A program made the position numbers and the translations under genes. A DNA stretch of 64,000 nt from Sorangium cellulosum (GTDB lineage Bacteria; Myxococcota_A; Polyangia; Polyangiales; Polyangiaceae). This document shows positions 1 through 64,000 of the stretch, piece after piece. Position 1 is the first letter of the stretch; each line of letters starts with the position of its first letter. Below the pieces are notes generated by a model. The model saw only the letters and a list, made by a program, of their open reading frames with translations. It did not search any database and was not told the origin of the DNA. The stretch spans positions 1-64,000 of the forward strand of contig DYPH01000017.1 of the NCBI GenBank assembly GCA_020720045.1. Reading direction: 5' to 3'.

Positions 1-68
1 TCTCGCGACGCCACTCCCAGCATTTTCGCTGGCGGTCGCGAACGGACGGGCCCCGTCGAGAGCGGCGA
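1..68 (+). repeat. Dispersed repeat family A, copy 1
   Basis: About 68 bases match 22212-22278 at roughly 85% identity, including an identical 19-base run, CGCGAACGGACGGGCCCC plus a flanking base. Core: TTCGC, 8 bases, GCGAA, a short inverted repeat. This copy lies inside the acyltransferase-like reading frame. Confidence 0.6.
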
Positions 69-276
69 GGAGGCTATCGTCGAGGACGATCCGGGGCCGC
101 CCGCCGAGGAATCGAAGGAGGCGGGCGCCGAGCTCCCCGTAGAAGGCGGCGGCGACGCGATCGGCATCAGGAATCCCAGAATCCCGAATTCGTTCGCGAA
201 CTTCGCGGCGTCGGATGCGAACGACTGCGTAGGCGAGAAAGCCAAGGAGCCGTCCGAGGACCGTCGAAACGGGCAA
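1..276 (-). CDS. Lysophospholipid/lipid A acyltransferase-like protein, N-terminal part (runs off the window)
   Basis: This open frame on the minus strand continues past base 1. It reads a hydrophobic stretch LGRLLGFLAYAVVRIRRR, then charged helices with AAAFYGELGARLLRFLGG. That resembles the N-terminus of LpxL/HtrB-type acyltransferases, which acylate lipid A or lysophospholipids at the inner membrane. The catalytic HX4D motif would lie beyond the window, so the assignment rests on the N-terminal pattern alone. No ATG is available before an in-frame stop upstream. I chose a TTG at 276 because a GAGG lies about 9 bases before it; a CTG at 297 overlapping the upstream stop is the alternative. 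The last ~70 bases coincide with a dispersed repeat, so the local protein sequence there may be altered. Confidence 0.5.
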   Translation of the reverse strand, partial: MPVSTVLGRLLGFLAYAVVRIRRREVRERIRDSGIPDADRVAAAFYGELGARLLRFLGGRPRIVLDDSLLAALDGARPFATASENAGSGVAR

Positions 277-293
277 CCGGAAGCCCTCGCCGC

Positions 294-590
294 TCAGCGC
301 CCGAAGCCGGCGCGCCGCGGCGTCTCACCGGCGACGACGGAAGCATCGGCGGCTACGGCAAAAACATCGGCGATTCGCACCGCGTAGGTCTCGCGCTTGG
401 CATTCGTCGCGAACGCGAGGCCCCCTTCGAGACGCAACGCCACGATCTTGCCGATCGTGAGCCCGACGCCGCTCGCACTGACGTGGAGGGAAATCGTAGC
501 GTCATCGCCGAGCGTGTAAGCGGAGGCTTCTCCAGCAGATTTCGTGGCGTGAAAGGTGGAGAGGACGAGTTCGAGGTCGCGGGCTTCCAT
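294..590 (-). CDS. Hypothetical protein, 98 aa
   Basis: Not recognised. The protein starts MEARDLELVLST and is rich in Ala and Val, with no clear signal peptide or membrane helix. It could be a small beta-rich domain (DDATISLHVSASGVGLTIGKIVALRLEGG). An earlier in-frame ATG at 620 would add ten poorly supported residues. It lies immediately before the acyltransferase-like gene on the same strand, with the stop next to or overlapping that gene's start, so the two are probably co-transcribed. It is divergent from the MlaF-like gene. The reading frame is clean but short, and its coding status is inferred from position and composition. Confidence 0.5.
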   Translation of the reverse strand: MEARDLELVLSTFHATKSAGEASAYTLGDDATISLHVSASGVGLTIGKIVALRLEGGLAFATNAKRETYAVRIADVFAVAADASVVAGETPRRAGFGR

Positions 591-674
591 GGGGCGACGA
601 CTATTAGCGTAGCTTCGCACGCCAGGCGACGGTTCCCGCTTGCCGAAGGGGGCGATCGAAGCGACAACGGCGCC

Positions 675-1457
675 GTGGGCACCGAGTACCCCGTGGAACT
701 CCGCGACGTTCGAAAGTCTTTTGGTAGCAATGACGTGATCAAAGGGATCTCGTTCCGCTGCAAGGAGGCTGAAACGACCGTTATTATTGGTGGTTCTGGT
801 GCCGGAAAGACCACCCTCCTCCGGATGATCGTCGGTCTAGAGCGGCCAACGAGCGGGCAAATCCTGATTGACGGCGAGGACATTGCCCCGCTTACGCGCG
901 AACGCGACTTGAATCGCGTTCGGCAAAAGCTAGGAATGGTCTACCAGTATGCAGCGCTACTGGACTCTTTGACTGTCATGGAAAATGTCGCCTTTCCTTT
1001 GATTGAGCATACCAAGCTCACGACCAAAGAAATCGAAGAGAAGGTCGTCGACAAACTACGCGTGCTGGGTCTCGAGCCTACAGTTTTGAAGAAATTCCCT
1101 GCGGAACTCTCCGGCGGTATGCGGAAGCGCGTCGGCCTTGCGCGCGCGCTCATGCTGGAACCGAAGATCATTGTTTACGACGAACCGAATTCGGGCCTCG
1201 ATCCGATTTCATCGCGCGTCGTCGACGATCTCATCGACGAAACCCGCGAACGCTTTCGGGTGACCAGCGTGGTGATCAGTCACGATATCGCGAGCATCTT
1301 CCGCATCGCTCATCAGGCGATTCTTGTCATTCACGGGAAGGTCGTCGCCGCGGGGACCCCCGACGAACTCGCCTACGGAGACAACGAGATCTCTCGGGAT
1401 TTTATCGACAAGTCGGGCGTCGATGGCAAGCGAGCTCGCTCGGTCAGCCATGATTGA
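675..1457 (+). CDS. MlaF-like ABC transporter ATP-binding protein
   Basis: A 260-residue ABC ATPase of the MlaF/MkL type, which powers phospholipid or lipid transport through a MlaE permease and an MCE protein. Visible motifs: Walker A GGSGAGKTT near residue 38, Q-loop MVYQYAALLDSLTV, signature LSGGMRKRVGLARAL, Walker B IIVYDEPNSGLDP and the H-loop VVISHD. The DSLTVMENVAFPL segment and GTPDEL tail are typical of MlaF. An upstream ATG at 483 would add 64 residues of non-family sequence, so I chose the GTG at 675; no strong ribosome site decides it. No mlaE or MCE gene is adjacent, so partners must lie elsewhere. Its 3' end overlaps the next gene by 8 bases. Confidence 0.85.
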   Translation: MGTEYPVELRDVRKSFGSNDVIKGISFRCKEAETTVIIGGSGAGKTTLLRMIVGLERPTSGQILIDGEDIAPLTRERDLNRVRQKLGMVYQYAALLDSLTVMENVAFPLIEHTKLTTKEIEEKVVDKLRVLGLEPTVLKKFPAELSGGMRKRVGLARALMLEPKIIVYDEPNSGLDPISSRVVDDLIDETRERFRVTSVVISHDIASIFRIAHQAILVIHGKVVAAGTPDELAYGDNEISRDFIDKSGVDGKRARSVSHD

Positions 1458-2436
1458 CGGCGACCCCGGCGCAGCGTCCCCGGCAACCAAGACCGACCCT
1501 CTCGCGGTCTCGGCGCTGATTTTTGGAGTAGGTTCGCTGGTTTGCGGTGCGCTTACCGGCGTGCCTGCGATCGTCCTTGGGTGGGTCGCCCGTCGCCGCT
1601 TGGAGCCGGACGCTGACGGCGAGCAGCGGCGCGGTTCCGGTCTTGCCCTCGCCGGCATCGTCACTGGGCTCTTCGGCTCTCTCGTCTCGTCGACGGTCCT
1701 TGTTCTGCTGCTCGTTCATGGTCGCGGGCGGCCCGGCCCTCCGGTGGTCGCCCACGCGCCGAAGACGGAACACCCCGGTCCCCCTTCTCTGCCGCGCGCC
1801 CCGCAAGGCGGGCCGGAAGACGAGGAAAGCCAGGAAGACCGGGACGACCAAGAAAACGAGGAAGAACAGGCTTTTCGAGATCTCTTCCGGCGAGGCGCTG
1901 CACCGGGCCGCGAGGAGGCGGGCGGTCGTGGCGCGACGACGACGAAGTTTGGCGACGTCACTTTCGTCGCGATCGACGGCGGCGATCGACGGGAACTAGC
2001 TGAAATCCTTACCTCCGAGGGGAAGAGCGCTGCCGCCGACCACGCCCGGCTCCTCGTGTACGGAGGCGGTACCGGCTGCGGCCCCTGCGCCTCCTTCGAA
2101 GAGGCGCTCGCCCAGGATCTTCTTCAGAAGGCACTTGGAAAATCGCGAATTCTTGCCTTTGATACCTCCGATCGACGACGGAGTGCAGAACTTCTTCGAG
2201 CCGGCTTTGATGTTACCAAAATCCCTGCTTTCTTCCTTCTGGATGCCACGCGGAAGCCTTCGCGGCGCGTCGATGGTGGCGCCTGGGGGAACGATACTGC
2301 GGAAAACATTTCACCGGTGCTCCGCGCATTTATCGCTGGAAAATCGGGTACTACGGTAACTGGTAAGCCGATTGTTCCGCGGGCGCGTCGCCCCGTTGAT
2401 GCGCTGTTTGATGACGACAACGGCCCCCACCTCTGA
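1450..2436 (+). CDS. DUF4190-type membrane protein with C-terminal thioredoxin fold
   Basis: 328 residues in three parts. Residues ~15-95 hold two membrane helices in a DUF4190-like layout (LAVSALIFGVGSLVCGAL, then GLALAGIVTGLFGSLVSSTVLVLLLV). Residues ~100-160 form a Pro-rich then strongly acidic linker (EDEESQEDRDDQENEEEQ). Residues ~190-300 form a thioredoxin-like domain with a CGPC active-site motif at about residue 209 and the cis-Pro region KIPAFFLL. It is likely an anchored thiol-disulfide protein, but whether the domain faces outside is not decided by the sequence. It overlaps the MlaF-like gene (ATGATTGA), implying coupled translation. Substrate unknown. Confidence 0.7.
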   Translation: MIDGDPGAASPATKTDPLAVSALIFGVGSLVCGALTGVPAIVLGWVARRRLEPDADGEQRRGSGLALAGIVTGLFGSLVSSTVLVLLLVHGRGRPGPPVVAHAPKTEHPGPPSLPRAPQGGPEDEESQEDRDDQENEEEQAFRDLFRRGAAPGREEAGGRGATTTKFGDVTFVAIDGGDRRELAEILTSEGKSAAADHARLLVYGGGTGCGPCASFEEALAQDLLQKALGKSRILAFDTSDRRRSAELLRAGFDVTKIPAFFLLDATRKPSRRVDGGAWGNDTAENISPVLRAFIAGKSGTTVTGKPIVPRARRPVDALFDDDNGPHL

Positions 2437-2445
2437 CGCCGATGT

Positions 2446-5400
2446 TCAATGGAAGTCGCGGCTCGGCGTCGCGACGATGCCTTCCGTCTCGAGCGGCTCC
2501 ATCGCGTGGACGACAAGGTGGATGATCGGGGCGGACGATGCCGTCTCGCGGTCGGCGATTTCGACGCGGGCACAAACAAGTACGAGGGGATAGGAGGTCG
2601 CCACGTGGCGAAGGCGCTCGTAGGTAGCCGCCCAGAGAACGAGGTTGAAGAAGCCGAATTCGTCCTCCAAGGTCATAAAGACGACCCCACTCGCCGTCTG
2701 CGGGCGCTGGCGAACCAGCACCATTCCGGCGATGCGAATGGTGGTTCCGTGAAGATTTGGATGGGCGGCGAGGGCCGCCGACGTCCACACATCCCGGGGG
2801 AGGCGTTCGCGGAGCACACGGAGGGGATGATCCTGGACCGATACGCCCGTCCGCTCGTAATCCAGCGCAAGCTGCTCGGCACGCGTCAATCCAGGTACAG
2901 AAACCGAAGTGGAAGCAGGAACCGCGTCTTTCAATAGAGGTTTCGTCGCCGCAGTAGCGACATTGGCCCGCAGAAAGAGACGCTCGGCGACCGGCTTCCG
3001 TGCCTCCCACAGGCCCCGGCGGCGCGCCTTGCCGACGAGCGCTTCCAGGGCCCCCGCCTCGGCGAGCTTCTCAAGGTCACCCGCGCTCAAATTTGCAGCT
3101 ATTTTCAACTCTTCTACGCTTGAAAGGAGCTGCTCCCCGCGGGCAGCGACGAGGCGGGCGACCGTCTCCGCGCCGAGCCCCTTCACGAGCCGGAGACCGA
3201 GGCGAATCGCTGGGCCACCGCGCGCGCTTGGCGAGGCCGACTCCAGGGCGCAATCCCAACCGCTCTGAAAGACGCAGAGCGGGAGCACCTCGACGCCATG
3301 GCGCTTGGCGTCCTGGAGGATCGTCGACGGCGAATAGAAGCCCATCGGCTGGCTGTTGATGAGCGCCGCGGCGAAGGCGGCCGGGTGGTGGGTCTTCAGC
3401 CAGGCGCTCGCGTAGACCAGCAAGGCGAAGCTGGCTGCGTGGCTCTCGGGGAAGCCATACTCGCCAAAGCCATGAATTTGCTTCCAGAGTCGCTCGCAGA
3501 ATTCCGGGGAGATGCCGTGACGGACGAAGCCCCGGTAGAGGCGATCCCGGTGACGGGCGAGGCGGCCGGTCTTTTTCCAGGCGGCCATGTCCCGCCGGAG
3601 TTGATCGGCTTCGCCACCGCTGTAGCCGGCGCCGACGATCGCAAGTTGCATGACTTGCTCCTGAAAAAGGGGGACCCCCAGCGTGCGCTCAAGCACTGGC
3701 GCCAAGATCGGGTGGGGCGCATCGCTCGCCTCCTCGCCGGAGCGGCGCCGCAAATAAGGGTGCACCATCCCGCCTTGAATCGGCCCCGGTCGCACAATGG
3801 CGACCTGCACCACGAGGTCATAGAAATTGCGGGGCCGAAGGCGCGGAAGCATCGACATTTGGGCGCGGCTCTCGATTTGAAAGACACCGACGCTATCGGC
3901 CCGACAGAGCGCATCGTAGACGACAGGATCCTCAGCGGGGATCTGGGCGAGGCGCTCATTAGCCCCGCGCAAATCACCAGGTTCTTTGATAAAATCGAGC
4001 CCTTTTCGTAGCGCCGTGAGCATCCCGAGCGCCAAGACGTCGAGCTTGAAGAAGCCGAGGACGTCGATATCATCCTTGTCCCAGGGGACGATCGTGCGAT
4101 CCTTCATTCCCGCCGGTTCGACGGGGGCGACCTGCGACAAAGGCTCCGCGGAGAGAATAAATCCCCCTACGTGAATCGAGATATGGCGCGGAAATCCCTG
4201 CATCGCGTGAGCAATTCGAACGATTGCTTCGATGCGCGGATCCTGGGGATCAAAGCCGGCTTCGCGGAGCCGCTCCTCGGAAGCCGACTCCGGCGAGTCC
4301 CAATAGGAGGGGATCCCGGCGAGGCGATCGGTCTGCTCAAGGGAAAGTCCAAAGACTTTCGCCACTTCGCGTAGGGCTGACCGACCGCGGTAGCAGACGA
4401 CCTCGCTCACCATCGCTGCGCAGGTGCGGCCGTAGCGCTGATAAATTTCTTGAATCACTTCTTCCCGGCGCTCGTGCTCGAAATCGACGTCGATATCGGG
4501 CGGCTCTTTCCGTTCCGGGGAGAGGAAACGTTCAAAGAGCATTGAGCTTCGTGCAGGATCGACCGCCGTGATCCCAAGGGCCCAGCAGACCGCCGAATTC
4601 GCCGCACTCCCCCGCCCCTGGCAAAGAATATCCCGCGCGCGGGCAAGCTCGACGATGTCGTGAACGCTGAGAAAATAGGGCGCAACATCGATGTGAGCGA
4701 TGACGCCGAGCTCTTTTCGAACCAGCGCGCGCACCGACGAGGGGATCGCCATCCCGTAGCGCTTCACTAGACCTTTCTCGACGCGAAAGGCGAGCGCTTC
4801 ATTGGCGCTCATCGGCACCATCTGCCCCTGATCATCTTCCTTTACCTCCTCCGCCGCGAGGCGACAGGGGAAATGATACTTGAGCTCGGCAAGGGAAAAC
4901 AAACAGGCATCGGCGACGCGACGCGTCCGCGCGATCGCCTCCGGGTAGTTGGCAAAGAGCGCCTCCATCGCCGCCTCCCCCTTGAGGTGGGCTTCCGCGT
5001 TCGGGAGGAGCGTTCGACCGGCGGCGTCGAGGGTCGTCCGCTGCTGAATGCACCGAAGAACATCATAAAGAACGCGGTCTTCTGGTACGGCGAAGCGGGG
5101 CCGATTGGTGGCTAGGAGCGGAATCCCGAAGCGGCGCGACTCCTGGAGGGCGGCGGCGAGGCGCGCGCGATCTTCACCGTCTTTGTGAATCGTGAGCGCG
5201 AGGGAAAGGCGGCTCCCGAAAAGATCGAATAGCGGCTTTGTTTGGGAGTGATTCGCCGGTTGAATCAGCTCGGGCGCTCCGAGGATCGTCGCCCAAAGCC
5301 CCTGGGTTCTCCCAACAAGCATCGCGATCGTGACGTAAGGGGTGCGCTTTTCGCCGGTGGAGGTACGACTGTTTCGGTGGGCCTCCGTCAAGAGCTCGCA

Positions 5401-5775
5401 AAGATGGGTGTACCCTTCGCGACTGGCGACGTGGAGGGCAAGTGCGGTCGCTTCGTGCTCGTCGCCCACGAGGACTTCGCAGCCGACAACAAGACGAATC
5501 CCTCGCGCTTTCGCCGCCTCCCAAACACGGACCATCCCGTAAATCCCGTGAATATCTGCAATTCCGAGGGTGTCGAGCCCGAGATTGGCGGCGCGGTCCA
5601 CGACGGCATCGGGGGAAGAGCCCCCAGCGAGAAAGCTAAAATGGGTCCGCGCGCACAGCTCGACAAACCGAGAACCTGCCTGCAAGAATGGCGCGGCCAA
5701 TTCTTGAAAGGGCTCATGGATGACCGGCTCTTCCACGGGGAGCCGCGACGAAGGATCGATACGAACGCGGAGCAT
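2446..5775 (-). CDS. dnaE2: Error-prone DNA polymerase DnaE2 (ImuC)
   Basis: 1109 residues, the normal size of DnaE2, the catalytic subunit of the damage-induced ImuA-ImuB-DnaE2 translesion polymerase. It has an N-terminal PHP domain (FVELCARTHFSFLAGGSSPDAVV near residue 37), the alpha-type polymerase core with CQGRGSAANS and the catalytic acidic motif PPDIDVDFEHERREEVI, PFQEQVMQ-like fingers and a C-terminal OB-fold region (GMVLVRQRPQTASGV) ending in IHLVVHAMEP. It is last in a three-gene minus-strand operon. Its ATG overlaps the imuB stop by one base. In this family DnaE2 works at the replication fork after DNA damage, recruited by ImuB and the beta clamp. Confidence 0.95.
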   Translation of the reverse strand: MLRVRIDPSSRLPVEEPVIHEPFQELAAPFLQAGSRFVELCARTHFSFLAGGSSPDAVVDRAANLGLDTLGIADIHGIYGMVRVWEAAKARGIRLVVGCEVLVGDEHEATALALHVASREGYTHLCELLTEAHRNSRTSTGEKRTPYVTIAMLVGRTQGLWATILGAPELIQPANHSQTKPLFDLFGSRLSLALTIHKDGEDRARLAAALQESRRFGIPLLATNRPRFAVPEDRVLYDVLRCIQQRTTLDAAGRTLLPNAEAHLKGEAAMEALFANYPEAIARTRRVADACLFSLAELKYHFPCRLAAEEVKEDDQGQMVPMSANEALAFRVEKGLVKRYGMAIPSSVRALVRKELGVIAHIDVAPYFLSVHDIVELARARDILCQGRGSAANSAVCWALGITAVDPARSSMLFERFLSPERKEPPDIDVDFEHERREEVIQEIYQRYGRTCAAMVSEVVCYRGRSALREVAKVFGLSLEQTDRLAGIPSYWDSPESASEERLREAGFDPQDPRIEAIVRIAHAMQGFPRHISIHVGGFILSAEPLSQVAPVEPAGMKDRTIVPWDKDDIDVLGFFKLDVLALGMLTALRKGLDFIKEPGDLRGANERLAQIPAEDPVVYDALCRADSVGVFQIESRAQMSMLPRLRPRNFYDLVVQVAIVRPGPIQGGMVHPYLRRRSGEEASDAPHPILAPVLERTLGVPLFQEQVMQLAIVGAGYSGGEADQLRRDMAAWKKTGRLARHRDRLYRGFVRHGISPEFCERLWKQIHGFGEYGFPESHAASFALLVYASAWLKTHHPAAFAAALINSQPMGFYSPSTILQDAKRHGVEVLPLCVFQSGWDCALESASPSARGGPAIRLGLRLVKGLGAETVARLVAARGEQLLSSVEELKIAANLSAGDLEKLAEAGALEALVGKARRRGLWEARKPVAERLFLRANVATAATKPLLKDAVPASTSVSVPGLTRAEQLALDYERTGVSVQDHPLRVLRERLPRDVWTSAALAAHPNLHGTTIRIAGMVLVRQRPQTASGVVFMTLEDEFGFFNLVLWAATYERLRHVATSYPLVLVCARVEIADRETASSAPIIHLVVHAMEPLETEGIVATPSRDFH

Positions 5776-7469
5776 CAGTCGTAGATTCCAAGCACGACGT
5801 AGGCGTTGCGCCCGGCGGGCGTCGTCGCCAGGAGGCGGAGGCCGTCGCCGCCAAGAAGAAGAAAGTCGGTCGCACTACTGGCGGCGTCGCTGCGCCACCA
5901 ATCGACCTGAGCCAGCCGATAAAGAAAACGAATCGGCTTCGGAAGCTCCTTCAGACCGTACTGCGCGACGAACTGGGCGAGTGGGATCGGCGTGGCGAGA
6001 AGGCGCGTCGGCTCGGGGACCGCCATCGGCCGCACCGGGAGATCCTTAGGAGTTTTAGGGCTTTGATAGTCCCAGGGGACGATCCGCGTGCGCGCCGCAA
6101 CCGCATAGGCGTCTCCGAGCACCAGGCGCCCGACCGACGTCGGCACTTGCCCCACCTCGTCGCCCAAGGGATCCTCTTCAAGCTCGGCGGTGAGCGTCGC
6201 GACCAACGCTGGGAGACCGGCACGCGCCTTTTCCCGGGCTGCGGAGAAGAGGGAAATCGCTTGCCCGACGCACGGCACAAGGCGCTCGGCGCGAAGGACC
6301 ATCGCAACGACTGGCAGCGGGACATCAAACGCGTCAATTTTTGCACGAATCAGGTCAAAAATCGCCGTTTCCGCATAAATAGGCTGAACCAAACGAAAGA
6401 GAAATTCGGCCTCCGAGGCCGACTTTTCTCCGCGAGCCATCGATGCATCGAAGGAGAATCGCAGGGTTGCTTCCGCAATGGCCATGGCACGCCCTTCGAG
6501 GCGAGTCGCCAAGCGGGACGCCAGACGCCGCGCCACAAATAGCAATTGATGACGCTCCAGTACCGGCTCCATTTCGAGGAACTCTTCCGGCGTCTCCGGC
6601 GGATTGTAGGCTTTGAGCGGGGCACGATCATCGCCGTCAAGGAGCGGGAGTACGGCGATGAGTTCGCCGCCCAAGCGATGGGCGAGTTCCCGACGCGGAA
6701 GGTCCCGAACGGCCGCGAGGTGTTTGAGCCCGAGCTTCTGGAACCAGCGCCGCGTCTCGGTGCGGATCGGGAGCACGTCGACGGGGAGTTCTCCGAGGTA
6801 AAGGGCATTCTGCCCGGGGGGAACAACGCTAGATTGCTGAATTATTTCCGAGTTTTGCTGGGCAAGCCGACGACTTTTCGGCGCCTCCGGACGTGCAAGG
6901 CTCGGCCGATGCAGGGCAGCAAGGACAAGCGCCTGGGCAAAGGCCTCAGCGACGCGGGGGCCGTCGGCGATGGCTCCGAAGGCCTGGTGGCCGAGCTCCT
7001 CGGCGCGCGCCAAGAGGCGCGCAAGCAGGATTTCCTCGGCGGATAGGCCCGATAAGCCCGGCGAATCGGCCTGATGGAGACCGGCACAACCGGTGACGTC
7101 GACGTGGACGACGGAAAAAAAGGCGCCTGTTGAAGTGGCCCCCGGCTCCTCGCCGCCAGCACGAAAGGAGACAGTGGCGCCAAAACCCAGAGAATGCTCA
7201 GCAATTCGCGCAAGTTCTTCACGGACACGCCCCTCATAGACGAGAGCGACCTCCAGCGTCGCAAGCCGGGCGCGGGCCTGGGCGACGGTCATGCCGACGC
7301 GAATCCCGAAGCGCTGGGCCGCCCGATTGACCTCGGCAAGCGGGTGGTTGCCGAGGAGGGTCGTCTCCGCGCTCTCGGTGCGTACGACCGCGCACGGCCC
7401 GAGGGTCGACAACGAGGAGTAGGCGATCTCGCTGCGCAGTTCCGGAAAGAGGATTGCAGCGATTCTCAT
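5775..7469 (-). CDS. imuB: ImuB, inactive Y-family polymerase subunit of the mutasome
   Basis: 564 residues with a Y-family layout. The palm motif that carries two Asp in active polymerases reads AAILFPELRSEIAYSSL, with neither Asp in place, as expected for ImuB, a non-catalytic hub that binds the beta clamp, ImuA and DnaE2. The helix-hairpin region LGLKHLAAVRDLPRRELAHRLG and the little-finger-like part (LRFSFDASMARGE) are visible. A long C-terminal part ends in the typical ImuB tail with DWWRSDAASSATDFLLLGGDG. It starts 6 bases after the imuA stop and overlaps dnaE2 by one base, consistent with one transcript. Confidence 0.92.
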   Translation of the reverse strand: MRIAAILFPELRSEIAYSSLSTLGPCAVVRTESAETTLLGNHPLAEVNRAAQRFGIRVGMTVAQARARLATLEVALVYEGRVREELARIAEHSLGFGATVSFRAGGEEPGATSTGAFFSVVHVDVTGCAGLHQADSPGLSGLSAEEILLARLLARAEELGHQAFGAIADGPRVAEAFAQALVLAALHRPSLARPEAPKSRRLAQQNSEIIQQSSVVPPGQNALYLGELPVDVLPIRTETRRWFQKLGLKHLAAVRDLPRRELAHRLGGELIAVLPLLDGDDRAPLKAYNPPETPEEFLEMEPVLERHQLLFVARRLASRLATRLEGRAMAIAEATLRFSFDASMARGEKSASEAEFLFRLVQPIYAETAIFDLIRAKIDAFDVPLPVVAMVLRAERLVPCVGQAISLFSAAREKARAGLPALVATLTAELEEDPLGDEVGQVPTSVGRLVLGDAYAVAARTRIVPWDYQSPKTPKDLPVRPMAVPEPTRLLATPIPLAQFVAQYGLKELPKPIRFLYRLAQVDWWRSDAASSATDFLLLGGDGLRLLATTPAGRNAYVVLGIYD

Positions 7470-7475
7470 ATTCTT

Positions 7476-8231
7476 TTAAACATTTACAAGAGGCTTCACG
7501 ATCCCTCGCCCGCGGGCGCCGCCGTGGCGATCCTTGGCGACCTGGACCGTCCACCCGAGCTCCCCTGCGCCGCCATCGATTTCCAGCCGGAGCGCCGTCG
7601 GCCACGGGAGCCCTTTGGGGACGAAACGATCGCTCCGAAGGAGCACGAGCGTCCCGGTCGCCTCGGCCGCCACCGCGAGCCGACGCAAGGCGCGGTCATC
7701 GACGCTGGCTCGCGCCCCACGGCGCACCCCACTTCGCGCGGCCAGGAGCGGATGGACATCGATGACCACCGCTGCAAAGACCGAACTTTCTACAACTTTC
7801 GCCGCAATACGCCCTAGCTTTCCCCAGGGGGGTGCAACCACGAGACACCGGGCGAGGTCGAGTCCGAGCGCCGCCAACGCCGGCCCGTGGAGGTTCCGTT
7901 CCGGAGCTACCCACGCGACCAAAGGGCCAGCGACATAACTGGCGGCGTCACGAGAGACGACTTGCTGGGCTGCCACCAAGGCGGCGACCGCCACCGTCGT
8001 TGCGCCGCCGGCAGCCCCAACGGCGCTCAGTTCGACCAACGCCCCCGCCGGGAAGCCACCATCGGGCAGGAGATCATCGAGGCCCCGCAACGTCAATTCC
8101 GTAGAAAAAACCTGGCGATCGCCCCTACGGAACTCTTCGGCCGCCGGCGTAACCAGGAGGCTTCCGAGCTCGCTCCGGAGCGCGTCGAGCCCCATTCCCT
8201 TGAGCGCGGGGCGCGCGAGTCCCAGTCCCAT
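7476..8231 (-). CDS. imuA: ImuA, RecA-like mutasome accessory protein
   Basis: 251 residues, first gene of the imuA-imuB-dnaE2 operon. It has the RecA/SulA-like pattern LTLRGLDDLLPDGGFPAGALVELSA near residue 50 and alternating hydrophobic strands after it. The place of a Walker A motif reads VGAAGGATTVAVA, with no Lys, so nucleotide binding is probably lost or weak. ImuA family members bind ImuB and modulate RecA. The stop is only 6 bases before imuB. A LexA-like site and an AT-rich stretch lie in the 85 bases separating it from the divergent M23 peptidase gene. Confidence 0.85.
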   Translation of the reverse strand: MGLGLARPALKGMGLDALRSELGSLLVTPAAEEFRRGDRQVFSTELTLRGLDDLLPDGGFPAGALVELSAVGAAGGATTVAVAALVAAQQVVSRDAASYVAGPLVAWVAPERNLHGPALAALGLDLARCLVVAPPWGKLGRIAAKVVESSVFAAVVIDVHPLLAARSGVRRGARASVDDRALRRLAVAAEATGTLVLLRSDRFVPKGLPWPTALRLEIDGGAGELGWTVQVAKDRHGGARGRGIVKPLVNV

Positions 8232-8243
8232 GACCGGAATATA

Positions 8244-8277
8244 CTATACCTTCGTTCAGTGTCCAGTTCGCTGAACG
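8244..8277. promoter_or_regulatory. Putative LexA (SOS) site upstream of imuA
   Basis: A perfect inverted repeat CGTTCAG - 11 bases - CTGAACG occupies 8253-8277. The left half with its flank (8244-8260) fits 15 of 17 positions of the Myxococcus-type SOS consensus as I recall it (CTRHAMRYBYGTTCAGS). It sits 13 bases before the imuA start, with TATAGTAT-like sequence between, where bound repressor would block the promoter. Seen: the repeat. Inferred: LexA as the binder. Confidence 0.6.
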
Positions 8278-8316
8278 AGACGCCAGGAAGAAACGATCGC
8301 TGATAGGCTCCCGCTC

Positions 8317-9258
8317 ATGGCACGAATCCCTCTTGCGGATGTCTTCGGTCTCCGACCGCTCTCGGTTCGTCTTCGCGAAATGAAGCTGGCGCTCCGCGGC
8401 GATGGAATTACGCAGAAAACGAAAGTCGGGCTTTCAAGCCGTGCCCTCATTAAGCCGCGACTCGCCTTTCCACTATGGCTCGGAAAGAAGCCGGAAGGGC
8501 GTTTGATTCCGATTTACAATCTGTTCAACCATACCCCGCCCGATTTGCGCGAGGGTTGGTCGGTCGAGAAGACGAACGTTCGCGATTTTCGTGGTGGCGA
8601 CCTCACCTACGACAGCCACAACGGCACCGATTTTGCCGTCCCTCCGGGCACGGTCATCACCGCGGCAGCGCCCGGTGTCATTGTACGATGTTCGAATGAG
8701 TTTCACCGCGGCGGGCTCAAAGTCTTTGTCGACCATGGCCGCGGCCTCATGACGACCTACAATCACCTTGCGAAGGTCGATGTGCACGTCGGTGAAACCG
8801 TCGATCGCGGCCAACCGATCGCGCGTTCCGGGGCGAGCGGCATCGACGGGTTCCTGCTCTTTCCCTGGAGCACCCCCCATCTCCACCTCAACGTCTGGCT
8901 GAACGGCCGCTACGTCGACCCGTTCCCCCATGCCGGCCTCGCGAGCCTTTGGCAGGCGGGAGACCGCCCGCTCCCCGTGGCGAAACCATTTGAATTTGCG
9001 CAAGAATCCTGGGAGCCGACCGTATGGGACGCGACGCGCGTCGCCGCGCAGGTCGACGCGTGCATCGATCCGGCCGTCCAACGGGAGCTTGCCGCCTGCC
9101 CCGACCTTGCGACGCAGGCGATCACCGTGATGTTCCAGCGAAACTATTTCCCGTTTCGGTTCACGAAGGAAGTCGATTTGTATCCGACGGAATTCCCGAG
9201 GGAAGGGCGATTGAGCCTCCCCTTCCGCGCCGAGGATTACGACGGAATCGTCTTCTAG
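8317..9258 (+). CDS. M23 family peptidase (LytM-like)
   Basis: 313 residues with a zinc-peptidase M23 domain in the middle: YDSHNGTDFAVPPGT (first His and Asp ligands), then the second region TPHLHLNVWLNG with HLH. The flanking parts (LRPLSVRLREMKLALR at the start, EREL-type helices at the end) are not family-specific. No convincing signal peptide is visible, so it may be cytoplasmic or exported by an unusual route; the C-terminal 90 residues have no recognised domain. M23 enzymes cut peptidoglycan cross-links or other glycine-rich peptides. It is divergent from imuA and converges on the P450 gene, sharing the four bases CTAG that hold both stop codons. Confidence 0.8.
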   Translation: MARIPLADVFGLRPLSVRLREMKLALRGDGITQKTKVGLSSRALIKPRLAFPLWLGKKPEGRLIPIYNLFNHTPPDLREGWSVEKTNVRDFRGGDLTYDSHNGTDFAVPPGTVITAAAPGVIVRCSNEFHRGGLKVFVDHGRGLMTTYNHLAKVDVHVGETVDRGQPIARSGASGIDGFLLFPWSTPHLHLNVWLNGRYVDPFPHAGLASLWQAGDRPLPVAKPFEFAQESWEPTVWDATRVAAQVDACIDPAVQRELAACPDLATQAITVMFQRNYFPFRFTKEVDLYPTEFPREGRLSLPFRAEDYDGIVF

Positions 9259-10745
9259 CGACGGCGTACCTGGAGCGGGAGTTCGTCGGCGGGGCGGAGG
9301 GTCGCTCCGAAGGCGAGCGGCGGGCTCTGCTCCGGGGACGGCAGCGCAAAGTGGAAGCGGCGGAGGAGCATTGCAAGAACGAGCTGGGCCTCCATCATCG
9401 CGAAATGATTCCCGATACAGACGCGCGGACCGGCACCGAACGGGAGGTAGGCCGTCTTCGGACGGGCCGCCTCGTGCTCGGGGAGGAAGCGATCGGGGTC
9501 GAAGCGCTCGGGGTCGGGCCAGAGATCGGCGCGGCGGTGAATCGTCCACGGCGAGAGAATGACCGCTGTGTCCTGCTTGAGGGACCAGCTGCCGAGGGTG
9601 AGCGCTTCGTTCGCCGCGCGCCCAAAGAGAAATACCGGCGGATAGAGGCGCAACGCCTCTTTGAAGACGCGCAACGTGAGACCGAGCCGCGGAAGATCGG
9701 CGACTGTCGGATCACCCGGAAGGGCATCAACCTCCGCGATCACAGCACGGAGAATGTCCGGATTTCGGCCGAGAAGAGCGAGCGTCCACGCGAGCCCGCT
9801 CGCCGTCGTTTCGTGACCGGCGACGAACAAAGTGAGGATCTCGTCGCGCACTTGGCGATCGCTCATCCGCCCCTCCCCCTCGTCGTGGGCGGTCAGCAGC
9901 TGACTGAGGAGGTCGTTTGGAGGCGTCCCACGCGTGGCGGCGGCGCGCCGTTCGTCGATCATGCGCTGGACGCGAGCGTCGAGGAGTTCGATGGCGGCGA
10001 CGAGCTTCTTCCCCTGCTTTCCCGGGAAAAACCGAGGCTTTTGGACGGCGAGCCCCGCCTTCGAGAGGCGCTCACCGAGGGGGCCTGGGCGCGCTTCGCC
10101 GAAGCGTTGGAGGCGCCGACCGCCGATGATCTGCAGCAGGGCGAGCACCGACGGCGAGTTTGCACTCGTCCAGTCGAGGGCGTCGGTCAGGGCGTGGCCG
10201 ATCTCATCGGCTTCGCCAAACGTGTCGGCATCAAAGAGGGTTTTCCCCGCGATCGACATCGCAATACGCGTGGTATCATGATGGATCAAACGTGTTTCTC
10301 CGTCCTTCCAATCCAAAATTGCGCGCTTGGTGACGGCAACCATTGCGTCGCCGTAGCTCTCAAGGCGCCTCGGATGAAACAGCGGAGCCATCCATTTTCG
10401 TTGGCGGCGCCAGAGTTCGCCGTCGCTCGTAAACAGCCCCTCGCCGCCGAGCGGCTCCAGCGCGTACTTGAGGATGAGCGACTTGTCGAAGCTCTTGGCT
10501 TTGTCGATCAGGACTTCTTGCAGCAAATGCGGGTCGTTGATGATGACGACATCGGGCCCGGAGGCGACGAACCGCAAGCACCCGGGCGACCCCGCAGGCG
10601 CCTCGCGGACGATGCGCTCAAGGAAGCCGCGGCGATCGCTCGCGACGACACGGTTGTGTCCAAAGAAGCGCTCGGCGCCCCCCAAGACCGGCATTTGAGC
10701 AACGGTTCCGGATGTGCGCGGGGCTTCGGGGTGGACGGCGTTCAT
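9255..10745 (-). CDS. Cytochrome P450
   Basis: 496 residues, full length. The heme-binding loop FGAGPRVCIG places the Cys ligand at residue 443. The oxygen-activating I-helix reads LFVAGHETTASGLAW and the K-helix ExxR is in FKEALRLYPP. The N-terminal part (RRGFLERIVREAPAGSPGCLRFVASGPDVVII) lacks a membrane anchor, so the enzyme should be soluble and need separate ferredoxin partners, none of which is adjacent. Substrate unknown. The gene follows an SRPBCC protein by 15 bases on the same strand, so the pair may act together on a hydrophobic ligand. Confidence 0.92.
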   Translation of the reverse strand: MNAVHPEAPRTSGTVAQMPVLGGAERFFGHNRVVASDRRGFLERIVREAPAGSPGCLRFVASGPDVVIINDPHLLQEVLIDKAKSFDKSLILKYALEPLGGEGLFTSDGELWRRQRKWMAPLFHPRRLESYGDAMVAVTKRAILDWKDGETRLIHHDTTRIAMSIAGKTLFDADTFGEADEIGHALTDALDWTSANSPSVLALLQIIGGRRLQRFGEARPGPLGERLSKAGLAVQKPRFFPGKQGKKLVAAIELLDARVQRMIDERRAAATRGTPPNDLLSQLLTAHDEGEGRMSDRQVRDEILTLFVAGHETTASGLAWTLALLGRNPDILRAVIAEVDALPGDPTVADLPRLGLTLRVFKEALRLYPPVFLFGRAANEALTLGSWSLKQDTAVILSPWTIHRRADLWPDPERFDPDRFLPEHEAARPKTAYLPFGAGPRVCIGNHFAMMEAQLVLAMLLRRFHFALPSPEQSPPLAFGATLRPADELPLQVRRR

Positions 10746-10760
10746 CGCCGCCGCACATTA

Positions 10761-11261
10761 CTACAAACGACCTACTTCCGACTTTTTTCCACGATTTTCC
10801 GGGTCACTCGATGCCGGTGCGAGAACAGGAACGCGAGGGCGGCCCCCCCCAAAGGCGACGCGGCTAAACGCCCCAGCGAGCCCGGGATGGTGGCGGAAGC
10901 GAATGGAATCGATGAGGCGCGCCTGCGGTTCTCCATTCTTTTCGGGAGCTTCCTCGACGAGGTGGGTGTGCTCCCAAAAGGCGAGCGGCCCCTCTTCCTG
11001 GACGTCGACGAAGGAGGTCGCCGTCGGCCCCGCCCGGTGACGCGCGTGCCAGGAGACCGGGATCGGGCCGAGCCAGAGGCGAAACTCGAGGTCGCCATCC
11101 TGGAGCGATGTGCGACGATCGGCGAGAACCTGCAGCACGCTCCCGGGCGGCGTGAGGAGCGCAAACACGTCCTGGCGCTCGTGGAAGGCGTAAAGCGCGG
11201 CCGCCGTGCACGAAAAGGTGCTCTCGCGGCGGAAGGTTTCGAAGGTCTGCGGGTCGTTCAT
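10761..11261 (-). CDS. SRPBCC-fold ligand-binding protein
   Basis: 166 residues starting MNDPQTFETFRRESTF. The pattern of an N-terminal strand (STFSCTAAALYAFHERQDVFALLTPP), then alternating strands (EFRLWLGPIPVSWHARH, SFVDVQEEGPLAFWEHTHLVEEA) and a final amphipathic helix, is that of SRPBCC/START-like proteins which hold a hydrophobic ligand. An ATG far upstream would run through the divergent larE start, so the ATG at 11261 is preferred. It lies 15 bases before the P450 gene. The C-terminal ~30 residues (RVPVLAPASSDPENRG) look poorly conserved. Ligand unknown. Confidence 0.65.
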   Translation of the reverse strand: MNDPQTFETFRRESTFSCTAAALYAFHERQDVFALLTPPGSVLQVLADRRTSLQDGDLEFRLWLGPIPVSWHARHRAGPTATSFVDVQEEGPLAFWEHTHLVEEAPEKNGEPQARLIDSIRFRHHPGLAGAFSRVAFGGGRPRVPVLAPASSDPENRGKKSEVGRL

Positions 11262-11335
11262 CGCCGGTTGGATGTTCCTCACGTCGGTCGGTCGCCGCTT
11301 GCGTCGCCGGCCATCGGCGAATACGGCTAGCGGCC

Positions 11336-12193
11336 ATGGCGACCGCCTCCGACCCCAAGCTCGATGCCCTTCGCGCGCACCTCCGTAGCCTGGGCTCGGT
11401 CCTCGTTTGCTACTCGGGCGGCGTCGATAGTGCGTTTGTTTTCGCCGTCGCCCACGAAGTCCTTGGCAATCAGGCAATCGCCATGACGGCGGTCGGGCCG
11501 AGCCTCGCCTCGTTTGAACGCGTCGAAGCGGTTGAAATCGCAAAGCAAATTGGCGGCCGCCACGAGCTGGTCGATAGCCACGAGATCGACGACGAGAACT
11601 ACCAGCGGAACGGCACCGACCGCTGCTTCTATTGCAAGAGCGAACTCTATCGATTGAGCGCCGCCAAGCTCCAGGAATGGAACCTACGCGTCGCCGTCAA
11701 CGGCACCAATCTCGACGACCTCGGCGATTACCGTCCGGGCCTTGAAGCGGCGAAAAATAAGGGCATTGAGAGCCCCCTCGTCGCGTGCGGGTTCACGAAA
11801 GAAGACGTCCGCCGTTGCGCGAAGCTTGTCGGCCTCGGCGTCTGGGACAAGCCGGCCGCCGCCTGCCTCGCGAGTCGGCTCCCCTACGGAACGACGGTCA
11901 CCCGCGACCGACTCGAACGCATTGGCGCCCTCGAAGACGCGCTCCACCGGTTCGGACTTCGGCAAGTTCGCGTGCGTTTTCACACCCTTGATGCCTCGGA
12001 GGGGACCCACGAAGCGGCCCTCGCCCGCGTCGAGGTGCCCCCGCAAGAGCTCGAAGCGGCCTTCGCCGTCCGCGAGCGTATCGTTGCCGCCGGGAAGGAC
12101 GCCGGCTTCGCCTTCGTCACGCTCGACCTCCAAGGCTACCGAACAGGGAGCAACAACGAGCTTCTTCAAAAGCGCAGTCTCCCAATTCTCTAA
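11336..12193 (+). CDS. larE: LarE-type ATP-dependent sacrificial sulfur transferase
   Basis: 285 residues with the PP-loop motif CYSGGVDSAFV near residue 24 for ATP adenylation, the segment NGTDRCFYCKSELY, and KPAAACLASRLPYGTTVTRDRLERIG. In the LarE family the Cys of the last motif can be the sulfur donor consumed in making the nickel-pincer nucleotide cofactor of lactate racemase. No larB, larC or larA is adjacent, so its role here may be a different sulfur transfer. It is divergent from the SRPBCC/P450 pair and ends in a strong bidirectional terminator. Confidence 0.88.
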   Translation: MATASDPKLDALRAHLRSLGSVLVCYSGGVDSAFVFAVAHEVLGNQAIAMTAVGPSLASFERVEAVEIAKQIGGRHELVDSHEIDDENYQRNGTDRCFYCKSELYRLSAAKLQEWNLRVAVNGTNLDDLGDYRPGLEAAKNKGIESPLVACGFTKEDVRRCAKLVGLGVWDKPAAACLASRLPYGTTVTRDRLERIGALEDALHRFGLRQVRVRFHTLDASEGTHEAALARVEVPPQELEAAFAVRERIVAAGKDAGFAFVTLDLQGYRTGSNNELLQKRSLPIL

Positions 12194-12204
12194 CAGGTTT
12201 CTCA

Positions 12205-12246
12205 AAAAGAGAAGGCGCTCCCCATTTCCGAGGAGCGCCTTTTTCT
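12205..12246. terminator. Bidirectional terminator between larE and the converging surface-protein gene
   Basis: Perfect 9-bp stem AGGCGCTCC / GGAGCGCCT with a 10-base loop, followed by TTTTT on the plus strand and preceded by AAAAAG, so it can end transcripts from both sides. Confidence 0.85.
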
Positions 12247-12264
12247 AGGGAGAATCTTCGCGAT

Positions 12265-14510
12265 TTAGCGGCGATTCTTCTTGCGCCCGAAGAGGGCCGC
12301 AACCGCGAGACCGAGGGCGGCGAGAATGCCCGTTGCTCCGGAATTCTCCGGTGTCACCGCGCAGCCGCCCCCTTCGATCGATCCTTCGTCGCTGCCGGCG
12401 TCGGCGCCCGCGTCTTTTCCTGCGTCCGGAGTGCCGGAATCGGCGCCCGCGTCGGCGACGACCGGCTTCGGCTTCTGGAGGTAGTCCTTCACGCCATCGC
12501 GGTCGGCGTCGGTCTTTTCGTCGCCGTCCTTGATGCCGTCGCCGTCGCTGTCGGTGTCGAGCCAGTTCTTCTTGCCGTCGCCATCGACGTCGTCGGACAC
12601 CTTCGCGGCGGTCGCGTCGGCGATTTCGTCCTTGGTGAGGATCCCGTCGTTGTCGTCGTCGGTGTCGAGGGCGTCGATCTTGCCGTCGCCGTCGGTGTCG
12701 ATCGGCTTCTTCGCATCGGCGCCGACTTCGACGCCGTCCTTGAGGCCGTCGCCATCACTGTTGGCATTGTTCGGGTCGGTCCCAAGGGTTTTTTCCTGGG
12801 TGTCGGTGAGGCCGTCGCTGTCGGTGTCGGTGTCACAAACCTTTGAATTTGCGTCACAAGCGAGGGCACCGCGGCACGGATCATTGGCGGGACTCGCCGT
12901 GCATGCGTCTCCGAGAAGGAGGCCACATTTTTTGTCGGAAGCGCAGGCGTCGACGCGACATTCGCCGTTGGTGGCGCAGGTCGTCCCCTCGACAAAGCCA
13001 CATTTCCCGTCGCCGGTGTCGCACGCGCCGGAGAGACAGGTCGATGCTGCGCCGGCCGGGCAGGCCTGATTGTTGAGCGTCGGCGAACCGTTGGGCGCTT
13101 TGGCGGAGCACGTTCCCGAGGCGTTGCCGGCGGTCAAGCAGATTGGCGCGGCGGCCGTCGGGCAGACGGGGGCGACTCCACCGGCCCCGAAATCGCTCGC
13201 ACAAGCGCTGCAGACGCCGACGGTGCCGGTCGCGAGACAGAAGGACTTCTTCGGGTCGGCGCAATGGGCGGCGGCGGGGAGCGCCGGGTCGAGCCGGGCG
13301 GCGCCCGCTTCGAGGGCATCGCTGTCGGGAATGCAGTCGTTGTCCGAGTCGATATCGAGGTAGTCGGGCGTACCATCATTGTCGGTATCAATCGTGCAAT
13401 TGCCCTCGTCAGGTCGGTCACTCCGTCGCCGTCCGAGTCGCCGGGGGCGACCTTTGCGGGCGTCTGGAGGACGACGGCCATCAATTGCTCATCGCCGTTC
13501 CCTTGAATGCCGTAGGTGACCGTCGTCGCACCGTCGGGGACGAGCGGAATCGCGTCGTACAATTCGTCATCCAGACGTGCACCGACGACGGCGCCGCGGA
13601 AGGTGTCGCCCTTTAGGCCAATCGGTTGATCGCGATCGTCGGCGCCGAAGCTGCCGCCGGTCTGAAGGCCGCCGTGGTGGATGCCGCAGCGGTTGACAAA
13701 CGGGAAGGTCTTCGCGTCATCGGAGCCGCCAAAGCTCGTCGAAACGGAGGCACCATTGATCGTAAATACGCTATTTTCCTCTTGTCCACTGCACTCCCAG
13801 CCGATGCTCGCCGAGAGGATCGCCGGGTCGGCGCGGACGTTGTTCAACGGGCAGTTGTTCGCCACTTGCTTCGGAAGGACGAACTGACCGGAGGCGCCGG
13901 TGGTCGACGTTCCGAGGGATACAAGGACGTTTCGGAGGGGGGCGCCGGCGTGCTCCCAAACGACGACGAGCGTGTGGCCGTGAACGAGCGGCCCAAGCTG
14001 GACGTCGACATTGTCGTCGCCGCGCTCGTGGATCGGAATCGCGATAGGTCCGCCCGGTGAGGCGTTATTGTCCGTCTCGACGAGGCCCTTGATGATGGCA
14101 GTGACATCGGTCGTATAGCTTCCAAAACGGGGACCATTGTCGTCGGTCGCCCCTTCGAGCCTTCGCGTAAGGTTTGCCCCATTGATCGCACCGAGGACGA
14201 CGCCGCGCGGGGTCGCGGCGGGGCCGGCGACCATGTTCACGACCGGGGCGTTCGTCGAATAGTGGACGACGCCGCTGACGAGCCACGCTTGGCGGACCGT
14301 CGCCCCTCGCGGAATTTGCACGGTAAGTTGACCATCGACGAAGGCGCTCGGGGTCGACTCCTCGGCCCAGGAGTCGGTCGACACCCCGCCGCGGATCGCC
14401 TCCGAGAACACCGACGTGATGGCCGCATCGGCTGGCGCCGCCGCAAAGAGCGGCGCGAGGGCGAGCAGCGTTGCGAGAACCGAATTCCTACCGATAGACG
14501 AACGACGCAT
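12265..14510 (-). pseudogene. Secreted protein with TSP3-like calcium-binding repeats and MYXO-CTERM-like tail, frameshifted
   Basis: Two reading frames join into one ~748-residue protein. The first (ATG at 14510, good AGGAG ribosome site) begins with a signal peptide (LATLLALAPLFAAAPADA) and an adhesin-like domain. It reaches GDSDGDGVTDL at about 13410 and then changes frame: one base is missing in CTCGTC/AGGTCG on the plus strand. In the other frame it continues without a break as DEGNCTIDTDNDGTPDYLD, a Cys-rich part, five or more Asp-rich TSP3-like repeats (DTDGDGKIDALDTDDDNDG), a DAGAD linker, then GGGCAVTP, a hydrophobic helix and RKKNRR. Such tails direct cell-surface sorting in myxobacteria. 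It may be an authentic mutation or an assembly error. Confidence 0.75.
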
Positions 14511-14598
14511 AGGCACTCCTCGATCTTTCCCGAACCTGGGAAATCCGGACGAGTATGCGCGTATTCTTTCGGACAAAGCGAACAATCGGTCGCGTGTT

Positions 14599-15771
<1,173 letters not shown>

Positions 15772-15812
15772 CTACCGCTCCGTTCGGCCCGCGGGAAGCG
15801 AAGCGCCGTTTT

Positions 15813-17429
15813 TTACGTGTTTGTCTCCGCCCGGCGAGACGCCAAATCGGACAACGCGTTCTCCGATCCGGCGTTGGCGGAGGCGAGGGCGCGGAGCGCG
15901 TCTCGGACGGCGCGGGCATCGCGCGGACGCGAAGCAGCGTCGGTGGCCAAGAGTCCATCGACGAGGCTCTGCAAGGGGGCCGGGACCGGAACGCGGGCGC
16001 GGGGATCGGCGGGCGGCGCGCTCCCGACGGCGGCCGCATAGAGGCAAGCGCCAAAGGCGTAGAGATCGGCCCGTGCATCAACCGGCTCGCCGGCGACCTG
16101 CTCGGGGGCGATAAAGCCAGGAGTCCCAAGTGTCACGCCGGTTTGCGTGATTCGGAGTTCCTCCCACTCGACGCGGGCGATGCCGAAATCGAGGACCTTG
16201 AGGGTCGTTTCCGGGCCGGGTCCGCGGGCGAAGAAGAGGTTATTCGGCGACAGGTCCCGGTGGACGACGCCGGCGGCATGGATCGCGATCAATGCTTCAG
16301 CAAGTGCCTGAGAAAACTTCAAAATCTCAACAAGCGGCAGCGGCCCCCGACGGAGACGCGCTTCAAGGGTTTCGCCGTCGAGGAGCTCGAGAACAAGAAA
16401 CGTGGTGCCGTCGGGGAGGCGCCCGTGATCGACGACCTCGACGACGTTCGGATGCCAGGCGAGGCCGAGCGCTTCGGCTTCGCGGCGGAGACGGTCGGCG
16501 GCAAGGCCGTCGTGAGCCGCTGCAATACGCAGCAATTTCAGGGCAATCGGTCGGTCATCGGTGATGCGTACCCCGCGATGAACGACGCCACTGGCGCCGC
16601 TCGCGAGGCGCGGACCGACCCGGTAGAGCCCGGCGACAGTCGCCCCTTCGAAGTCGCCGAGGGCCCGCTCGACCGCCTCGGGTACGAGGGAGACGCGGGC
16701 AGTCGCTCGTTTTTCCTTTGGTTTCTGCGGGCGATCCCGAAGCACAAGCTCGCGCTCGAAGGCCTTCCGTCGGAGCGCCTCCTGACGGCGCGCGCGCCCT
16801 TCCGCGTCGCGGTGGCGATCGAGGAGCGCGAAGGCGATCCCCACAGGAAAAGCAAGTGCAAGTACGGGAAGATGAGTCGGGATCGCGACGAGGGCCAGCG
16901 CCAAACCTGCGCCAACCACACCGATCGGGCGCGCGACCGGCGCGGGGAAGCGGAGGGTCTCCCCTTCACGGACCGCCTGCGTGGCGAAGAGGGTCGGCAC
17001 CCACCGGAGAAGTGCCTCACGAAGCGCTGGTTGGGGCGCGTCGGCGTTTAGGCCTGCGATCGTGAAAACTCCTGATTTTTCAGAAATTTGAGCACCAGGA
17101 AACAGCGGCGTGGCGGCGGCAAAGAGAGCGCGATAGGCGCCAAGCAGCGTGCCGTCGGCGCGGAGGAGGCGGCTTGCGAGGCCAAGCAGATCATCGTCGT
17201 TGAGGTGGGCGACAACGGCTGCGGGGGCGGCTGCGGGGCCGCCAGCGAGGGCGTTTTCCAGCTCGCTGAAAGGCACCGGCGCCGTTTCGTCGTGGCCAAA
17301 ATCTTCAGTCTTACCGGTATGTTCCGCAGGCTCTCCCCGTGCAGGAGGCGCCCCAGTGCCGCGCGCTCGCACCACCGCCAGCACCAGGGCGGCAGGGACC
17401 GTCGGTTCAGGCGCGCGCGACGAGGCCAT
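15813..17429 (-). CDS. Hanks-type Ser/Thr protein kinase with N-terminal region and membrane segment
   Basis: 538 residues. Residues ~1-150 are an Ala-rich N-terminal region without recognised domain. Around residues 155-195 lies a hydrophobic pair (PIGVVGAGLALALVAIPTHLPVLALAFPVGIAFALL), then a basic helix. The kinase domain follows from residue ~255: glycine loop GPRLASGASGVVHRG, Lys in PIALKLL, catalytic HRDLSPNNLFF, DFGIARV and GTPGFIAPEQ. All key residues are present. The order (kinase after the membrane part) is opposite to PknB-type receptors. Start: ATG at 17429 or at 17441. The last ~15 codons lie in repeat family B and resemble the LptB tail at 30.3 kb. Divergent from the NFACT gene. 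Confidence 0.88.
   Translation of the reverse strand: MASSRAPEPTVPAALVLAVVRARGTGAPPARGEPAEHTGKTEDFGHDETAPVPFSELENALAGGPAAAPAAVVAHLNDDDLLGLASRLLRADGTLLGAYRALFAAATPLFPGAQISEKSGVFTIAGLNADAPQPALREALLRWVPTLFATQAVREGETLRFPAPVARPIGVVGAGLALALVAIPTHLPVLALAFPVGIAFALLDRHRDAEGRARRQEALRRKAFERELVLRDRPQKPKEKRATARVSLVPEAVERALGDFEGATVAGLYRVGPRLASGASGVVHRGVRITDDRPIALKLLRIAAAHDGLAADRLRREAEALGLAWHPNVVEVVDHGRLPDGTTFLVLELLDGETLEARLRRGPLPLVEILKFSQALAEALIAIHAAGVVHRDLSPNNLFFARGPGPETTLKVLDFGIARVEWEELRITQTGVTLGTPGFIAPEQVAGEPVDARADLYAFGACLYAAAVGSAPPADPRARVPVPAPLQSLVDGLLATDAASRPRDARAVRDALRALASANAGSENALSDLASRRAETNT
15815..15863 (-). repeat. Dispersed repeat family B, copy 1
   Basis: 49 bases, 42 of them identical to 30265-30313, and related to 25595-25639. 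Core hairpin GTCTC - 8 bases - GAGAC. It supplies the last codons of the kinase gene (ASRRAETN). Confidence 0.75.
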
Positions 17430-17499
17430 GGCGGCACGCATAGCCCAAACGGGAGGAAACGCGCCCCGTTTTGGGGAAATTCCCGCTAGCGGAGCAGCG

Positions 17500-18843
17500 A
17501 TGACATCCACGCTTCTTGGCGGACACGTCCAGCGGGCCGACGTCGGCAAAGGGGTGATTACCCTCGAATTGCGCGTCCCCGGCAAGACCTGGCTCGTCGT
17601 CCTCGCCGACTTTGGGCCGCCCCGGAAGTTGGTGGTCGGGGACGTCCGCACGCTGAAATTTCCGGCCCGCGAGCTCCTCGGTCTTCGGCGACGAAAGGAC
17701 TTGGAGCGGACAAACCTGGTTTTTTTGAGCGGCGACCGCGTCGTGCTCGAACGGCGCGCCGATCCCGAGGAGCCGAGCGAAACGGGGCGCTTTTTCACGG
17801 TGGTTGTGCGGGGCGCGCTGCTCGTGTTCGCCGCGGGGGATGGGCGTGGCCTCGACAACCACGCCGACGACGAAGCCTTCCTTAAGCGTTCGGAATTGCA
17901 GGCCGAAGAAGCGCTTTCGCGGCTGGGCGTCGGCGTCGTCGATGCGCTGCGGAATGGGCTCCGGCAGGCCTTCCTCAAGGGGGAAAAACGGATCGCGCGC
18001 CGCCAGGAAGCGATCGGGAACGACATCGAAAAACTCGAGCAGATCCAGAAACTTGCAACCATGGGCCCCTGGCTCCTCGCCGAGGCGGGGAAGGTCGGCC
18101 GCGGCGCCAAAGTGCTTGAAGCGGTCGACTGGTCGACCGGCGAGGCGGTGCCGCTTCGGTTCCCCCTCGATCCGGCCAAAGGGGCGAAAGAGCAGGTTGA
18201 ACAGCTCTTTCGGCGCGCCAAGCGGAGCAAACAGGGGCTCGCCATCGCCGAGAGCCGCTACTTCGCCGCCGACGAGCAGCGGAAGGCCCTCGAAACGGCC
18301 CGCGCCCAGCTCGACGCTCCGCCCGCGGAGGACGCCGCTTCGCACATCGAATTCCTCAAAGCGGTCTTTGCTGACGCAAAAAAAGCAGCTCCGCGAGATC
18401 TCAAGGCGCCGGAAAACCTCCCGGGGGCGACGGCGCCGCGGCGGACGCGTATCCCCTACCGGACGTTCCTCGCACGCGACGGAGGCTCGATTTTGGTCGG
18501 CAAAGGGGCCGAAGGGAACGATGCACTGACGCTCCACGTCGCGCGCCCCCATGACCTCTGGCTCCACAGCAAAGCGCGAACGGGGGCCCATGTGGTTGTT
18601 CCCCTTGCGAAAAAACAGGAGTGCCCCCCGGAGCGCTTCCTCGATGCCGCCCAGCTTGCCGCCCACTTTTCCGAGGCGCGCGGCGAAACAATCGTCGATG
18701 TCCAGTACACAGAGCGCAAATACCTGCGAAAGCCGAAAGGGTCCCCTCGCGGGTTTGTGATCGTCGATCGGGAGAAGGTGATCGCGCTCCGCGTCGCCCC
18801 CGCGCAGGTCCAATTTCTCGTCGACCGCGAGGAAGAAGGGTAA
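17500..18843 (+). CDS. NFACT-domain RNA-binding protein (RqcH/FbpA-like)
   Basis: 447 residues. The N-terminal half reads TLLGGHVQRADVGKGVITLELRVPGKTWLVVL, like the NFACT-N domain. A coiled-coil region follows (RIARRQEAIGNDIEKLEQIQKLATMGP), and the C-terminal NFACT-R (DUF814) domain has TRIPYRTFLARDGGSILVGKGAEGNDALTL, the HDLWLHSKARTGAHVVV motif and YTERKYLRKPKGSPRGFV. Family members bind tRNA and the 50S subunit during rescue of stalled nascent chains. It is shorter than typical RqcH (~560 aa), so C-terminal tagging activity is uncertain. ATG at 17500 with GGAG upstream is preferred to far-upstream starts. Confidence 0.85.
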   Translation: MTSTLLGGHVQRADVGKGVITLELRVPGKTWLVVLADFGPPRKLVVGDVRTLKFPARELLGLRRRKDLERTNLVFLSGDRVVLERRADPEEPSETGRFFTVVVRGALLVFAAGDGRGLDNHADDEAFLKRSELQAEEALSRLGVGVVDALRNGLRQAFLKGEKRIARRQEAIGNDIEKLEQIQKLATMGPWLLAEAGKVGRGAKVLEAVDWSTGEAVPLRFPLDPAKGAKEQVEQLFRRAKRSKQGLAIAESRYFAADEQRKALETARAQLDAPPAEDAASHIEFLKAVFADAKKAAPRDLKAPENLPGATAPRRTRIPYRTFLARDGGSILVGKGAEGNDALTLHVARPHDLWLHSKARTGAHVVVPLAKKQECPPERFLDAAQLAAHFSEARGETIVDVQYTERKYLRKPKGSPRGFVIVDREKVIALRVAPAQVQFLVDREEEG

Positions 18844-18852
18844 ACGGCCGCG

Positions 18853-19308
18853 ATGCCGACAATTACGCCATTTCTCTGGTTTTCCGACAACGCAGAAGCC
18901 GCCATCACCTTCTACTGTGGGCTCTTTCCGGACGCGAAGCTCATCGACGCCCAGCGCGGGCCGGACGGACGCTTCTTCACCGGAACATTTGAACTCGCCG
19001 GTCGCCGGTTCATGGCGCTCAATGGCGGCCCGATGTACGCGATCAATGAGGCTATTTCCCTATTCGTCAGCTGCGACGACCAGGCGGAAATGGACCACTA
19101 CTGGGACGCCCTCGCCGACGGGGGCAAACCGCTCCGCTGCGGGTGGATCACCGATCGCTTTGGCGTCACCTGGCAGATCATCCCGAAGTCGCTGGGGAAT
19201 TTCCTCGGCGGCCCCGATCCGGAAGCGGCCTCGCGGGCCCGGGCGGCGATGATGACGATGGTCAAGCTCGACCTCGCCGCCCTCCAGGCCGCCTACGACG
19301 GCGACTAG
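18853..19308 (+). CDS. VOC family protein (PhnB-like)
   Basis: 151 residues with the glyoxalase/bleomycin-resistance fold typical of PhnB-like proteins: ITPFLWFSDNAEAAITFYCGLFPDAKL at the start, GRRFMALNGGPMY in the middle, then SLFVSCDDQAEMDHYWDAL and RCGWITDRFGVTWQIIPK. These are small dimeric metal-site proteins with varied or unknown activities. It starts 9 bases after the NFACT gene and converges on an alpha/beta hydrolase gene, sharing CTAG as both stops. Confidence 0.9.
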   Translation: MPTITPFLWFSDNAEAAITFYCGLFPDAKLIDAQRGPDGRFFTGTFELAGRRFMALNGGPMYAINEAISLFVSCDDQAEMDHYWDALADGGKPLRCGWITDRFGVTWQIIPKSLGNFLGGPDPEAASRARAAMMTMVKLDLAALQAAYDGD

Positions 19309-20111
19309 GCGAGGAAGGAGGCGAGCTGTTCGGTCACAAATTCGGGGTTTTCCACCGTCGACGAGTGGCCAGCCTTTGGGATCGTGACGAGGCGCGCGCC
19401 GGGGATCGTCGCTGCGATCCGCTGCGACTTCGCCGGGACGGTGGCCACGTCCTCTTCACCGACCAGAACAAGCGTCGGCGCCGTGATTTGCGGGAGTTCG
19501 GCGAGAATCGCTTCCCGCTCGATGACGCCGTTGGCCGCCCGGTAAACGCCAGGCGCATTTCCAGCAAGTTCCCGCTTCCAATGGGCAAGTTCCGCCTTCT
19601 TGGAAGGATCGGTCAGGAAGGTCTTGCCGAAAAGAATCGGCGTGACGGCACCGACCAACGGACGCACACCGACGACGCGGGCGAGCGCGCCAAGAATCTT
19701 GTATTTCAAGATATTTTCGGAAGGCTCCCGCTCCGCCGATGACTCGAGAACGACGAGCTTGGCGACCAAATCGGGGCGGCGAGCGGCGAGTCTCATTCCG
19801 ACGAACCCGCCCATCGACAAACCGACAAAATGGACCGGGCCTCCACAGGAACCGACGCCGAGCGACTCAAGAAGGGCGACGGCGTCCTGGTAGGTCTGCT
19901 CGGTCGAAATGATCCGACCGACGCCGGCAGCGCTGCCACCATGGCCGCGATGATCATAGGAAATGCAGCGAAATTGGCTACGTAGCCCGCCTACCTGGGC
20001 CGCAAACATGCGGTGGTTCATCAGGAGGCCGTGGCTAAAGACGACGACCGGCCCGGACCCGCCGGTGTCTTCGAAGTAGAGTTCGGTCCCGTTCACGGTG
20101 CGCGTGGGCAT
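19305..20111 (-). CDS. Alpha/beta hydrolase
   Basis: 268 residues, complete and apparently active. HGLLMNHRMF holds the oxyanion-hole region, VGLSMGG the nucleophile Ser, GEEDVATVP the acid and AGHSSTVENPEFV the catalytic His. Closest by pattern to 3-oxoadipate enol-lactonase-like or general esterase members; substrate not deducible. ATG at 20111 (MPTRTVNGTELYFED) fits the family start, and earlier in-frame ATGs add unrelated sequence. It is divergent from the MopE-like lipoprotein gene. Confidence 0.88.
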   Translation of the reverse strand: MPTRTVNGTELYFEDTGGSGPVVVFSHGLLMNHRMFAAQVGGLRSQFRCISYDHRGHGGSAAGVGRIISTEQTYQDAVALLESLGVGSCGGPVHFVGLSMGGFVGMRLAARRPDLVAKLVVLESSAEREPSENILKYKILGALARVVGVRPLVGAVTPILFGKTFLTDPSKKAELAHWKRELAGNAPGVYRAANGVIEREAILAELPQITAPTLVLVGEEDVATVPAKSQRIAATIPGARLVTIPKAGHSSTVENPEFVTEQLASFLA

Positions 20112-20223
20112 GGGCCCAGATAGCCGAAAATCGGGAAACAATGGCCGTTCTTGCATCCCCACGTGTGTGCGCGGTCGGCAGAGGCGCCCACTTGTCCGTT
20201 GCATCGTCGGCTTACGCGGGAAC

Positions 20224-21558
20224 ATGTCACTCATGCGCGTTCTCTTCGCTTCCGTTCTTCTTGGGTCGGCCGTCGTCGGTGGGCTCTTTGTGGCGTGCGT
20301 CGGTTCCGATCCGGTCGTCGCGGCGCCAAACGATGCAGCGACGCTCACCGACGTCACCGCACCGCCGCCCGATGCAGTGCGGCTGAGCCTTTGCGACAAG
20401 ACTTCGGACTGCGAAGAGGTTTACGGCCCCCTGCTAACACCTCCAAAATGTGCGGACTTTTCGTGCGTTACAAACCCCGACACCGGGGAAAAGCGGTGCG
20501 TCGCCATCGGCGTCGACAAGGACGGCGACTTCCATCGAACGGCGGTCTGCACGCTCCCCGAGGAGGTGAAGCTGCCCGTGTCGGTGGGGGACGACTGCGA
20601 CGACAGCGATCCGAAGCTCTTTGCCGGGGAAGCGGTCTCCTGCGACCCGCCGAACCTCCCTGCGAACCTCCCGCGTCCGCTAGCGGGGGTCTGCCGCACC
20701 GGCACGGTCCGTTGCGATGCGACCGGCACCAAACGCGGGGCGTGCGAGGGGGCGGTCGGGCCGGCGGCGGCAAACGAAACGAACCTCTGCGACGGAATCG
20801 ACAATGATTGCGACGGCAAGACCGACGAAGACTGCACGTGCGTGAACGGCGCAACCCAGGCCTGCGGACCGCAGACGGTCGGCGTGTGCAAGGCAGGAAC
20901 CCAGACCTGCGTGAACGGCGCGTGGGGCGCCTGCGTCGGCGCGGTGCTGCCGACGACGCGCGCGTGCAAGGCAGCGGCAAACGCCGACAACGACTGCAAC
21001 GGGACCCTCGACTACAAAGAGCCTGCGTGCCAGTGCGACGGCAAGAGCGTCGATGCTGAAGAGGCCTGCGGGAGCAACGTCGGCTCGTGCAAAAAGGGCA
21101 TCCGCAAGTGCAACGAGTCGAACGGTACGGCGAGCTGGGGCGGGTGCACCGGCGGGACGGAGCCGGTCGCCGACGGGTGCCATCCATCGTTTGATGACAA
21201 CTGCGACGGGATTGCCGGGAATGGGCAGGGTTGCTTCGCTCAGGCGGCCGCCCCCTCGTGTGGACGCTTCGCCGCCACAGAGGCCAAGCGCGTCACGATG
21301 TTCGACCGATGCGAGGCACCCAATGTGCCGGAAAAGACGCACTTTTCGCTTGGATGCGAGGCGGGGTACGCAAGCACCGCGAAGCTCGGCGTCGTCTGTG
21401 ACTCTCCGGCGCCCGCCGGGTGGGTGGAAGCCTACCGCACGCCCGGCGGCAACGTTGGCGGCGACTACACGGCGATCGGCCGCCAGAATTGCCTCGGCGC
21501 GTTGAGCGACCCGCTCATCGTGAACGACACCCCCTGCTACATGCCGCCAGCACCGTAA
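20224..21558 (+). CDS. Lipoprotein with MopE-like metal-binding repeats
   Basis: 444 residues. It begins MSLMRVLFASVLLGSAVVGGLFVAC, a lipoprotein signal with Cys at residue ~25. The body carries two MopE-type motifs (DDCDDSDPKLF and LCDGIDNDCDGKTDEDC) and a row of CxxG...C modules (ACGPQTVGVCKAGTQTC, ACGSNVGSCKKGIRKC) spaced as in myxobacterial surface proteins. The 28 or so Cys suggest many disulfides outside the cytoplasm. Function in this organism unknown; copper binding is known for MopE but not shown here. A second in-frame ATG at 20233 is an equal start. Confidence 0.75.
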   Translation: MSLMRVLFASVLLGSAVVGGLFVACVGSDPVVAAPNDAATLTDVTAPPPDAVRLSLCDKTSDCEEVYGPLLTPPKCADFSCVTNPDTGEKRCVAIGVDKDGDFHRTAVCTLPEEVKLPVSVGDDCDDSDPKLFAGEAVSCDPPNLPANLPRPLAGVCRTGTVRCDATGTKRGACEGAVGPAAANETNLCDGIDNDCDGKTDEDCTCVNGATQACGPQTVGVCKAGTQTCVNGAWGACVGAVLPTTRACKAAANADNDCNGTLDYKEPACQCDGKSVDAEEACGSNVGSCKKGIRKCNESNGTASWGGCTGGTEPVADGCHPSFDDNCDGIAGNGQGCFAQAAAPSCGRFAATEAKRVTMFDRCEAPNVPEKTHFSLGCEAGYASTAKLGVVCDSPAPAGWVEAYRTPGGNVGGDYTAIGRQNCLGALSDPLIVNDTPCYMPPAP

Positions 21559-21632
21559 ATATTCTAAGAACTTACGGCAGCGCTGCACGGGGACGCATTG
21601 CCCTTTTCCGCGGTACCGGCGAGGGTGCCGCG

Positions 21633-22478
21633 ATGCTTTCACGCGCCACCCCTGCCCGCCTCGCGAGCGTTCTCGCGGCATCCAGCCTCCTTGCCTGCGG
21701 CGGAACCGGCGCCTCCGCGCGCGGAATTTCCTACGCGACGGTCCCCGCCCATTGGCCGGCAAACCCGGTCTGCATGAACAAGAATCATGGGCCGATTGTT
21801 GCGAAAGAGGTCATTCTCGGAAAGAGCATGACCGTCGTCATTTCCGGCGGCGAAAAGGCCATCTCGGACGAGGCCTGGAAAGACTTTTCGCCGGGGCTCC
21901 TCAACACGAAAAATAGCGAGAGGCACACGATGTTCGCCTCGTCCTGCTTCGTCCGTTCGCCCAGTGTTCCGGCGACTTGCGGCGCTGGAACCGATCCCGC
22001 GTGCCGGGAGACCGTCGACCTCGGCGGCTACACCTGGATCGCCCTTTCGAAGATTGAAGCGGTCGATTGTCTTCCGGCGTCGCGAACCTGCAATCCGGCC
22101 AACGTAAAACCGGGGCAGCTCGCCTTCGTGGTCACGCGAAATGCCATAAACTTGTCTTTGAAGGGCGCGCCTTCGTCCTCCACGGGCCCCTGCGAAAGTG
22201 GGCCCGCCGTCTCTCGCGACGCCGCCGCCAGGAAATTCGCTGGCGTTCGCGAACGGACGGGCCCCGGCGAAGCGGCGATCATGCACGCGAGGGCGAACGG
22301 CACGCCGACGACCGACGTCCCCCTCCCCGACGGCTGGACCCTCACCGAAGAGACGCTCCCGGAACCGCTCGTCATCCGCCCCTTTGGCGGCGGAGATGCT
22401 TGTTATTTCAACATTCTCCGCGACGCGAAGGTGCAGTCTTACCACCAGTTTCGCTACGCCGGTCCGAGCTACCCGTGA
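21633..22478 (+). CDS. Hypothetical lipoprotein, 281 aa
   Basis: Not recognised. MLSRATPARLASVLAASSLLACGG is a lipoprotein signal with a good lipobox (SLLAC). The mature part has a beta-rich pattern (MTVVISGGEKAI, YTWIALSKIEAVDC, QLAFVVTRNAINL) and about eight Cys. Bases 22212-22278 of the gene match a dispersed repeat also found at window start, contributing residues SRDAAARKFAGVRERTGPG. That suggests part of the protein came from repeat insertion. It lies 74 bases after the MopE-like gene and 102 before the next lipoprotein, all on the plus strand, so the three may form one surface locus. Confidence 0.65.
   Translation: MLSRATPARLASVLAASSLLACGGTGASARGISYATVPAHWPANPVCMNKNHGPIVAKEVILGKSMTVVISGGEKAISDEAWKDFSPGLLNTKNSERHTMFASSCFVRSPSVPATCGAGTDPACRETVDLGGYTWIALSKIEAVDCLPASRTCNPANVKPGQLAFVVTRNAINLSLKGAPSSSTGPCESGPAVSRDAAARKFAGVRERTGPGEAAIMHARANGTPTTDVPLPDGWTLTEETLPEPLVIRPFGGGDACYFNILRDAKVQSYHQFRYAGPSYP
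22212..22278 (+). repeat. Dispersed repeat family A, copy 2
   Basis: Matches bases 1-68 at about 85%. The core TTCGC - 8 - GCGAA is followed by CGGACGGGCCCCGGCGA. Its last 20 bases (GCCCCGGCGAAGCGGCGATC) recur exactly at 23922-23941, and a shorter core match sits at 27480-27510 inside the dynamin-like gene. Confidence 0.6.
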
Positions 22479-22580
22479 GCGGGGGGCGCCTTCCCAATCG
22501 GCACGGAATGCCGCAAAAAGACGGCGTTTTGGGGCAATTTGCGTTGTGAACAGCGACCTCCGCCGATAGCCGTGGAAGCC

Positions 22581-23913
22581 ATGCGCACGCTCGCCCTTTC
22601 GCTCTCCGTAGGCCTTTCGGCCCTCCTTCTCCCGGTCGTCGCCTGCACGACCGACCCGGCGACCGGCGAAACGCCCGACGGCGGAAGCGGGACCGCCGAC
22701 GCGGCAGTCGATAGCGCCGCGCCGAACGATGCCAGTGCGGGCGACGGAGCGGGCGACGGAGCGGGCGACGGAGCGGGCGACAGTGCGGTGGATGGCGCGG
22801 TCGCCGACAGCGGCGTTTCCGATGCAGCGACGGTCCCGGACGCGATGCCGCCGGTCGCCTGCAGCGCGCTCGGCGAGGCCTCCGGGACGACGGTCACCGT
22901 GGTGCCGGCGAGCGTGGGGGCGACCACGTTTTCCGTGGGCGACAACTGCGCGGGCGTGTTCGTGACGCCGTCGGGGAAGGTCGCGAAGTGCTCCTACGCG
23001 GGGTGCGTCGCGGCAAACATGAACGGTTACCCGCAAGTCGCGGGCGGTACCGCGACTTCATCCCAGCTCACCGCCGTCGCCACGAGCGGCGACGTCTTCT
23101 TCGCCCGCTTCGGAAACGGCGGGCCTGATGGCGCGTTTTTCAAGGTTTCAAGCGCACTTGCCGGGAGCCCCACCCTCGTCCACGAGGCGCCGAGCTCCTA
23201 CCTCCAGGAGGCGGTCGTCTACCGCTGGGGGGCCACCGCCGTCTTCCAACGGACGGCGCTCGGCAACAACCGTATCCCGACCCTCTACCTCGCCCCGCCG
23301 ACGCCGGCGACCGCCCCCGTTTCGCTCGCCAGCGGCCCGAACGGCGCCGTCGGCTTCACCGTACGCGGCGCCACCGAAGCCTACAGCTACGGCTTCGGTG
23401 CGATCCCGGGCGGCCCCGTCGGCGCGCTCCAAGCTCACCCGGGACCTTGCGACCGGCGCGATCACGCGCGTCGACGGGATCGCCCCGGCGAGCATCCCCG
23501 GCCCCTTCCCGAACGCGAATTGGCTCAATACTGTGAGTCAGATCATTGCGCTTCCGGAGACGCTCCTCGTCGTCCGCACCGCGAACAACGCCGTGACGGC
23601 GACCCTCTGCGACTACGCGGCGGCGACCCCCTGCGCGATGGAGACGGTCCTCCCTGCCGCAAGTACTTTAAATCTCACCCGTTTCACCTACGCGCACGGG
23701 CGCGTGTACGCGGTGAAGGTCGTCGCTGGCGTCGCAAGCCTCGTCCAATGCGCCTCGCCCGCGTTCGCCGCCGGCACCTGCAGCTGGGCCCCCTTCGGCG
23801 CCCCCCTCGCGGCAGGGACGACCTTCGGCCCCTTCGACAGCGACGAAAACCACCTGTATACACGGACAGTTACGGCCACCGGTGCCGGCGACGTGATCCG
23901 AATCGCCCGCTAG
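22581..23913 (+). pseudogene. Lipoprotein with low-complexity linker, frameshifted
   Basis: Starts MRTLALSLSVGLSALLLPVVAC (lipoprotein signal), then a D/A/G-rich linker with GAGD repeats, then a globular part that resembles a beta-propeller-like surface protein (SQLTAVATSGDVFFARFG, EAVVYRWGATAVFQRTALG). Near 23421-23430, after GFGAIPGGPVGA, the coding frame moves by one base (apparently one extra base), and the protein carries on as KLTRDLATGAITRVDG to a natural stop at 23913. The combined length is about 443 residues. The original frame would run on into the next gene, so the shift is clear. Authentic mutation or assembly error cannot be told apart here. Confidence 0.7.
22737..22784 (+). repeat. 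12-bp tandem repeat in lipoprotein linker
   Basis: Three exact and one degenerate copy of GCGGGCGACGGA encoding repeated AGDG/GAGD in the linker. Confidence 0.9.
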
Positions 23914-23955
23914 CGAAACTTGCCCCGGCGAAGCGGCGATCGCTACCGTGGAGCG

Positions 23956-24372
23956 ATGAAGGTACTCGTTTTCGTCAAAGCCAACGCCGACTCGGAAGCC
24001 GGAAAAATCCCCTCGACGGAGCTCATGCTCGCGATGGGCGCCTACAACGAGGAACTCGTGAAGGCCGGCATCATGAAGGACGGCGCCGGCCTCCACCCGA
24101 GCGTCCGCGCGACGCGCATCCAGTTCCACGACGGCGTCCCGACGGTCGTCCCCGGGCCGTTTGCCTGCGACGGGAGCAACCTCGTCTCCGGCTATTGGAT
24201 TTGGAACGTCGCCAGCATGGAAGAGGCGGTCGCGTGGGCCCAGAAGGCCCCCTTCCAAGCCGGCGAGCTCGAAATCCGCCACGAGTTCACCGCGGAAGAC
24301 TTCGGCGCCGCCTACACGGAAGAAGTCCGCGACCAAGAAGACCGCCTCCGCGAAGCGATCGAAAAAGGCTGA
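23956..24372 (+). CDS. YCII-related domain protein
   Basis: 138 residues beginning MKVLVFVKANADSEAGKIPS, with GAYNEELVKAGIMKDGAGLHPS and VVPGPFACDGSNLVSGYWIWNVASMEEAVAWAQKAPF, the DGPF...GYW pattern of YCII/DGPFAETKE-type proteins. Members are small ferredoxin-fold proteins sometimes encoded near ECF sigma factors; no such sigma gene is adjacent. Activity unknown. ATG at 23956 has GGAG just upstream; an earlier ATG adds no family sequence. A 20-base piece of repeat family A lies between this gene and the frameshifted lipoprotein. Confidence 0.8.
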   Translation: MKVLVFVKANADSEAGKIPSTELMLAMGAYNEELVKAGIMKDGAGLHPSVRATRIQFHDGVPTVVPGPFACDGSNLVSGYWIWNVASMEEAVAWAQKAPFQAGELEIRHEFTAEDFGAAYTEEVRDQEDRLREAIEKG

Positions 24373-24401
24373 GCCAGAACAGCGATTGAGCGACGAAGAA
24401 G

Positions 24402-24429
24402 CAGACCTCCGAGGGGGGGTCTGTTTTTT
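24402..24429 (+). terminator. Terminator after the YCII-type gene
   Basis: Stem CAGACCTCC / GGGGGTCTG (9 pairs, one T-G) followed by six T. The same CAGAC...GTCTG arms recur at 25667 after the transposase gene. Confidence 0.85.
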
Positions 24430-24516
24430 GCTTTACGGGATCGATAAAGAACTCGCGAAACGGGCAGCTGTCGGCGTGACCGGCGCGACGGGATTGATCG
24501 CCGCTTGATCGGCGCC

Positions 24517-24532
24517 CCTGGCCCAGGCCAGG
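24517..24532. repeat. Inverted repeat upstream of RAYT gene
   Basis: CCTGGCC-CA-GGCCAGG, 7-bp perfect arms, about 90 bases before the transposase start. Possibly an end recognised by the transposase; role not shown. Confidence 0.5.
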
Positions 24533-24622
24533 CAAAAGCGGCCCGGGCCACCCTCTTCCGGCGCATGATCGGCCCGGTTTCCAGGGAATTCGCGTTGGCA
24601 CGCCGCCTGGGAGGTGCCGGGC

Positions 24623-25591
24623 ATGTCTTCGCCCCAGCAATACCTCCCCGGCACCTTTTACGAAGTCACCCGGCGCTGCGTCGAGCGGGCCCACAAGTTG
24701 ACACCGAACTACGCAAGTTGCGAGAAATACAGCTTCTCTGGTCCGGCCGCGCCTGCGTCGAGCGTCGAAAAGCTCTATCAGTACGCGACCGGCACCTATG
24801 CGGAGCGCTATGGCGTTGAGGTGATTGCGGTTTGCATCATGTCGAATCACATCCACGAAATCCTCTTCGATCGACACGGCAAGATTAGCAAATTTCTCCA
24901 AAAGCGGAACGCGATGTTCGCGAATATGGTGAAGGTCCGCTACGGGCTGCCCGAGAGCATTTTCGGAAGACGTGCTGGAAAATACAATCGACTCCAGGGG
25001 GCGAAGGCGATCGCGAAGAAGATCGCGTATGTGATTGCCAATCCGGTCGCCGCGGGGCTCGTCGCTTCGCCGAAAGAATGGCCAGGTCTGGTATCTTCTG
25101 TGGAGGATCTCCGCGGCAAATCGGTCATCGTGCGGCGGCCGCTCGAGTACCTCGCACAAGACGACGCGACGAACGCGCCAGCGGTCACCTTTCGGATCGC
25201 GACGCCCGAGGAGGCGAAGGTGTTGTTTGGCGGGATCGCGGAAATGACGACACAGACCGCGACCCAGCTCGAACGGAACGTCAAACAGGCACGACGACGC
25301 CATGCGGGAAGATTCGCTGGCCGACTGCGCGTCCTTGCGACGAGCCCGCGCACGCGAGGAACAAGCTTTGAGCCGTTTGGGGAGCGAACCCCACGAATCA
25401 CGACGGCGGGAGATCTCGAAGCGGCCAAGCGTTTGATCGAGGAAATGCGCGCCTTTCGAAAGGCCTATCGGAGCGCGTTGGAGGCGGTGAAGGCGGGCAA
25501 GCGACGCGTCACCTTCCCGGCGGGGACGGGAAAAATGCACTTCACGTACGGCTATCCGCGAGAGGAGTATCCGGTCGCGAGAGCGGCCTAG
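24623..25591 (+). CDS. REP-associated tyrosine transposase (RAYT, Y1/HUH type)
   Basis: 322 residues. The Y1 transposase domain fills the first ~190 residues: YLPGTFYEVTRRCVERA at the start, the HUH-type motif CIMSNHIHEIL (two His around a hydrophobic residue) near residue 75, and KKIAYVIANPVAAGLV with the catalytic-type Tyr in the helix preceding the NPV motif. These single-strand nucleases make and move REP hairpins. The C-terminal ~130 residues are basic and less conserved. No insertion-sequence ends are obvious, as expected for domesticated RAYTs. A member of repeat family B begins 3 bases after the stop. ATG at 24623; a GTG at 24614 is possible. Confidence 0.88.
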   Translation: MSSPQQYLPGTFYEVTRRCVERAHKLTPNYASCEKYSFSGPAAPASSVEKLYQYATGTYAERYGVEVIAVCIMSNHIHEILFDRHGKISKFLQKRNAMFANMVKVRYGLPESIFGRRAGKYNRLQGAKAIAKKIAYVIANPVAAGLVASPKEWPGLVSSVEDLRGKSVIVRRPLEYLAQDDATNAPAVTFRIATPEEAKVLFGGIAEMTTQTATQLERNVKQARRRHAGRFAGRLRVLATSPRTRGTSFEPFGERTPRITTAGDLEAAKRLIEEMRAFRKAYRSALEAVKAGKRRVTFPAGTGKMHFTYGYPREEYPVARAA

Positions 25592-25594
25592 GCG

Positions 25595-25639
25595 GCGCGT
25601 TCTCCGAGCCGGCGTCTCGCTGGGCGGAGACAGATGCGT
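25595..25639 (+). repeat. Dispersed repeat family B, copy 2 (next to the RAYT gene)
   Basis: 45 bases related to 15815-15863 (inverted) and 30265-30313. Core GTCTC - 8 - GAGAC. Being directly after the transposase gene makes it a candidate REP-type substrate. Confidence 0.7.
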
Positions 25640-25666
25640 CCGATCCTGGAATTGAAGAGCGCGGGG

Positions 25667-25692
25667 CAGACTCTCGAAAGGGGGTCTGTTTC
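25667..25692 (+). terminator. Terminator-like hairpin after RAYT
   Basis: CAGACTCTC - GAAA - GGGGGTCTG (9 pairs including two T-G) followed by TTTC. Weak T tract, but stable GNRA-type loop. Confidence 0.65.
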
Positions 25693-26007
25693 TGCGCGTC
25701 CTGCGTTTGTGAATTTGTCGATGCGAAGGGAAAATTTGGGGCGAGCGCAGAGACTTGGGGCGTGAGAGGCCGGGTTGAGGGGGACTCGGCGACAGTTCGG
25801 AGCCGGTCGGGGTAGAATTTACGTGCATCACACATTCAACCGACCCCATTTGGCGCGACGCACACGCGCGCAAGCCACTGATCTTCTTTTTTTAAATCTA
25901 GCTGTCAGCCAGATTTACAGCCGATCTCGAAAGACGGCCCCCTTCCAACGGTGAACCGTTCGAGCACCCGATTTGTCGCCGCGACGCCCTTCGCGTACCT
26001 CTTGGGC
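25693..26007. other. Intergenic stretch between RAYT and the DUF2277 gene
   Basis: No convincing gene in 315 bases. Base composition is more AT-rich than its surroundings. It holds GGTCGG...CCGACC (around 25811-25845) and interlocked inverted repeats AAATCT/AGATTT (25894-25916) and GCTGT/ACAGC (25901-25921), about 90 bases before the DUF2277 start. An operator is possible but unproven. Confidence 0.4.
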
Positions 26008-26298
26008 ATGTGTCGCAACATCCGGGTGCTCCACCACTTTGAACCGCCGACGTCTGCCGAGGAAATGGAGGCGGCGGCGCTCCAGTACGTGCGGAAAGTC
26101 TCTGGGCTCACGAAGCCGCCGGCAGGCCACGAAGAGGCGTTTGCAGCGGCGGTGGCGGCGGTGACCGAGGCGACGCGGGCGCTTTTGGGGGCGCTTCCGG
26201 CGCGCGGGAAAGCGCGGACCCGCGCCGGGGAGCAGGAGCGGGCGAAGGCCCGGTGGACGAAGCGGGAAGAGCAGCTCGTGAAGCGGCTCGGTCGTTAG
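26008..26298 (+). CDS. DUF2277 family protein
   Basis: 96 residues beginning MCRNIRVLHHFEPPTSAEEMEAAALQYVRKVSG, the DUF2277 signature with the conserved early Cys, followed by KPPAGHEEAF and a helical region ending in a Lys/Arg-rich tail. Function unknown. I chose ATG 26008 over 25951 because family members start at MCRNI. It is followed after 31 bases by the dynamin-like gene. Confidence 0.88.
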   Translation: MCRNIRVLHHFEPPTSAEEMEAAALQYVRKVSGLTKPPAGHEEAFAAAVAAVTEATRALLGALPARGKARTRAGEQERAKARWTKREEQLVKRLGR

Positions 26299-26329
26299 GT
26301 CGCCGCGCGAAGCGTGATAAGCAGAGCCC

Positions 26330-28909
26330 ATGGGCCTGGTTGCAACGCTCGGACGCTTCCTAAACCGCGTCGAACTCGTGCTCGCTGGCGCGGAGGCGGC
26401 CGTTCGCGACGGGGAAGAAGCACTCGCCGCCGGCGATGCGCTCCGGGCCCGCGCCGCCGCCCACCTCGTCCTCGCGCGGGTGCCGAATAGCCCCTTCGGC
26501 CTCGCCCTTTTGGCCGATGCGTGCGCCCTCGGCCGCCTCGATGCCGAACTCTTGGCGACCCTCGAAGCGCTTGCCCAGCGCCTCCCCCAGCGGCCCGATG
26601 TGTGGGCGCGCCTCGCCGAAGCCCGCAAAATCACAGGCGCCCCCGTCGAAGAAGTGCGCGAAGCGTGGCTCGCCGTACTCCCGCTCACCGACCCGTCGAT
26701 CCCCCTCCGCCGCGACGCCCTCCTCGCCCTCGCCGACCTGGATCTTAGCCAAGGGGACGGCGCCCGCGCCGATCTCTGGATCGATCGCCTCGGACCAGAC
26801 GCCACCACGCCAGTGGTCGTGCGGCGCGCCGAAGCGGCCCTCCTTCGCGGGCGCCCGGAAGAGGCGAAAAAGCTCCTCGGCCGCGCGGAAATCGATCCCC
26901 TCGACGGCCGGGTGACGCTCACCTGGGGGCGCGCGCTCGCCGCCCTCGGGGACGCCGATGCGTTTGTCCCGCTGGTACGTGCCCTCGTGCTCGACGCGCC
27001 GGGGGCGAGCGAAGCGCTAAGCGGCGCCCTCGCCTACGTGCCCTCCACCGAAGAGCAACGGGCGCGAATCCGGGCTGCCGTCGATGGCGTCGGTCAAGGG
27101 GATCTGCCGCGGTTTCGTGCTGCGTTTTCGCGCGCTTCCGGCGATCGAGACGGGGCTCGTACGGCCCTCGTCGCCGCCACCCTCCGCGACGAGCCGGGCG
27201 CCGCCCTCGCCCTCGCCGAAGCGGCCCTCGAAGATCGCGATCCGAAGGCCTTCGCCATCGCCTTGACGAAGCTCGCAAACCGCCCCGCCTGGGTCACCTA
27301 CGGCGAGTCGCTCTTCGCCGCGAGCCCGGAGCCGCCCGCCGACGCCGAAGCCGCTTCGGCGACGCTGGACACCCTCGATCGCCTGCCAGCGCCGCCCCTT
27401 TCGAGTCCGCGGGCGGCGGCATCGATCGCCGCCTTCGGGACCGCCCGTCGCCGGGAATGCTTCGCGCTCCTCGCCGGCCCCGCTGGCGTTCGCGAACGGA
27501 CCGTCCCCTGGGACAGCCTCCTCCCCCGCCTCAACCGCCTCGCGCGGGACGCCGGGGAATTGCCGACGCTCGCCGCCCTCGCCGACGTCGCCCAGGAGCG
27601 CCGCCGCCCGGTGCGCGTCGCGATCGTGGGCGAGTTCAACGCGGGAAAGAGCACGTTTATCAATGCGTTGGTCGGTGCCGAGGTCGCCCCGACCGGCGTC
27701 CTGCCGACGACGGCGACGCTCCACCACGTCCAGCACGCCCCCGACCCGCTCGCGCGCATCGCCTTCTACCCGGCCGAGGACGGCGCCGTGCCACCACCGC
27801 GCCTCGTCGCACCGAACGTCCTCCGCGCAACGCTCAAGAGCCTGCCCGATGGCTCGGTCGCCCGTGTCGACATCTTCGTGCCGTTGCCGTCGCTCACGCG
27901 CCTGGAAATCCTGGATACCCCTGGCTTTAACGCCCCCGATCCGCGCCACGCCGCCGCCGCCCGCGATGCCTTTCATGAGGCCGATTTCCTCCTCTTCGTC
28001 TTCGACGCCGGCCAAGCGGGCAAAGCGACCGAGCGCGCCGTGCTCGCCGAAGCGCGCGCGGCTGGCCTCCCGGTGCAGGCATTTGTCAACAAAGCCGATA
28101 GGTTGAATGCCGACGATCTCGCGCGCGTCCTCGCGCAAGTCGCGACGACCCTCGCCGAAAGCGGCGTGACGACGGTGCGTGCGCCGGTGGCGCTTTCCGC
28201 ACGAAAAGCGCTGGAAGCGCGCCTGGCTGGCGGCGACGAAGCGGCGCTGGCGGCGAGCGGATTTGCCGCCGTCGAGCGCTTCCTCGACGAAGTGCTCGTC
28301 GCCGATGGCCCGCGCGTCAAGGAGCGTGCCCTCCGCCGGCGCACGGCGACGCTGGTCACCGGTTTTTCCAGGGCGCTCCGTGCCCGCCGAGCCGCCGAAG
28401 AGGCGGAGGCGACCGCCCGTGAGGCCGCCCAGGAACGCCGCCGTCGCGTCGCTGGCGAACTCGCCCGTCAATCGTCGGAACTCCCTGCCATTTTGGCCGG
28501 CGCCGTCGCCCGAAACGTCGACGCCTGGCGCCGAGAGGTCGCCGCGCTCCCCGCCGATGGCCCCGCCGCGGACGCTGCACTTCAGAATTATCGGGAAGAA
28601 CGGGCGCTTGCCCACCTCGTTGCGCCGCTGACCGCCATCCTGGAACGACTCCTCGATGGCGCCGAAATTCCGACGCTCGCCCGCGATACGGCGCTCGTCG
28701 CGGCGACCCGCGTCTTTGCGCGCACCGCCCCGGCGACCACCGAAGGCCCGTTGTCGGCGGAGCCGCTCACCGGCGCGATCCTCGCCGCGGTGCAGTCGCT
28801 CCTCACCCTGCCGACGGCGACCGCGACGGCGACCCCCCTCGAAACGCGCATCGACGAGCTCGACGCCCTCGCCACGCTCCTCGCGCCGACGCCGAAGGAA
28901 CCTTCATGA
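26330..28909 (+). CDS. Dynamin-like GTPase with N-terminal TPR-like region
   Basis: 859 residues. Residues ~1-400 are Ala/Leu-rich helices with TPR-like spacing (EEALAAGDALRARAAAHLVLARVPNSPFG). The GTPase domain begins near residue 420: G1 GEFNAGKSTF, switch threonines LPTTATLHH, G3 LDTPGF and G4 NKAD, a dynamin/BDLP-type pattern. The C-terminal ~250 residues are long helices (RRAAEEAEATAREAAQERRRR), as in the stalk of bacterial dynamin-like proteins, which bind and remodel membranes. No membrane paddle is obvious. It overlaps the LptA/LptC-like gene by ATGA, so membrane or LPS biogenesis is a reasonable guess. Confidence 0.85.
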   Translation: MGLVATLGRFLNRVELVLAGAEAAVRDGEEALAAGDALRARAAAHLVLARVPNSPFGLALLADACALGRLDAELLATLEALAQRLPQRPDVWARLAEARKITGAPVEEVREAWLAVLPLTDPSIPLRRDALLALADLDLSQGDGARADLWIDRLGPDATTPVVVRRAEAALLRGRPEEAKKLLGRAEIDPLDGRVTLTWGRALAALGDADAFVPLVRALVLDAPGASEALSGALAYVPSTEEQRARIRAAVDGVGQGDLPRFRAAFSRASGDRDGARTALVAATLRDEPGAALALAEAALEDRDPKAFAIALTKLANRPAWVTYGESLFAASPEPPADAEAASATLDTLDRLPAPPLSSPRAAASIAAFGTARRRECFALLAGPAGVRERTVPWDSLLPRLNRLARDAGELPTLAALADVAQERRRPVRVAIVGEFNAGKSTFINALVGAEVAPTGVLPTTATLHHVQHAPDPLARIAFYPAEDGAVPPPRLVAPNVLRATLKSLPDGSVARVDIFVPLPSLTRLEILDTPGFNAPDPRHAAAARDAFHEADFLLFVFDAGQAGKATERAVLAEARAAGLPVQAFVNKADRLNADDLARVLAQVATTLAESGVTTVRAPVALSARKALEARLAGGDEAALAASGFAAVERFLDEVLVADGPRVKERALRRRTATLVTGFSRALRARRAAEEAEATAREAAQERRRRVAGELARQSSELPAILAGAVARNVDAWRREVAALPADGPAADAALQNYREERALAHLVAPLTAILERLLDGAEIPTLARDTALVAATRVFARTAPATTEGPLSAEPLTGAILAAVQSLLTLPTATATATPLETRIDELDALATLLAPTPKEPS

Positions 28910-29508
28910 ATGCCCTTCGGAATTCCCGAATTCTTCCGTTCGCAGGCGCGGTTACGCTGGCCCTCGTTGGCCTCGTTGGCTACGCGCGGCACGTCGGCCT
29001 CGCCCCCAAGGAGCCGGCTCCGACGATCGCCGCCGATCCCGAAGCGCAAGTCACCGAAGCGCTCGCAAAGACGCCGTTTCCCCTCCTCGAAGCGCCGGTG
29101 GAGCGCGTGGGCGCCGGGCTGGAAGCGATCGGCGGAGAGACGATCGGCCTCGAAACCGACCGCCTCGAGGTCGACGTGGCCGCAGGCACCGCCCTCCTCG
29201 AAGGGCACGTAAACCTTACCAAAGGGGACCTGAAAGTCAGCTGCCCGAAGGTCGACCTAGCCTTCGACACCTCGCCGAAGGTCAAGTGGGTGAAGGCGTC
29301 CGGAGGCGTCGCGGCCGATGTGCGCGGCGTTCACGCCGAAGCGCCGGAAGCCTACGTAGATCTTGAAAAAAAGCACCTTGAGCTCAAGGGGGGCGTCAAG
29401 CTCCAACGGGGCGGTGGCCTCCTTGAAGCCGAGAAAGCGACCATCGACCTCACCAGCGGCAAGGTCACGCTGACGAAGGTCAAGGGGTCGATCCCGGTCC
29501 CGAAATGA
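28906..29508 (+). CDS. LptA/LptC-like LPS transport protein
   Basis: 200 residues. A signal-anchor (ILPFAGAVTLALVGLVGYA, residues ~9-27) precedes a periplasmic domain of repeated beta strands of the OstA type: LETDRLEVDVAAGTALLEG, GDLKVSCPKVDLAFD, AEAPEAYVDLEKKHLELKGG, LEAEKATIDLTSGKVTL. This is the beta-jellyroll of LptA and LptC, which form the bridge carrying LPS to the outer membrane. The retained anchor and size fit LptC; the strand motifs fit LptA. Overlaps of four bases on both sides tie it to the dynamin-like gene and lptB. Confidence 0.75.
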   Translation: MNALRNSRILPFAGAVTLALVGLVGYARHVGLAPKEPAPTIAADPEAQVTEALAKTPFPLLEAPVERVGAGLEAIGGETIGLETDRLEVDVAAGTALLEGHVNLTKGDLKVSCPKVDLAFDTSPKVKWVKASGGVAADVRGVHAEAPEAYVDLEKKHLELKGGVKLQRGGGLLEAEKATIDLTSGKVTLTKVKGSIPVPK

Positions 29509-30317
29509 CCGAAAAAGCGCAAGAAATGGCCTTGAAGGCCACGGAAATACGCGTCGCGCTTGGGGGGCGAGACGTCCTTCGCGGGATCGACGTCACCGTC
29601 GCCGCCGGGGAAATCGTCGGTCTTCTCGGCCCTTCCGGGTCAGGAAAATCGACGTTCTTTCGAGTCGTTGCCGGAGATCTTTCCCACGAGGGAACCATCC
29701 ACCTTGGCGGCGCTGCGATGGCGGGGCTCCCCCTCCACCTCCGCGCCCGGAAGGGGCTCGGCTATATGCCGCAAGGGGCGAGCGTCCTTTGGGATTTGAC
29801 CGTCGCCGAAAACCTAAAAACCTTCGCGAGCGTCGCCCTCGGCGCGTCGTGGAGTCGCGAAACCATTATTGAAAAGGCGACCGCCGTCGGCCTCGGCGAG
29901 CGCCTCGATGTGCCGGTCGTGCGCCTCTCCGGCGGTGAACGGCGGCGTCTTGAATTCGCCCGCGCGCTCACACGAAGTCCGCGCCTCATCGTTTGCGACG
30001 AGCCCTTCGCCGGCGTCGATCCGGTCGGGGCGTCGCAGCTCTCTGCATTGCTCGTTGCGGCGGCAAAGGGGGGGGCCGGCGTGCTCCTTGCCGACCATCA
30101 CGTCGAAGAGGCACTCGCGATCTGCGACCGCGCCCTCCTCCTCCTCGACGGGGCCGTCGCGGTGAGCGGGAGCCCGGAAGCATTTCGAGCCGATGCGCTC
30201 GTCGCGAGCCGCTATTTGGCCCAACGGCCGGTGGCCGCAACCACGCCAAAGCCGCCCGATCCCGCGAACGCGTTCCCCGATCCGGCGTCTCGCCGGGCGG
30301 GGACAAACGCGTCGTAA
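29505..30317 (+). CDS. lptB: LPS export ABC transporter ATP-binding protein LptB
   Basis: 270 residues. Walker A GPSGSGKST, Q-loop GYMPQGASVLWDLTVAENL (an LptB hallmark), signature LSGGERRRLEFARAL, Walker B LIVCDEPFAGVDP, and H-loop LADHH. LptB drives extraction of LPS with LptFG, which are not in the window. The family normally ends near residue 240; the last ~20 residues here (NAFPDPASRRAGTNAS) come from repeat family B and resemble the kinase tail at 15.8 kb. Overlap ATGA with the gene before it. Confidence 0.88.
   Translation: MTEKAQEMALKATEIRVALGGRDVLRGIDVTVAAGEIVGLLGPSGSGKSTFFRVVAGDLSHEGTIHLGGAAMAGLPLHLRARKGLGYMPQGASVLWDLTVAENLKTFASVALGASWSRETIIEKATAVGLGERLDVPVVRLSGGERRRLEFARALTRSPRLIVCDEPFAGVDPVGASQLSALLVAAAKGGAGVLLADHHVEEALAICDRALLLLDGAVAVSGSPEAFRADALVASRYLAQRPVAATTPKPPDPANAFPDPASRRAGTNAS
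30265..30313 (+). repeat. Dispersed repeat family B, copy 3
   Basis: 49 bases, 42 identical to the complement of 15815-15863. It covers the final codons of lptB. Confidence 0.75.
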
Positions 30318-30456
30318 GAAACGTGGTGGCGCGGAGACGGTTGCGCGCCCCGACACGGCGCGACAGTGGTACGGAAGGGATCCTGGGCGGGGCGATTTTG
30401 TCACGTCCCGCGCACCGGCGCGAAGGCTCCGTCTCCTCCGGTATCTTCTGAGTCCC

Positions 30457-31716
30457 ATGAGCGAACGGCTACTGCCTGGTGACATCGTCCTCTTCGACTA
30501 CCGCGTCGTCGCGTTTCTCGGCGCCGGTTCGATGGGGGAGGTTTACCTTGCCCGTAACGTGGGCACCGGAGACCCGGTCGCGCTGAAGGTCATCTCACGC
30601 GATGCGCCGCCCGAGATCATCGCCCGCTTCATGCAGGAGGCGGTGCTCCTCGGAAAAGTCCAACATCCGAACGTCGTCGGCCTCGTTGCCCACGGCTTCC
30701 TGGAAGACGGGTCACCGGCCTATGCCATGGAATACGTTCATGGAAAGTCGCTGGACGTCCTGCTCGCCGAGCACGGCCCCTTCCCATGGCGCGACGCGAT
30801 GCTGATCGCCCTCCAGGTCTTCGACGGCCTGGCAGCGCTCCACGATCTCGGCATCCTCCACCGAGATCTCAAGCCGGCGAACATCGCCGTCGAGGCCGAG
30901 TCAGGGATCGTAAAGGTCCTCGACTTTGGTGTTGCGAAGGCCGAATTCGCGGCGAACAAGAACCTCACCCAGGCCGGCATCGCCCTCGGAACGCCCGCCT
31001 ACATGGCACCGGAGCAGCTCGCCGGCGTCGCCGAGGCGCGGTCCGACTTGTACTCGGCGGCGATCGTCTTTTATGAGCTCGTCACCGGCGACGTCCCCTT
31101 CGGCGAACTCGGCGAGAAAGCCCTGTATAAGCGGCTCTTTTCGCCGGTTCCGCCGCTCCGTGAGGCTCCCGGGATGCCCCACGTGCCGGACGCGGTCGTC
31201 GACATGGTCGCGAGGATGCTTGCGACCGACGTAAACACGCGATTTAGCGACGCCCGCGTCGCCATCGCCGCCTTCGAACATGTGCTCGCCGAAGCGGCCC
31301 GCGCAGAAGTCGGGGACGACGGGGCGGTCGATTCGGACCGCATGGAGCGCACCCTACCCGGCCTCGGCGCCCTCGCTGGCGACTCAGCCGGTGGCGACGG
31401 CGACGGCAAATGGCTCCTTGTCTTGCGGGTAGCCGACGCCGTCCTCAAGAGCGCCCATGAGCGCGCATTTCTTCGGGAAATACTCGTGGGCAAGGGCATC
31501 GGCCACCCGAAAGGGAACCGCATCTTCGTCGCCCTCTTCGAGACGCCGGCCCTCCTCGATTCCTTCCTCCGCACCGTCGCCCAGCGGTACGCGCCCGACA
31601 TGCAAGCGGATGCCGAGCGGGTCGCGACCGATTTTGAGCTGACGAACGAAGCGCTCGCCGGGGCCGCCCCGCTGCCGACCCAGCTCGCGCTGATGGTCGA
31701 GCGCCTCTCCGCTTAG
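30457..31716 (+). CDS. Ser/Thr protein kinase (Hanks type), cytoplasmic
   Basis: 419 residues. The kinase domain occupies residues ~15-285: FLGAGSMGEVYLARN, VALKVIS, HRDLKPANIA, LDFGVAKAEF, GTPAYMAPEQL, and ARSDLYSAAIVFYELVTG. All catalytic residues are present. The C-terminal ~120 residues (DSDRMERTLPGLGALAG, then LLVLRVADAVLKSAHERAFLREIL) form an unrecognised domain, and no membrane helix is seen. Upstream in-frame ATGs lie in GC-rich sequence after lptB; the ATG at 30457 fits the kinase start. Substrate unknown. Confidence 0.9.
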   Translation: MSERLLPGDIVLFDYRVVAFLGAGSMGEVYLARNVGTGDPVALKVISRDAPPEIIARFMQEAVLLGKVQHPNVVGLVAHGFLEDGSPAYAMEYVHGKSLDVLLAEHGPFPWRDAMLIALQVFDGLAALHDLGILHRDLKPANIAVEAESGIVKVLDFGVAKAEFAANKNLTQAGIALGTPAYMAPEQLAGVAEARSDLYSAAIVFYELVTGDVPFGELGEKALYKRLFSPVPPLREAPGMPHVPDAVVDMVARMLATDVNTRFSDARVAIAAFEHVLAEAARAEVGDDGAVDSDRMERTLPGLGALAGDSAGGDGDGKWLLVLRVADAVLKSAHERAFLREILVGKGIGHPKGNRIFVALFETPALLDSFLRTVAQRYAPDMQADAERVATDFELTNEALAGAAPLPTQLALMVERLSA

Positions 31717-31892
31717 GCCGCTATCGACGGCGGTTCCGCGCCGCGCCGAAAGTGATTTCTCCCAAACATTTTCGTCCACAGGCGAGCCGGTTTGGTAAAC
31801 TAGACAAGAGTCGTGCCAATGGGCTGCGACCGCATCTCTAGCGCGCTTTGCGCACGGGATGCTCTTGCCTCCTCCCCGCCTGGACGGTCCGC

Positions 31893-34112
31893 GTGAAGAT
31901 TCAACAGTCGCAGCAGCTCTCCCAGCAGCTCGTCATGACGCCCCAATTGCAGCAGGCGATTCGCCTCTTGCAGTTGACCCACGCCGACTTAGTGGTCGAA
32001 ATCGAAAAAGAATTCGACACGAACCCCCTCCTTTCCGTGGAAGGGAGCGGCCCGAGCGCCGAGCTTGCGTCGCTCTCCAAGGGGGTCGTTCGCGATCACC
32101 CCCTCGGAGAAGACGAGCGTTTTCAGGGCTCTATCCGCGAGGCCGAGAAGCTCCGTTCGGAAGCGACCGTCGAGCGCCTCGACGACCGCCACCGCGCCGC
32201 CGACGGCAACAGCGCCCAGGGGGAGGCGAAAGCGGTCCGCGACATCGAGTGGGACCAGTACGTGGAAAATCGCGTACTTCAAGCGCCGGCGGGCGGCGGT
32301 CGTGGCGGCTTCGAAGAGCTGCCCCCCATCGAGCAGAATCTCACACGCAAGGAATCGCTCGTCGATCACCTCCGTTGGCAGCTCAAGATGAGCGATTTCA
32401 ACGAGGCCGAACGCGCCTTTGCCGAAATTGTACTCTCAAGCCTCGACGACAACGGCTTCCTGGATCTCAAGTCCGGCTACCGGGCGAGTATCCAAGATCT
32501 TCGCGATTTTCAGAGCAAGAACCCGACGGAGAAGAACCCGGATTTCAACCTCGGGATCATCTACGAACAAATGGGGAACTTCCACGCGGCAACGCTCGCC
32601 TGGAAGCGCTACCTTGGCTCAGATATTAATGAAAATGAACGCACGCTCGCCGAGGGGCTGTTCGCCCGTGTGGCCGCAGCGGCAGCCTCGGTAAAAGCGC
32701 TCGTCACCGAAATCGGGAAGACCCTCGACGAGAAAGCGGCCGCCGACGAGTACGTTTCCCGCGACGGCCTCCGCGAGGTGCTCGCGAAGCTCCGCAGCGG
32801 CGACTACGACGAGAATGCCGTCCGCGATGGCGTCGCGTTCCTCCGCGAACTCGACGGAAAGGCCGATGCTCGTATCGCGCGCGTCCTCGAAGACGAACTC
32901 GCAAACATGGCCTCCCTCCGTGTCGACGTCCCGCCGACGGAAGCCGGCTTGCTCCTCTCGCGCGCGCTGATGTTCGCCCGAAATGGGGCCTTCGTCGAGG
33001 CGGTCCCCTGTTTGAAACGCTACCTCGGCGGCGACTTGGAGCCCCACGAGCGCACCCGCGGTGAGCTCGTCCTTGCACGTGCTCGCCACTTCGCGGAGGG
33101 GGCGGCGGACCTCCAAGTCTCGCCCGACGAAGAAATCTCCCTCGAATGGATCGCCGAGCAATCGGGTCTAAACCCCGATGATGCGGAGGAGGTCCTCAAG
33201 CTGATGCAGCTGTGGGATCCGACCGGCTGTTGCGCCCGCGATCTTCGAGAAAGCTTGATGATTCAAGCGGAAGTGTACGGCTTTGAGGACATCGAGTTGG
33301 CGGTGATCGATCGCCACATGTCGAACCTCGAAAAGCACAACTACAACGCGATCGCCAAAGACCTAAAGATCTCCGTCGAGGAGGTCTACGAGGCGGTCAA
33401 GGAGATCCAGAAGCTCGAATCCCGCCCGGCCCGTAACTTCACCGACTACGACGAAAAATCGATCGCCATCACGCCGGACGTCTACGTCGTAAAGGATGAG
33501 AAGACCGGCGGCTGGCGCGTTCAAGACAACGACCGTGGCGTCCCCCGACTGTTCGCGAACAAAGAGCTCTTCGAGCAGCTGGCGACTGCCGATCCGGCAA
33601 AGCGCGCCATCCTCCAAGAGAAATGGAAGAACGCCCAGTGGCTTGTCAAAGCCTTGGAAGAGCGTCGAAAGACGATCACGCGTGTCATGGAGTCGATCGT
33701 CGCCCGCCAACAGGAGTTCTTCGAAAATGGGACGTCGTTCCTGCGTCCGATGATCCTCCGCGACATCGTCGAAGATTTCCAAGAACGCTACGACCGTCAA
33801 ATCCACGAGTCGACGATCAGCCGCGTCACGTCGAACAAGTACGTGCATACGCCCCACGGCATTTTTGAGTTGAAGCACTTCTTCAACTCGCCGATCCGCC
33901 GGCAGTCCGAGGAGGACATCGCCTCGGAGAGCGTGAAACGCGTCATTCGGAAGATCATCGACGACGAGGACAAGAAGTCGCCGCTCTCCGATCAGGCGAT
34001 CGTGGAGATTCTCGCCAAGGGCGAGGGCATCGTCATTGCCCGCCGCACCGTCGCTAAGTACCGAGAAATGATGGGAATTCTTCCGTCGAGCAAGCGAAAG
34101 AAGCACTTCTAG
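31893..34112 (+). CDS. rpoN: RNA polymerase sigma-54 factor with a large TPR-like insertion
   Basis: 739 residues, against about 480-510 usually. Region I is canonical (QSQQLSQQLVMTPQLQQAIRLLQL); an acidic region II follows. The core-binding part starts normally (FAEIVLSSLDDNGFLDLK, to residue ~193), is interrupted by ~220 residues, and resumes at ISLEWIAEQSGLNPDDAEEVLKLMQ and DPTGCCARDL. The HTH (ESTISRVTSNKYVHTPHGIFELKHFF) and RpoN box ARRTVAKYRE (716-725) are intact. The insertion holds two related helical modules sharing KRYLGxD....ERT. Such a factor needs enhancer-binding ATPases. I chose GTG 31893, where the family begins. It is first in the rpoN-hpf-pts block and followed by a hairpin. 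Confidence 0.93.
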   Translation: MKIQQSQQLSQQLVMTPQLQQAIRLLQLTHADLVVEIEKEFDTNPLLSVEGSGPSAELASLSKGVVRDHPLGEDERFQGSIREAEKLRSEATVERLDDRHRAADGNSAQGEAKAVRDIEWDQYVENRVLQAPAGGGRGGFEELPPIEQNLTRKESLVDHLRWQLKMSDFNEAERAFAEIVLSSLDDNGFLDLKSGYRASIQDLRDFQSKNPTEKNPDFNLGIIYEQMGNFHAATLAWKRYLGSDINENERTLAEGLFARVAAAAASVKALVTEIGKTLDEKAAADEYVSRDGLREVLAKLRSGDYDENAVRDGVAFLRELDGKADARIARVLEDELANMASLRVDVPPTEAGLLLSRALMFARNGAFVEAVPCLKRYLGGDLEPHERTRGELVLARARHFAEGAADLQVSPDEEISLEWIAEQSGLNPDDAEEVLKLMQLWDPTGCCARDLRESLMIQAEVYGFEDIELAVIDRHMSNLEKHNYNAIAKDLKISVEEVYEAVKEIQKLESRPARNFTDYDEKSIAITPDVYVVKDEKTGGWRVQDNDRGVPRLFANKELFEQLATADPAKRAILQEKWKNAQWLVKALEERRKTITRVMESIVARQQEFFENGTSFLRPMILRDIVEDFQERYDRQIHESTISRVTSNKYVHTPHGIFELKHFFNSPIRRQSEEDIASESVKRVIRKIIDDEDKKSPLSDQAIVEILAKGEGIVIARRTVAKYREMMGILPSSKRKKHF

Positions 34113-34138
34113 GTTGCCGGGGGCGCACCAACCTCGGC

Positions 34139-34164
34139 AAAATCGTACGGGGCCCTACGATTTT
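34139..34164 (+). terminator. Terminator-like hairpin after rpoN
   Basis: Perfect 9-bp arms AAAATCGTA / TACGATTTT around CGGGGCCC, ending in TTTT, 27 bases after the rpoN stop. Confidence 0.65.
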
Positions 34165-34223
34165 CGTCCAAGGTTGGGAAACACCGGGGATACTCTCGGG
34201 TTACAGCAGCGTGACAGCGGGTG

Positions 34224-34259
34224 CAGAGCTCGCCACCGGGGACTCCCCTTCGAGCTCTG
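34224..34259 (+). promoter_or_regulatory. Structured leader hairpin upstream of hpf
   Basis: CAGAGCTC...GAGCTCTG (8-bp perfect arms) with an inner GGGG-ACT-CCCC stem, ending 32 bases before the hpf ATG. It lies in the untranslated leader. Regulatory role inferred only. Confidence 0.4.
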
Positions 34260-34291
34260 TCATCGACGCTGCTGACATTCCAGGAGGCCGA

Positions 34292-34639
34292 ATGAACATT
34301 GCGATCACGTTCCGTCAGATGGATGCGACCGATTCTGTGAAGGGCTACGCGACGGAAAAAGTGGGGAAACTTCAGAGGTTTCTCCGCCAGCCCATGAAAG
34401 GGCACGTCACTGTCAGCGTTCAGACCGACCGCCTCCATCACGTTGAAGTAGACGTCGTTTCCGGCGGCAGCCGCTTCCATGCCACGGAAACCAGCTCGGA
34501 CATGTACGCCTCGATCGACGCCGTCGCCGACAAGATCGAGCGCCAGATTCGGTCGTCGAAGGAAAACCTGAAGGGGCAAGAACGGGCCTCCCAGCGGCTC
34601 CTCCCCGACGTGAGTGACGACGAAGACGGCGCTCTCTGA
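34292..34639 (+). CDS. hpf: Ribosome hibernation-promoting factor (short HPF/RaiA type)
   Basis: 115 residues. MNIAITFRQMDATDSVKGYATEKVGKLQRFL is the typical HPF start, and HVTVSVQTDRLHHVEVDVVSGGSRFHATETSSDMYASIDAVADKIERQIRSSKENL matches the core beta-alpha fold that binds the 30S mRNA channel and stops translation in slow growth. It lacks the long-form C-terminal dimerisation domain; the tail is acidic. A strong AGGAGG site precedes the ATG. It follows rpoN as in many proteobacteria, and a terminator follows it. Confidence 0.92.
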   Translation: MNIAITFRQMDATDSVKGYATEKVGKLQRFLRQPMKGHVTVSVQTDRLHHVEVDVVSGGSRFHATETSSDMYASIDAVADKIERQIRSSKENLKGQERASQRLLPDVSDDEDGAL

Positions 34640-34656
34640 GCGACGTAAGCCGTGAC

Positions 34657-34702
34657 AAAAGGCGCCCCTTCCGACTATCGGAGGCGGGCGCCTTTCGTTT
34701 TT
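34657..34702 (+). terminator. Terminator between hpf and ptsN
   Basis: AAAAGGCGCCC / GGGCGCCTTT with an inner TCCG/CGGA stem, then CGTTTTT. Strong, so ptsN onward depends on read-through or its own promoter. Confidence 0.85.
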
Positions 34703-34747
34703 GTCGCCCCCGCGTTCCCCCATGACCGAGCCGAGCTGAGCCTACGA

Positions 34748-35206
34748 ATGCTCCTTCGCGAAATTCTCTCCCCGGACCGCGCAACGCGCATGGACGCTCG
34801 CGATTTGACCAAATCGCAGGCACTTGCGTTGGTCGCATCGCTGCTTGCGCGACAGACGAACGTCCCGGAAACCGAAATTCTGGAAGTCCTGCACGCGCGA
34901 GAAAGTCTGCAATCGACAGGCATCGGAGACGGCGTCGCCATCCCGCACGGCTCCCTCCCGAACGTGGAGCAGCACGTCGCGGCGCTCCTCGTCGCGCCAA
35001 ATGGCGTCCCCTTTGACGCCATCGACAACGCCCCGGTGAACCTCTTTTTTGCAGTGCTCGGTCCACGGGCCGCGTCCGGGGAGCACCTGAAGATTCTTGC
35101 GCGAATTTCGAGACTTCTGCGGCGTCCCGCCTTCCGCGAAACGCTCCTTCGCGCCCCCGACGGAGCCAATATTTTCCGCCTCGTGGAAGCCGAGGAGGGG
35201 GGATGA
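34748..35206 (+). CDS. ptsN: PTS EIIA-Ntr (PtsN)
   Basis: 152 residues beginning MLLREILSPDRATRMDARDLTK. The phosphorylatable His is in the family motif GIGDGVAIPHGSLPNV (about residue 66), and LFFAVLGPRAASGEHLKILARISRLL matches the EIIA-fructose/Ntr fold. It receives phosphate from HPr and signals nitrogen and potassium state in other proteobacteria. ATG 34748 fits the family start. It overlaps hprK by ATGA. Confidence 0.92.
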   Translation: MLLREILSPDRATRMDARDLTKSQALALVASLLARQTNVPETEILEVLHARESLQSTGIGDGVAIPHGSLPNVEQHVAALLVAPNGVPFDAIDNAPVNLFFAVLGPRAASGEHLKILARISRLLRRPAFRETLLRAPDGANIFRLVEAEEGG

Positions 35207-36363
35207 GCGGCGACGCCGGTCCCGTCGAAGAGGCGCGCGCCGTCCCTGTGGCGGCCTTTTTGGCAGACCCGCGCACCGCCGCCCAGCTTACGCTCGTCGC
35301 GGGCCATGCCGGCCTCGCGCGCCCGCTCTCCCACGCGCGCGTCCAGAAGAACGGCCTCGCCTTTGCGGGGCATTTTCATGGCGTCGTGCCCAGTCGGATC
35401 CAGGTCGTCGGCGAAACCGAGCAGACCTTCCTCGAAGCGATGACCGCGGCCCAGCGGGCTGAGGCCTGCAAAGGCCTATTTTCCCTTGGGCTTTCCTGCG
35501 TTGTCGTCACAAAAACGGGGACGCCAAGCGCCGACCTGATCGAAGCGGCGGAAGCGACACAGACGCCGCTGCTGGTAGGCGGCGAGCGCTCCAGCGCCAC
35601 GATCAACGCGATCCACGCAACGCTCGACGATCTTCTCGCGCCAACGACTCGAATTCATGGCGTTCTTGTCGATGTCTTCGGGGTCGGCCTCCTGCTCTTG
35701 GGCAAGAGCGGCATCGGCAAAAGCGAATGCGCCCTCGAACTCGTGCTGCGTGGGCATCGCCTTGTGGCCGACGACGTCGTCCAGATCGACTGGCGACCGC
35801 CGGGCATGGTCTTCGGCGAGCCGGCGGAACTGCTCAAGAATCACATGGAGATTCGAGGCCTTGGCATTCTGAACATCAAGGACATGTTCGGCGTGACCGC
35901 GGTCCGCGAACGGAAGCGCATCGACATTGTCACGCAGCTCGTCGAGTGGCACGACGGCATGGTCGTCGACCGTCTCGGCATCGACGATCGCTACCAGGAT
36001 ATCCTCGGCGCCAAGGTCCGCGAACTGACCGTCCCCGTGCAGCCGGGTCGCGACATGGGTTCCATCCTTGAAATTGCTGCGCGAAACGAGCTCTTGCGGC
36101 GTGCCGGCATGAACAGCGCCCGCGATTTCGTCGCCCGGCTCGCGGCGCGACGAAACGCCCCCCAACGGCGCCGCTACGACACGGTGAAGACGCTCCAGCG
36201 ACTGACCCCCGAGGAACTGGCCGAGGCAGCGGAAGCAAAAGAGCGCTACGACGGCGAGTCGTGGAGCGGGTCGGGCGCAATCAGCGTACCGACGCCCCCA
36301 AGCAGCGCCCACGCCGTCGACCGCGGCGCAAGTTCCCGAGGCGGCGGAAGAGAGGACCGATGA
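35203..36363 (+). CDS. hprK: HPr kinase/phosphorylase
   Basis: 386 residues, longer than the usual ~310-330 owing to a C-terminal low-complexity tail (ISVPTPPSSAHAVDRGASS). N-terminal domain ~20-150, then the kinase domain with Walker A LLGKSGIGKSECALELV near residue 170, GHRLVADDVV, and the signature HMEIRGLGILNI. It phosphorylates and dephosphorylates Ser46 of HPr in Firmicutes and many proteobacteria; the HPr in this operon keeps that Ser. It overlaps ptsN and rapZ by four bases. Confidence 0.93.
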   Translation: MSGDAGPVEEARAVPVAAFLADPRTAAQLTLVAGHAGLARPLSHARVQKNGLAFAGHFHGVVPSRIQVVGETEQTFLEAMTAAQRAEACKGLFSLGLSCVVVTKTGTPSADLIEAAEATQTPLLVGGERSSATINAIHATLDDLLAPTTRIHGVLVDVFGVGLLLLGKSGIGKSECALELVLRGHRLVADDVVQIDWRPPGMVFGEPAELLKNHMEIRGLGILNIKDMFGVTAVRERKRIDIVTQLVEWHDGMVVDRLGIDDRYQDILGAKVRELTVPVQPGRDMGSILEIAARNELLRRAGMNSARDFVARLAARRNAPQRRRYDTVKTLQRLTPEELAEAAEAKERYDGESWSGSGAISVPTPPSSAHAVDRGASSRGGGREDR

Positions 36364-37382
36364 GCGAGCAGCACGAGCAACGGACCCATGTCGTGGTGGT
36401 AACCGGCGTCTCTGGCGCCGGAAAATCGACGGTTCTTCGCACGTTGGAAGATCTCGGTCACTTCTGCATCGACAACCTCCCCACCGTCCTCGCCCCGCAA
36501 ACCCTCGAGCTATGCGCCCGTGGCGGAATTACCCGCGTGGCGCTCGGGATCGACGTGCGCGTACGCGCCTTTCTCGGCACCGCCGCCGACGAAGTGGATC
36601 ACCTCGTTGATGGCGGAAGACGCGAAGTTTCCATCGTTTTCTGCGACGCTTCCGAAGAGACGATCCTCCGTCGCTTCGGCGAAACGCGGCGCCCCCACGC
36701 GCTGGCGACCGTCGAAGGGACCTCGGCGCTGGCCGTCCTCGACGGCCTCCACATCGAGCGGGAACGGCTCGCCCCCCTACGGGAGCGTGCAACGCATGTC
36801 TTCGATACCACACACCTTTCCGTCCATGAACTCCGTCGCGCCATCGTCGCGACCTTCGGCCCGGCATCGCCGCACGCCCCGCATATGGCGGTCCGAATTG
36901 TGTCGTTCGGCTTTAAGTACGGCGCCCCCGTCGATGCCGACCTCGTCTTTGACGTCCGCTTTCTCGAAAACCCCTACTTCGTCCCCGAGCTGCGCCCGCT
37001 CGCCGGGACCGACCCACGGGTCGCCGGCTTCGTCCTGAACTTGCCGGAGACGCAGCCGTTCCTCGAGAAAGTATTGGATTTGCTACGTTTTACCCTACCA
37101 AAGTACGAGCGCGAGGGGAAGAGTTACCTCACGGTAGCGATCGGATGCACCGGCGGGCGCCACCGCTCTGTTGCACTCTCCGAGGTCATTGGCCGCGCGC
37201 TCAATGCGCAGGTCGTCCACCGGGATGTCGCCCGTGAGCACGGCCACGCCATCAACGCCCCCCCGGCAAGCGCGACGGGCCCTTACTCGGCGAGTGCCGC
37301 CGTCGAGCACGCCCTCGCCCTCTCCCCGCTCCCCCAGCCGGTTTCCGGCGACGGCGGCGGCCCTTCTGGAGCCTCCCGATGA
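36360..37382 (+). CDS. rapZ: RapZ-type nucleotide-binding adaptor (YvcJ family)
   Basis: 340 residues, slightly longer than RapZ (~284). N-terminal P-loop VVTGVSGAGKSTVLRTLEDLG, Walker B-like region VSIVFCDASEETILRRF with ETRRPH, and C-terminal domain with SFGFKYGAPVDADLVFDVRFLENP and the cluster GCTGGRHRSVAL. In E. coli RapZ links glucosamine-6-phosphate sensing to decay of GlmZ small RNA; no such RNA is apparent here, so the role may differ. The last ~35 residues (PPASATGPYSAS...) are low complexity. Coupled to hprK and ptsH by ATGA overlaps. Confidence 0.92.
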   Translation: MSEQHEQRTHVVVVTGVSGAGKSTVLRTLEDLGHFCIDNLPTVLAPQTLELCARGGITRVALGIDVRVRAFLGTAADEVDHLVDGGRREVSIVFCDASEETILRRFGETRRPHALATVEGTSALAVLDGLHIERERLAPLRERATHVFDTTHLSVHELRRAIVATFGPASPHAPHMAVRIVSFGFKYGAPVDADLVFDVRFLENPYFVPELRPLAGTDPRVAGFVLNLPETQPFLEKVLDLLRFTLPKYEREGKSYLTVAIGCTGGRHRSVALSEVIGRALNAQVVHRDVAREHGHAINAPPASATGPYSASAAVEHALALSPLPQPVSGDGGGPSGASR

Positions 37383-37654
37383 CCGCCCTGACGAAGACCT
37401 TCCCTATCATCAACGCCCTCGGGCTCCACGCGCGCGCCGCGACGAAGCTCGTCCAGACCGCCTCCCGATTCCCCTGCGAGGTCGAGATTGAGCTCGACGG
37501 CCAAAAGGCGAACGCAAAGAGCGTGATGGGCGTCCTCTTGCTCGCCGCCGGACGCGGCACCGCCGTCACGGTCACCGCCCGCGGCGAAGGGGCGGAGGCC
37601 TGCTTGACGGCGCTGGAAACGCTGATTGCCGATCGATTCGGAGAGGGGCAGTGA
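37379..37654 (+). CDS. ptsH: Phosphocarrier protein HPr (NPr)
   Basis: 91 residues. The active-site His lies in NALGLHARAATKLVQ (about residue 17), and the regulatory Ser in KANAKSVMGVLLLAA (about residue 48) that HprK would phosphorylate. It carries phosphate from EI to EIIA-Ntr. It overlaps rapZ and ptsI by four bases. Confidence 0.95.
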   Translation: MTALTKTFPIINALGLHARAATKLVQTASRFPCEVEIELDGQKANAKSVMGVLLLAAGRGTAVTVTARGEGAEACLTALETLIADRFGEGQ

Positions 37655-39465
37655 CCGAGCGGCCCGAGCTCCGTCTGCGAGGGATTCCGGCGGCGCCGGG
37701 GATCGCCATCGGGGCTGCCTTGGTCATGGGCGATGCCCGTGCGGTCGCCGTCCAGCGCGCGATCGACGAGAGCGAAATTGCGCAAGAACTCGACCGTTTC
37801 GAAGCCGCCAAGGCTGCGGCCCGCATCGAGCTCCGTCGCGTCGCGGAGCGGACGGACTTCAATGCCAACGCCCCGGTCGCCGCCGAGTTCGATGCCAACG
37901 CCTTCGCGGGCGGCGATCCGGCAGCAATTCTCGAAGCCTATGTGGCGATGCTCAACGATCCCGAGCTGGACGAGCGCGTACGGCGACACATCGCCGTGGA
38001 TCGACAGAACGCGGAAGCGGCGCTCTGCACAGCAAGTGACGAGATTACCAAGCTTTTCTCCGCTGCAAAAGATGCTTACATCCAGGAACGGCGCCACGAC
38101 GTCGCCTTTGTCTGCGACCTCGTCCTCCGCGCCCTCGTCCAAAAAGAGCCGGAACGGGGCCCGCTAGCGAGTACCGCCACCATCGTCCTTGCCCGCGACC
38201 TCTCCCCGGCCGACACCGCCGGCGTCGTCCGCGAGCGCGCCCTCGGCTTCTCGACGGAGCGAGGGTCCCGCACAAGCCACACGGCGATCATGGCGCGAGC
38301 CCTGGAGATGCCTGCTGTTTTGGGCGTTGAAGGACTCCTGCGTGCCGTCACCACCGGCGACATGGTCGTCGTAGACGGCTTCCGCGGCGAAGTGATTTTG
38401 CATCCGTCGGCCTCGACGCTAGCCGCCGCCGAAGCCCGTCTTTTTGCCCACCACGCGTTTCTCCGGACCCTTCGCGAAACGAACGGCGGCGACGCGGGGA
38501 CCGCCGACGGCGTCCGTATCGAACTCTTGGCGAACGTCGAACTCGCCGCCGAAGCGCGGGTCGCCGAAGGGCACGGCGCCGAGGGAATTGGCCTTTTTCG
38601 CACCGAATTCCTCTACATCGACCGGAGCACCCCGCCGACGGAAGACGAGCAGTTCGCCATCTACCGAGAGACGATCCTGGCGATGAACGGGAAGCCGGTC
38701 GTCCTGCGGACTTTCGACATCGGCGGCGATAAGTTTGCAAGTTCCTTTGAAGTTCCGCCAGAACTGAACCCGGCGCTCGGCCTGCGTGCCGTCCGCCTCG
38801 CCCTCTCCCGGCCGGAGGTGCTTCTCGTGCAGCTCCGCGCGATGGCGCGGGCGAGCGCCTTCGGGGATCTACGGATCCTCGTGCCGATGGTGAGCCAGGT
38901 CGCGGAAATGAAGAAAGTCCGCGAACTCCTCGCTCAGGCGGTCGCCGAAATTCGCGCCCGCGGCGAGGCGACCGCCGACACGATTCCCCTCGGGATGATG
39001 ATTGAGGTCCCCAGCGCGGCGATTTTGGCCGACGTCTTCGCCCGCCACGCCGATTTTTTCAGCCTCGGGACGAACGACCTCGTCCAGTATCTCCTGGCCG
39101 TCGACCGCACAAACACCGAGCTCGCTCCCCTCGCCTCCCCCTATGATCCTGCGGCGTTACGCCTGATTGCCAGCGTGACGCGCGAGGCCGATTCCGCAGG
39201 AATTCCGCTCTCCATCTGCGGCGCTATGGCCTCCGATCTCCACGCGCTCCCGCTGCTGGTCGGGCTTGGGCTCCGGAAGCTTTCCATGGAACCGGCGACA
39301 ATCCGGACCGTGAAGGCGGCGCTCCGGCGCCTCGATGCCGCGACCTGCCGCACCCTCACCACGCGGGCGCTCCAGGCGGAAAGCGCGACCGAAGTACGCG
39401 CAATGGTTCACGAAGCGACCGAATCGCTCCTGTCGGACCTCCTTGCGCTCTGCGCAGCGACCTGA
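37651..39465 (+). CDS. ptsI: PTS enzyme I (phosphoenolpyruvate-protein phosphotransferase)
   Basis: 604 residues. RGIPAAPGIAIGAALVMG opens the N-terminal domain; the phosphorylated His is in ERGSRTSHTAIMARALEMPAVLG; the PEP-binding barrel has GIGLFRTEFLY, VLRTFDIGGDKF and SLGTNDLVQYLLAVDRTN with SICGAM. No GAF domain is present, so it is EI-type rather than the full EI-Ntr form. It starts at GTG 37651 inside the ptsH stop (GTGA). No sugar-specific EIIB or EIIC appears near, so the pathway ends in PtsN and regulation, not sugar uptake. Confidence 0.95.
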   Translation: MTERPELRLRGIPAAPGIAIGAALVMGDARAVAVQRAIDESEIAQELDRFEAAKAAARIELRRVAERTDFNANAPVAAEFDANAFAGGDPAAILEAYVAMLNDPELDERVRRHIAVDRQNAEAALCTASDEITKLFSAAKDAYIQERRHDVAFVCDLVLRALVQKEPERGPLASTATIVLARDLSPADTAGVVRERALGFSTERGSRTSHTAIMARALEMPAVLGVEGLLRAVTTGDMVVVDGFRGEVILHPSASTLAAAEARLFAHHAFLRTLRETNGGDAGTADGVRIELLANVELAAEARVAEGHGAEGIGLFRTEFLYIDRSTPPTEDEQFAIYRETILAMNGKPVVLRTFDIGGDKFASSFEVPPELNPALGLRAVRLALSRPEVLLVQLRAMARASAFGDLRILVPMVSQVAEMKKVRELLAQAVAEIRARGEATADTIPLGMMIEVPSAAILADVFARHADFFSLGTNDLVQYLLAVDRTNTELAPLASPYDPAALRLIASVTREADSAGIPLSICGAMASDLHALPLLVGLGLRKLSMEPATIRTVKAALRRLDAATCRTLTTRALQAESATEVRAMVHEATESLLSDLLALCAAT

Positions 39466-39565
39466 TTGCGCGCCGTGTCAAAGATTTTGCGAAGCGATCG
39501 TCGTGCAACACACCAGATTGTCACGACGGAGACGGTTGCCGCGTGATAGAGCGCCGTCGCCGGCC

Positions 39566-41908
39566 ATGACAGCGTCTTTTTCCTTGAAACGCTTTGCAGC
39601 CACGTCCCTCGCGCTCCTCGGTCTCGCGACCGCGGGAGCAACGACCCCCGGGTGCGGAAGTGATGGCACCACCGGTGCTGCCTCCGTCTGCCCGCCGGGC
39701 CAAACGTGTGACGCGCGCCTAACGATCTTCCACACTTCCGACATCCACTCGCGGCTCTTGCCCTACGACCTGCAAATCACGCAGGCCGACTCAGACCTCG
39801 GTCTAGGGGCACTCGGCGATGTGGCGAACGTCGGTGGCGTCGCGCGAATGGCGTACGTCCTGGGGCGCGAGCGAGCTCGCTCCGACCGGGCGATCCATCT
39901 CGATTCCGGCGACTGCTTCCAGGGTGCGCCGATTTACAACTTCTTCCAGGGGGAGCCGGAAGTGCGCTCCCTGGCTGCCCTCGGCGTCGACGCCGCTGTC
40001 ATCGGCAACCACGAGTTCGACAGCGGCGCGATCAACGCGGCCCGTCAGTTCCAGAAGTGGGGCTCCTTCCAGAGCCTCGCGGCGAACTACAAGTGGGAAG
40101 ACCCGACGTTCCCGAACTACGCGCAGCTCGCGACGGTCGCCAAGCCGTTCACCGTGCTCAATCGCGACGGTTTGAAGATCGCAGTCATCGGGATGGCAAA
40201 CCTGAGTTCGCTGACGTCGCTCTTCGATCAGCCGAACAAACAGAGCATCCTCCCGCTGAACACGGTTGAAGTTGCCCAGTTTTATATCGATCTTCTGCGC
40301 CCCTACGTCGACGTAATTACGGTGGTCACCCACCTCGGTCTCGAGATCGACCAGCGCATGGTCCGCGGGACGACCGGGATTGACGTCGTCCTCGGCGGCC
40401 ACAACCACGTCGTCATCAACCCGCCGCAAGAGCTCCGGGATTGCCACGGCGAAGGTCTTGAGCCCGGGTACATCTGGTCGGTCGACCCGACGTTGAAAAT
40501 CGACCCCGACGCGACGCCGCCGAAAGACGATCGCCACCCCGATCCGGTGAACCACCCCTGGCAGTTCAAGCGGCCGTGCAAGCCGCGCAAGGTCTTGATC
40601 ACGCACTCGGGGGCCTTCGCCAAGTACGTCGGTCGCCTCGACCTCGTACTTTCGAACAACCCCAACGAGATTTCGCCGACGGGCGACCCGGCCGACTACG
40701 ACAAGGTCAACGGTTTCGAAGTCGTTTCGAGCCGTTACAAGGCGATCCCCATCGAAGCGCAGGTCCCCGACGACCCGGTCGTCGTCGACATGCTCCAGCC
40801 CTACCGGCGCAGCCTCGACACCGTCGCCGACCTCGACATCCTCGCCGGCTACTCGCCGGAAGGTGCGCGCCGCATCGCCGGCACCGGTGGCGACTCGCCG
40901 CTCGGAAACATGATCGCGACGGCGATGTGGCTCCGCCTCGGCGTCCAGACCGACCTGTCGCTCACGAACAGCCCCGGTATCCGCGCCGACCTGCTCCCCG
41001 GCCCGATCACTGCCGAGCAGGCCTACAACATCTTCCCCTTCGACAACTCGATCACGAAGATGCAGCTCTCGGGGCTCGAGCTCCAGCAGCTCTTCGACTT
41101 CGTCGCCCGTCGTTCGGCCAGCCGCGGTTGCAGCACCCAGGTCCAAATCGCCGGCGCTCGCGTACGGATCAACTGCGCCGGCTGCACACGTCCGAACGCG
41201 ATCGGCCCCTGCCAGAGCGACGCCGACTGCACCTACGGCGGCGCTGGCTCCTGCAATCTCGAAACGAAGCGGTGCGCGCCGACCTCCTGCGCGGAGCAGG
41301 TCTACGTCGGCCACAACGGGGTTTCCTGCGCAAACGACGGCGATTGCGGCGGCTCCCCCGGTTCCTGCGACCTGTCGCTCCCGAAACCGAGCTGCCAGTC
41401 GCTCATCAACGACACGAACCGCTACGAGCTCGCAACGTCGAACTACCTGGCCGGCGGCGGCTCCGGCTACCGAGTGCTCCAGCGCAACACGACCCAGCTC
41501 GACACGAAGATTCAGCAGCGCGACGCCCTCCTCGACTTCATCCGTCAAGGCAGGCCATGCGGCTACGACCCGGCGCTCGCAAGCACTGGCGGCCTCAAGG
41601 CCTGCACCGACTCCAACGATTGTGCGAGCGGTTACACGTGCGCCTGCCCGGGGAGTTCCAAGTTTGACGGCGGCGCCTGTACGACGGGGTCCTGTTCCAC
41701 GGGGGCTGGCCGTTGCGTGCTCACCGCCTGCCGGGACAGCGTCGCCGCCTTCCACAACAAGACCTGCGCGGAGAGCAAGAGCCTTGTCCTCTGCCAGTCG
41801 CAGATTGATGCCTGCACGATTGCCGGCGAGGAATGCAAAATCCTCGCGTGTGTGGACAAGAACGTCGGAAACTTCTCCGACGGTCGCCTGGAGATGCTCG
41901 GCCGATGA
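39566..41908 (+). CDS. 5'-nucleotidase/UshA-type lipoprotein with Cys-rich insertion
   Basis: 780 residues. Signal MTASFSLKRFAATSLALLGLATAGATTPGC has a lipobox-like ATTPGC. The metallophosphoesterase domain has TIFHTSDIHSRLLP, DSGDCFQG, GNHEFDSGA, VTHLG and LGGHNHV. The C-terminal domain shows GGDSPLGNMIATAM, NSPGIRADLLPGPI, AYNIFPFDNSI and NYLAGGGSGYRVL. Two Cys-rich stretches are added: one within the C-terminal domain (residues ~530-620) and one at the end (residues ~680-775), both EGF-like in spacing. It probably releases phosphate from nucleotides outside the cell. It overlaps the next lipoprotein by ATGA and heads a three-gene operon with a beta-barrel-like protein. Confidence 0.87.
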   Translation: MTASFSLKRFAATSLALLGLATAGATTPGCGSDGTTGAASVCPPGQTCDARLTIFHTSDIHSRLLPYDLQITQADSDLGLGALGDVANVGGVARMAYVLGRERARSDRAIHLDSGDCFQGAPIYNFFQGEPEVRSLAALGVDAAVIGNHEFDSGAINAARQFQKWGSFQSLAANYKWEDPTFPNYAQLATVAKPFTVLNRDGLKIAVIGMANLSSLTSLFDQPNKQSILPLNTVEVAQFYIDLLRPYVDVITVVTHLGLEIDQRMVRGTTGIDVVLGGHNHVVINPPQELRDCHGEGLEPGYIWSVDPTLKIDPDATPPKDDRHPDPVNHPWQFKRPCKPRKVLITHSGAFAKYVGRLDLVLSNNPNEISPTGDPADYDKVNGFEVVSSRYKAIPIEAQVPDDPVVVDMLQPYRRSLDTVADLDILAGYSPEGARRIAGTGGDSPLGNMIATAMWLRLGVQTDLSLTNSPGIRADLLPGPITAEQAYNIFPFDNSITKMQLSGLELQQLFDFVARRSASRGCSTQVQIAGARVRINCAGCTRPNAIGPCQSDADCTYGGAGSCNLETKRCAPTSCAEQVYVGHNGVSCANDGDCGGSPGSCDLSLPKPSCQSLINDTNRYELATSNYLAGGGSGYRVLQRNTTQLDTKIQQRDALLDFIRQGRPCGYDPALASTGGLKACTDSNDCASGYTCACPGSSKFDGGACTTGSCSTGAGRCVLTACRDSVAAFHNKTCAESKSLVLCQSQIDACTIAGEECKILACVDKNVGNFSDGRLEMLGR

Positions 41909-43461
41909 ACCGTAATTTCCTCTACATTCCGCTCATCGCCGCCGCGATGGGGGGCACCTCCTGCAGCTCTTCGGATCTCGCGATCAATCCGCGTTCCGTC
42001 GGATTTTCCCTCGAGTTCGGTGACGGCTTCGATGCCGGTGCGCGCGACCGCCGTCGCGACATCACCCTCGATGGTGCCTCTCCGGTCATCGTCCCGGTCA
42101 AGATTCGGGCCAATCGAAGCAATGGGAGCGTCGACACCAGCTTCAATCGCTTCGTTCGCGTGAATGTCAAACCGGGAACCGTCGTTTCGGTCACCGGCGA
42201 CGGCGCCGAAGGGCGCAACGTCAAGCTCGCCGACGGCGAAGCGACGGTGAATGTCGCCATCGTCGGCGCCTTCGGCGACGCCCGCATCGTTGCCGAAGAC
42301 CTCGGCTACGAGCCGGTATCGCCGACCGCCGATCCCCCCCCCGCCTGTTCGGACGGCAAGGACAACAACGGCAACGGCTTCATCGACTTCCCCGCCGACC
42401 CCGGCTGCGAGTTCGCGAACGACAATACCGAGGCGGGCGGCTCCTACTCGGCGGGCGCAACGCCCTCGATTTACTTCAAGCTTCCGCGCATCGCCGACGT
42501 CCGCGGCGCATCGACAGGCGGTTCGACGACGCCGTTCAAGTCCCAGCAAGTGTCGATGGACACTGGCTTCGACCAGGACACCGACACCCAAAAGTTCGAC
42601 ACGATCGTCACGCGCATCTCGGGCAGCGGCTTCTACGCGACCGACGTCGACGACCGCCGCGGCTACTCGAGCCTGTTCGCCTTCAACTTCAACTCGCCCC
42701 CCGGCATGCGCGTCTGCGACCGCCTCCGCGCCCTCTCAGGCACGGCGACCGAATTTTACGGAAGCATTCAGCTTTCCTACCCGACGTGGACCGTCGAGGC
42801 CTGGGATAAGGACAAGCGCGAATGCGGCGTCCCCGAGCCGACGCTCCTTTCGGTGGCCAACTTCACCGATACCGGCACGCTCCTCCGCCTCGTCCACGGG
42901 ATGGTGAAGGTGCAGTCGGGGACGTTCACGATCAATAACGTCGCTCACACCTTCGCGGTGCGCGTGACGAAGCGCTTCGGCGAGGGCTTCCCCACCGTCG
43001 ATCCGAACAATCCGAACGCCTACCTGATGGCCGACAATGCGTCGAACTGCGACTTCGACAAGAACGGCTCCGTCGACTTTTCCAAGCCGGACGAGAAGGC
43101 CTGCAGCGACTCCTGCACCGCCGACAAAGAGTGCACCGAGTACTCGAACTTCGTCGCGCGCCAGAACTTCCGCCTCGTCGTCGAAGATTCCTACGAAGAC
43201 GTCAATGGGAACAAAGTCACCGACGTCGGCAACATCCAGGCCGATGCGAGCAGCTCACCGGTCACGAAGCCGCTCGACCAACGCGGCAAGCCGGTCGGCG
43301 CTTTTGTCGGTGTTCTCGCCTACTTCAGCGGCGGCTCCCAATTCACGATTGAAGCGCGTTGCGCCGACGATATCGGCTTTGACCCTGCAGTCTCGCTCAA
43401 GAAAATATCTGAGGCTTGCGTGTTTCCTCGCACGCCCGACCAGCTGGAAGAGACGCAGTGA
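41905..43461 (+). CDS. Hypothetical lipoprotein of the nucleotidase operon
   Basis: 518 residues. MNRNFLYIPLIAAAMGGTSC is a lipoprotein signal. A beta-rich N-terminal domain (PVIVPVKIRANRSNGSVDTSF, TVNVAIVGAFGDARIVAEDL) resembles an Ig-like fold, then comes a DGKDNNGNGFIDFPADPGC motif seen in myxobacterial surface proteins, a globular part (TIVTRISGSGFYATDVDDRRGYSSLFAFNF), and another calcium-loop-like DFDKNGSVDFSKPD. No enzyme motif. It overlaps the nucleotidase gene and is followed by the barrel gene, so the three may form one outer-membrane assembly. Confidence 0.75.
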   Translation: MNRNFLYIPLIAAAMGGTSCSSSDLAINPRSVGFSLEFGDGFDAGARDRRRDITLDGASPVIVPVKIRANRSNGSVDTSFNRFVRVNVKPGTVVSVTGDGAEGRNVKLADGEATVNVAIVGAFGDARIVAEDLGYEPVSPTADPPPACSDGKDNNGNGFIDFPADPGCEFANDNTEAGGSYSAGATPSIYFKLPRIADVRGASTGGSTTPFKSQQVSMDTGFDQDTDTQKFDTIVTRISGSGFYATDVDDRRGYSSLFAFNFNSPPGMRVCDRLRALSGTATEFYGSIQLSYPTWTVEAWDKDKRECGVPEPTLLSVANFTDTGTLLRLVHGMVKVQSGTFTINNVAHTFAVRVTKRFGEGFPTVDPNNPNAYLMADNASNCDFDKNGSVDFSKPDEKACSDSCTADKECTEYSNFVARQNFRLVVEDSYEDVNGNKVTDVGNIQADASSSPVTKPLDQRGKPVGAFVGVLAYFSGGSQFTIEARCADDIGFDPAVSLKKISEACVFPRTPDQLEETQ

Positions 43462-43532
43462 CGTCCCCCCTGCCCGCTACGCCCTCTTCGCCGCTTTTCG
43501 AGCCCAGGCCCTCGCAACGAACCCGGACCACC

Positions 43533-45311
43533 ATGCGCACGCTCCCCCTTTTCGCCTTCGCCCTCGCCTCCCTGATCCCGGCCGCAGCTCTCGCCGATGA
43601 GCCGAAAGTCCCCACCGCCCCGGCGACGCCGTCGGACAAGCCGGCCGAGAAGCCGGCCGAGGCGGAAGCGGCAAAGACGACCGCCGAACCGGTCGCGGCA
43701 GAGCCGAAGGTCGCGGCAGAGCCGAAGAAGGAAGCTCCCGACCTCGCGGCCGGCGCGGCAGGCGCACGTGGAGCCGGCGTTGCGATGCCCGGCTCGACGG
43801 GTGGCGGCGGCTTCATGGATACGCGTCTCACCTGGACGATCGGCGACGACGACTTCCTCCACCCCACCGGTCAGCTCGTCCCGATCTCGCAGAACTTCAA
43901 CATCGGCGACCGCGCCCAGTACCGACTTTTCTTCGACAATCTCAATTCGCGTTTCGCCGGTCGTGAAAACCTCACGCACCTTGTGATGTACAAGAAGCTC
44001 CCCGGCTTCATCAAAGGTCTGACGACCGAGGCTTCGCTCGTTCTCCGCTTCGACATCGCCGCGCTCGCCGCCAACACCGGCAGCCTGAACTCGGCCCTGT
44101 ACGACTCGGGTTCGTTCCTCCGCATCTTCTACAACACGAGCGCGAAGCACGAAAAAGAAGGCGTTTCAGCCGTCTTCTTCCCGCTCGACACCGACCGTGT
44201 TCGTCTCGGCTACCTCTACGACATCTCCTGGGGCGGTACCGCGGCGAGCATCAACCAGAGCATCTTTCCGCGTATTCAGGGTTCTTCGCCCGGTTTGAAG
44301 ATCCAGTACGACTCGAAAGATTTCTACGCGTTTCTCGGTTTGAAGACGGCGACGATCGTCCAGCCGGAAAAAATCGTGAGCGGCTCCGGTGGCGAAGGCG
44401 GCGTCGAAGTGACGCGCGTCGGTGAAGCGAACTACGGCGTCCTCGGCGGTCTCGGGTTCGATCCGACGGAGAAGGTCCGCGTCGACGTCGGCGCGGGCTA
44501 CTTCCAGCAAGGCAAGTTCGACCTCGACGACGTCCGCGGCCAGAACGTCTACACCTACGGCGGCTCGGCGCGCGTGATGTATCACCACAACATGCCGGTC
44601 CCGACGTCGATCGACTTCCAGCTCTATCGGAATGATCCGCAGGCGCCGATGCAGCTTTTCCGCCCGGAGAAGTACGAGCCCGGGAAAACCAGCTACAACG
44701 TCAGCGCCGAAGTCGACGTCCTCCAGCAGCACCTGAAGGATTTCGACGTCGCCGGAAAACTCAAGGATCAGACCGCCTACGCCGCCGCCCTTCAGGGCGT
44801 CCTCAAGTCGGGCTACCTCCGCGCCAGCGCGACCGGCATCGTCCGTAACTTGGCCTTCGTCAACCGCAACGTTCCCGGGTTTATCCCCTTTGAAACGCTG
44901 CCGAAGGACGCCAAAACCGACAATGAACTCTTCGGTGCCGTCGCCCTCGACTACCACCTGCCCGACCTCCACCTCACGCCGGGCATCGGCGCCGGTCTCC
45001 AGATGCCGGCGACTTTCCGGAGCGAGTTCAGCGACGGCGGGATCCAGGCCTCGCGCGTGGTCGTCGTCCGCCAGCAGGGTCAGGAATCGATCCTCCCCTA
45101 CAACAAGGACCGCACCCCCATCGTCCAGGCGCGCGCCTCGGTGAAGTGGGACCTCAGCGAAGCTTTCGCGATGGTCGGCTGGGCCCAGTTCGTTCGCGAC
45201 AACAACAGCACGCTCGTCATCCGCGACCCGAAGGAGGGCTCGGCGACCCTGCGTGTTTACCAGTCGCCGAACCGTCTCGGCGCTGGTGTCGCGCTCCAAG
45301 CGCGCTTCTGA
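43533..45311 (+). CDS. Predicted outer-membrane beta-barrel protein
   Basis: 592 residues. A classical signal peptide (LPLFAFALASLIPAAALADE) is followed by an Ala/Pro/Glu/Lys linker (residues ~25-80), then ~500 residues of alternating strands (RVRLGYLYDISWGG, DFYAFLGLKTATIV, KVRVDVGAGYFQQGKF) ending in LGAGVALQARF with the terminal Phe typical of BamA-dependent barrels. Porin-like by pattern; substrate unknown. It sits 71 bases after the lipoprotein on the same strand. The last codons lie in a 24-bp tandem repeat and a long terminator follows. Confidence 0.75.
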   Translation: MRTLPLFAFALASLIPAAALADEPKVPTAPATPSDKPAEKPAEAEAAKTTAEPVAAEPKVAAEPKKEAPDLAAGAAGARGAGVAMPGSTGGGGFMDTRLTWTIGDDDFLHPTGQLVPISQNFNIGDRAQYRLFFDNLNSRFAGRENLTHLVMYKKLPGFIKGLTTEASLVLRFDIAALAANTGSLNSALYDSGSFLRIFYNTSAKHEKEGVSAVFFPLDTDRVRLGYLYDISWGGTAASINQSIFPRIQGSSPGLKIQYDSKDFYAFLGLKTATIVQPEKIVSGSGGEGGVEVTRVGEANYGVLGGLGFDPTEKVRVDVGAGYFQQGKFDLDDVRGQNVYTYGGSARVMYHHNMPVPTSIDFQLYRNDPQAPMQLFRPEKYEPGKTSYNVSAEVDVLQQHLKDFDVAGKLKDQTAYAAALQGVLKSGYLRASATGIVRNLAFVNRNVPGFIPFETLPKDAKTDNELFGAVALDYHLPDLHLTPGIGAGLQMPATFRSEFSDGGIQASRVVVVRQQGQESILPYNKDRTPIVQARASVKWDLSEAFAMVGWAQFVRDNNSTLVIRDPKEGSATLRVYQSPNRLGAGVALQARF

Positions 45312-45380
45312 GACGCGCTCCAAGCGCGCTTCTGAGACGCGCTCCAAGCGCGCTTCTGAGACGCGCTCCAAGCGCGCTTC
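45291..45380 (+). repeat. 24-bp tandem repeat across the barrel gene stop codon
   Basis: 3.75 exact copies of a 24-bp unit (GCGCTCCAAGCGCGCTTC plus TGAGAC). The first copy holds the last codons and TGA of the barrel gene. Each unit includes the palindrome AAGCGCGCTT. Confidence 0.95.
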
Positions 45381-45385
45381 AAACC

Positions 45386-45425
45386 AAGAACCCTCGAAGG
45401 CTAGCCTTCGGGGGTTCTTCGTTTT
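45386..45425 (+). terminator. Long terminator hairpin after the nucleotidase operon
   Basis: 17-pair near-perfect stem: AAGAACCC and CGAAGG opposite CCTTCG and GGGTTCTT with one T-G, then CGTTTT. It may also serve the converging gene. Confidence 0.85.
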
Positions 45426-45434
45426 CCGCTTTCG

Positions 45435-46286
45435 TCAATGACGGATTCCGTCGTCGGGGGGCGGCGGCAACGGCGGGCGCCGGGCGAGCTTGTCCAGGCA
45501 TGCGAGACGCACCGCCCCCGAGACCGACGGCGAGGTCGCAACCAACCGAAGTTCTTGACGAAGGAGCAGCGCCACGAGCGGTACCGCGAGCTCGGGGGCA
45601 AGCTTCGGATGCATGCAGAGTGCAAGGCGAATTCGTGCAGAATGCACCCACCGCGGCGACCGAGCGACGCGCGTCAATACCGCTGCATCGCCAGGCCGGC
45701 GCGCGACGAGTCGGAGCACATCGGCTTCGGTGGTTCGCGGATTGATAAGTACATTGGCAACGACCTCGGGGTGCGGGTCGAGCAGCAATTTTTCGAGAAG
45801 ATCGCGGCTCGGCCGCCGGGCAAGCGCCTTCCGCTCCCCGAGCGTGAACGCCCGGCCCCGCGGATCGGTCATCACGCGCGGATCGGCGGCCCGCCCCCGC
45901 TCCTCGCCGGGCTCGCGCACCGCCGGTACGTCCTCTTCGCCGCCAAGAAACCGCAGGAGCGCCGCGTGGCCGCCCGCCTTTGCGGCCGCTGCGAGGTCTC
46001 GGCGTCGATGGACGACCGGCGCTCGCGCTTCGCCGGGGTGTTCGTTTTCGGCGAGCCAGTCGACGACGGCGAACATCGCGTCGCGCGCCTGCGCATCTGC
46101 CGCTTCCACCCGGAGGCAAAGCTCTTCAAGCGCCTCAGAAAATCCAACAATTCCCGTCGTTTCCGCGAAGAGGCCGACGACGCGGGGCCGGAGCGCCTCA
46201 TCTCGCTGACCACGCACGCCGCGGATGAGTGAATCGACGGCCCGTGTCGGTTGCGTACCGTCGGCGGGGAATTCAGGTCCTTGCAC
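45435..46286 (-). CDS. HEAT/LRV-like repeat protein, unknown function
   Basis: 283 residues. No enzyme motif. The C-terminal half has short repeating helices of the leucine-rich-variant or HEAT type (LLEKLLLDPHPEVVANVLINPRTTEADVLRLVARRP, then AVLTRVARSPRWVHSARIRLALCMHPKLAP), with DP/NP turns about every 24-36 residues. The N-terminal part (LFAETTGIVGFSEALEELCLRV) is helical. Such solenoids usually bind proteins. The gene is divergent from clpS (90-base gap) and converges on the nucleotidase operon. Confidence 0.7.
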   Translation of the reverse strand: MQGPEFPADGTQPTRAVDSLIRGVRGQRDEALRPRVVGLFAETTGIVGFSEALEELCLRVEAADAQARDAMFAVVDWLAENEHPGEARAPVVHRRRDLAAAAKAGGHAALLRFLGGEEDVPAVREPGEERGRAADPRVMTDPRGRAFTLGERKALARRPSRDLLEKLLLDPHPEVVANVLINPRTTEADVLRLVARRPGDAAVLTRVARSPRWVHSARIRLALCMHPKLAPELAVPLVALLLRQELRLVATSPSVSGAVRLACLDKLARRPPLPPPPDDGIRH

Positions 46287-46376
46287 GCCGGCAGTCTACA
46301 CCGACTCCGCAACCCGCCGGCGATTCCCCGGCGAAACACTTCCGAATCTCCTTCGCCGGATGCATGATGCGCCGCG

Positions 46377-46751
46377 ATGCTTCTCGACCTCGTGCACGCC
46401 GGTCCCACCGATCCGCCGTCCCGCAATCCTGACCTCGACGACGACGTCGCCACGCGCACCGTCCCCCGCGCAAAAACCCCTCGGCGGTTCAAAGTCATTT
46501 TTCACAATGACGACTATACGACGATGGAGTTCGTCATCGTCGTGCTCCGAAGCTATTTCCACAAGAATGACGCAGAAGCGAATCACATCATGATGACGGT
46601 CCACCGAAAAGGCCGCGCCGTTGCCGGGATTTATCCGCGCGATGTGGCCGAAACCAAGGTGAGTGAAGTGATGGACCTCGCAAAAGAGAATGGGATGCCG
46701 CTTCTCTTGACGACCGAGCCGGAAGACGGAGACGGCTCCGGGTCCGAATAG
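46377..46751 (+). CDS. clpS: ATP-dependent Clp protease adaptor ClpS
   Basis: 124 residues. The core reads RRFKVIFHNDDYTTMEFVIVVLRSYFHKNDAEANHIMMTVHRKGRAVAGIYPRDVAETKVSEVMDLAKENGMPL in the known order, including the NDDYTTMEFV pocket for N-degron residues and the ClpA-binding surface. The ~30-residue N-terminal tail needed for delivery is present, and an acidic C-terminal tail (EPEDGDGSGSE) is extra. It lies 81 bases before clpA on the same strand, the usual pairing. Confidence 0.95.
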   Translation: MLLDLVHAGPTDPPSRNPDLDDDVATRTVPRAKTPRRFKVIFHNDDYTTMEFVIVVLRSYFHKNDAEANHIMMTVHRKGRAVAGIYPRDVAETKVSEVMDLAKENGMPLLLTTEPEDGDGSGSE

Positions 46752-46832
46752 CGGGATTCTCTCGGGAAGGATTGCGCTTTCCGAAACCATCCCCACGTTG
46801 CGCCTTCTTGCCAGCCCCCCGAGGATTCTCTC

Positions 46833-49124
46833 ATGCGCATCAGCCCTGAAGTCGAAATCGCCCTCACCGTCGCCGCGAACGAAGCGGCCCGTCGGTGCCA
46901 TGAGTACGTCACCCTCGAACACCTCGTCTATGCGCTCCTCTTCGATGAAGAAACGGCAAAGATCGTTCGCCACTCGGGGGGTGACAAGAAGAAACTCCAG
47001 GTCGCTCTCGAGGAATTCTTTGAGAAAGAGCTCGAAGCTCTGCCGGAAGACAGCGCCCCTACGCCGGTAGCATCCCTTGGCGTTCAACGGGTACTTCGCC
47101 GCGCGATGGCACACGTTCAAAGTTCAGGGAAAGAAGAAGTCAAAGGCGGCAATGTGCTCGTCGCCGTCTTCTCGGAGCGCGACAGCCACGTCGTCAACCT
47201 CCTTGAGCAGAACGGCGTCACACGCATCAATGTGGTCGCCTACATTTCGCACGGCGTCTCTAAAGTCGACGACGAGCGCGAAGTCGCCCGCGAGGGTGGC
47301 CAAGAGGGCGAAGGGGATGCGGCCGCCAACCCCCTCAAGAATTTTGCAAACGATCTCAACGAAGAAGCACGCGCCGGGCGCATTGACGCCCTCGTCGGTC
47401 GCGAAGCCGAAGTCGAGCGCATCGTCCAAATCCTCGCCCGTCGGAAGAAGAACAATCCGCTCCTCCTCGGCGACCCTGGCGTCGGAAAAACAGCGATTAT
47501 CGAGGGGTTGGCGCGCCGGATCGTCGAGGGGGACGTGCCGGCCGCCCTCGCCGATGCGACCGTCTACTCGCTGGATATGGGGGCCGTCGTCGCCGGAACC
47601 CAGTTCCGCGGGCAATTCGAAGAGCGTTTGAAGGCGGTCATTAAGGCGATTGAAAAGAAGGGCAATGGCATCCTCTTCATCGACGAAATTCATATGATCG
47701 TCGGCGCCGGAGCCACCCGCGGGAGCATGGACGCGTCGAACCTGCTCAAGCCGGCCCTCGCCAGCGGCAAGCTTCGCTGCATCGGCTCGACGACCTTCGA
47801 CGAGTATCGCCAGCACTTTGAGAAGGATCGGGCGCTCTCACGACGTTTCCAGAAAGTCGACGTCAACGAACCCTCTCTCGACGATGCGACGAAGATCCTC
47901 TTCGGCCTGAAGCCTCAGTACGAGCAGTTCCACGGCATCACCTACGAAGACGACGCCGTCAAAGCGGCGGTCACCCTCTCCGCGCGCTACCTCCACGATC
48001 GCAAACTCCCCGACAAAGCGGTCGATCTCCTGGACGAAGCGGGCGCCGCAAAGAAGCTCGCGCTCGGGAAAAAGCGCCCTGAAGGCGAGCCGGCCCTTAC
48101 GCCAGTCGTCACCGCCGTCGATATTGAAATCGTCGTTGCGAAGATGGCGCAGATCCCGCCCAAGGAGGTCTCCTCGGATGCACGTGCGGCACTTCGGAGC
48201 CTAGAACGCGATTTGAAGAGCGCCGTATTTGGCCAGGATGAGGCATTGTTGGCCCTCACATCGGCTATCAAGATGTCTCGGGCCGGCCTGCGAAATGCGG
48301 AGAAGCCGATCGGCTCGTTCCTGCTTACGGGCCCTACCGGCGTCGGAAAAACCGAGTCTGCCAAGCAGCTCGCGAAGACCCTCGGCATCGCCTTCTTCCG
48401 TTTCGACATGAGCGAATACATGGAGGCCCATTCGGTCTCCCGGTTCCTCGGTTCGCCCCCCGGTTACGTCGGTCACGATGCCGGCGGTCAATTGACGGAA
48501 GCGATCGCCAAGACCCCGCACGCCGTCCTTCTCCTTGACGAAATTGAGAAGGCCCACCCGCAAATCTTCAACGTGCTTCTCCAGGTCATGGACCACGGCA
48601 AACTCACCGACGGCACCGGGAAGACGACCGATTTTCGGCATATTATCCTGTTGATGACCAGCAACGTCGGTGTGCGCGATCTCTCGCGAAATACCGTCGG
48701 CTTTCAAATGGGGAAAGCGACCGGTGATGCCGAGCGCGAATACAAGCAGCTGTTCTCCCCCGAGTTCCGAAATCGTCTCGACGCGCGCATCGCCTTCGCG
48801 CCGCTTTCGAAGGGGACGATGGGGAATATCGTCAATAAGTTCATTGTCGAATTGGAAGGCCAACTCGCCGACCGCGACGTTACGCTTAGCGCAACGCCGG
48901 CCGCGCGGGACTGGCTCGCCGAGCGCGGCTACGACCCGGACATGGGCGCCCGCCCCCTTGGACGGGTGATTCAGAGCGAAGTGAAACAGCGTTTGACCGA
49001 GGAGCTGCTGTTCGGAAGCCTCGAGCACGGCGGCCACGTCGCCATCGATTGCGTGGACGACAAGCTCACCTTCGTGTTCACCGCAAAATCCGAGCACGCG
49101 AAGGTCGACACCTTCGTCAACTGA
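46833..49124 (+). CDS. clpA: ClpA unfoldase subunit of ClpAP
   Basis: 763 residues, the normal ClpA length. N-terminal Clp repeat domain ([34 protein letters not shown]), D1 with [15 protein letters not shown] and Walker [15 protein letters not shown], and D2 with [16 protein letters not shown] and [16 protein letters not shown]. The short D1-D2 spacing without a ClpB-type coiled-coil middle domain marks ClpA. It works with ClpP, not in the window, and with ClpS next door. A terminator follows the stop. Confidence 0.96.
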
Positions 49125-49142
49125 ATCCCACGTCGACGAGCG

Positions 49143-49178
49143 AGGCCCGTCCCGATCCGCCGGCGACGGGCCTTTTTC
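49143..49178 (+). terminator. Terminator after clpA
   Basis: AGGCCCGTC / GACGGGCCT, 9-bp perfect arms, followed by TTTTTC. Confidence 0.9.
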
Positions 49179-49213
49179 TTGGCAGAAATACTGAACAGGC
49201 GTATCGCACCGTC

Positions 49214-49852
49214 GTGCGTCGCATCCCCGTCTTGAATCCCGAACAGCGGTTCGTGGCGACGACGACGACCTACGACGAGGGGGAAGCGCCGGCCGTCTCG
49301 GTGGAGGTCTACGAAGTTCCCGTCGGGATCAGCATCGCGCCGGTGATTCCCGGCCTCAATGACGATGCAATTCCAGCGCTTTTGGAGGCGGCGAAGAACG
49401 CGGGCGCCCAAGGTTGCAGCTTCACGCTGCTCCGCCTGCCGGGGCGCGCCGTTGAGGAGGTCTTCGTCGGCCGCCTGCGAGAGGCGGTCCCCCTCCGCGC
49501 GGAGAAGATTTTGGCGCGTCTCCAGGAAATGGCCGGCGAAGGTTGGGACGCGGAAGCGCAGGCGAGCAGCCCTCGAATCTACAATTCTTCGTTTCATGCT
49601 CGCCAGCGCGGCTCTGGCGTTTATGCCCAATTGATTGAGGCGCTCTTTCTCAAGACCGCACGTCGTCTTGGACTATTGCCTTTTTCGGAATGGCCGCTTT
49701 CCGACGCCGCCCGAGGTGGTGGCGCGCCGCGCGGTGATCACTTTTTGGTTCCGAAGGGGAGCGCCCCGCGCACCGCCGAACCGCCGAACGCCCCGCCGAA
49801 CGCGCAACTTTCGCTTTTTGGCGTCGACGCGTACCGGCGAACCGGTCGATAA
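49214..49852 (+). pseudogene. PA0069-family radical SAM protein with its catalytic core deleted
   Basis: The frame (GTG start at 49214, ~212 residues) begins RRIPVLNPEQRFVATTTTYDEGEAPAVSVEVYE, like the N-terminus of SplB-related PA0069-type radical SAM proteins. It passes directly to VPVGISIAPVIPGLNDDAIPALLEAAKNAGA and the usual C-terminal half. The intervening ~150-200 residues with the CxxxCxxC iron-sulfur motif and most of the barrel are absent. The frame is kept, so a product could be made but cannot be a radical SAM enzyme. A Pro/Ala-rich tail ends in QLSLFGVDA. It is either a remnant of an in-frame deletion or an assembly collapse. Confidence 0.7.
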
Positions 49853-49859
49853 CCGCCGC

Positions 49860-51902
49860 GTGCGACGCCCTTCCCCCCTGTTTGCTGCGTTGCCCCTTGC
49901 AGGCGCCCTCGTCGCGACGCGCGCTGCTGCCCTTCCCGTCGGCAGCGGAGGACGCTGCGCCCCGCTTGACGACCTCGCGCACGCGCCGCCCCGCGAGCCG
50001 GCCCGCGGCGTCGACGAGCCGCTCGCTCCGCCACCGGCCGATACCGCCTCCTACGCGTGGGAGGTCCGCCTCGATCCGGCGGCGCACACGCTTGAGGGGA
50101 CCGGAACCGTCACCTTCGTCAATCGAAGCTGCGCCCCCCTCAAAGAGCTTTGGGTACACCTTTACCTTAACGCCTTTAAGAACGATCAATCGCTCTTTAA
50201 CCGTGACCCAAGCGGCGGTTTTCGGGGAGGAAACTCAGGCGATCCCGGGTCAATTGACGTCCATTCGTGGGTCCAAACCGACGGCGAGAGTGCCAAAAGT
50301 CTCTGGAAAGACGTCGATCTTCACGGCGTACCGGGCGACACCAGCGACGAAACCGACGCACGGATTCCGCTCGCAACAGCGATAGCTCCCGGAGAAACGG
50401 CGACGTTTCGGGTGACGTTTACCAGCAAATTACCCGAGGTTGTGCTTCGCACCGGCTACGCGGGGAGCTTCCATTTCGCCGGCCAGTGGTTTCCAAAGCT
50501 CGCGGTGCTTTCCGACGATGGCACGTTTGTCCACTTTCCGTTCCGGCGCCTCTCCGAGTTCTTTGCCGACTTTGGTCGCTACGATGTGACCATTGATACG
50601 CCGGAGTCGTTTGCCATCGGTGCGGTTGGTATCTCTCAGGGAATCGCCACAGAGCATGGGCACCGTCGCGAGCGTTTTCTTGCCGAACATGTCCACGATT
50701 TTGCCTTTGCCGCCTGGGACCAATTCGTTGCCCGTGACGAAACGATCGACGGCATCGCCGTCCATACCCTCGCCCCCCGCGGCTGCGAAGCGATCGTAGG
50801 GCGCGAACTCGCCGCCCTCCGTACCGCAATCCCCCAATTTCGCGCGCGTTTCGGCCCCTACCCCTATCCCAACCTCACCGTCGTCCACCCGCCCGCCGCC
50901 GCGGAAGAGGCGGGCGGCATGGAGTACCCGACGCTCATCACGACCGGCGGCTCCTGCCGAACGCCGAGCTTTCTCCACTCCCCGGAATTGCTCACTATTC
51001 ACGAGTTCGGCCACGAGTACTTTTACGGCCTCGTCGCGACCAACGAAGCGGCCTTCCCCTGGCTCGACGAAGGGATCAACAGCTTCGCGCAGAACGGTGC
51101 ACTCTGCAGCAAACTTTTCTGCGCCGGTTCTTTTCTCGATCTTCCGTTTTTGCGGGTGGCGAGTGAGGCGATTCAGGGGCCAACTTCAAACGCATTTGCC
51201 GCCGATATCTCCGTCGGGAGCCCTGCTGCGAGCTTTCCGACGGGGGGCCACTACACCTTCCTTGTCTACGGAAGAGTGCCGGCTATTTTTGAAACATTTG
51301 CTCGAGTCTACGGTCGCGAGAAGCTCGACAAGCTCCTCGCCACGTGGACGCGGAGATACCGTTTTCGCCACCCTTCGCCGGACGATTTTTACGCATTGAT
51401 GGGGCAGATCTATAGCGACTCCGAGGCTCGCACCTTTCGCGCCGCCATCGACCACCGCGGCACCGTCGATGACGCCCTCCGGAGCTTCCACTACCGGCGC
51501 GTTCGCAGAGAACTCCGCGCCGTCTCCGGCTTCGCCGACGGACACGTCGGGGACGAATACCAGGGGTTCGTGACGGTCGCCCGCCGTGGCGATCTCGCGA
51601 TTCCGACGACGCTCGCCGTGCGCTTCGAAGACGGCTCGGAAGCTCGCCTCCCCCTCGAAGGCGGCCGGGAGGACGCCACCGGTGGCGCGACGCTTCAAAT
51701 CCCGATCACCGGCCGCGCGCGACCGACCTTCGCCACCCTCGATCCCGACGGCGCGATGCTCCTCGATGGCGACCGCAGCAACGACTCGATACGCGCGGTG
51801 TCCGAGGATTCCGGCAAGCCGACCGTCGGAAAGAGTAGCGCCAAAGGCACGTTTTCTCGCGTATTTTCCGCGCTGCTCGCCCTCCTCGGAGGCGCCGGAT
51901 GA
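49860..51902 (+). CDS. M1 family (gluzincin) metallopeptidase, exported
   Basis: 680 residues from GTG 49860, just after the previous stop. Signal peptide LFAALPLAGALVATRAAALP. The N-terminal beta domain (YAWEVRLDPAAHTLEGTGTVTFVNRS) fits M1 aminopeptidases; the exopeptidase-type motif reads GGMEYPTLI; the zinc site is HEFGHEYFYG with the downstream Glu in WLDEGINSF. The C-terminal region is weakly similar to family helical domains. Likely periplasmic or surface peptidase. It overlaps the following membrane-protein gene by ATGA. Confidence 0.85.
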   Translation: MRRPSPLFAALPLAGALVATRAAALPVGSGGRCAPLDDLAHAPPREPARGVDEPLAPPPADTASYAWEVRLDPAAHTLEGTGTVTFVNRSCAPLKELWVHLYLNAFKNDQSLFNRDPSGGFRGGNSGDPGSIDVHSWVQTDGESAKSLWKDVDLHGVPGDTSDETDARIPLATAIAPGETATFRVTFTSKLPEVVLRTGYAGSFHFAGQWFPKLAVLSDDGTFVHFPFRRLSEFFADFGRYDVTIDTPESFAIGAVGISQGIATEHGHRRERFLAEHVHDFAFAAWDQFVARDETIDGIAVHTLAPRGCEAIVGRELAALRTAIPQFRARFGPYPYPNLTVVHPPAAAEEAGGMEYPTLITTGGSCRTPSFLHSPELLTIHEFGHEYFYGLVATNEAAFPWLDEGINSFAQNGALCSKLFCAGSFLDLPFLRVASEAIQGPTSNAFAADISVGSPAASFPTGGHYTFLVYGRVPAIFETFARVYGREKLDKLLATWTRRYRFRHPSPDDFYALMGQIYSDSEARTFRAAIDHRGTVDDALRSFHYRRVRRELRAVSGFADGHVGDEYQGFVTVARRGDLAIPTTLAVRFEDGSEARLPLEGGREDATGGATLQIPITGRARPTFATLDPDGAMLLDGDRSNDSIRAVSEDSGKPTVGKSSAKGTFSRVFSALLALLGGAG

Positions 51903-52792
51903 GCGGCCGGCTTTCGGAAAGTCCCATGCGTTCTCCGGTCCCGCCTCCATCCGCGAAGCGGGAGATGCAAACGGTTTTTGTTCGTATCTCCGCGACGGCC
52001 TTGCTGTTGTGCGTGCAGGATGCACTTTTCTCCTGGGCGGGGGGCTGGCTCGCGGCGACGGCGGTCGCCACCGAGACCGGCGCGCGGCCCGACGGCGATG
52101 CGTCGCTGTTTGCCCCCGGCGGCGAGGCGCTGGCCGCCTTTGCGGTCGCCCACACGGCGAGCGTGCCGGTCATCGCCGGAACCGCCATCCCCTTTCTTTT
52201 TTTCGCTTTTTTGGCGCAAGTCGCGCTGCGCGCTCGCCTCTTCCCTGGCGGCTCACGAGCGCGCAGTCGCTTCTTCCCCTTCGTTGGTATCGCCCTCCTC
52301 CAGGCGCTTGGCGCGGCGGTCGTGGCAGCAGTTGGCGGCGGCGTCGGTGCGCTCGTGATCACGGCGTCGACGCGGAATCCCGTGCAAGGCACACAGATCG
52401 CCCTCGTCGTCGCTGTGCCGTTCCTGGTGCTCGCGCTCGCGCTCTTTCACACGCGCCCCCTTGCGGAGGCGGCGTGGCTCTACGACGCGGAAAATACCGG
52501 TATTTACAGAATTTTTTCCGCATACCTGCTTACGATCCGACGAGTATTTCGCCAGCCGACGCTGCTCGGTGGACTCCTCCTGCCGCTCGCCCCGGGGGGC
52601 GTCGCGACCGTGGTGGCGCTCGCCTACGCGAGCCGGATCTCCCCTACGCCTTCACCCCTGTTGGCCGGCGCTGTGAGCCTGCTTGCCGCCTTCACGCTGC
52701 GGTTTGGCCGAGCGTATACTTGGGATTTTGCACAAAAAAAGATCGCGCCGCGCGATCCGCCGGCACAAGCTCCCGAAGGCGAAGCGAGCTAG
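51899..52792 (+). CDS. Multi-pass membrane protein, unknown
   Basis: 297 residues with about six hydrophobic segments: TALLLCVQDALFSWAGGWLAA, PVIAGTAIPFLFFAFLAQVAL, GIALLQALGAAVVAAVGGGVGALVI, IALVVAVPFLVLALALF, GGLLLPLAPGGVATVVALAYA and LLAGAVSLLAAFTL. No recognised family motif. Coupled to the M1 peptidase by a 4-base overlap, so a shared envelope role is likely. It converges on the next minus-strand gene with a 1-base gap. Confidence 0.75.
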   Translation: MSGRLSESPMRSPVPPPSAKREMQTVFVRISATALLLCVQDALFSWAGGWLAATAVATETGARPDGDASLFAPGGEALAAFAVAHTASVPVIAGTAIPFLFFAFLAQVALRARLFPGGSRARSRFFPFVGIALLQALGAAVVAAVGGGVGALVITASTRNPVQGTQIALVVAVPFLVLALALFHTRPLAEAAWLYDAENTGIYRIFSAYLLTIRRVFRQPTLLGGLLLPLAPGGVATVVALAYASRISPTPSPLLAGAVSLLAAFTLRFGRAYTWDFAQKKIAPRDPPAQAPEGEAS

Positions 52793-52793
52793 C

Positions 52794-53654
52794 TTACGTG
52801 CGGAGGATGCCGCCGACGCTCTGACCGTACCGAGGTTCCGATTCGGGGAGTTGTTCCTCGATCCGCGGTAGCGGGCGAGGACGCACTTGAGTCATGGCGC
52901 TCCCCACGTCGGTGCGTGCTGCGACGACGACGCACCGCTCCCCGCACGAGAGGCTGTACAGCGCCACCCGGTACATTCCGGGCTCCACAGCTATTTCGAG
53001 GCACTCTTCACGCGTCGCGAGGGGCTGTCCAAGACGGAGCCTGCCCGATGGAATGGCGAGTAAGACCGGCTCGGCGCTTGAAGTGAGGTTCGTGTACTCG
53101 CGCGTCCCCAAGACCAGCGGCTCGCCGTCGACGACGCGAACCTCAAGGCGGATCGTTCCATCGGCGCCGGTATAGATGAAGAGGCCAAGACCGGCCTGGA
53201 CGGTCCCCCTCATTCCCTTGTCATCCGCCCAACGGCCGTCGTCGCCCGAGATCGTTTCGAAGTTATTTCCGTCACTTACGAGGTACATGGCGAGATGGGT
53301 GAAGGCGTCCTTCGCCTTCTTCGCCAGGATCTCAGGGGCAGAAATACCTCCCGCAGTGCGGAGCTGGTTGAGGATGCGGGCCTGGGTGGCTTCGAGCTGC
53401 GCGGGGAAGCACTGCTTGGCCTGCGCTTCGCGAAACACGGCGAGGTACGTGGTGAGCCTCGTCGCATCTCGCTCTCCCGCTTGGAAACCACGTCCGGCGA
53501 AAAGGGCCGCCATCGCCAAGTGCTGCTTCCCCTGCTTGGGGTCTGCGCCTTCGACCAGCGAGTGGCGTCTCGTCACGACGAGCCAGAACTCTTCCGGGGT
53601 CCCCTTGGCCTTCGGGGGTAGAAGCCGCCGTTCGAGGGCGTCGGAGTCAGACAT
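52794..53654 (-). CDS. Hypothetical protein, 286 aa
   Basis: Not recognised. Starts MSDSDALERRLLPPKAKGTPEEFWLVVTRRHSLVEGADPKQ. The N-terminal half is helical (HLAMAALFAGRGFQAGERDA, AQLEATQARILNQL); the C-terminal half is beta-rich (GLGLFIYTGADGTIRLEVRVV, GMYRVALYSLSCGERCVVVAARTD). No signal peptide. ATG 53654 chosen over 54029 because the extension is an overlap into glgA in another frame. It follows glgA by 55 bases on the same strand. Confidence 0.65.
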   Translation of the reverse strand: MSDSDALERRLLPPKAKGTPEEFWLVVTRRHSLVEGADPKQGKQHLAMAALFAGRGFQAGERDATRLTTYLAVFREAQAKQCFPAQLEATQARILNQLRTAGGISAPEILAKKAKDAFTHLAMYLVSDGNNFETISGDDGRWADDKGMRGTVQAGLGLFIYTGADGTIRLEVRVVDGEPLVLGTREYTNLTSSAEPVLLAIPSGRLRLGQPLATREECLEIAVEPGMYRVALYSLSCGERCVVVAARTDVGSAMTQVRPRPLPRIEEQLPESEPRYGQSVGGILRT

Positions 53655-53709
53655 GTCGCTGGGCTTCGTACCCGAGCCGGCCCCCCCGAGGCGCCGGATC
53701 GGGGACGTG

Positions 53710-55146
53710 TCAGGCGCTGTAAACGCGCTCGTAGCGGCGCGCGGAGCGATCCCAGGAGCGATCGAGGCGCATGATGCGGCGACGGACGTCGGCAAAGCGG
53801 GGGCTGACGAACGCCGCGAGGGCGCGGTCGGTGGCGCTGTGCAGCGCTTCCGTCTCACAGGGGGCGAAGAGGAAGCCGGTGCCGGTTTCGAGGGCGGCGT
53901 CGCAGTCGACGACGGTGTCGACGAGGCCGCCGGCCCGATGGGCGACCGGGAGCGCGCCGTAGCGGGCCGCATACTGCTGAACGAGGCCGCACGGCTCGTG
54001 GCGCGAGGGGACGAGGGCGAAGTCGGCACCGGCGAAGATCCGGTGGACCTGGGCCTCGGAAGCGCCGCGAAGGAAGGCGACCCGCGTCGGGTGCTTCTTG
54101 GCGAGGGCGGTCAAGGCGTCGGCAAAGACGTCCTCCCCTTCCCCAGCAAAGACGAATTGCGCTTCCGTGCGCGCCAAAAGCTTCGGAAGCATCGCGTAAA
54201 TAAGGTCGACGCCCTTTTGCGCAACAAGCCGCCCGACGAAGCCAAACAAAGGCAGATCCTGCCCCTGGACGAGACCGAGATCCTTCTGGATAGCAGCCTT
54301 GCAGCGCCCCTTCGCCGATGCGTCTTCGGCGTCGTAGCGTACGGCGATCGCGCTGTCGGTGGCCGGGTTCCAGACGGCGTAGTCGATGCCGTTGAGGATC
54401 GCAGAAGTCTTGGAAGCCGCTTCCAAAAAGACCGACTGCAGCCCAAAGCCCCCCTCCTCGGTCAAGAGCTCGCGCGCGTAGGTCGCGCTGACGGTCGTGA
54501 CGGCGTCGGCGTGGAGGACGCCGAGCTTGAGGAAGTTGAGGCGACCGTGGAATTCGATGCCCTTCGGGTCAAAGAGCTTGGCGTCGATCCCGATTTGTTT
54601 GAGCGCCGCCTTCGGGAAGATCCCTTGATGAGCGGCGTTATGAATCGTGAGGACGCTCTTCGTCTTCGCGAGAGCCGGCTCCTCCGCCTTTAGCGCGCGA
54701 AGGAAGGTCGGTACGAGGGCGGTCGGCCAATCGTGGACGTGGACGGCATCGACGGCAGCTCCGCCGGCGGCGCGGACCTTGGCAACTTCGGCAACTGCTC
54801 GAGAAAACAGCGCAAAGAAGGCGGCAGTCCCCGCCGACGCATCGCCGTAGATCGGGTTGCCGGGGAGCGCCGCCGGGAGGTCGAGGAGGAGGAGATCGAC
54901 CTGGGAAGAGAGGCGACCGTCGTAGGCGGTGACGGCGACCTTGGTGCCGTTCCAAAGGAAGGAGATCGGCGTCAAACGGCGCGCGAGAAGCAGGCCAGCC
55001 TCTTCGTAGGCGGGGAGCTTGGGCGCGACGATCGTCACCCGGTGACCGGCGGCGCGAAGCGCTTTCGGGAGCGCGGCAGCCACATCGGCGAGCCCGCCGA
55101 CCTTCACGTACGGAAAAAGCTCGGTCACGGCGAAAAGGAGGTCCAT
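53710..55146 (-). CDS. glgA: Glycogen synthase (ADP-glucose type)
   Basis: 478 residues, full length GT5 enzyme. The ADP-glucose-binding motif near the N-terminus reads PYVKVGGLADVAAALPKAL (KVGGL in place of KTGGL). Also seen: VHVHDWPTALVPTFL, TIHNAAHQGIFP, the C-terminal FGFVGRLVAQKGVDLI and VPSRHEPCGLVQQYAARYGALPVAHRAGGLVDTV. It elongates alpha-1,4-glucan. No glgB or glgC is adjacent. Divergent from the pseudouridine synthase gene. Confidence 0.94.
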   Translation of the reverse strand: MDLLFAVTELFPYVKVGGLADVAAALPKALRAAGHRVTIVAPKLPAYEEAGLLLARRLTPISFLWNGTKVAVTAYDGRLSSQVDLLLLDLPAALPGNPIYGDASAGTAAFFALFSRAVAEVAKVRAAGGAAVDAVHVHDWPTALVPTFLRALKAEEPALAKTKSVLTIHNAAHQGIFPKAALKQIGIDAKLFDPKGIEFHGRLNFLKLGVLHADAVTTVSATYARELLTEEGGFGLQSVFLEAASKTSAILNGIDYAVWNPATDSAIAVRYDAEDASAKGRCKAAIQKDLGLVQGQDLPLFGFVGRLVAQKGVDLIYAMLPKLLARTEAQFVFAGEGEDVFADALTALAKKHPTRVAFLRGASEAQVHRIFAGADFALVPSRHEPCGLVQQYAARYGALPVAHRAGGLVDTVVDCDAALETGTGFLFAPCETEALHSATDRALAAFVSPRFADVRRRIMRLDRSWDRSARRYERVYSA

Positions 55147-55213
55147 CGGCGGCGGCTACTACCACACGTCGGCGGCGCGACGAACGCGGAACGTGGTATC
55201 GGCGCACAGCTTC

Positions 55214-56257
55214 ATGTCGCGCATCAAAGGGCACGGCCCTCTCGTACCGCCCCCCGGCGTCGACCCCGATTCCGTCGTCACCGTCTTTCGCGTTCCACCG
55301 GAGAACGCTGGGCTTCGCCTCGACCGTTTCATGCATGGGCAACTTCGGCGCACAAGCCGCACGCGAACCCAATTCATCATCGACAATTCCGCCTTTGATG
55401 GCAGCGGCCGCCGCCTAAAGTCGAACCATCGTGTGCAGCCCGAAGAGATGATTTACCTCTGGCGGGCCCCCTGGGATGAGACCCCGGTTCCGACCGACAT
55501 TCCCGTATTGTGGGAAGACGAGCACCTCCTCGCCGTAAGCAAGCCACCGAACCTACCGGTCCACCCTTCGGCGCGCTACCACAAGAATACACTCATCAAT
55601 TTACTGAAGGCGGCCCGCCCCGACCAATGGCTCTCGCTGGGCCATCGCCTCGATCGGGAGACCTCCGGCGTCATTCTCATTGGTAAGTCCCCCGCCTGCG
55701 ACCGCGCTCTCAAACGACAGTTGGAAGAGCGCGATGAGGTCGAAAAGACCTACACGGCAATCACCTGGGGCCTGCCGAAGGGCATGGAGAGCGGCGAGAT
55801 CGGTAGCGTCGTCCATGCGACGGCGAAGATGAAGCTCGACCCAAACGCGCGCTTCTCCGTGACGATGATGCTCTCGGAAGCCGACGATGCCCTCACCGCC
55901 GGCACCATTTTCACGCTCAACGCGGTCCGCCACGACCCTGACGACCGCTCACGGAGCTACGCGCGCGTCTCCTGCCTGCTCGAGTCGGGTCGTCAGCACC
56001 AAATTCGGCTGCATTTGAAGGGACTTGGCTCCCCTATCGTCGGCGATAAACTCTACGGCCCCGACGAGACCTGCTTTGGCCGCGGCGCCGATGGCGAACT
56101 CACCGAGGAGGATCTTCTCCTCCTCGAACACCCACGCCACGCCCTCCACGCCACGCGCCTCCGCCTCCGCCATCCGATCACCGGCGCCGCGCTCACCATC
56201 GAGGCGCCGCTCCCGGAAGACCTCGAAGATTTCTGGGCGGGACTCGTCCCCGGCTGA
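55214..56257 (+). CDS. RluA-family pseudouridine synthase
   Basis: 347 residues. An N-terminal S4-like segment (GLRLDRFMHGQLRRTSRTRTQFIIDNS) precedes the catalytic domain with the Asp-containing motif LGHRLDRETSGVILIGKS, then EKTYTAITWG, SCLLESGRQHQIRLHLKGLGSPIVGDKLYG. It modifies uridine in rRNA or tRNA; the target cannot be told. ATG 55214 used; a GTG at 55193 would add seven residues. It ends one base before the stop of the converging lamin-tail gene. Confidence 0.93.
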   Translation: MSRIKGHGPLVPPPGVDPDSVVTVFRVPPENAGLRLDRFMHGQLRRTSRTRTQFIIDNSAFDGSGRRLKSNHRVQPEEMIYLWRAPWDETPVPTDIPVLWEDEHLLAVSKPPNLPVHPSARYHKNTLINLLKAARPDQWLSLGHRLDRETSGVILIGKSPACDRALKRQLEERDEVEKTYTAITWGLPKGMESGEIGSVVHATAKMKLDPNARFSVTMMLSEADDALTAGTIFTLNAVRHDPDDRSRSYARVSCLLESGRQHQIRLHLKGLGSPIVGDKLYGPDETCFGRGADGELTEEDLLLLEHPRHALHATRLRLRHPITGAALTIEAPLPEDLEDFWAGLVPG

Positions 56258-56258
56258 T

Positions 56259-57154
56259 TCAGGGGCAGTCGCTGGCCAAGCCCGGCGTGCCGAAGTCGTT
56301 CGCGTTTCCGCCCGCCCAAACCTTCGAAGATTTGCACCATTTGGTCGCATCAAACGCGACACCGGGGGCGTAGGCGGCAAAGTCTTTGCGCTGAATGGTC
56401 TGCTGGTTGGCCGAGAAGAATCCCCCCTGCCCGTATTGCTGATCGTCGATCGTGACGGCGCCGACCTTGAGCGCAAGGCGCGGCCAGGAGCCGGCAGCCC
56501 CTGAATTGTTAAGCGTTCGAGCTGCTTGCGCGTCCCCATAGCTGTAGGGTGCACCGTTGGCAACGGCGAGCATTCCGGCCGGGACTCGACACGTCGCCGC
56601 ACTGAACGGAAGGACCTTGTAGGCTCCCGGGGCAAGAATCACTTCCTCAGCAATGAGGAACGCTTTCGGCGCATCGCTCTGGCCGAGTTCGACGGTTACA
56701 CCTTTGAGTGTGAGCGTTTTTGACGACTTGTTGTAGACTTCAAACCACTCAAAGGCCGTCTCCGAACCGCCTGCAACGTTTTCGCCGTTGTAGTTGATCT
56801 CGGAGAGGAAAACCTCGCCGGGGAGCGGCGTCGGGTAGGTCGGTCCGGCGTCCCGAGGGCCAGCGTCCACGGCGCCGCTGTCGATGGGGCCCGCGTCCCG
56901 GGGACCGGCATCAACCGGGGGCGGCCCGGCGTCGACGGGGGCGTCGCATCGAGAGCGCCGGAATCGGCGACGGCGGCGTCGACGGTCGTCGCGCCGGAGT
57001 CGCGACCAGAATCACGCCCCGCATCTTTCGTGCCGCTGTCGACGATCGTCAGCAAGTCGGCCACCTCTTCGTCGCTGCACGCCGCAAACGCGGAGAAGAA
57101 TCCCAAAAGCAGAGCGGACGAAGCGAGGACGGAGAACGGTCGGGCGGAGCGCAT
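56259..57154 (-). pseudogene. Lamin-tail domain lipoprotein 1, frameshifted in a C tract
   Basis: The start at 57154 gives MRSARPFSVLASSALLLGFFSAFAAC, a lipoprotein signal, then a DSGTKDAGRDSG linker. At plus-strand GGGGG (56937-56941) one base is missing: the first frame reads LDATPPSTPGRPR, while the next frame gives VDAGPPPVDAGPRDAGPIDSG and continues into a lamin-tail domain (GEVFLSEINYNGENVAGGSETAFEWFEVYNKSSKTLTLKGVTV) to the stop. With one more C the gene would be a single ~298-residue protein, a paralogue of the intact gene that follows at 57321. Short homopolymer and repeat context favour a sequencing error or slippage. Confidence 0.75.
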
Positions 57155-57252
57155 CGCCGCCCGTCTACCGCGACCTACATCCTGCGCAAGCGGAATCCGA
57201 ATCGATGCGCAACATTCACACGACGGCCACATCGTCGTGCGGCGGCTGCGAA

Positions 57253-57295
57253 ACAAACAAACGAGAACGGGGTGCTCCCCGAAGGGAACACCCCG
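57253..57295 (-). terminator. Terminator after lamin-tail lipoprotein 2
   Basis: 12-bp stem CGGGGTGTTCCC / GGGAGCACCCCG (read on the minus strand, one T-G) with a TTCG tetraloop, then GTTTGTTTGTTT. Confidence 0.9.
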
Positions 57296-57320
57296 CTTCA
57301 ATCGGTGTTGTTCGCAGACT

Positions 57321-58187
57321 TCAGTTGGCAGCCTTCGGCGTCGAGGCAACGGCGATCTTGAAGTCGGCCGTGTTGCTGTTTGTATCGGTGCCATTCGGCG
57401 TCCGGGCGACGCTCTGGTTGGCCGGAGCGACCGGGCCGACGGCCGTTTCGATGAACGCGTTCGTCGCCGTGCCGTAACCGACCGAATCGACAATGACATT
57501 CGCTGCGTCGAAGATCGCGAGACCACCGCCCGCGCCCGCCATCGCCGCCGACGTGTAGGTCGTCGTTGCGTTCGCGAGGTTGCCGGCGGCCGCGACCGAC
57601 TTCACGAGGAGCGCGTAGCCTTTGGCGGGAATCACAGGTGCAGCGGCGAGGTTGAACTTCTTGTCTTTCGTGCCGTCGGCCGGTCCCGTGGCGGGGCGGT
57701 AGGTGAGCTTGAAGGTCGCAAAGTCGACGGCGCAATTCGTGGGGTTGTAGATCTCGACCCACTCGTCATCGGCGTTGGCGTTGGCGCCGGCGACCTGGAA
57801 CTCGTTGATGACGAGGTGCCCGGCCCCGCAGTTCCCACCGCCGCCGGCATCGACCGGACCGGCGTCGACAGCACCCGCATCGCGGGGCCCTGCGTCGATG
57901 GCGCCGGCATCGGCCGGTCCCGCATCGATGGCTCCCGAGTCGACGACAACGCCCGAGTCGGGCGAGCCGGCGTCGATGGCGCCCGAATCGGTCTCGACGG
58001 TCGCGTCGCTGCCGGCGTCGACCGTCGTGGAACCGCTATCTTTTCCGGCGTCTTTCGTCCCCGAGTCCTTCTTGCCCGCGTCGGTGACGGCGGGAAGATC
58101 GGCGTCCGTCGGGTCTTCCGCGCAGGCGAGCGCGAAAACGGGGGCCGCAGAGAGGAGGGCGAAAAGAGCGAGGGAGCGGGTCTTCAT
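57321..58187 (-). CDS. Lamin-tail domain lipoprotein 2
   Basis: 288 residues. MKTRSLALFALLSAAPVFALAC is a lipoprotein signal. A ~95-residue linker of repeated DAG/DSG units (SGAIDAGPADAGAIDAG) follows. The lamin-tail domain spans residues ~120-285: GHLVINEFQVAGANANADDEWVEIYNPTNCAVDFATFKLTYRP and GYALLVKSVAAAGN. These domains are beta-sandwiches found on secreted proteins and often bind surfaces or other proteins. It is the intact neighbour and paralogue of the frameshifted gene at 56259, separated by a strong terminator. Confidence 0.85.
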   Translation of the reverse strand: MKTRSLALFALLSAAPVFALACAEDPTDADLPAVTDAGKKDSGTKDAGKDSGSTTVDAGSDATVETDSGAIDAGSPDSGVVVDSGAIDAGPADAGAIDAGPRDAGAVDAGPVDAGGGGNCGAGHLVINEFQVAGANANADDEWVEIYNPTNCAVDFATFKLTYRPATGPADGTKDKKFNLAAAPVIPAKGYALLVKSVAAAGNLANATTTYTSAAMAGAGGGLAIFDAANVIVDSVGYGTATNAFIETAVGPVAPANQSVARTPNGTDTNSNTADFKIAVASTPKAAN

Positions 58188-58270
58188 GGATGCGGGGTTT
58201 TAGTCAGGCGTCGCTCGCGCGCAAGCAACTTCCGCGTTTCAACAGACCAAAAGGCGACCCTCGCAGGCGT

Positions 58271-58600
58271 TCACAGGCCGCGGGGGACCTTATCGAGGTC
58301 GACTTGGTCGAGGGCCGCGCGAATGAGTGCGCTTCGGCTCGCTTTGGTCATGCCGCGAGCCTTGAGGGCATCGACGAGTTCGTCGAGGTGCTCCAGGTCC
58401 TTCGTGTACATCGAAATACAAATGACTTTGTAGTGGGCAGGCTTCGGTTCTTTCGCCCGCGATGCCCTTGCCGGAGCCGGCGCTTCATACGCAGCAACTT
58501 CCGGCGCTTGCGAGTAAAAGGCGCCCGAGAGCACCCCTTCTACTTCGTCGCGATCAAACAGACCGGCCACACCTCGACGTTCGTCGTCTCGTTCGCTCAT
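58271..58600 (-). CDS. Ribbon-helix-helix protein paired with ParA
   Basis: 109 residues from ATG 58600 ([16 protein letters not shown]). The C-terminal ~50 residues fit an RHH fold: [44 protein letters not shown], a strand then two helices. A disordered N-terminal arm contains [19 protein letters not shown]. It lies 19 bases after the ParA-type gene, the common layout for a ParA partner that binds DNA and stimulates the ATPase. No centromere-like repeats are seen nearby. Confidence 0.8.
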
Positions 58601-58619
58601 GGTGACTTCTCCGTCGGGT

Positions 58620-60020
58620 TCAGGCGGCGCCGGTTGCCCGGTGAGAGGCCGTCGGGCTGCGGTCTTCGTGGGCGGCTCGTGCTTCGCTCGGGCGAACGGA
58701 ATCTTGGCCGGCATTTGCGTTTTGATCTCCAGCGCTTGCGGGCGTTCCAAACGCGAGGTGATCGACGACGCGGAGGTAGTCCTCGGAGGCGTTCGAGTCG
58801 GGGGCGTATTCGAAGATCGTCTTCCCTTGGGCGGGCGCCTCTTTGATCTTCGTCGCGGCGCGAATCGGGAGCAGGCAGCGCTCGCCGAAGTGCTGTTTGA
58901 GGGTATCTACGGCGTCGCGGCAAATGCGTGCGCGTGCGTCATAGAAGGTCGGCAGTACGCCGAAGATCTGGACGGGATGGTGAAGAAGGCTGTTGACGTT
59001 CTTGACGGTCTTGAGGACCTGACGAACGCCGACCAGCGAAAGGAAGTCGCAAGCGACCGGAACGAGGATCCCATCGGCGTAGACGAGGGCGTTCTGATTC
59101 ATGAGCGAGAGCGACGGCGAACAATCGAGAATGACGACGTCGTATTCGTTCTCAATTTTGGCGAGTCGCTCCTTCAACACGCGGTCGCGATTTTGACGAC
59201 CGGCGAGGTAGAGTTCCGCGGCAGCGAGCGTCTCGTTCGACGGGAGAAGATCGAGGTTTTCGCGAACATTTACCACCACGTCCTGGGGACGAATCCCCAT
59301 GACAAGCACGTGGTAGAGCGACTTTTCGCTCTTTTGAGCGAGCGAAACTGCGACGTTGCCCTGGGAGTCGGTGTCGACGAGCAGCACGCGGTAGCCCCGC
59401 GCGGCGAGGCCGGCAGCGATGCTGACCGTTGTGGTCGTCTTGCCGGTGCCACCTTTGTGATTGAAAATGGCAAGACGGCGCGGACCTTCGAAGGGTTTCC
59501 GCACCAAAACCGGCGCCGACGGTTTCGCCGACTCTTCGGTCACCGGGGCCGGGGCGACGACGGGCGGGGCCGCTGCGATCGGGGGGGCCGGCGTCGAGGC
59601 GCGCACCGGCGCGCGGAGGCTCGCGGCGGCGACCGGGGTGGCGGGGGCGACAGGGCGCATCGTTGGCGGGAGTTGCGCAGGCGGCGGTGCAACGGGCCGT
59701 GCGGGAACGGGGGGTGCCGGTGCCGTCATCGGGAGCGCCGGCGTGTACTCGGCGACGAGCGACGCGCGGCATTCCGACGTGCATGCGTAGTGACGTTGGG
59801 TGCCGACCTTAAGCACCTGGGCAACGAGCTCAACGACGAAGCGCTTTCCGCAACAATCGCAGATCACGCCATCCGAAGACGCACCACTGACGTGCTTCTC
59901 TTGGCACGTACGGCCGCAGAGAAACGTGTATGCGCCCGACTTTTCTTCCATTTGCCAACGGAAGAGCACATCGAAGTTCTTCCCGCAGACGCTGCAGCTC
60001 TCACTCATTTTCGAGGACAT
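58620..60020 (-). CDS. ParA-family ATPase with two N-terminal zinc-finger modules
   Basis: 466 residues. Two consecutive CxxC-x22-CxxxC modules (Cys 9, 12, 35, 39 and 54, 57, 80, 84) occupy residues 1-90 with identical spacing. A Pro/Ala-rich linker (~90-175) follows, then the ParA/MinD-type ATPase: deviant Walker [50 protein letters not shown] and [16 protein letters not shown]. The C-terminus is disordered. ParA ATPases position DNA or protein cargo; the zinc modules could bind DNA or a partner. The RHH gene follows at 19 bases. A GGGAG site precedes the ATG. Confidence 0.88.
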
Positions 60021-60134
60021 GTAAGGCTCCCGGTCCGTCCACCCCTGTCATACCCGAAAGAAAGCGGCCAAATTTTTGCGGACGTTTTTTTCTAACCTCC
60101 CAAAACCACTCGCTTCTTCTGGGCACACGCCCAC

Positions 60135-60175
60135 AAAAGAAAAACGCCATCCCGGGATTCGGGATGGCGATCGCC
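60135..60175 (-). terminator. Terminator after the sigma-region-4-like gene
   Basis: On the minus strand CGCCATCCC / GGGATGGCG (9-bp perfect arms) followed by TTTTTCTTTT. Confidence 0.9.
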
Positions 60176-60193
60176 ACCAACGGAGGAACGCGG

Positions 60194-60913
60194 TCAGCCG
60201 AGGTCTTCGAGCTCGAAAGCGTCGTCGGAAGCGCCTTCGTCCGCTTCTGCTTTCGCCTCTTCTTCGCGCTCTTCGTCGGCTTCCTCTTCGTCGACCTCTT
60301 CCACGACCGGCTTCTGGAGCACCGGAAGGCGTCGCTTGCCGATCGGCCCTTCATCGACGAATTCCCGAAGGGATTTCATCTGTTCGAGCGCTTCGAGCTT
60401 CGCAAGGCCCTTGACTTCGACCTGACGGATCCGCTCGCGCGTCAAGTTCATGATCGCGCCGACCTCTTCGAGGGTGGTGCCGCCACGATCGGAGACGTCA
60501 AGCGCGCAGGTTTCGTTCATGTCCCAGACTTCGAGGTCGGGGAAGTTGAGCTTGATGGCGCCGGTGCGAGCCGAAACGTCAAGAAAAAGGTGATGTTGGC
60601 AGGAGACGAACGGGCACGGCCGCTCGCCACCGGCGCATTCGGCGCGGGTCTTCGGCTTCTGGTAGTCGGCCTCCGGGTAGAGCATCCGACCGAGCTCGAG
60701 CTCGCGCTTCGTCATCCGCTTGACGCTGATCGTCTTCGCGCGGACGTCCCGCTTCCGACGGGAGCGGCGCTGCTCCCGAGTGACGACCTCTTCGGGCGTT
60801 TCCGGCGCTGCGTCGGCGGCGCGCACGAAAATTCCGGACTGAAAGCGCTCGGTTACCTCCGGCGCCACGGCCGGCTCCGCGAGCAATACGGCGGTGTTCT
60901 GCTTGGGGTTCAT
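60194..60913 (-). CDS. Sigma-70 region 4-like DNA-binding protein with conserved Cys
   Basis: 239 residues from ATG 60913. The middle has [22 protein letters not shown], with Cys in a metal-site-like spacing, and a fourth Cys in [15 protein letters not shown]. It is followed by a sigma region 4-type helix-turn-helix: [31 protein letters not shown]. No region 2 is present, so it is not a sigma factor. The last ~50 residues are strongly acidic ([23 protein letters not shown]). Possibly a transcription regulator; partner and target unknown. Next to, and in the same direction as, the ParA-type gene. Confidence 0.75.
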
Positions 60914-61761
60914 GGGACTCCTCCGAGGGGGCGTAACGGTCGAATTGGGCGGCCGACAGCACCAGGGGTGGGGTCGGCAGGGGCGCCAATGGCGCAAAGC
61001 TGCTCATGGCGGGGACGAGGCCGCATGAGCACACCCACGGAGTGGGGGGACTCCGTGCAAGATCCATCTGGTTGGGAGCCGACGGCTCCGCTAGGACCGC
61101 TAGAGGCGAAGCTCCAGGCGGTCGTCGACGTCGCAACTCCTCCGGCGCGGGAAAATCCCCCGACCGAAGAGTCAGCACCTTCTCGCGATCTCGCATGGAA
61201 ACCGCTGCGGCGTCGAACCGAGGGCCACCATACGTCGCGATGGAAAGTGGGGTCAATCCATCGAAACAGTTTTTTTGGGGCCGTTCCATGATGGACCAGA
61301 TTTCGGGCACTTGCCCTTCGGCCATGACAAATTATGTCCGACCCACGACGCGGGAGGAGTGCACGCGTCTCCCTGTAACGGGGACGCTACAGAGACGCCA
61401 AACCGCTTCCACGATGCGGGCCGATTCTGGGTAGGTGCACCCGATCCGCTTCCACAAGGTTCCACAAAGCGGTCCCACCGCGTTATTTCCGCGGTCGCCG
61501 ACGCACGGCGTCGCAAAGGGGACCCTAGTCAGGTGCGTGCATCAGGTCTTATTTTCTGCAAGAACTGTGAAAAACTCGACACGGCGGCGAGGGTTCTCGG
61601 CACCCCTCCACCTGGAAATTTGCTCGCAGCGTGCTCGTCGTGACCGGATCGACGCTCGAAAAAGCGGCCGAGGGCCGCTCCGATTGGTGCGTGACGCTTG
61701 CGTCGGCCGCCGCTCTCGGTGAGAACGGCGCGAGCCGGCGACCTCGTCGGTCGGTGCCCCC
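60914..61761. other. Large intergenic region with overlapping hairpins
   Basis: 848 bases without a convincing gene. Open frames here (for example 61006-61434 and 61275-61643) lack the codon bias of neighbours and known motifs. It holds the mutually exclusive hairpins at 61365-61398, and CCGCTT...AAGCGG around 61447-61473 with the direct repeat TTCCACAA inside. It must contain the promoters of the two divergent genes and could encode a small RNA. Confidence 0.5.
61365..61398. promoter_or_regulatory. Two mutually exclusive hairpins
   Basis: GCGTCTCC (61365-61372) can pair with GGGGACGC (61380-61387), or GCGTCT and CTGTA (61365-61377) can pair with TACAG and AGACGC (61388-61398). Both cannot form together. 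Switch-like layout; no function shown. Confidence 0.4.
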
Positions 61762-63048
61762 ATGTCGACCCCCTCCGGAACCCCGTCCGATTTCTCGTTG
61801 GCAGACGGGGGTGAGCCCCAGTTTCGCGATGTGACCGCGCGCGGGCTCCGTGTGCGCTTTACGGAAGCGGGAAGTCTGTTGCCCCCGCCGCCGGTGACAA
61901 CCGATTTCGCCAACGAGGACGAGGGCTACGAAGAAGGCCCCGCGTCGGCCCCCGCGCAGAACGTTCCCGTCGTCTGCGTGCATGGGTTCCTGTCGTCGCG
62001 GCGCGTATGGGATCGTGTCCTCCCGCGCCTCGCGACGACGCGACGGGTGATCTGCCCGGATTTGCCCGGTTTTGGCGAGAGCGAGAAACCCGATCCTGCG
62101 CGGTATTCGTACGCGGTCGACTCCCTCGCCGAGAGCCTCCTCGACGTCGCAAGCGCCGTGGGCGCCTCGCGCTTCGATTTGATCGGCCACGGCCTCGGCG
62201 GTGGTGTCGCGCTCGCGCTGGCCGTCCGGCACCCGAGCGTCGTCCAGCGGCTCGTGCTCGTTGCACCCCATGTCTTCCCGGCCGACCCACCTTTCTTGCT
62301 CCGCGCGGCCCGCTGGCCGGTGCTCGGCCGGCTGCTGTTCAAGCAGCTGTATGGGCGCACGGCGATCGAGCGCCTCGTCCTGGAGGAGACCGACAGCGAA
62401 GCGCGCGAGCGGGCCGGCGAGCGCCTGTTTGCCTATTTCAACGCGCCGGAAGCGCGCGAGGCGGCCTACGCGACCCTCGAAGCGATGAGCGACACGCGAA
62501 CCCTCGTCGCAACGCTGCCGCGGGTCCTTGCCGAGTCGTTGGTCGTCTGGGGGCGCGACGATCGCCGTTACCCGGTCACCCAAGCGCGGCGCCTCTGCCG
62601 GGAGCTCGGCGGCGCCCGCCTTGAGGTACTCGAGTGCGGGCCGACCCCCCAAGAGGACCTCCCGGAGCCCTTCGCCGACGCCGTCATCGACTTTCTCGAC
62701 GGCCCGTCACGGGCGCCGCGACGCGCCCCAAGCCGCCGGCAGCCGGCACCGGTAACCTCTTATTCCAACACGCGAAATCTGCCACCGGTTGCGCCCCGCG
62801 AGGCGACGTTCCCCCAACGACGCGGCACTACGCCGCCACCGGGACCTGCCGCCAGCCCCACGCGACGCCCGCCGCCGGTCGCCGACGGACGCGGCCGTTT
62901 CCCCTCGGCGGCCGAGCGCCGCACCATCGACGCACGCGCCCCTCGCGAGCTCGCGCCGACCGATGCGACATCGAGCGCCCTCCGCTTCCCGGACGTCGCC
63001 GCACGCGCCTCCGAGGAGGAAGAGCGCCGCCGGCGAACGAAGCGATGA
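61762..63048 (+). CDS. Alpha/beta hydrolase-fold protein lacking nucleophile and His (probable pseudoenzyme)
   Basis: 428 residues. The fold is clear: VVCVHGFLSSRRVWDRVLPRL, CPDLPGFGESEKP, LIGHGLGGGVALALA, VWGRDDRRYPV. The nucleophile elbow normally reads GHSxG; here it is GHGLG, with Gly at residue 144 in place of Ser. The final loop normally reads GHxPxED; here CGPTPQEDLPEPF has Pro in place of His. The acid Asp (GRDD) remains. Residues ~315-428 form a Pro/Arg-rich disordered tail. It is coupled by ATGA to a DppC-type permease gene, suggesting a binding rather than catalytic role. Confidence 0.8.
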   Translation: MSTPSGTPSDFSLADGGEPQFRDVTARGLRVRFTEAGSLLPPPPVTTDFANEDEGYEEGPASAPAQNVPVVCVHGFLSSRRVWDRVLPRLATTRRVICPDLPGFGESEKPDPARYSYAVDSLAESLLDVASAVGASRFDLIGHGLGGGVALALAVRHPSVVQRLVLVAPHVFPADPPFLLRAARWPVLGRLLFKQLYGRTAIERLVLEETDSEARERAGERLFAYFNAPEAREAAYATLEAMSDTRTLVATLPRVLAESLVVWGRDDRRYPVTQARRLCRELGGARLEVLECGPTPQEDLPEPFADAVIDFLDGPSRAPRRAPSRRQPAPVTSYSNTRNLPPVAPREATFPQRRGTTPPPGPAASPTRRPPPVADGRGRFPSAAERRTIDARAPRELAPTDATSSALRFPDVAARASEEEERRRRTKR

Positions 63049-64000
63049 CGCCGGCGGCGGCACGGGCGGGACTCCGGCGGCTCCTCGGCGACCGCACCAT
63101 CGCCGTCGGGGCTTCCCTGCTCGGCGGATGTGCCCTCTTTTCGCTGCTGCTTCCGTGGGCGGGGCAGAACCCGTATCTTAGCGATTTTCATCGCGGAATG
63201 GACGGAGCCGGCGAGCCATTACCGCCGAGCACCCTCCACCTCCTTGGCACCGATCGCCTTTTCCGCGACGAAGCGGTGCGCCTCGCGATCGCCGGGCGCC
63301 ATAGCCTCCGAATCGGGCTCCTCGCCGCGCTCCTCGCCGCCGCGGTTGGAACGACGGTCGGGCTCGTCGCCGGCTGGACCGAGGGCTCGGAGCGGCCGGG
63401 CAAGGAGGCGTCGATCGGTCGGCGACTTTTGGGTTTGTTTCCCACAGCAGATACGGCTCTTTCCTTTTTGATCGACGTCGGACTCTCCTTCCCGTTCCTG
63501 CTTCTCGTCATGGCGCTTTCCGCCGCCGCCGAACGGACGAATGAGGGGACGATCGTCCTAACCCTCAGTTTTTCCGGCTGGCTTGGGATCGCGCGCTTGA
63601 TCCGGTCGCGGGTCCTTGAACTTCGCCATCGCGACTTCATCACCGCCGCGCGCGCCTTCGGTCAATCGACGTTTCGGATCTTTCTTCTTCATCTTTTGCC
63701 GAATGTATTCAGTACCGTGATCGTGACAGGAACGCTCGCCGCGGGGCAGATGATCGTCGCCGAGGCGGCCCTCTCCTGGCTCGGCGCCGGCCTTTCGCCG
63801 CCGGAGCCGTCCTGGGGGCGCATGCTCGCCGAAGGGCAGGAGGTCTTCCCGGCGTCGCCCTGGCTGCTCCTTGCGCCGGTCGCCATGCTCGTCGCGAGCT
63901 CCCTCGGCTTTAACCTCCTCGGCGAGGGTCTCCGCGACCGCTTCGAAGAGAAGCGCCCGGGCAGAGACGGCGGAGATGCCGAGCCGACAAAGGCGGGGGT
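63045..64000 (+). CDS. Peptide/oligopeptide ABC transporter permease (DppC/OppC-like), partial
   Basis: At least 318 residues, no stop before the window end. Transmembrane segments include TIAVGASLLGGCALFSLLLP, LRIGLLAALLAAAVGTTVGLVAG, LSFLIDVGLSFPFLLLVMAL and WLLLAPVAMLVASSLGFNLLG. The permease coupling loop is clear: RSRVLELRHRDFITAARAFGQSTFRIFLLHLLPNV, followed by AEAALSWLGAGLSPPEPSWGRML, as in DppC and OppC. The frame probably ends soon after 64000. It overlaps the hydrolase-like gene by ATGA; other subunits would lie downstream. Confidence 0.9.
   Translation, partial: MTPAAARAGLRRLLGDRTIAVGASLLGGCALFSLLLPWAGQNPYLSDFHRGMDGAGEPLPPSTLHLLGTDRLFRDEAVRLAIAGRHSLRIGLLAALLAAAVGTTVGLVAGWTEGSERPGKEASIGRRLLGLFPTADTALSFLIDVGLSFPFLLLVMALSAAAERTNEGTIVLTLSFSGWLGIARLIRSRVLELRHRDFITAARAFGQSTFRIFLLHLLPNVFSTVIVTGTLAAGQMIVAEAALSWLGAGLSPPEPSWGRMLAEGQEVFPASPWLLLAPVAMLVASSLGFNLLGEGLRDRFEEKRPGRDGGDAEPTKAG

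Follow-up and report, generated by a model that had tools for sequence, protein, structure and literature searches.

A TPR-like insert divides the core-binding domain of sigma-54 in Sorangium cellulosum

Introduction

Sigma-54 is usually treated as a protein of fixed architecture that is controlled externally by AAA+ activators. An uninterrupted core-binding domain (CBD) is its usual state, and no defining rule of the family. The CBD sits at the RNA exit of RNA polymerase, against the α C-terminal domain, the β flap and the β′ zinc finger, and must be displaced before promoter escape (PMC10786286, PMC7057263). A survey of sigma-54 in 1,414 organisms classes RpoN by three standard domains and, in the part of its text available to us, mentions no insert; the same source cites the factor as essential in Myxococcus xanthus (PMC12316311).

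Fusion of a sigma factor to a TPR-type region is known from ECF42, where a TPR-rich C-terminal extension is reported to be essential (PMC8999054). The locus described here resembles ECF42 in that a sigma factor is joined to a TPR-type region of ∼200 residues through which input via protein contact is proposed. The two differ in that ECF42 belongs to the sigma-70 superfamily and carries its TPR region at the C terminus, whereas here a TPR-like domain lies inside the CBD of a sigma-54; in addition, the function of the ECF42 region was shown, while the present insert is known from sequence. Only sigma-54 domains were found in the protein, and no sigma2/sigma4 arrangement followed by a C-terminal TPR region, which places it outside ECF42. 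Compared with ordinary sigma-54 (TIGR02395; PF00309, PF04963, PF04552), it shares the three domains, the RpoN box, the rpoN-hpf-ptsN gene order and a score above the equivalog cut-off, but differs in that a TPR-like domain of 221 residues splits the CBD and that, in this genus, the turn of the helix-turn-helix (HTH) is longer by six residues. A sequence-only reading of the locus knew of no description of the architecture, in agreement with our search of the open-licence literature, where no prior description of a TPR region or an insertion associated with sigma-54 was found. The arrangement is thus regarded, provisionally, as not described.

Results

A complete sigma-54 with a divided core-binding domain

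The window, the whole 64,000-nucleotide stretch analysed here (contig DYPH01000017.1, positions 1 to 64,000), contains rpoN, present in a single copy in the genome (6.3 Mb in 357 contigs), as a profile search returned one match to region I, the activator-interacting domain (AID). The features of the gene are as follows.

31893..34112, + strand: rpoN, encoding a sigma-54 of ∼739 residues from a GTG start (TIGR02395; Pfam AID, CBD and DNA-binding domain, DBD)
31905..32036, + strand: region I, activator-interacting domain (PF00309; E 3.1e-15 in the genome search, 1.6e-14 in the protein scan)
32328..32468, + strand: CBD, first piece (PF04963 positions 2-48; Pfam profile)
32472..33134, + strand: TPR-like insert of 221 residues (open frame; TPR_9 match; homologues in genomes G001, G018, G079, G012, G059 and G060; dN/dS)
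33135..33563, + strand: CBD, second piece (PF04963 positions 48-183; E 7.8e-34)
33609..34103, + strand: Sigma54 DNA-binding domain with HTH (PF04552; E 1.2e-56)
33780..33797, + strand: extension of the HTH turn by six residues (QERYDR), from alignment with relatives
34038..34067, + strand: RpoN box ARRTVAKYRE, intact in alignment with relatives

The product scored 381.9 bits against the NCBIfam sigma-54 equivalog TIGR02395 (cut-off 277.35), and Pfam profiles placed region I, CBD and DBD one after another in a single frame. As the earlier reading had stated, this frame is uninterrupted, being free of stops to 34112. Translation likely begins at GTG 31893 rather than at TTG 31848, since the resulting N terminus, VKIQQSQQL, aligns with MEIKQQL of relatives. 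The PF04963 match falls into two pieces flanking the insert, which together still exceed the cut-off. A division of the CBD between FLDLK and ISLEW by about 219 residues (32471-33127) had been proposed; the split itself is borne out, while its extent is exactly 221 in-frame codons (32472-33134) between DDNGFLDLK and ISLEW, as a reading from 32471 is shifted by one base and meets stops, whereas the frame from 32472 has none. Insert-free relatives hold ∼15 linker residues at this site, so the net gain is ∼205 residues. The hallmark regions, previously called canonical, are so in region I and the RpoN box, but the HTH turn carries the six-residue insertion (RDIVEDF-QERYDR-QIHESTISR). Among 75 matched rpoN sequences the spacing of this turn is 7 residues in 70, 9 in one and 13 in four, all of which belong to the present genus (g1), to which the QERYDR-type extension is confined in this set. 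Judged by domain content, the insert-bearing protein is a functional sigma-54, with activator-contact, core-binding and promoter-recognition regions intact, and at least 29 enhancer-binding ATPases were scored in the genome.

Selection on the insert

The abrupt splitting of a conserved domain could indicate that the insert is absent from the working protein, the extra codons being an assembly join, an intein or an intron. Such an explanation is exceedingly improbable. An independent second genome of the genus (G001, contig JAAFHJ010000094.1) bears an insert that is 91% identical in DNA and 98.6% identical in protein, with hardly any amino-acid replacements, and an insert at the same residue occurs in five genomes of two further genera. 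Relatives had been named as the check on a join, and these genomes rule it out. For an intron or intein, Rfam gave no match in the gene, no intein profile was found among the Pfam matches of the product, and the insert ends in QVSPDEE before ISLEW, lacking a C-terminal HN motif and displaying TPR homology instead.

The frame is open and selection acts at the codon level. Between the present genome (G000) and G001 the insert shows, by the Nei-Gojobori method, dN 0.010, dS 0.454 and dN/dS 0.022, indicative of purifying selection. Ratios in the other insert-bearing genera are 0.21 for the g18 pair and 0.06-0.24 for the g12 pairs, also purifying, compared with 0.04-0.12 for the core, although dS above 1 in many g12 and g18 comparisons makes these values rough. 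The insert evolves faster than the core (68-72% against 84-94% identity), and resembles it in GC and third-position GC. We thus regard the insert, on its open frame and substitution pattern, as a real and selectively maintained part of the sole sigma-54 of this genome. Divergence between the two g1 genomes is uneven along rpoN (31950-33150 compared with L059), at 1-3% in the first part of the gene and 5-16% in the insert, and a recombination tract is a possible cause.

A duplicated TPR-like module

The insert comprises two related modules separated by a middle part, with the following components.

32472..32705, + strand: TPR-like module 1, similar also to one module of the family's secreted TPR proteins (profile and homology searches)
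32604..32669, + strand: repeat copy 1, KRYLGSDINENERTLAEGLFAR, identical to copy 2 at 12 of 22 positions
32706..32933, + strand: helical middle part, in which no repeat was detected (by hhalign it matches neither module; helices in a low-confidence model)
32934..33089, + strand: TPR-like module 2 (hhalign against module 1, probability 95.4, E 1.8e-8; TPR_9 stretch 145-197)
33015..33080, + strand: repeat copy 2, KRYLGGDLEPHERTRGELVLAR, identical to copy 1 at 12 of 22 positions

The repeat had been noticed by eye, and both its identity (12/22) and its distance (137 residues) proved exact. Shuffling the insert 300 times gave a repeat score of 11 once and of 9 or lower in all other cases. Profile-profile comparison of the modules across three genera (hhalign, probability 95%, E 1.8e-8) shows that the duplication is common to all three insert-bearing genera.

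The TPR-like character claimed for the insert is likewise supported. The isolated insert of this genus matches Pfam TPR_9 at 35.9 bits (cut-off 35.0), a match that falls below the cut-off in the full-length protein, and TPR matches in the other two genera are sub-threshold. A leave-one-out profile built from those two genera recovers the insert of this genus end to end at 81 bits, against 48 bits for the best free TPR protein. Structure models are all-helical and of low confidence (insert, pLDDT 54; full-length protein, 48), having been built from only two and six sequences. A fold search with the low-confidence model gave nothing at or below E 0.001, and searching solved structures with the insert sequence gave none up to E 0.1. 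These data establish TPR-like homology; a TPR fold is predicted from the sequence, since both models are poor and the fold search yielded no significant match.

Secreted TPR proteins of the family (L005, L006, L015 and others) align with module 1 end to end (HMM E ∼1e-15 for the best matches). They possess a single module, with a signal peptide and membrane segments recognized by eye, but have neither a sigma part nor a second module.

Gene neighbourhood

The genes on either side of rpoN are as follows.

30454..31716, + strand: Ser/Thr protein kinase, directly upstream of rpoN (PF00069, E 1.3e-46)
34286..39465, + strand: hpf, ptsN, hprK, rapZ, hpr and ptsI, which form the usual surroundings of rpoN whether or not it has the insert

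The suggestion that the insert recruits a product of the PTS block finds no support, as hpf-ptsN-hprK follow rpoN in all seven insert-bearing genomes and adjoin it in most insert-free relatives as well; the PTS neighbours were consequently rejected as the reason for the insert. The kinase lies between lptB and rpoN in both g1 genomes and is absent from that place in close relatives, while g12 has a different gene upstream of rpoN; it is a candidate partner only. A dynamin-type GTPase of 859 residues (26330-28909) is encoded upstream of the lpt genes and is found near rpoN in several relatives.

Distribution of split core-binding domains

Among 108 genomes of the family, 105 of which gave a CBD match, a TPR-like insert occurs at the same residue of a syntenic rpoN in seven, which belong to three genera: G000 and G001 (g1), G018 and G079 (g18), and G012, G059 and G060 (g12). 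Each of the seven was read directly, and a single CBD match spanning the site was scored as insert-free. Identity between the inserts of different genera is 25-30%, and both modules are retained across the three. Conservation in relatives, which had been put forward as support for a real domain, is therefore seen in related genomes, but the pattern is patchy over three genera and does not describe one clade. A separate insertion of ∼20 residues is present earlier in the CBD of one rpoN (L066, genome G061).

In a survey of the order (184 genomes) the only other split CBDs were in family f6, where they occur in most genomes; the four f6 genes that were read (L054, L055, L130, L132) contain a charged, low-complexity insert of 45-85 residues in the same CBD loop. 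A sample of the phylum Myxococcota (210 genomes) revealed split CBDs in family f24 too, eight of which (L131, L134, L135, L137-L141) carry a different insert of ∼75 residues in this loop, with the core ...LYWLTDDEM..W..LAE..G...E.Y.ANSTR... In the one f24 sequence scanned Pfam matched the CBD only, and TPR homology was absent. The f6 and f24 inserts thus share the site with the TPR-like domain, but differ from it in length and, for the scanned f24 type, in lacking TPR homology.

Because unrelated inserts are found at this loop in other families, the presence of an insert need not by itself mean function. The loop may simply accept extra sequence, the insert being kept folded while having no regulatory role, an explanation that its faster evolution relative to the core would also fit. 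The range of dN/dS (0.02-0.24), the keeping of both modules in three genera at 25-30% identity and the retention of the insert in a degenerate paralogue (see below) argue against such tolerance, which we consider unlikely.

Evolutionary origin of the insert

In a tree of 68 rpoN cores from which the insert columns were removed, the insert-bearing genera occupy three places, g1 with G029 (support 98/84), g12 with G107 (96/77) and g18 with G070 (90/90), on branches that are long (1.59, 1.72 and 0.57 for g1, g12 and g18, respectively). The distribution could reflect one ancient gain that was lost many times, segments of rpoN exchanged laterally, or a similar TPR unit captured on separate occasions. 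We prefer a history in which the two-module unit arose once and was later exchanged or lost, a view held with as much doubt as confidence. A single clade of insert-bearing genera is rejected on the whole core (AU p 0.031), and the rpoB tree, in which g1 again stands beside G029 (100/97), separates the genera and requires three changes, while a single gain would call for 13 losses across the sampled core tree. With the CBD columns alone one clade is not rejected (AU p 0.50), as exchange would allow; however, the C-terminal part alone does not reject it either (p 0.36), the single parts being simply weak.

Profiles built from two genera recover the insert of the third over its full length (53-90 bits), and match its second half at about 30-36 bits among the matches listed. 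Since the left-out insert, second half included, is found by a two-genus profile, the two-module unit is common to the genera, with a second half shared beyond chance, in favour of one origin. Conversely, module 1 scores 43-50 bits with free TPR proteins and 46-48 bits with the other inserts, being as near to the former as to the latter, which counts against it; the secreted single-module TPR proteins of the family are a possible source of this module.

A degenerate sigma-54 paralogue in genus g12

All three g12 genomes encode a second sigma-54-like protein of 459-487 residues (L158:9268-10728, L159 and L160). The protein opens with CBD-type sequence and carries an insert that matches the TPR unit, followed by the second part of the CBD and a truncated DNA-binding domain that ends before the RpoN box; region I is absent. 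The paralogue of G012 lies among genes matching DotU, TssF and, weakly, IcmF (a T6SS-like locus), and in G059 and G060 TssF-type matches are located on the same contigs as the paralogue. A link between the insert and T6SS was rejected, however, as TssF had no match in g1 and no g18 genome was among those with a match. A search of the present genome with the g12 paralogue found nothing beyond rpoN. As the paralogue keeps the CBD and insert but is devoid of region I and the RpoN box, it may possibly compete for core enzyme or for a partner.

Discussion

In alignment with enterobacterial sigma-54 chains the insert follows residue 208 of the query, equivalent to chain position 177 of a PDB construct with 20 extra residues and hence to approximately residue 157. 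As this position is within the CBD, the domain should project from the RNA-exit face; known holoenzyme structures would place it outward from a surface loop, leaving unobstructed the surfaces that contact activator and DNA.

Most TPR-type domains serve to dock other proteins. For this reason, and because the TPR extension of ECF42 is reported to be essential, the insert is best read as a docking arm located close to the RNA exit, a reading whose chances we put at about even. A partner protein would bind the arm and thereby alter the competition of sigma-54 for core, its retention or release, or its recruitment, providing an input separate from the enhancer-binding ATPases. Partner binding or sensing of this kind is a reasonable conjecture for a TPR-like sequence. 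The identity of the protein as a sigma-54, the ordinary synteny, the at least 29 enhancer-binding ATPases, purifying selection and the shared duplication all favour a docking arm. Counting against it are the long branches of insert-bearing cores, the poor structure models, and the faster divergence of the insert than of the core, which implies loose constraint on much of its surface. The search identified no partner protein of the insert and no gene co-inherited with it.

Alternatively, the domain could act in cis as a spacer or clamp that binds RNA polymerase or sigma-54 itself, candidate contacts being the α C-terminal domain, β flap and zinc finger, and adjust the affinity for core or the release of sigma during promoter escape with no outside partner. 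The location of the CBD at the RNA exit (PMC10786286), the altered cores on long branches and the six-residue HTH change in this genus would suit such a role. Conversely, the insert drifts fast while the core is conserved, which is unexpected for extensive contact with a conserved enzyme, and TPR-like modules are mostly docking folds; a cis function therefore appears doubtful.

Extending the docking-arm reading, sigma-54 may be a regulated receptor in several myxobacterial genera, in which a TPR-like arm at the RNA exit would take a second input beside that of the enhancer-binding ATPase, and the truncated TPR-bearing paralogue of g12 would be a competitor or decoy; this combined scheme is put forward tentatively.

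The arrangement, which is also present in two distant genera of the family, suggests an undescribed form of sigma-54 control. In at least three genera a TPR-like domain has been added to the domain with which sigma-54 grips core, and in other parts of the phylum different inserts occupy the same loop. Should the arm dock a partner, it would represent a new control point on a global regulator, and the insert would make it testable how far sigma release depends on the CBD at the RNA exit.
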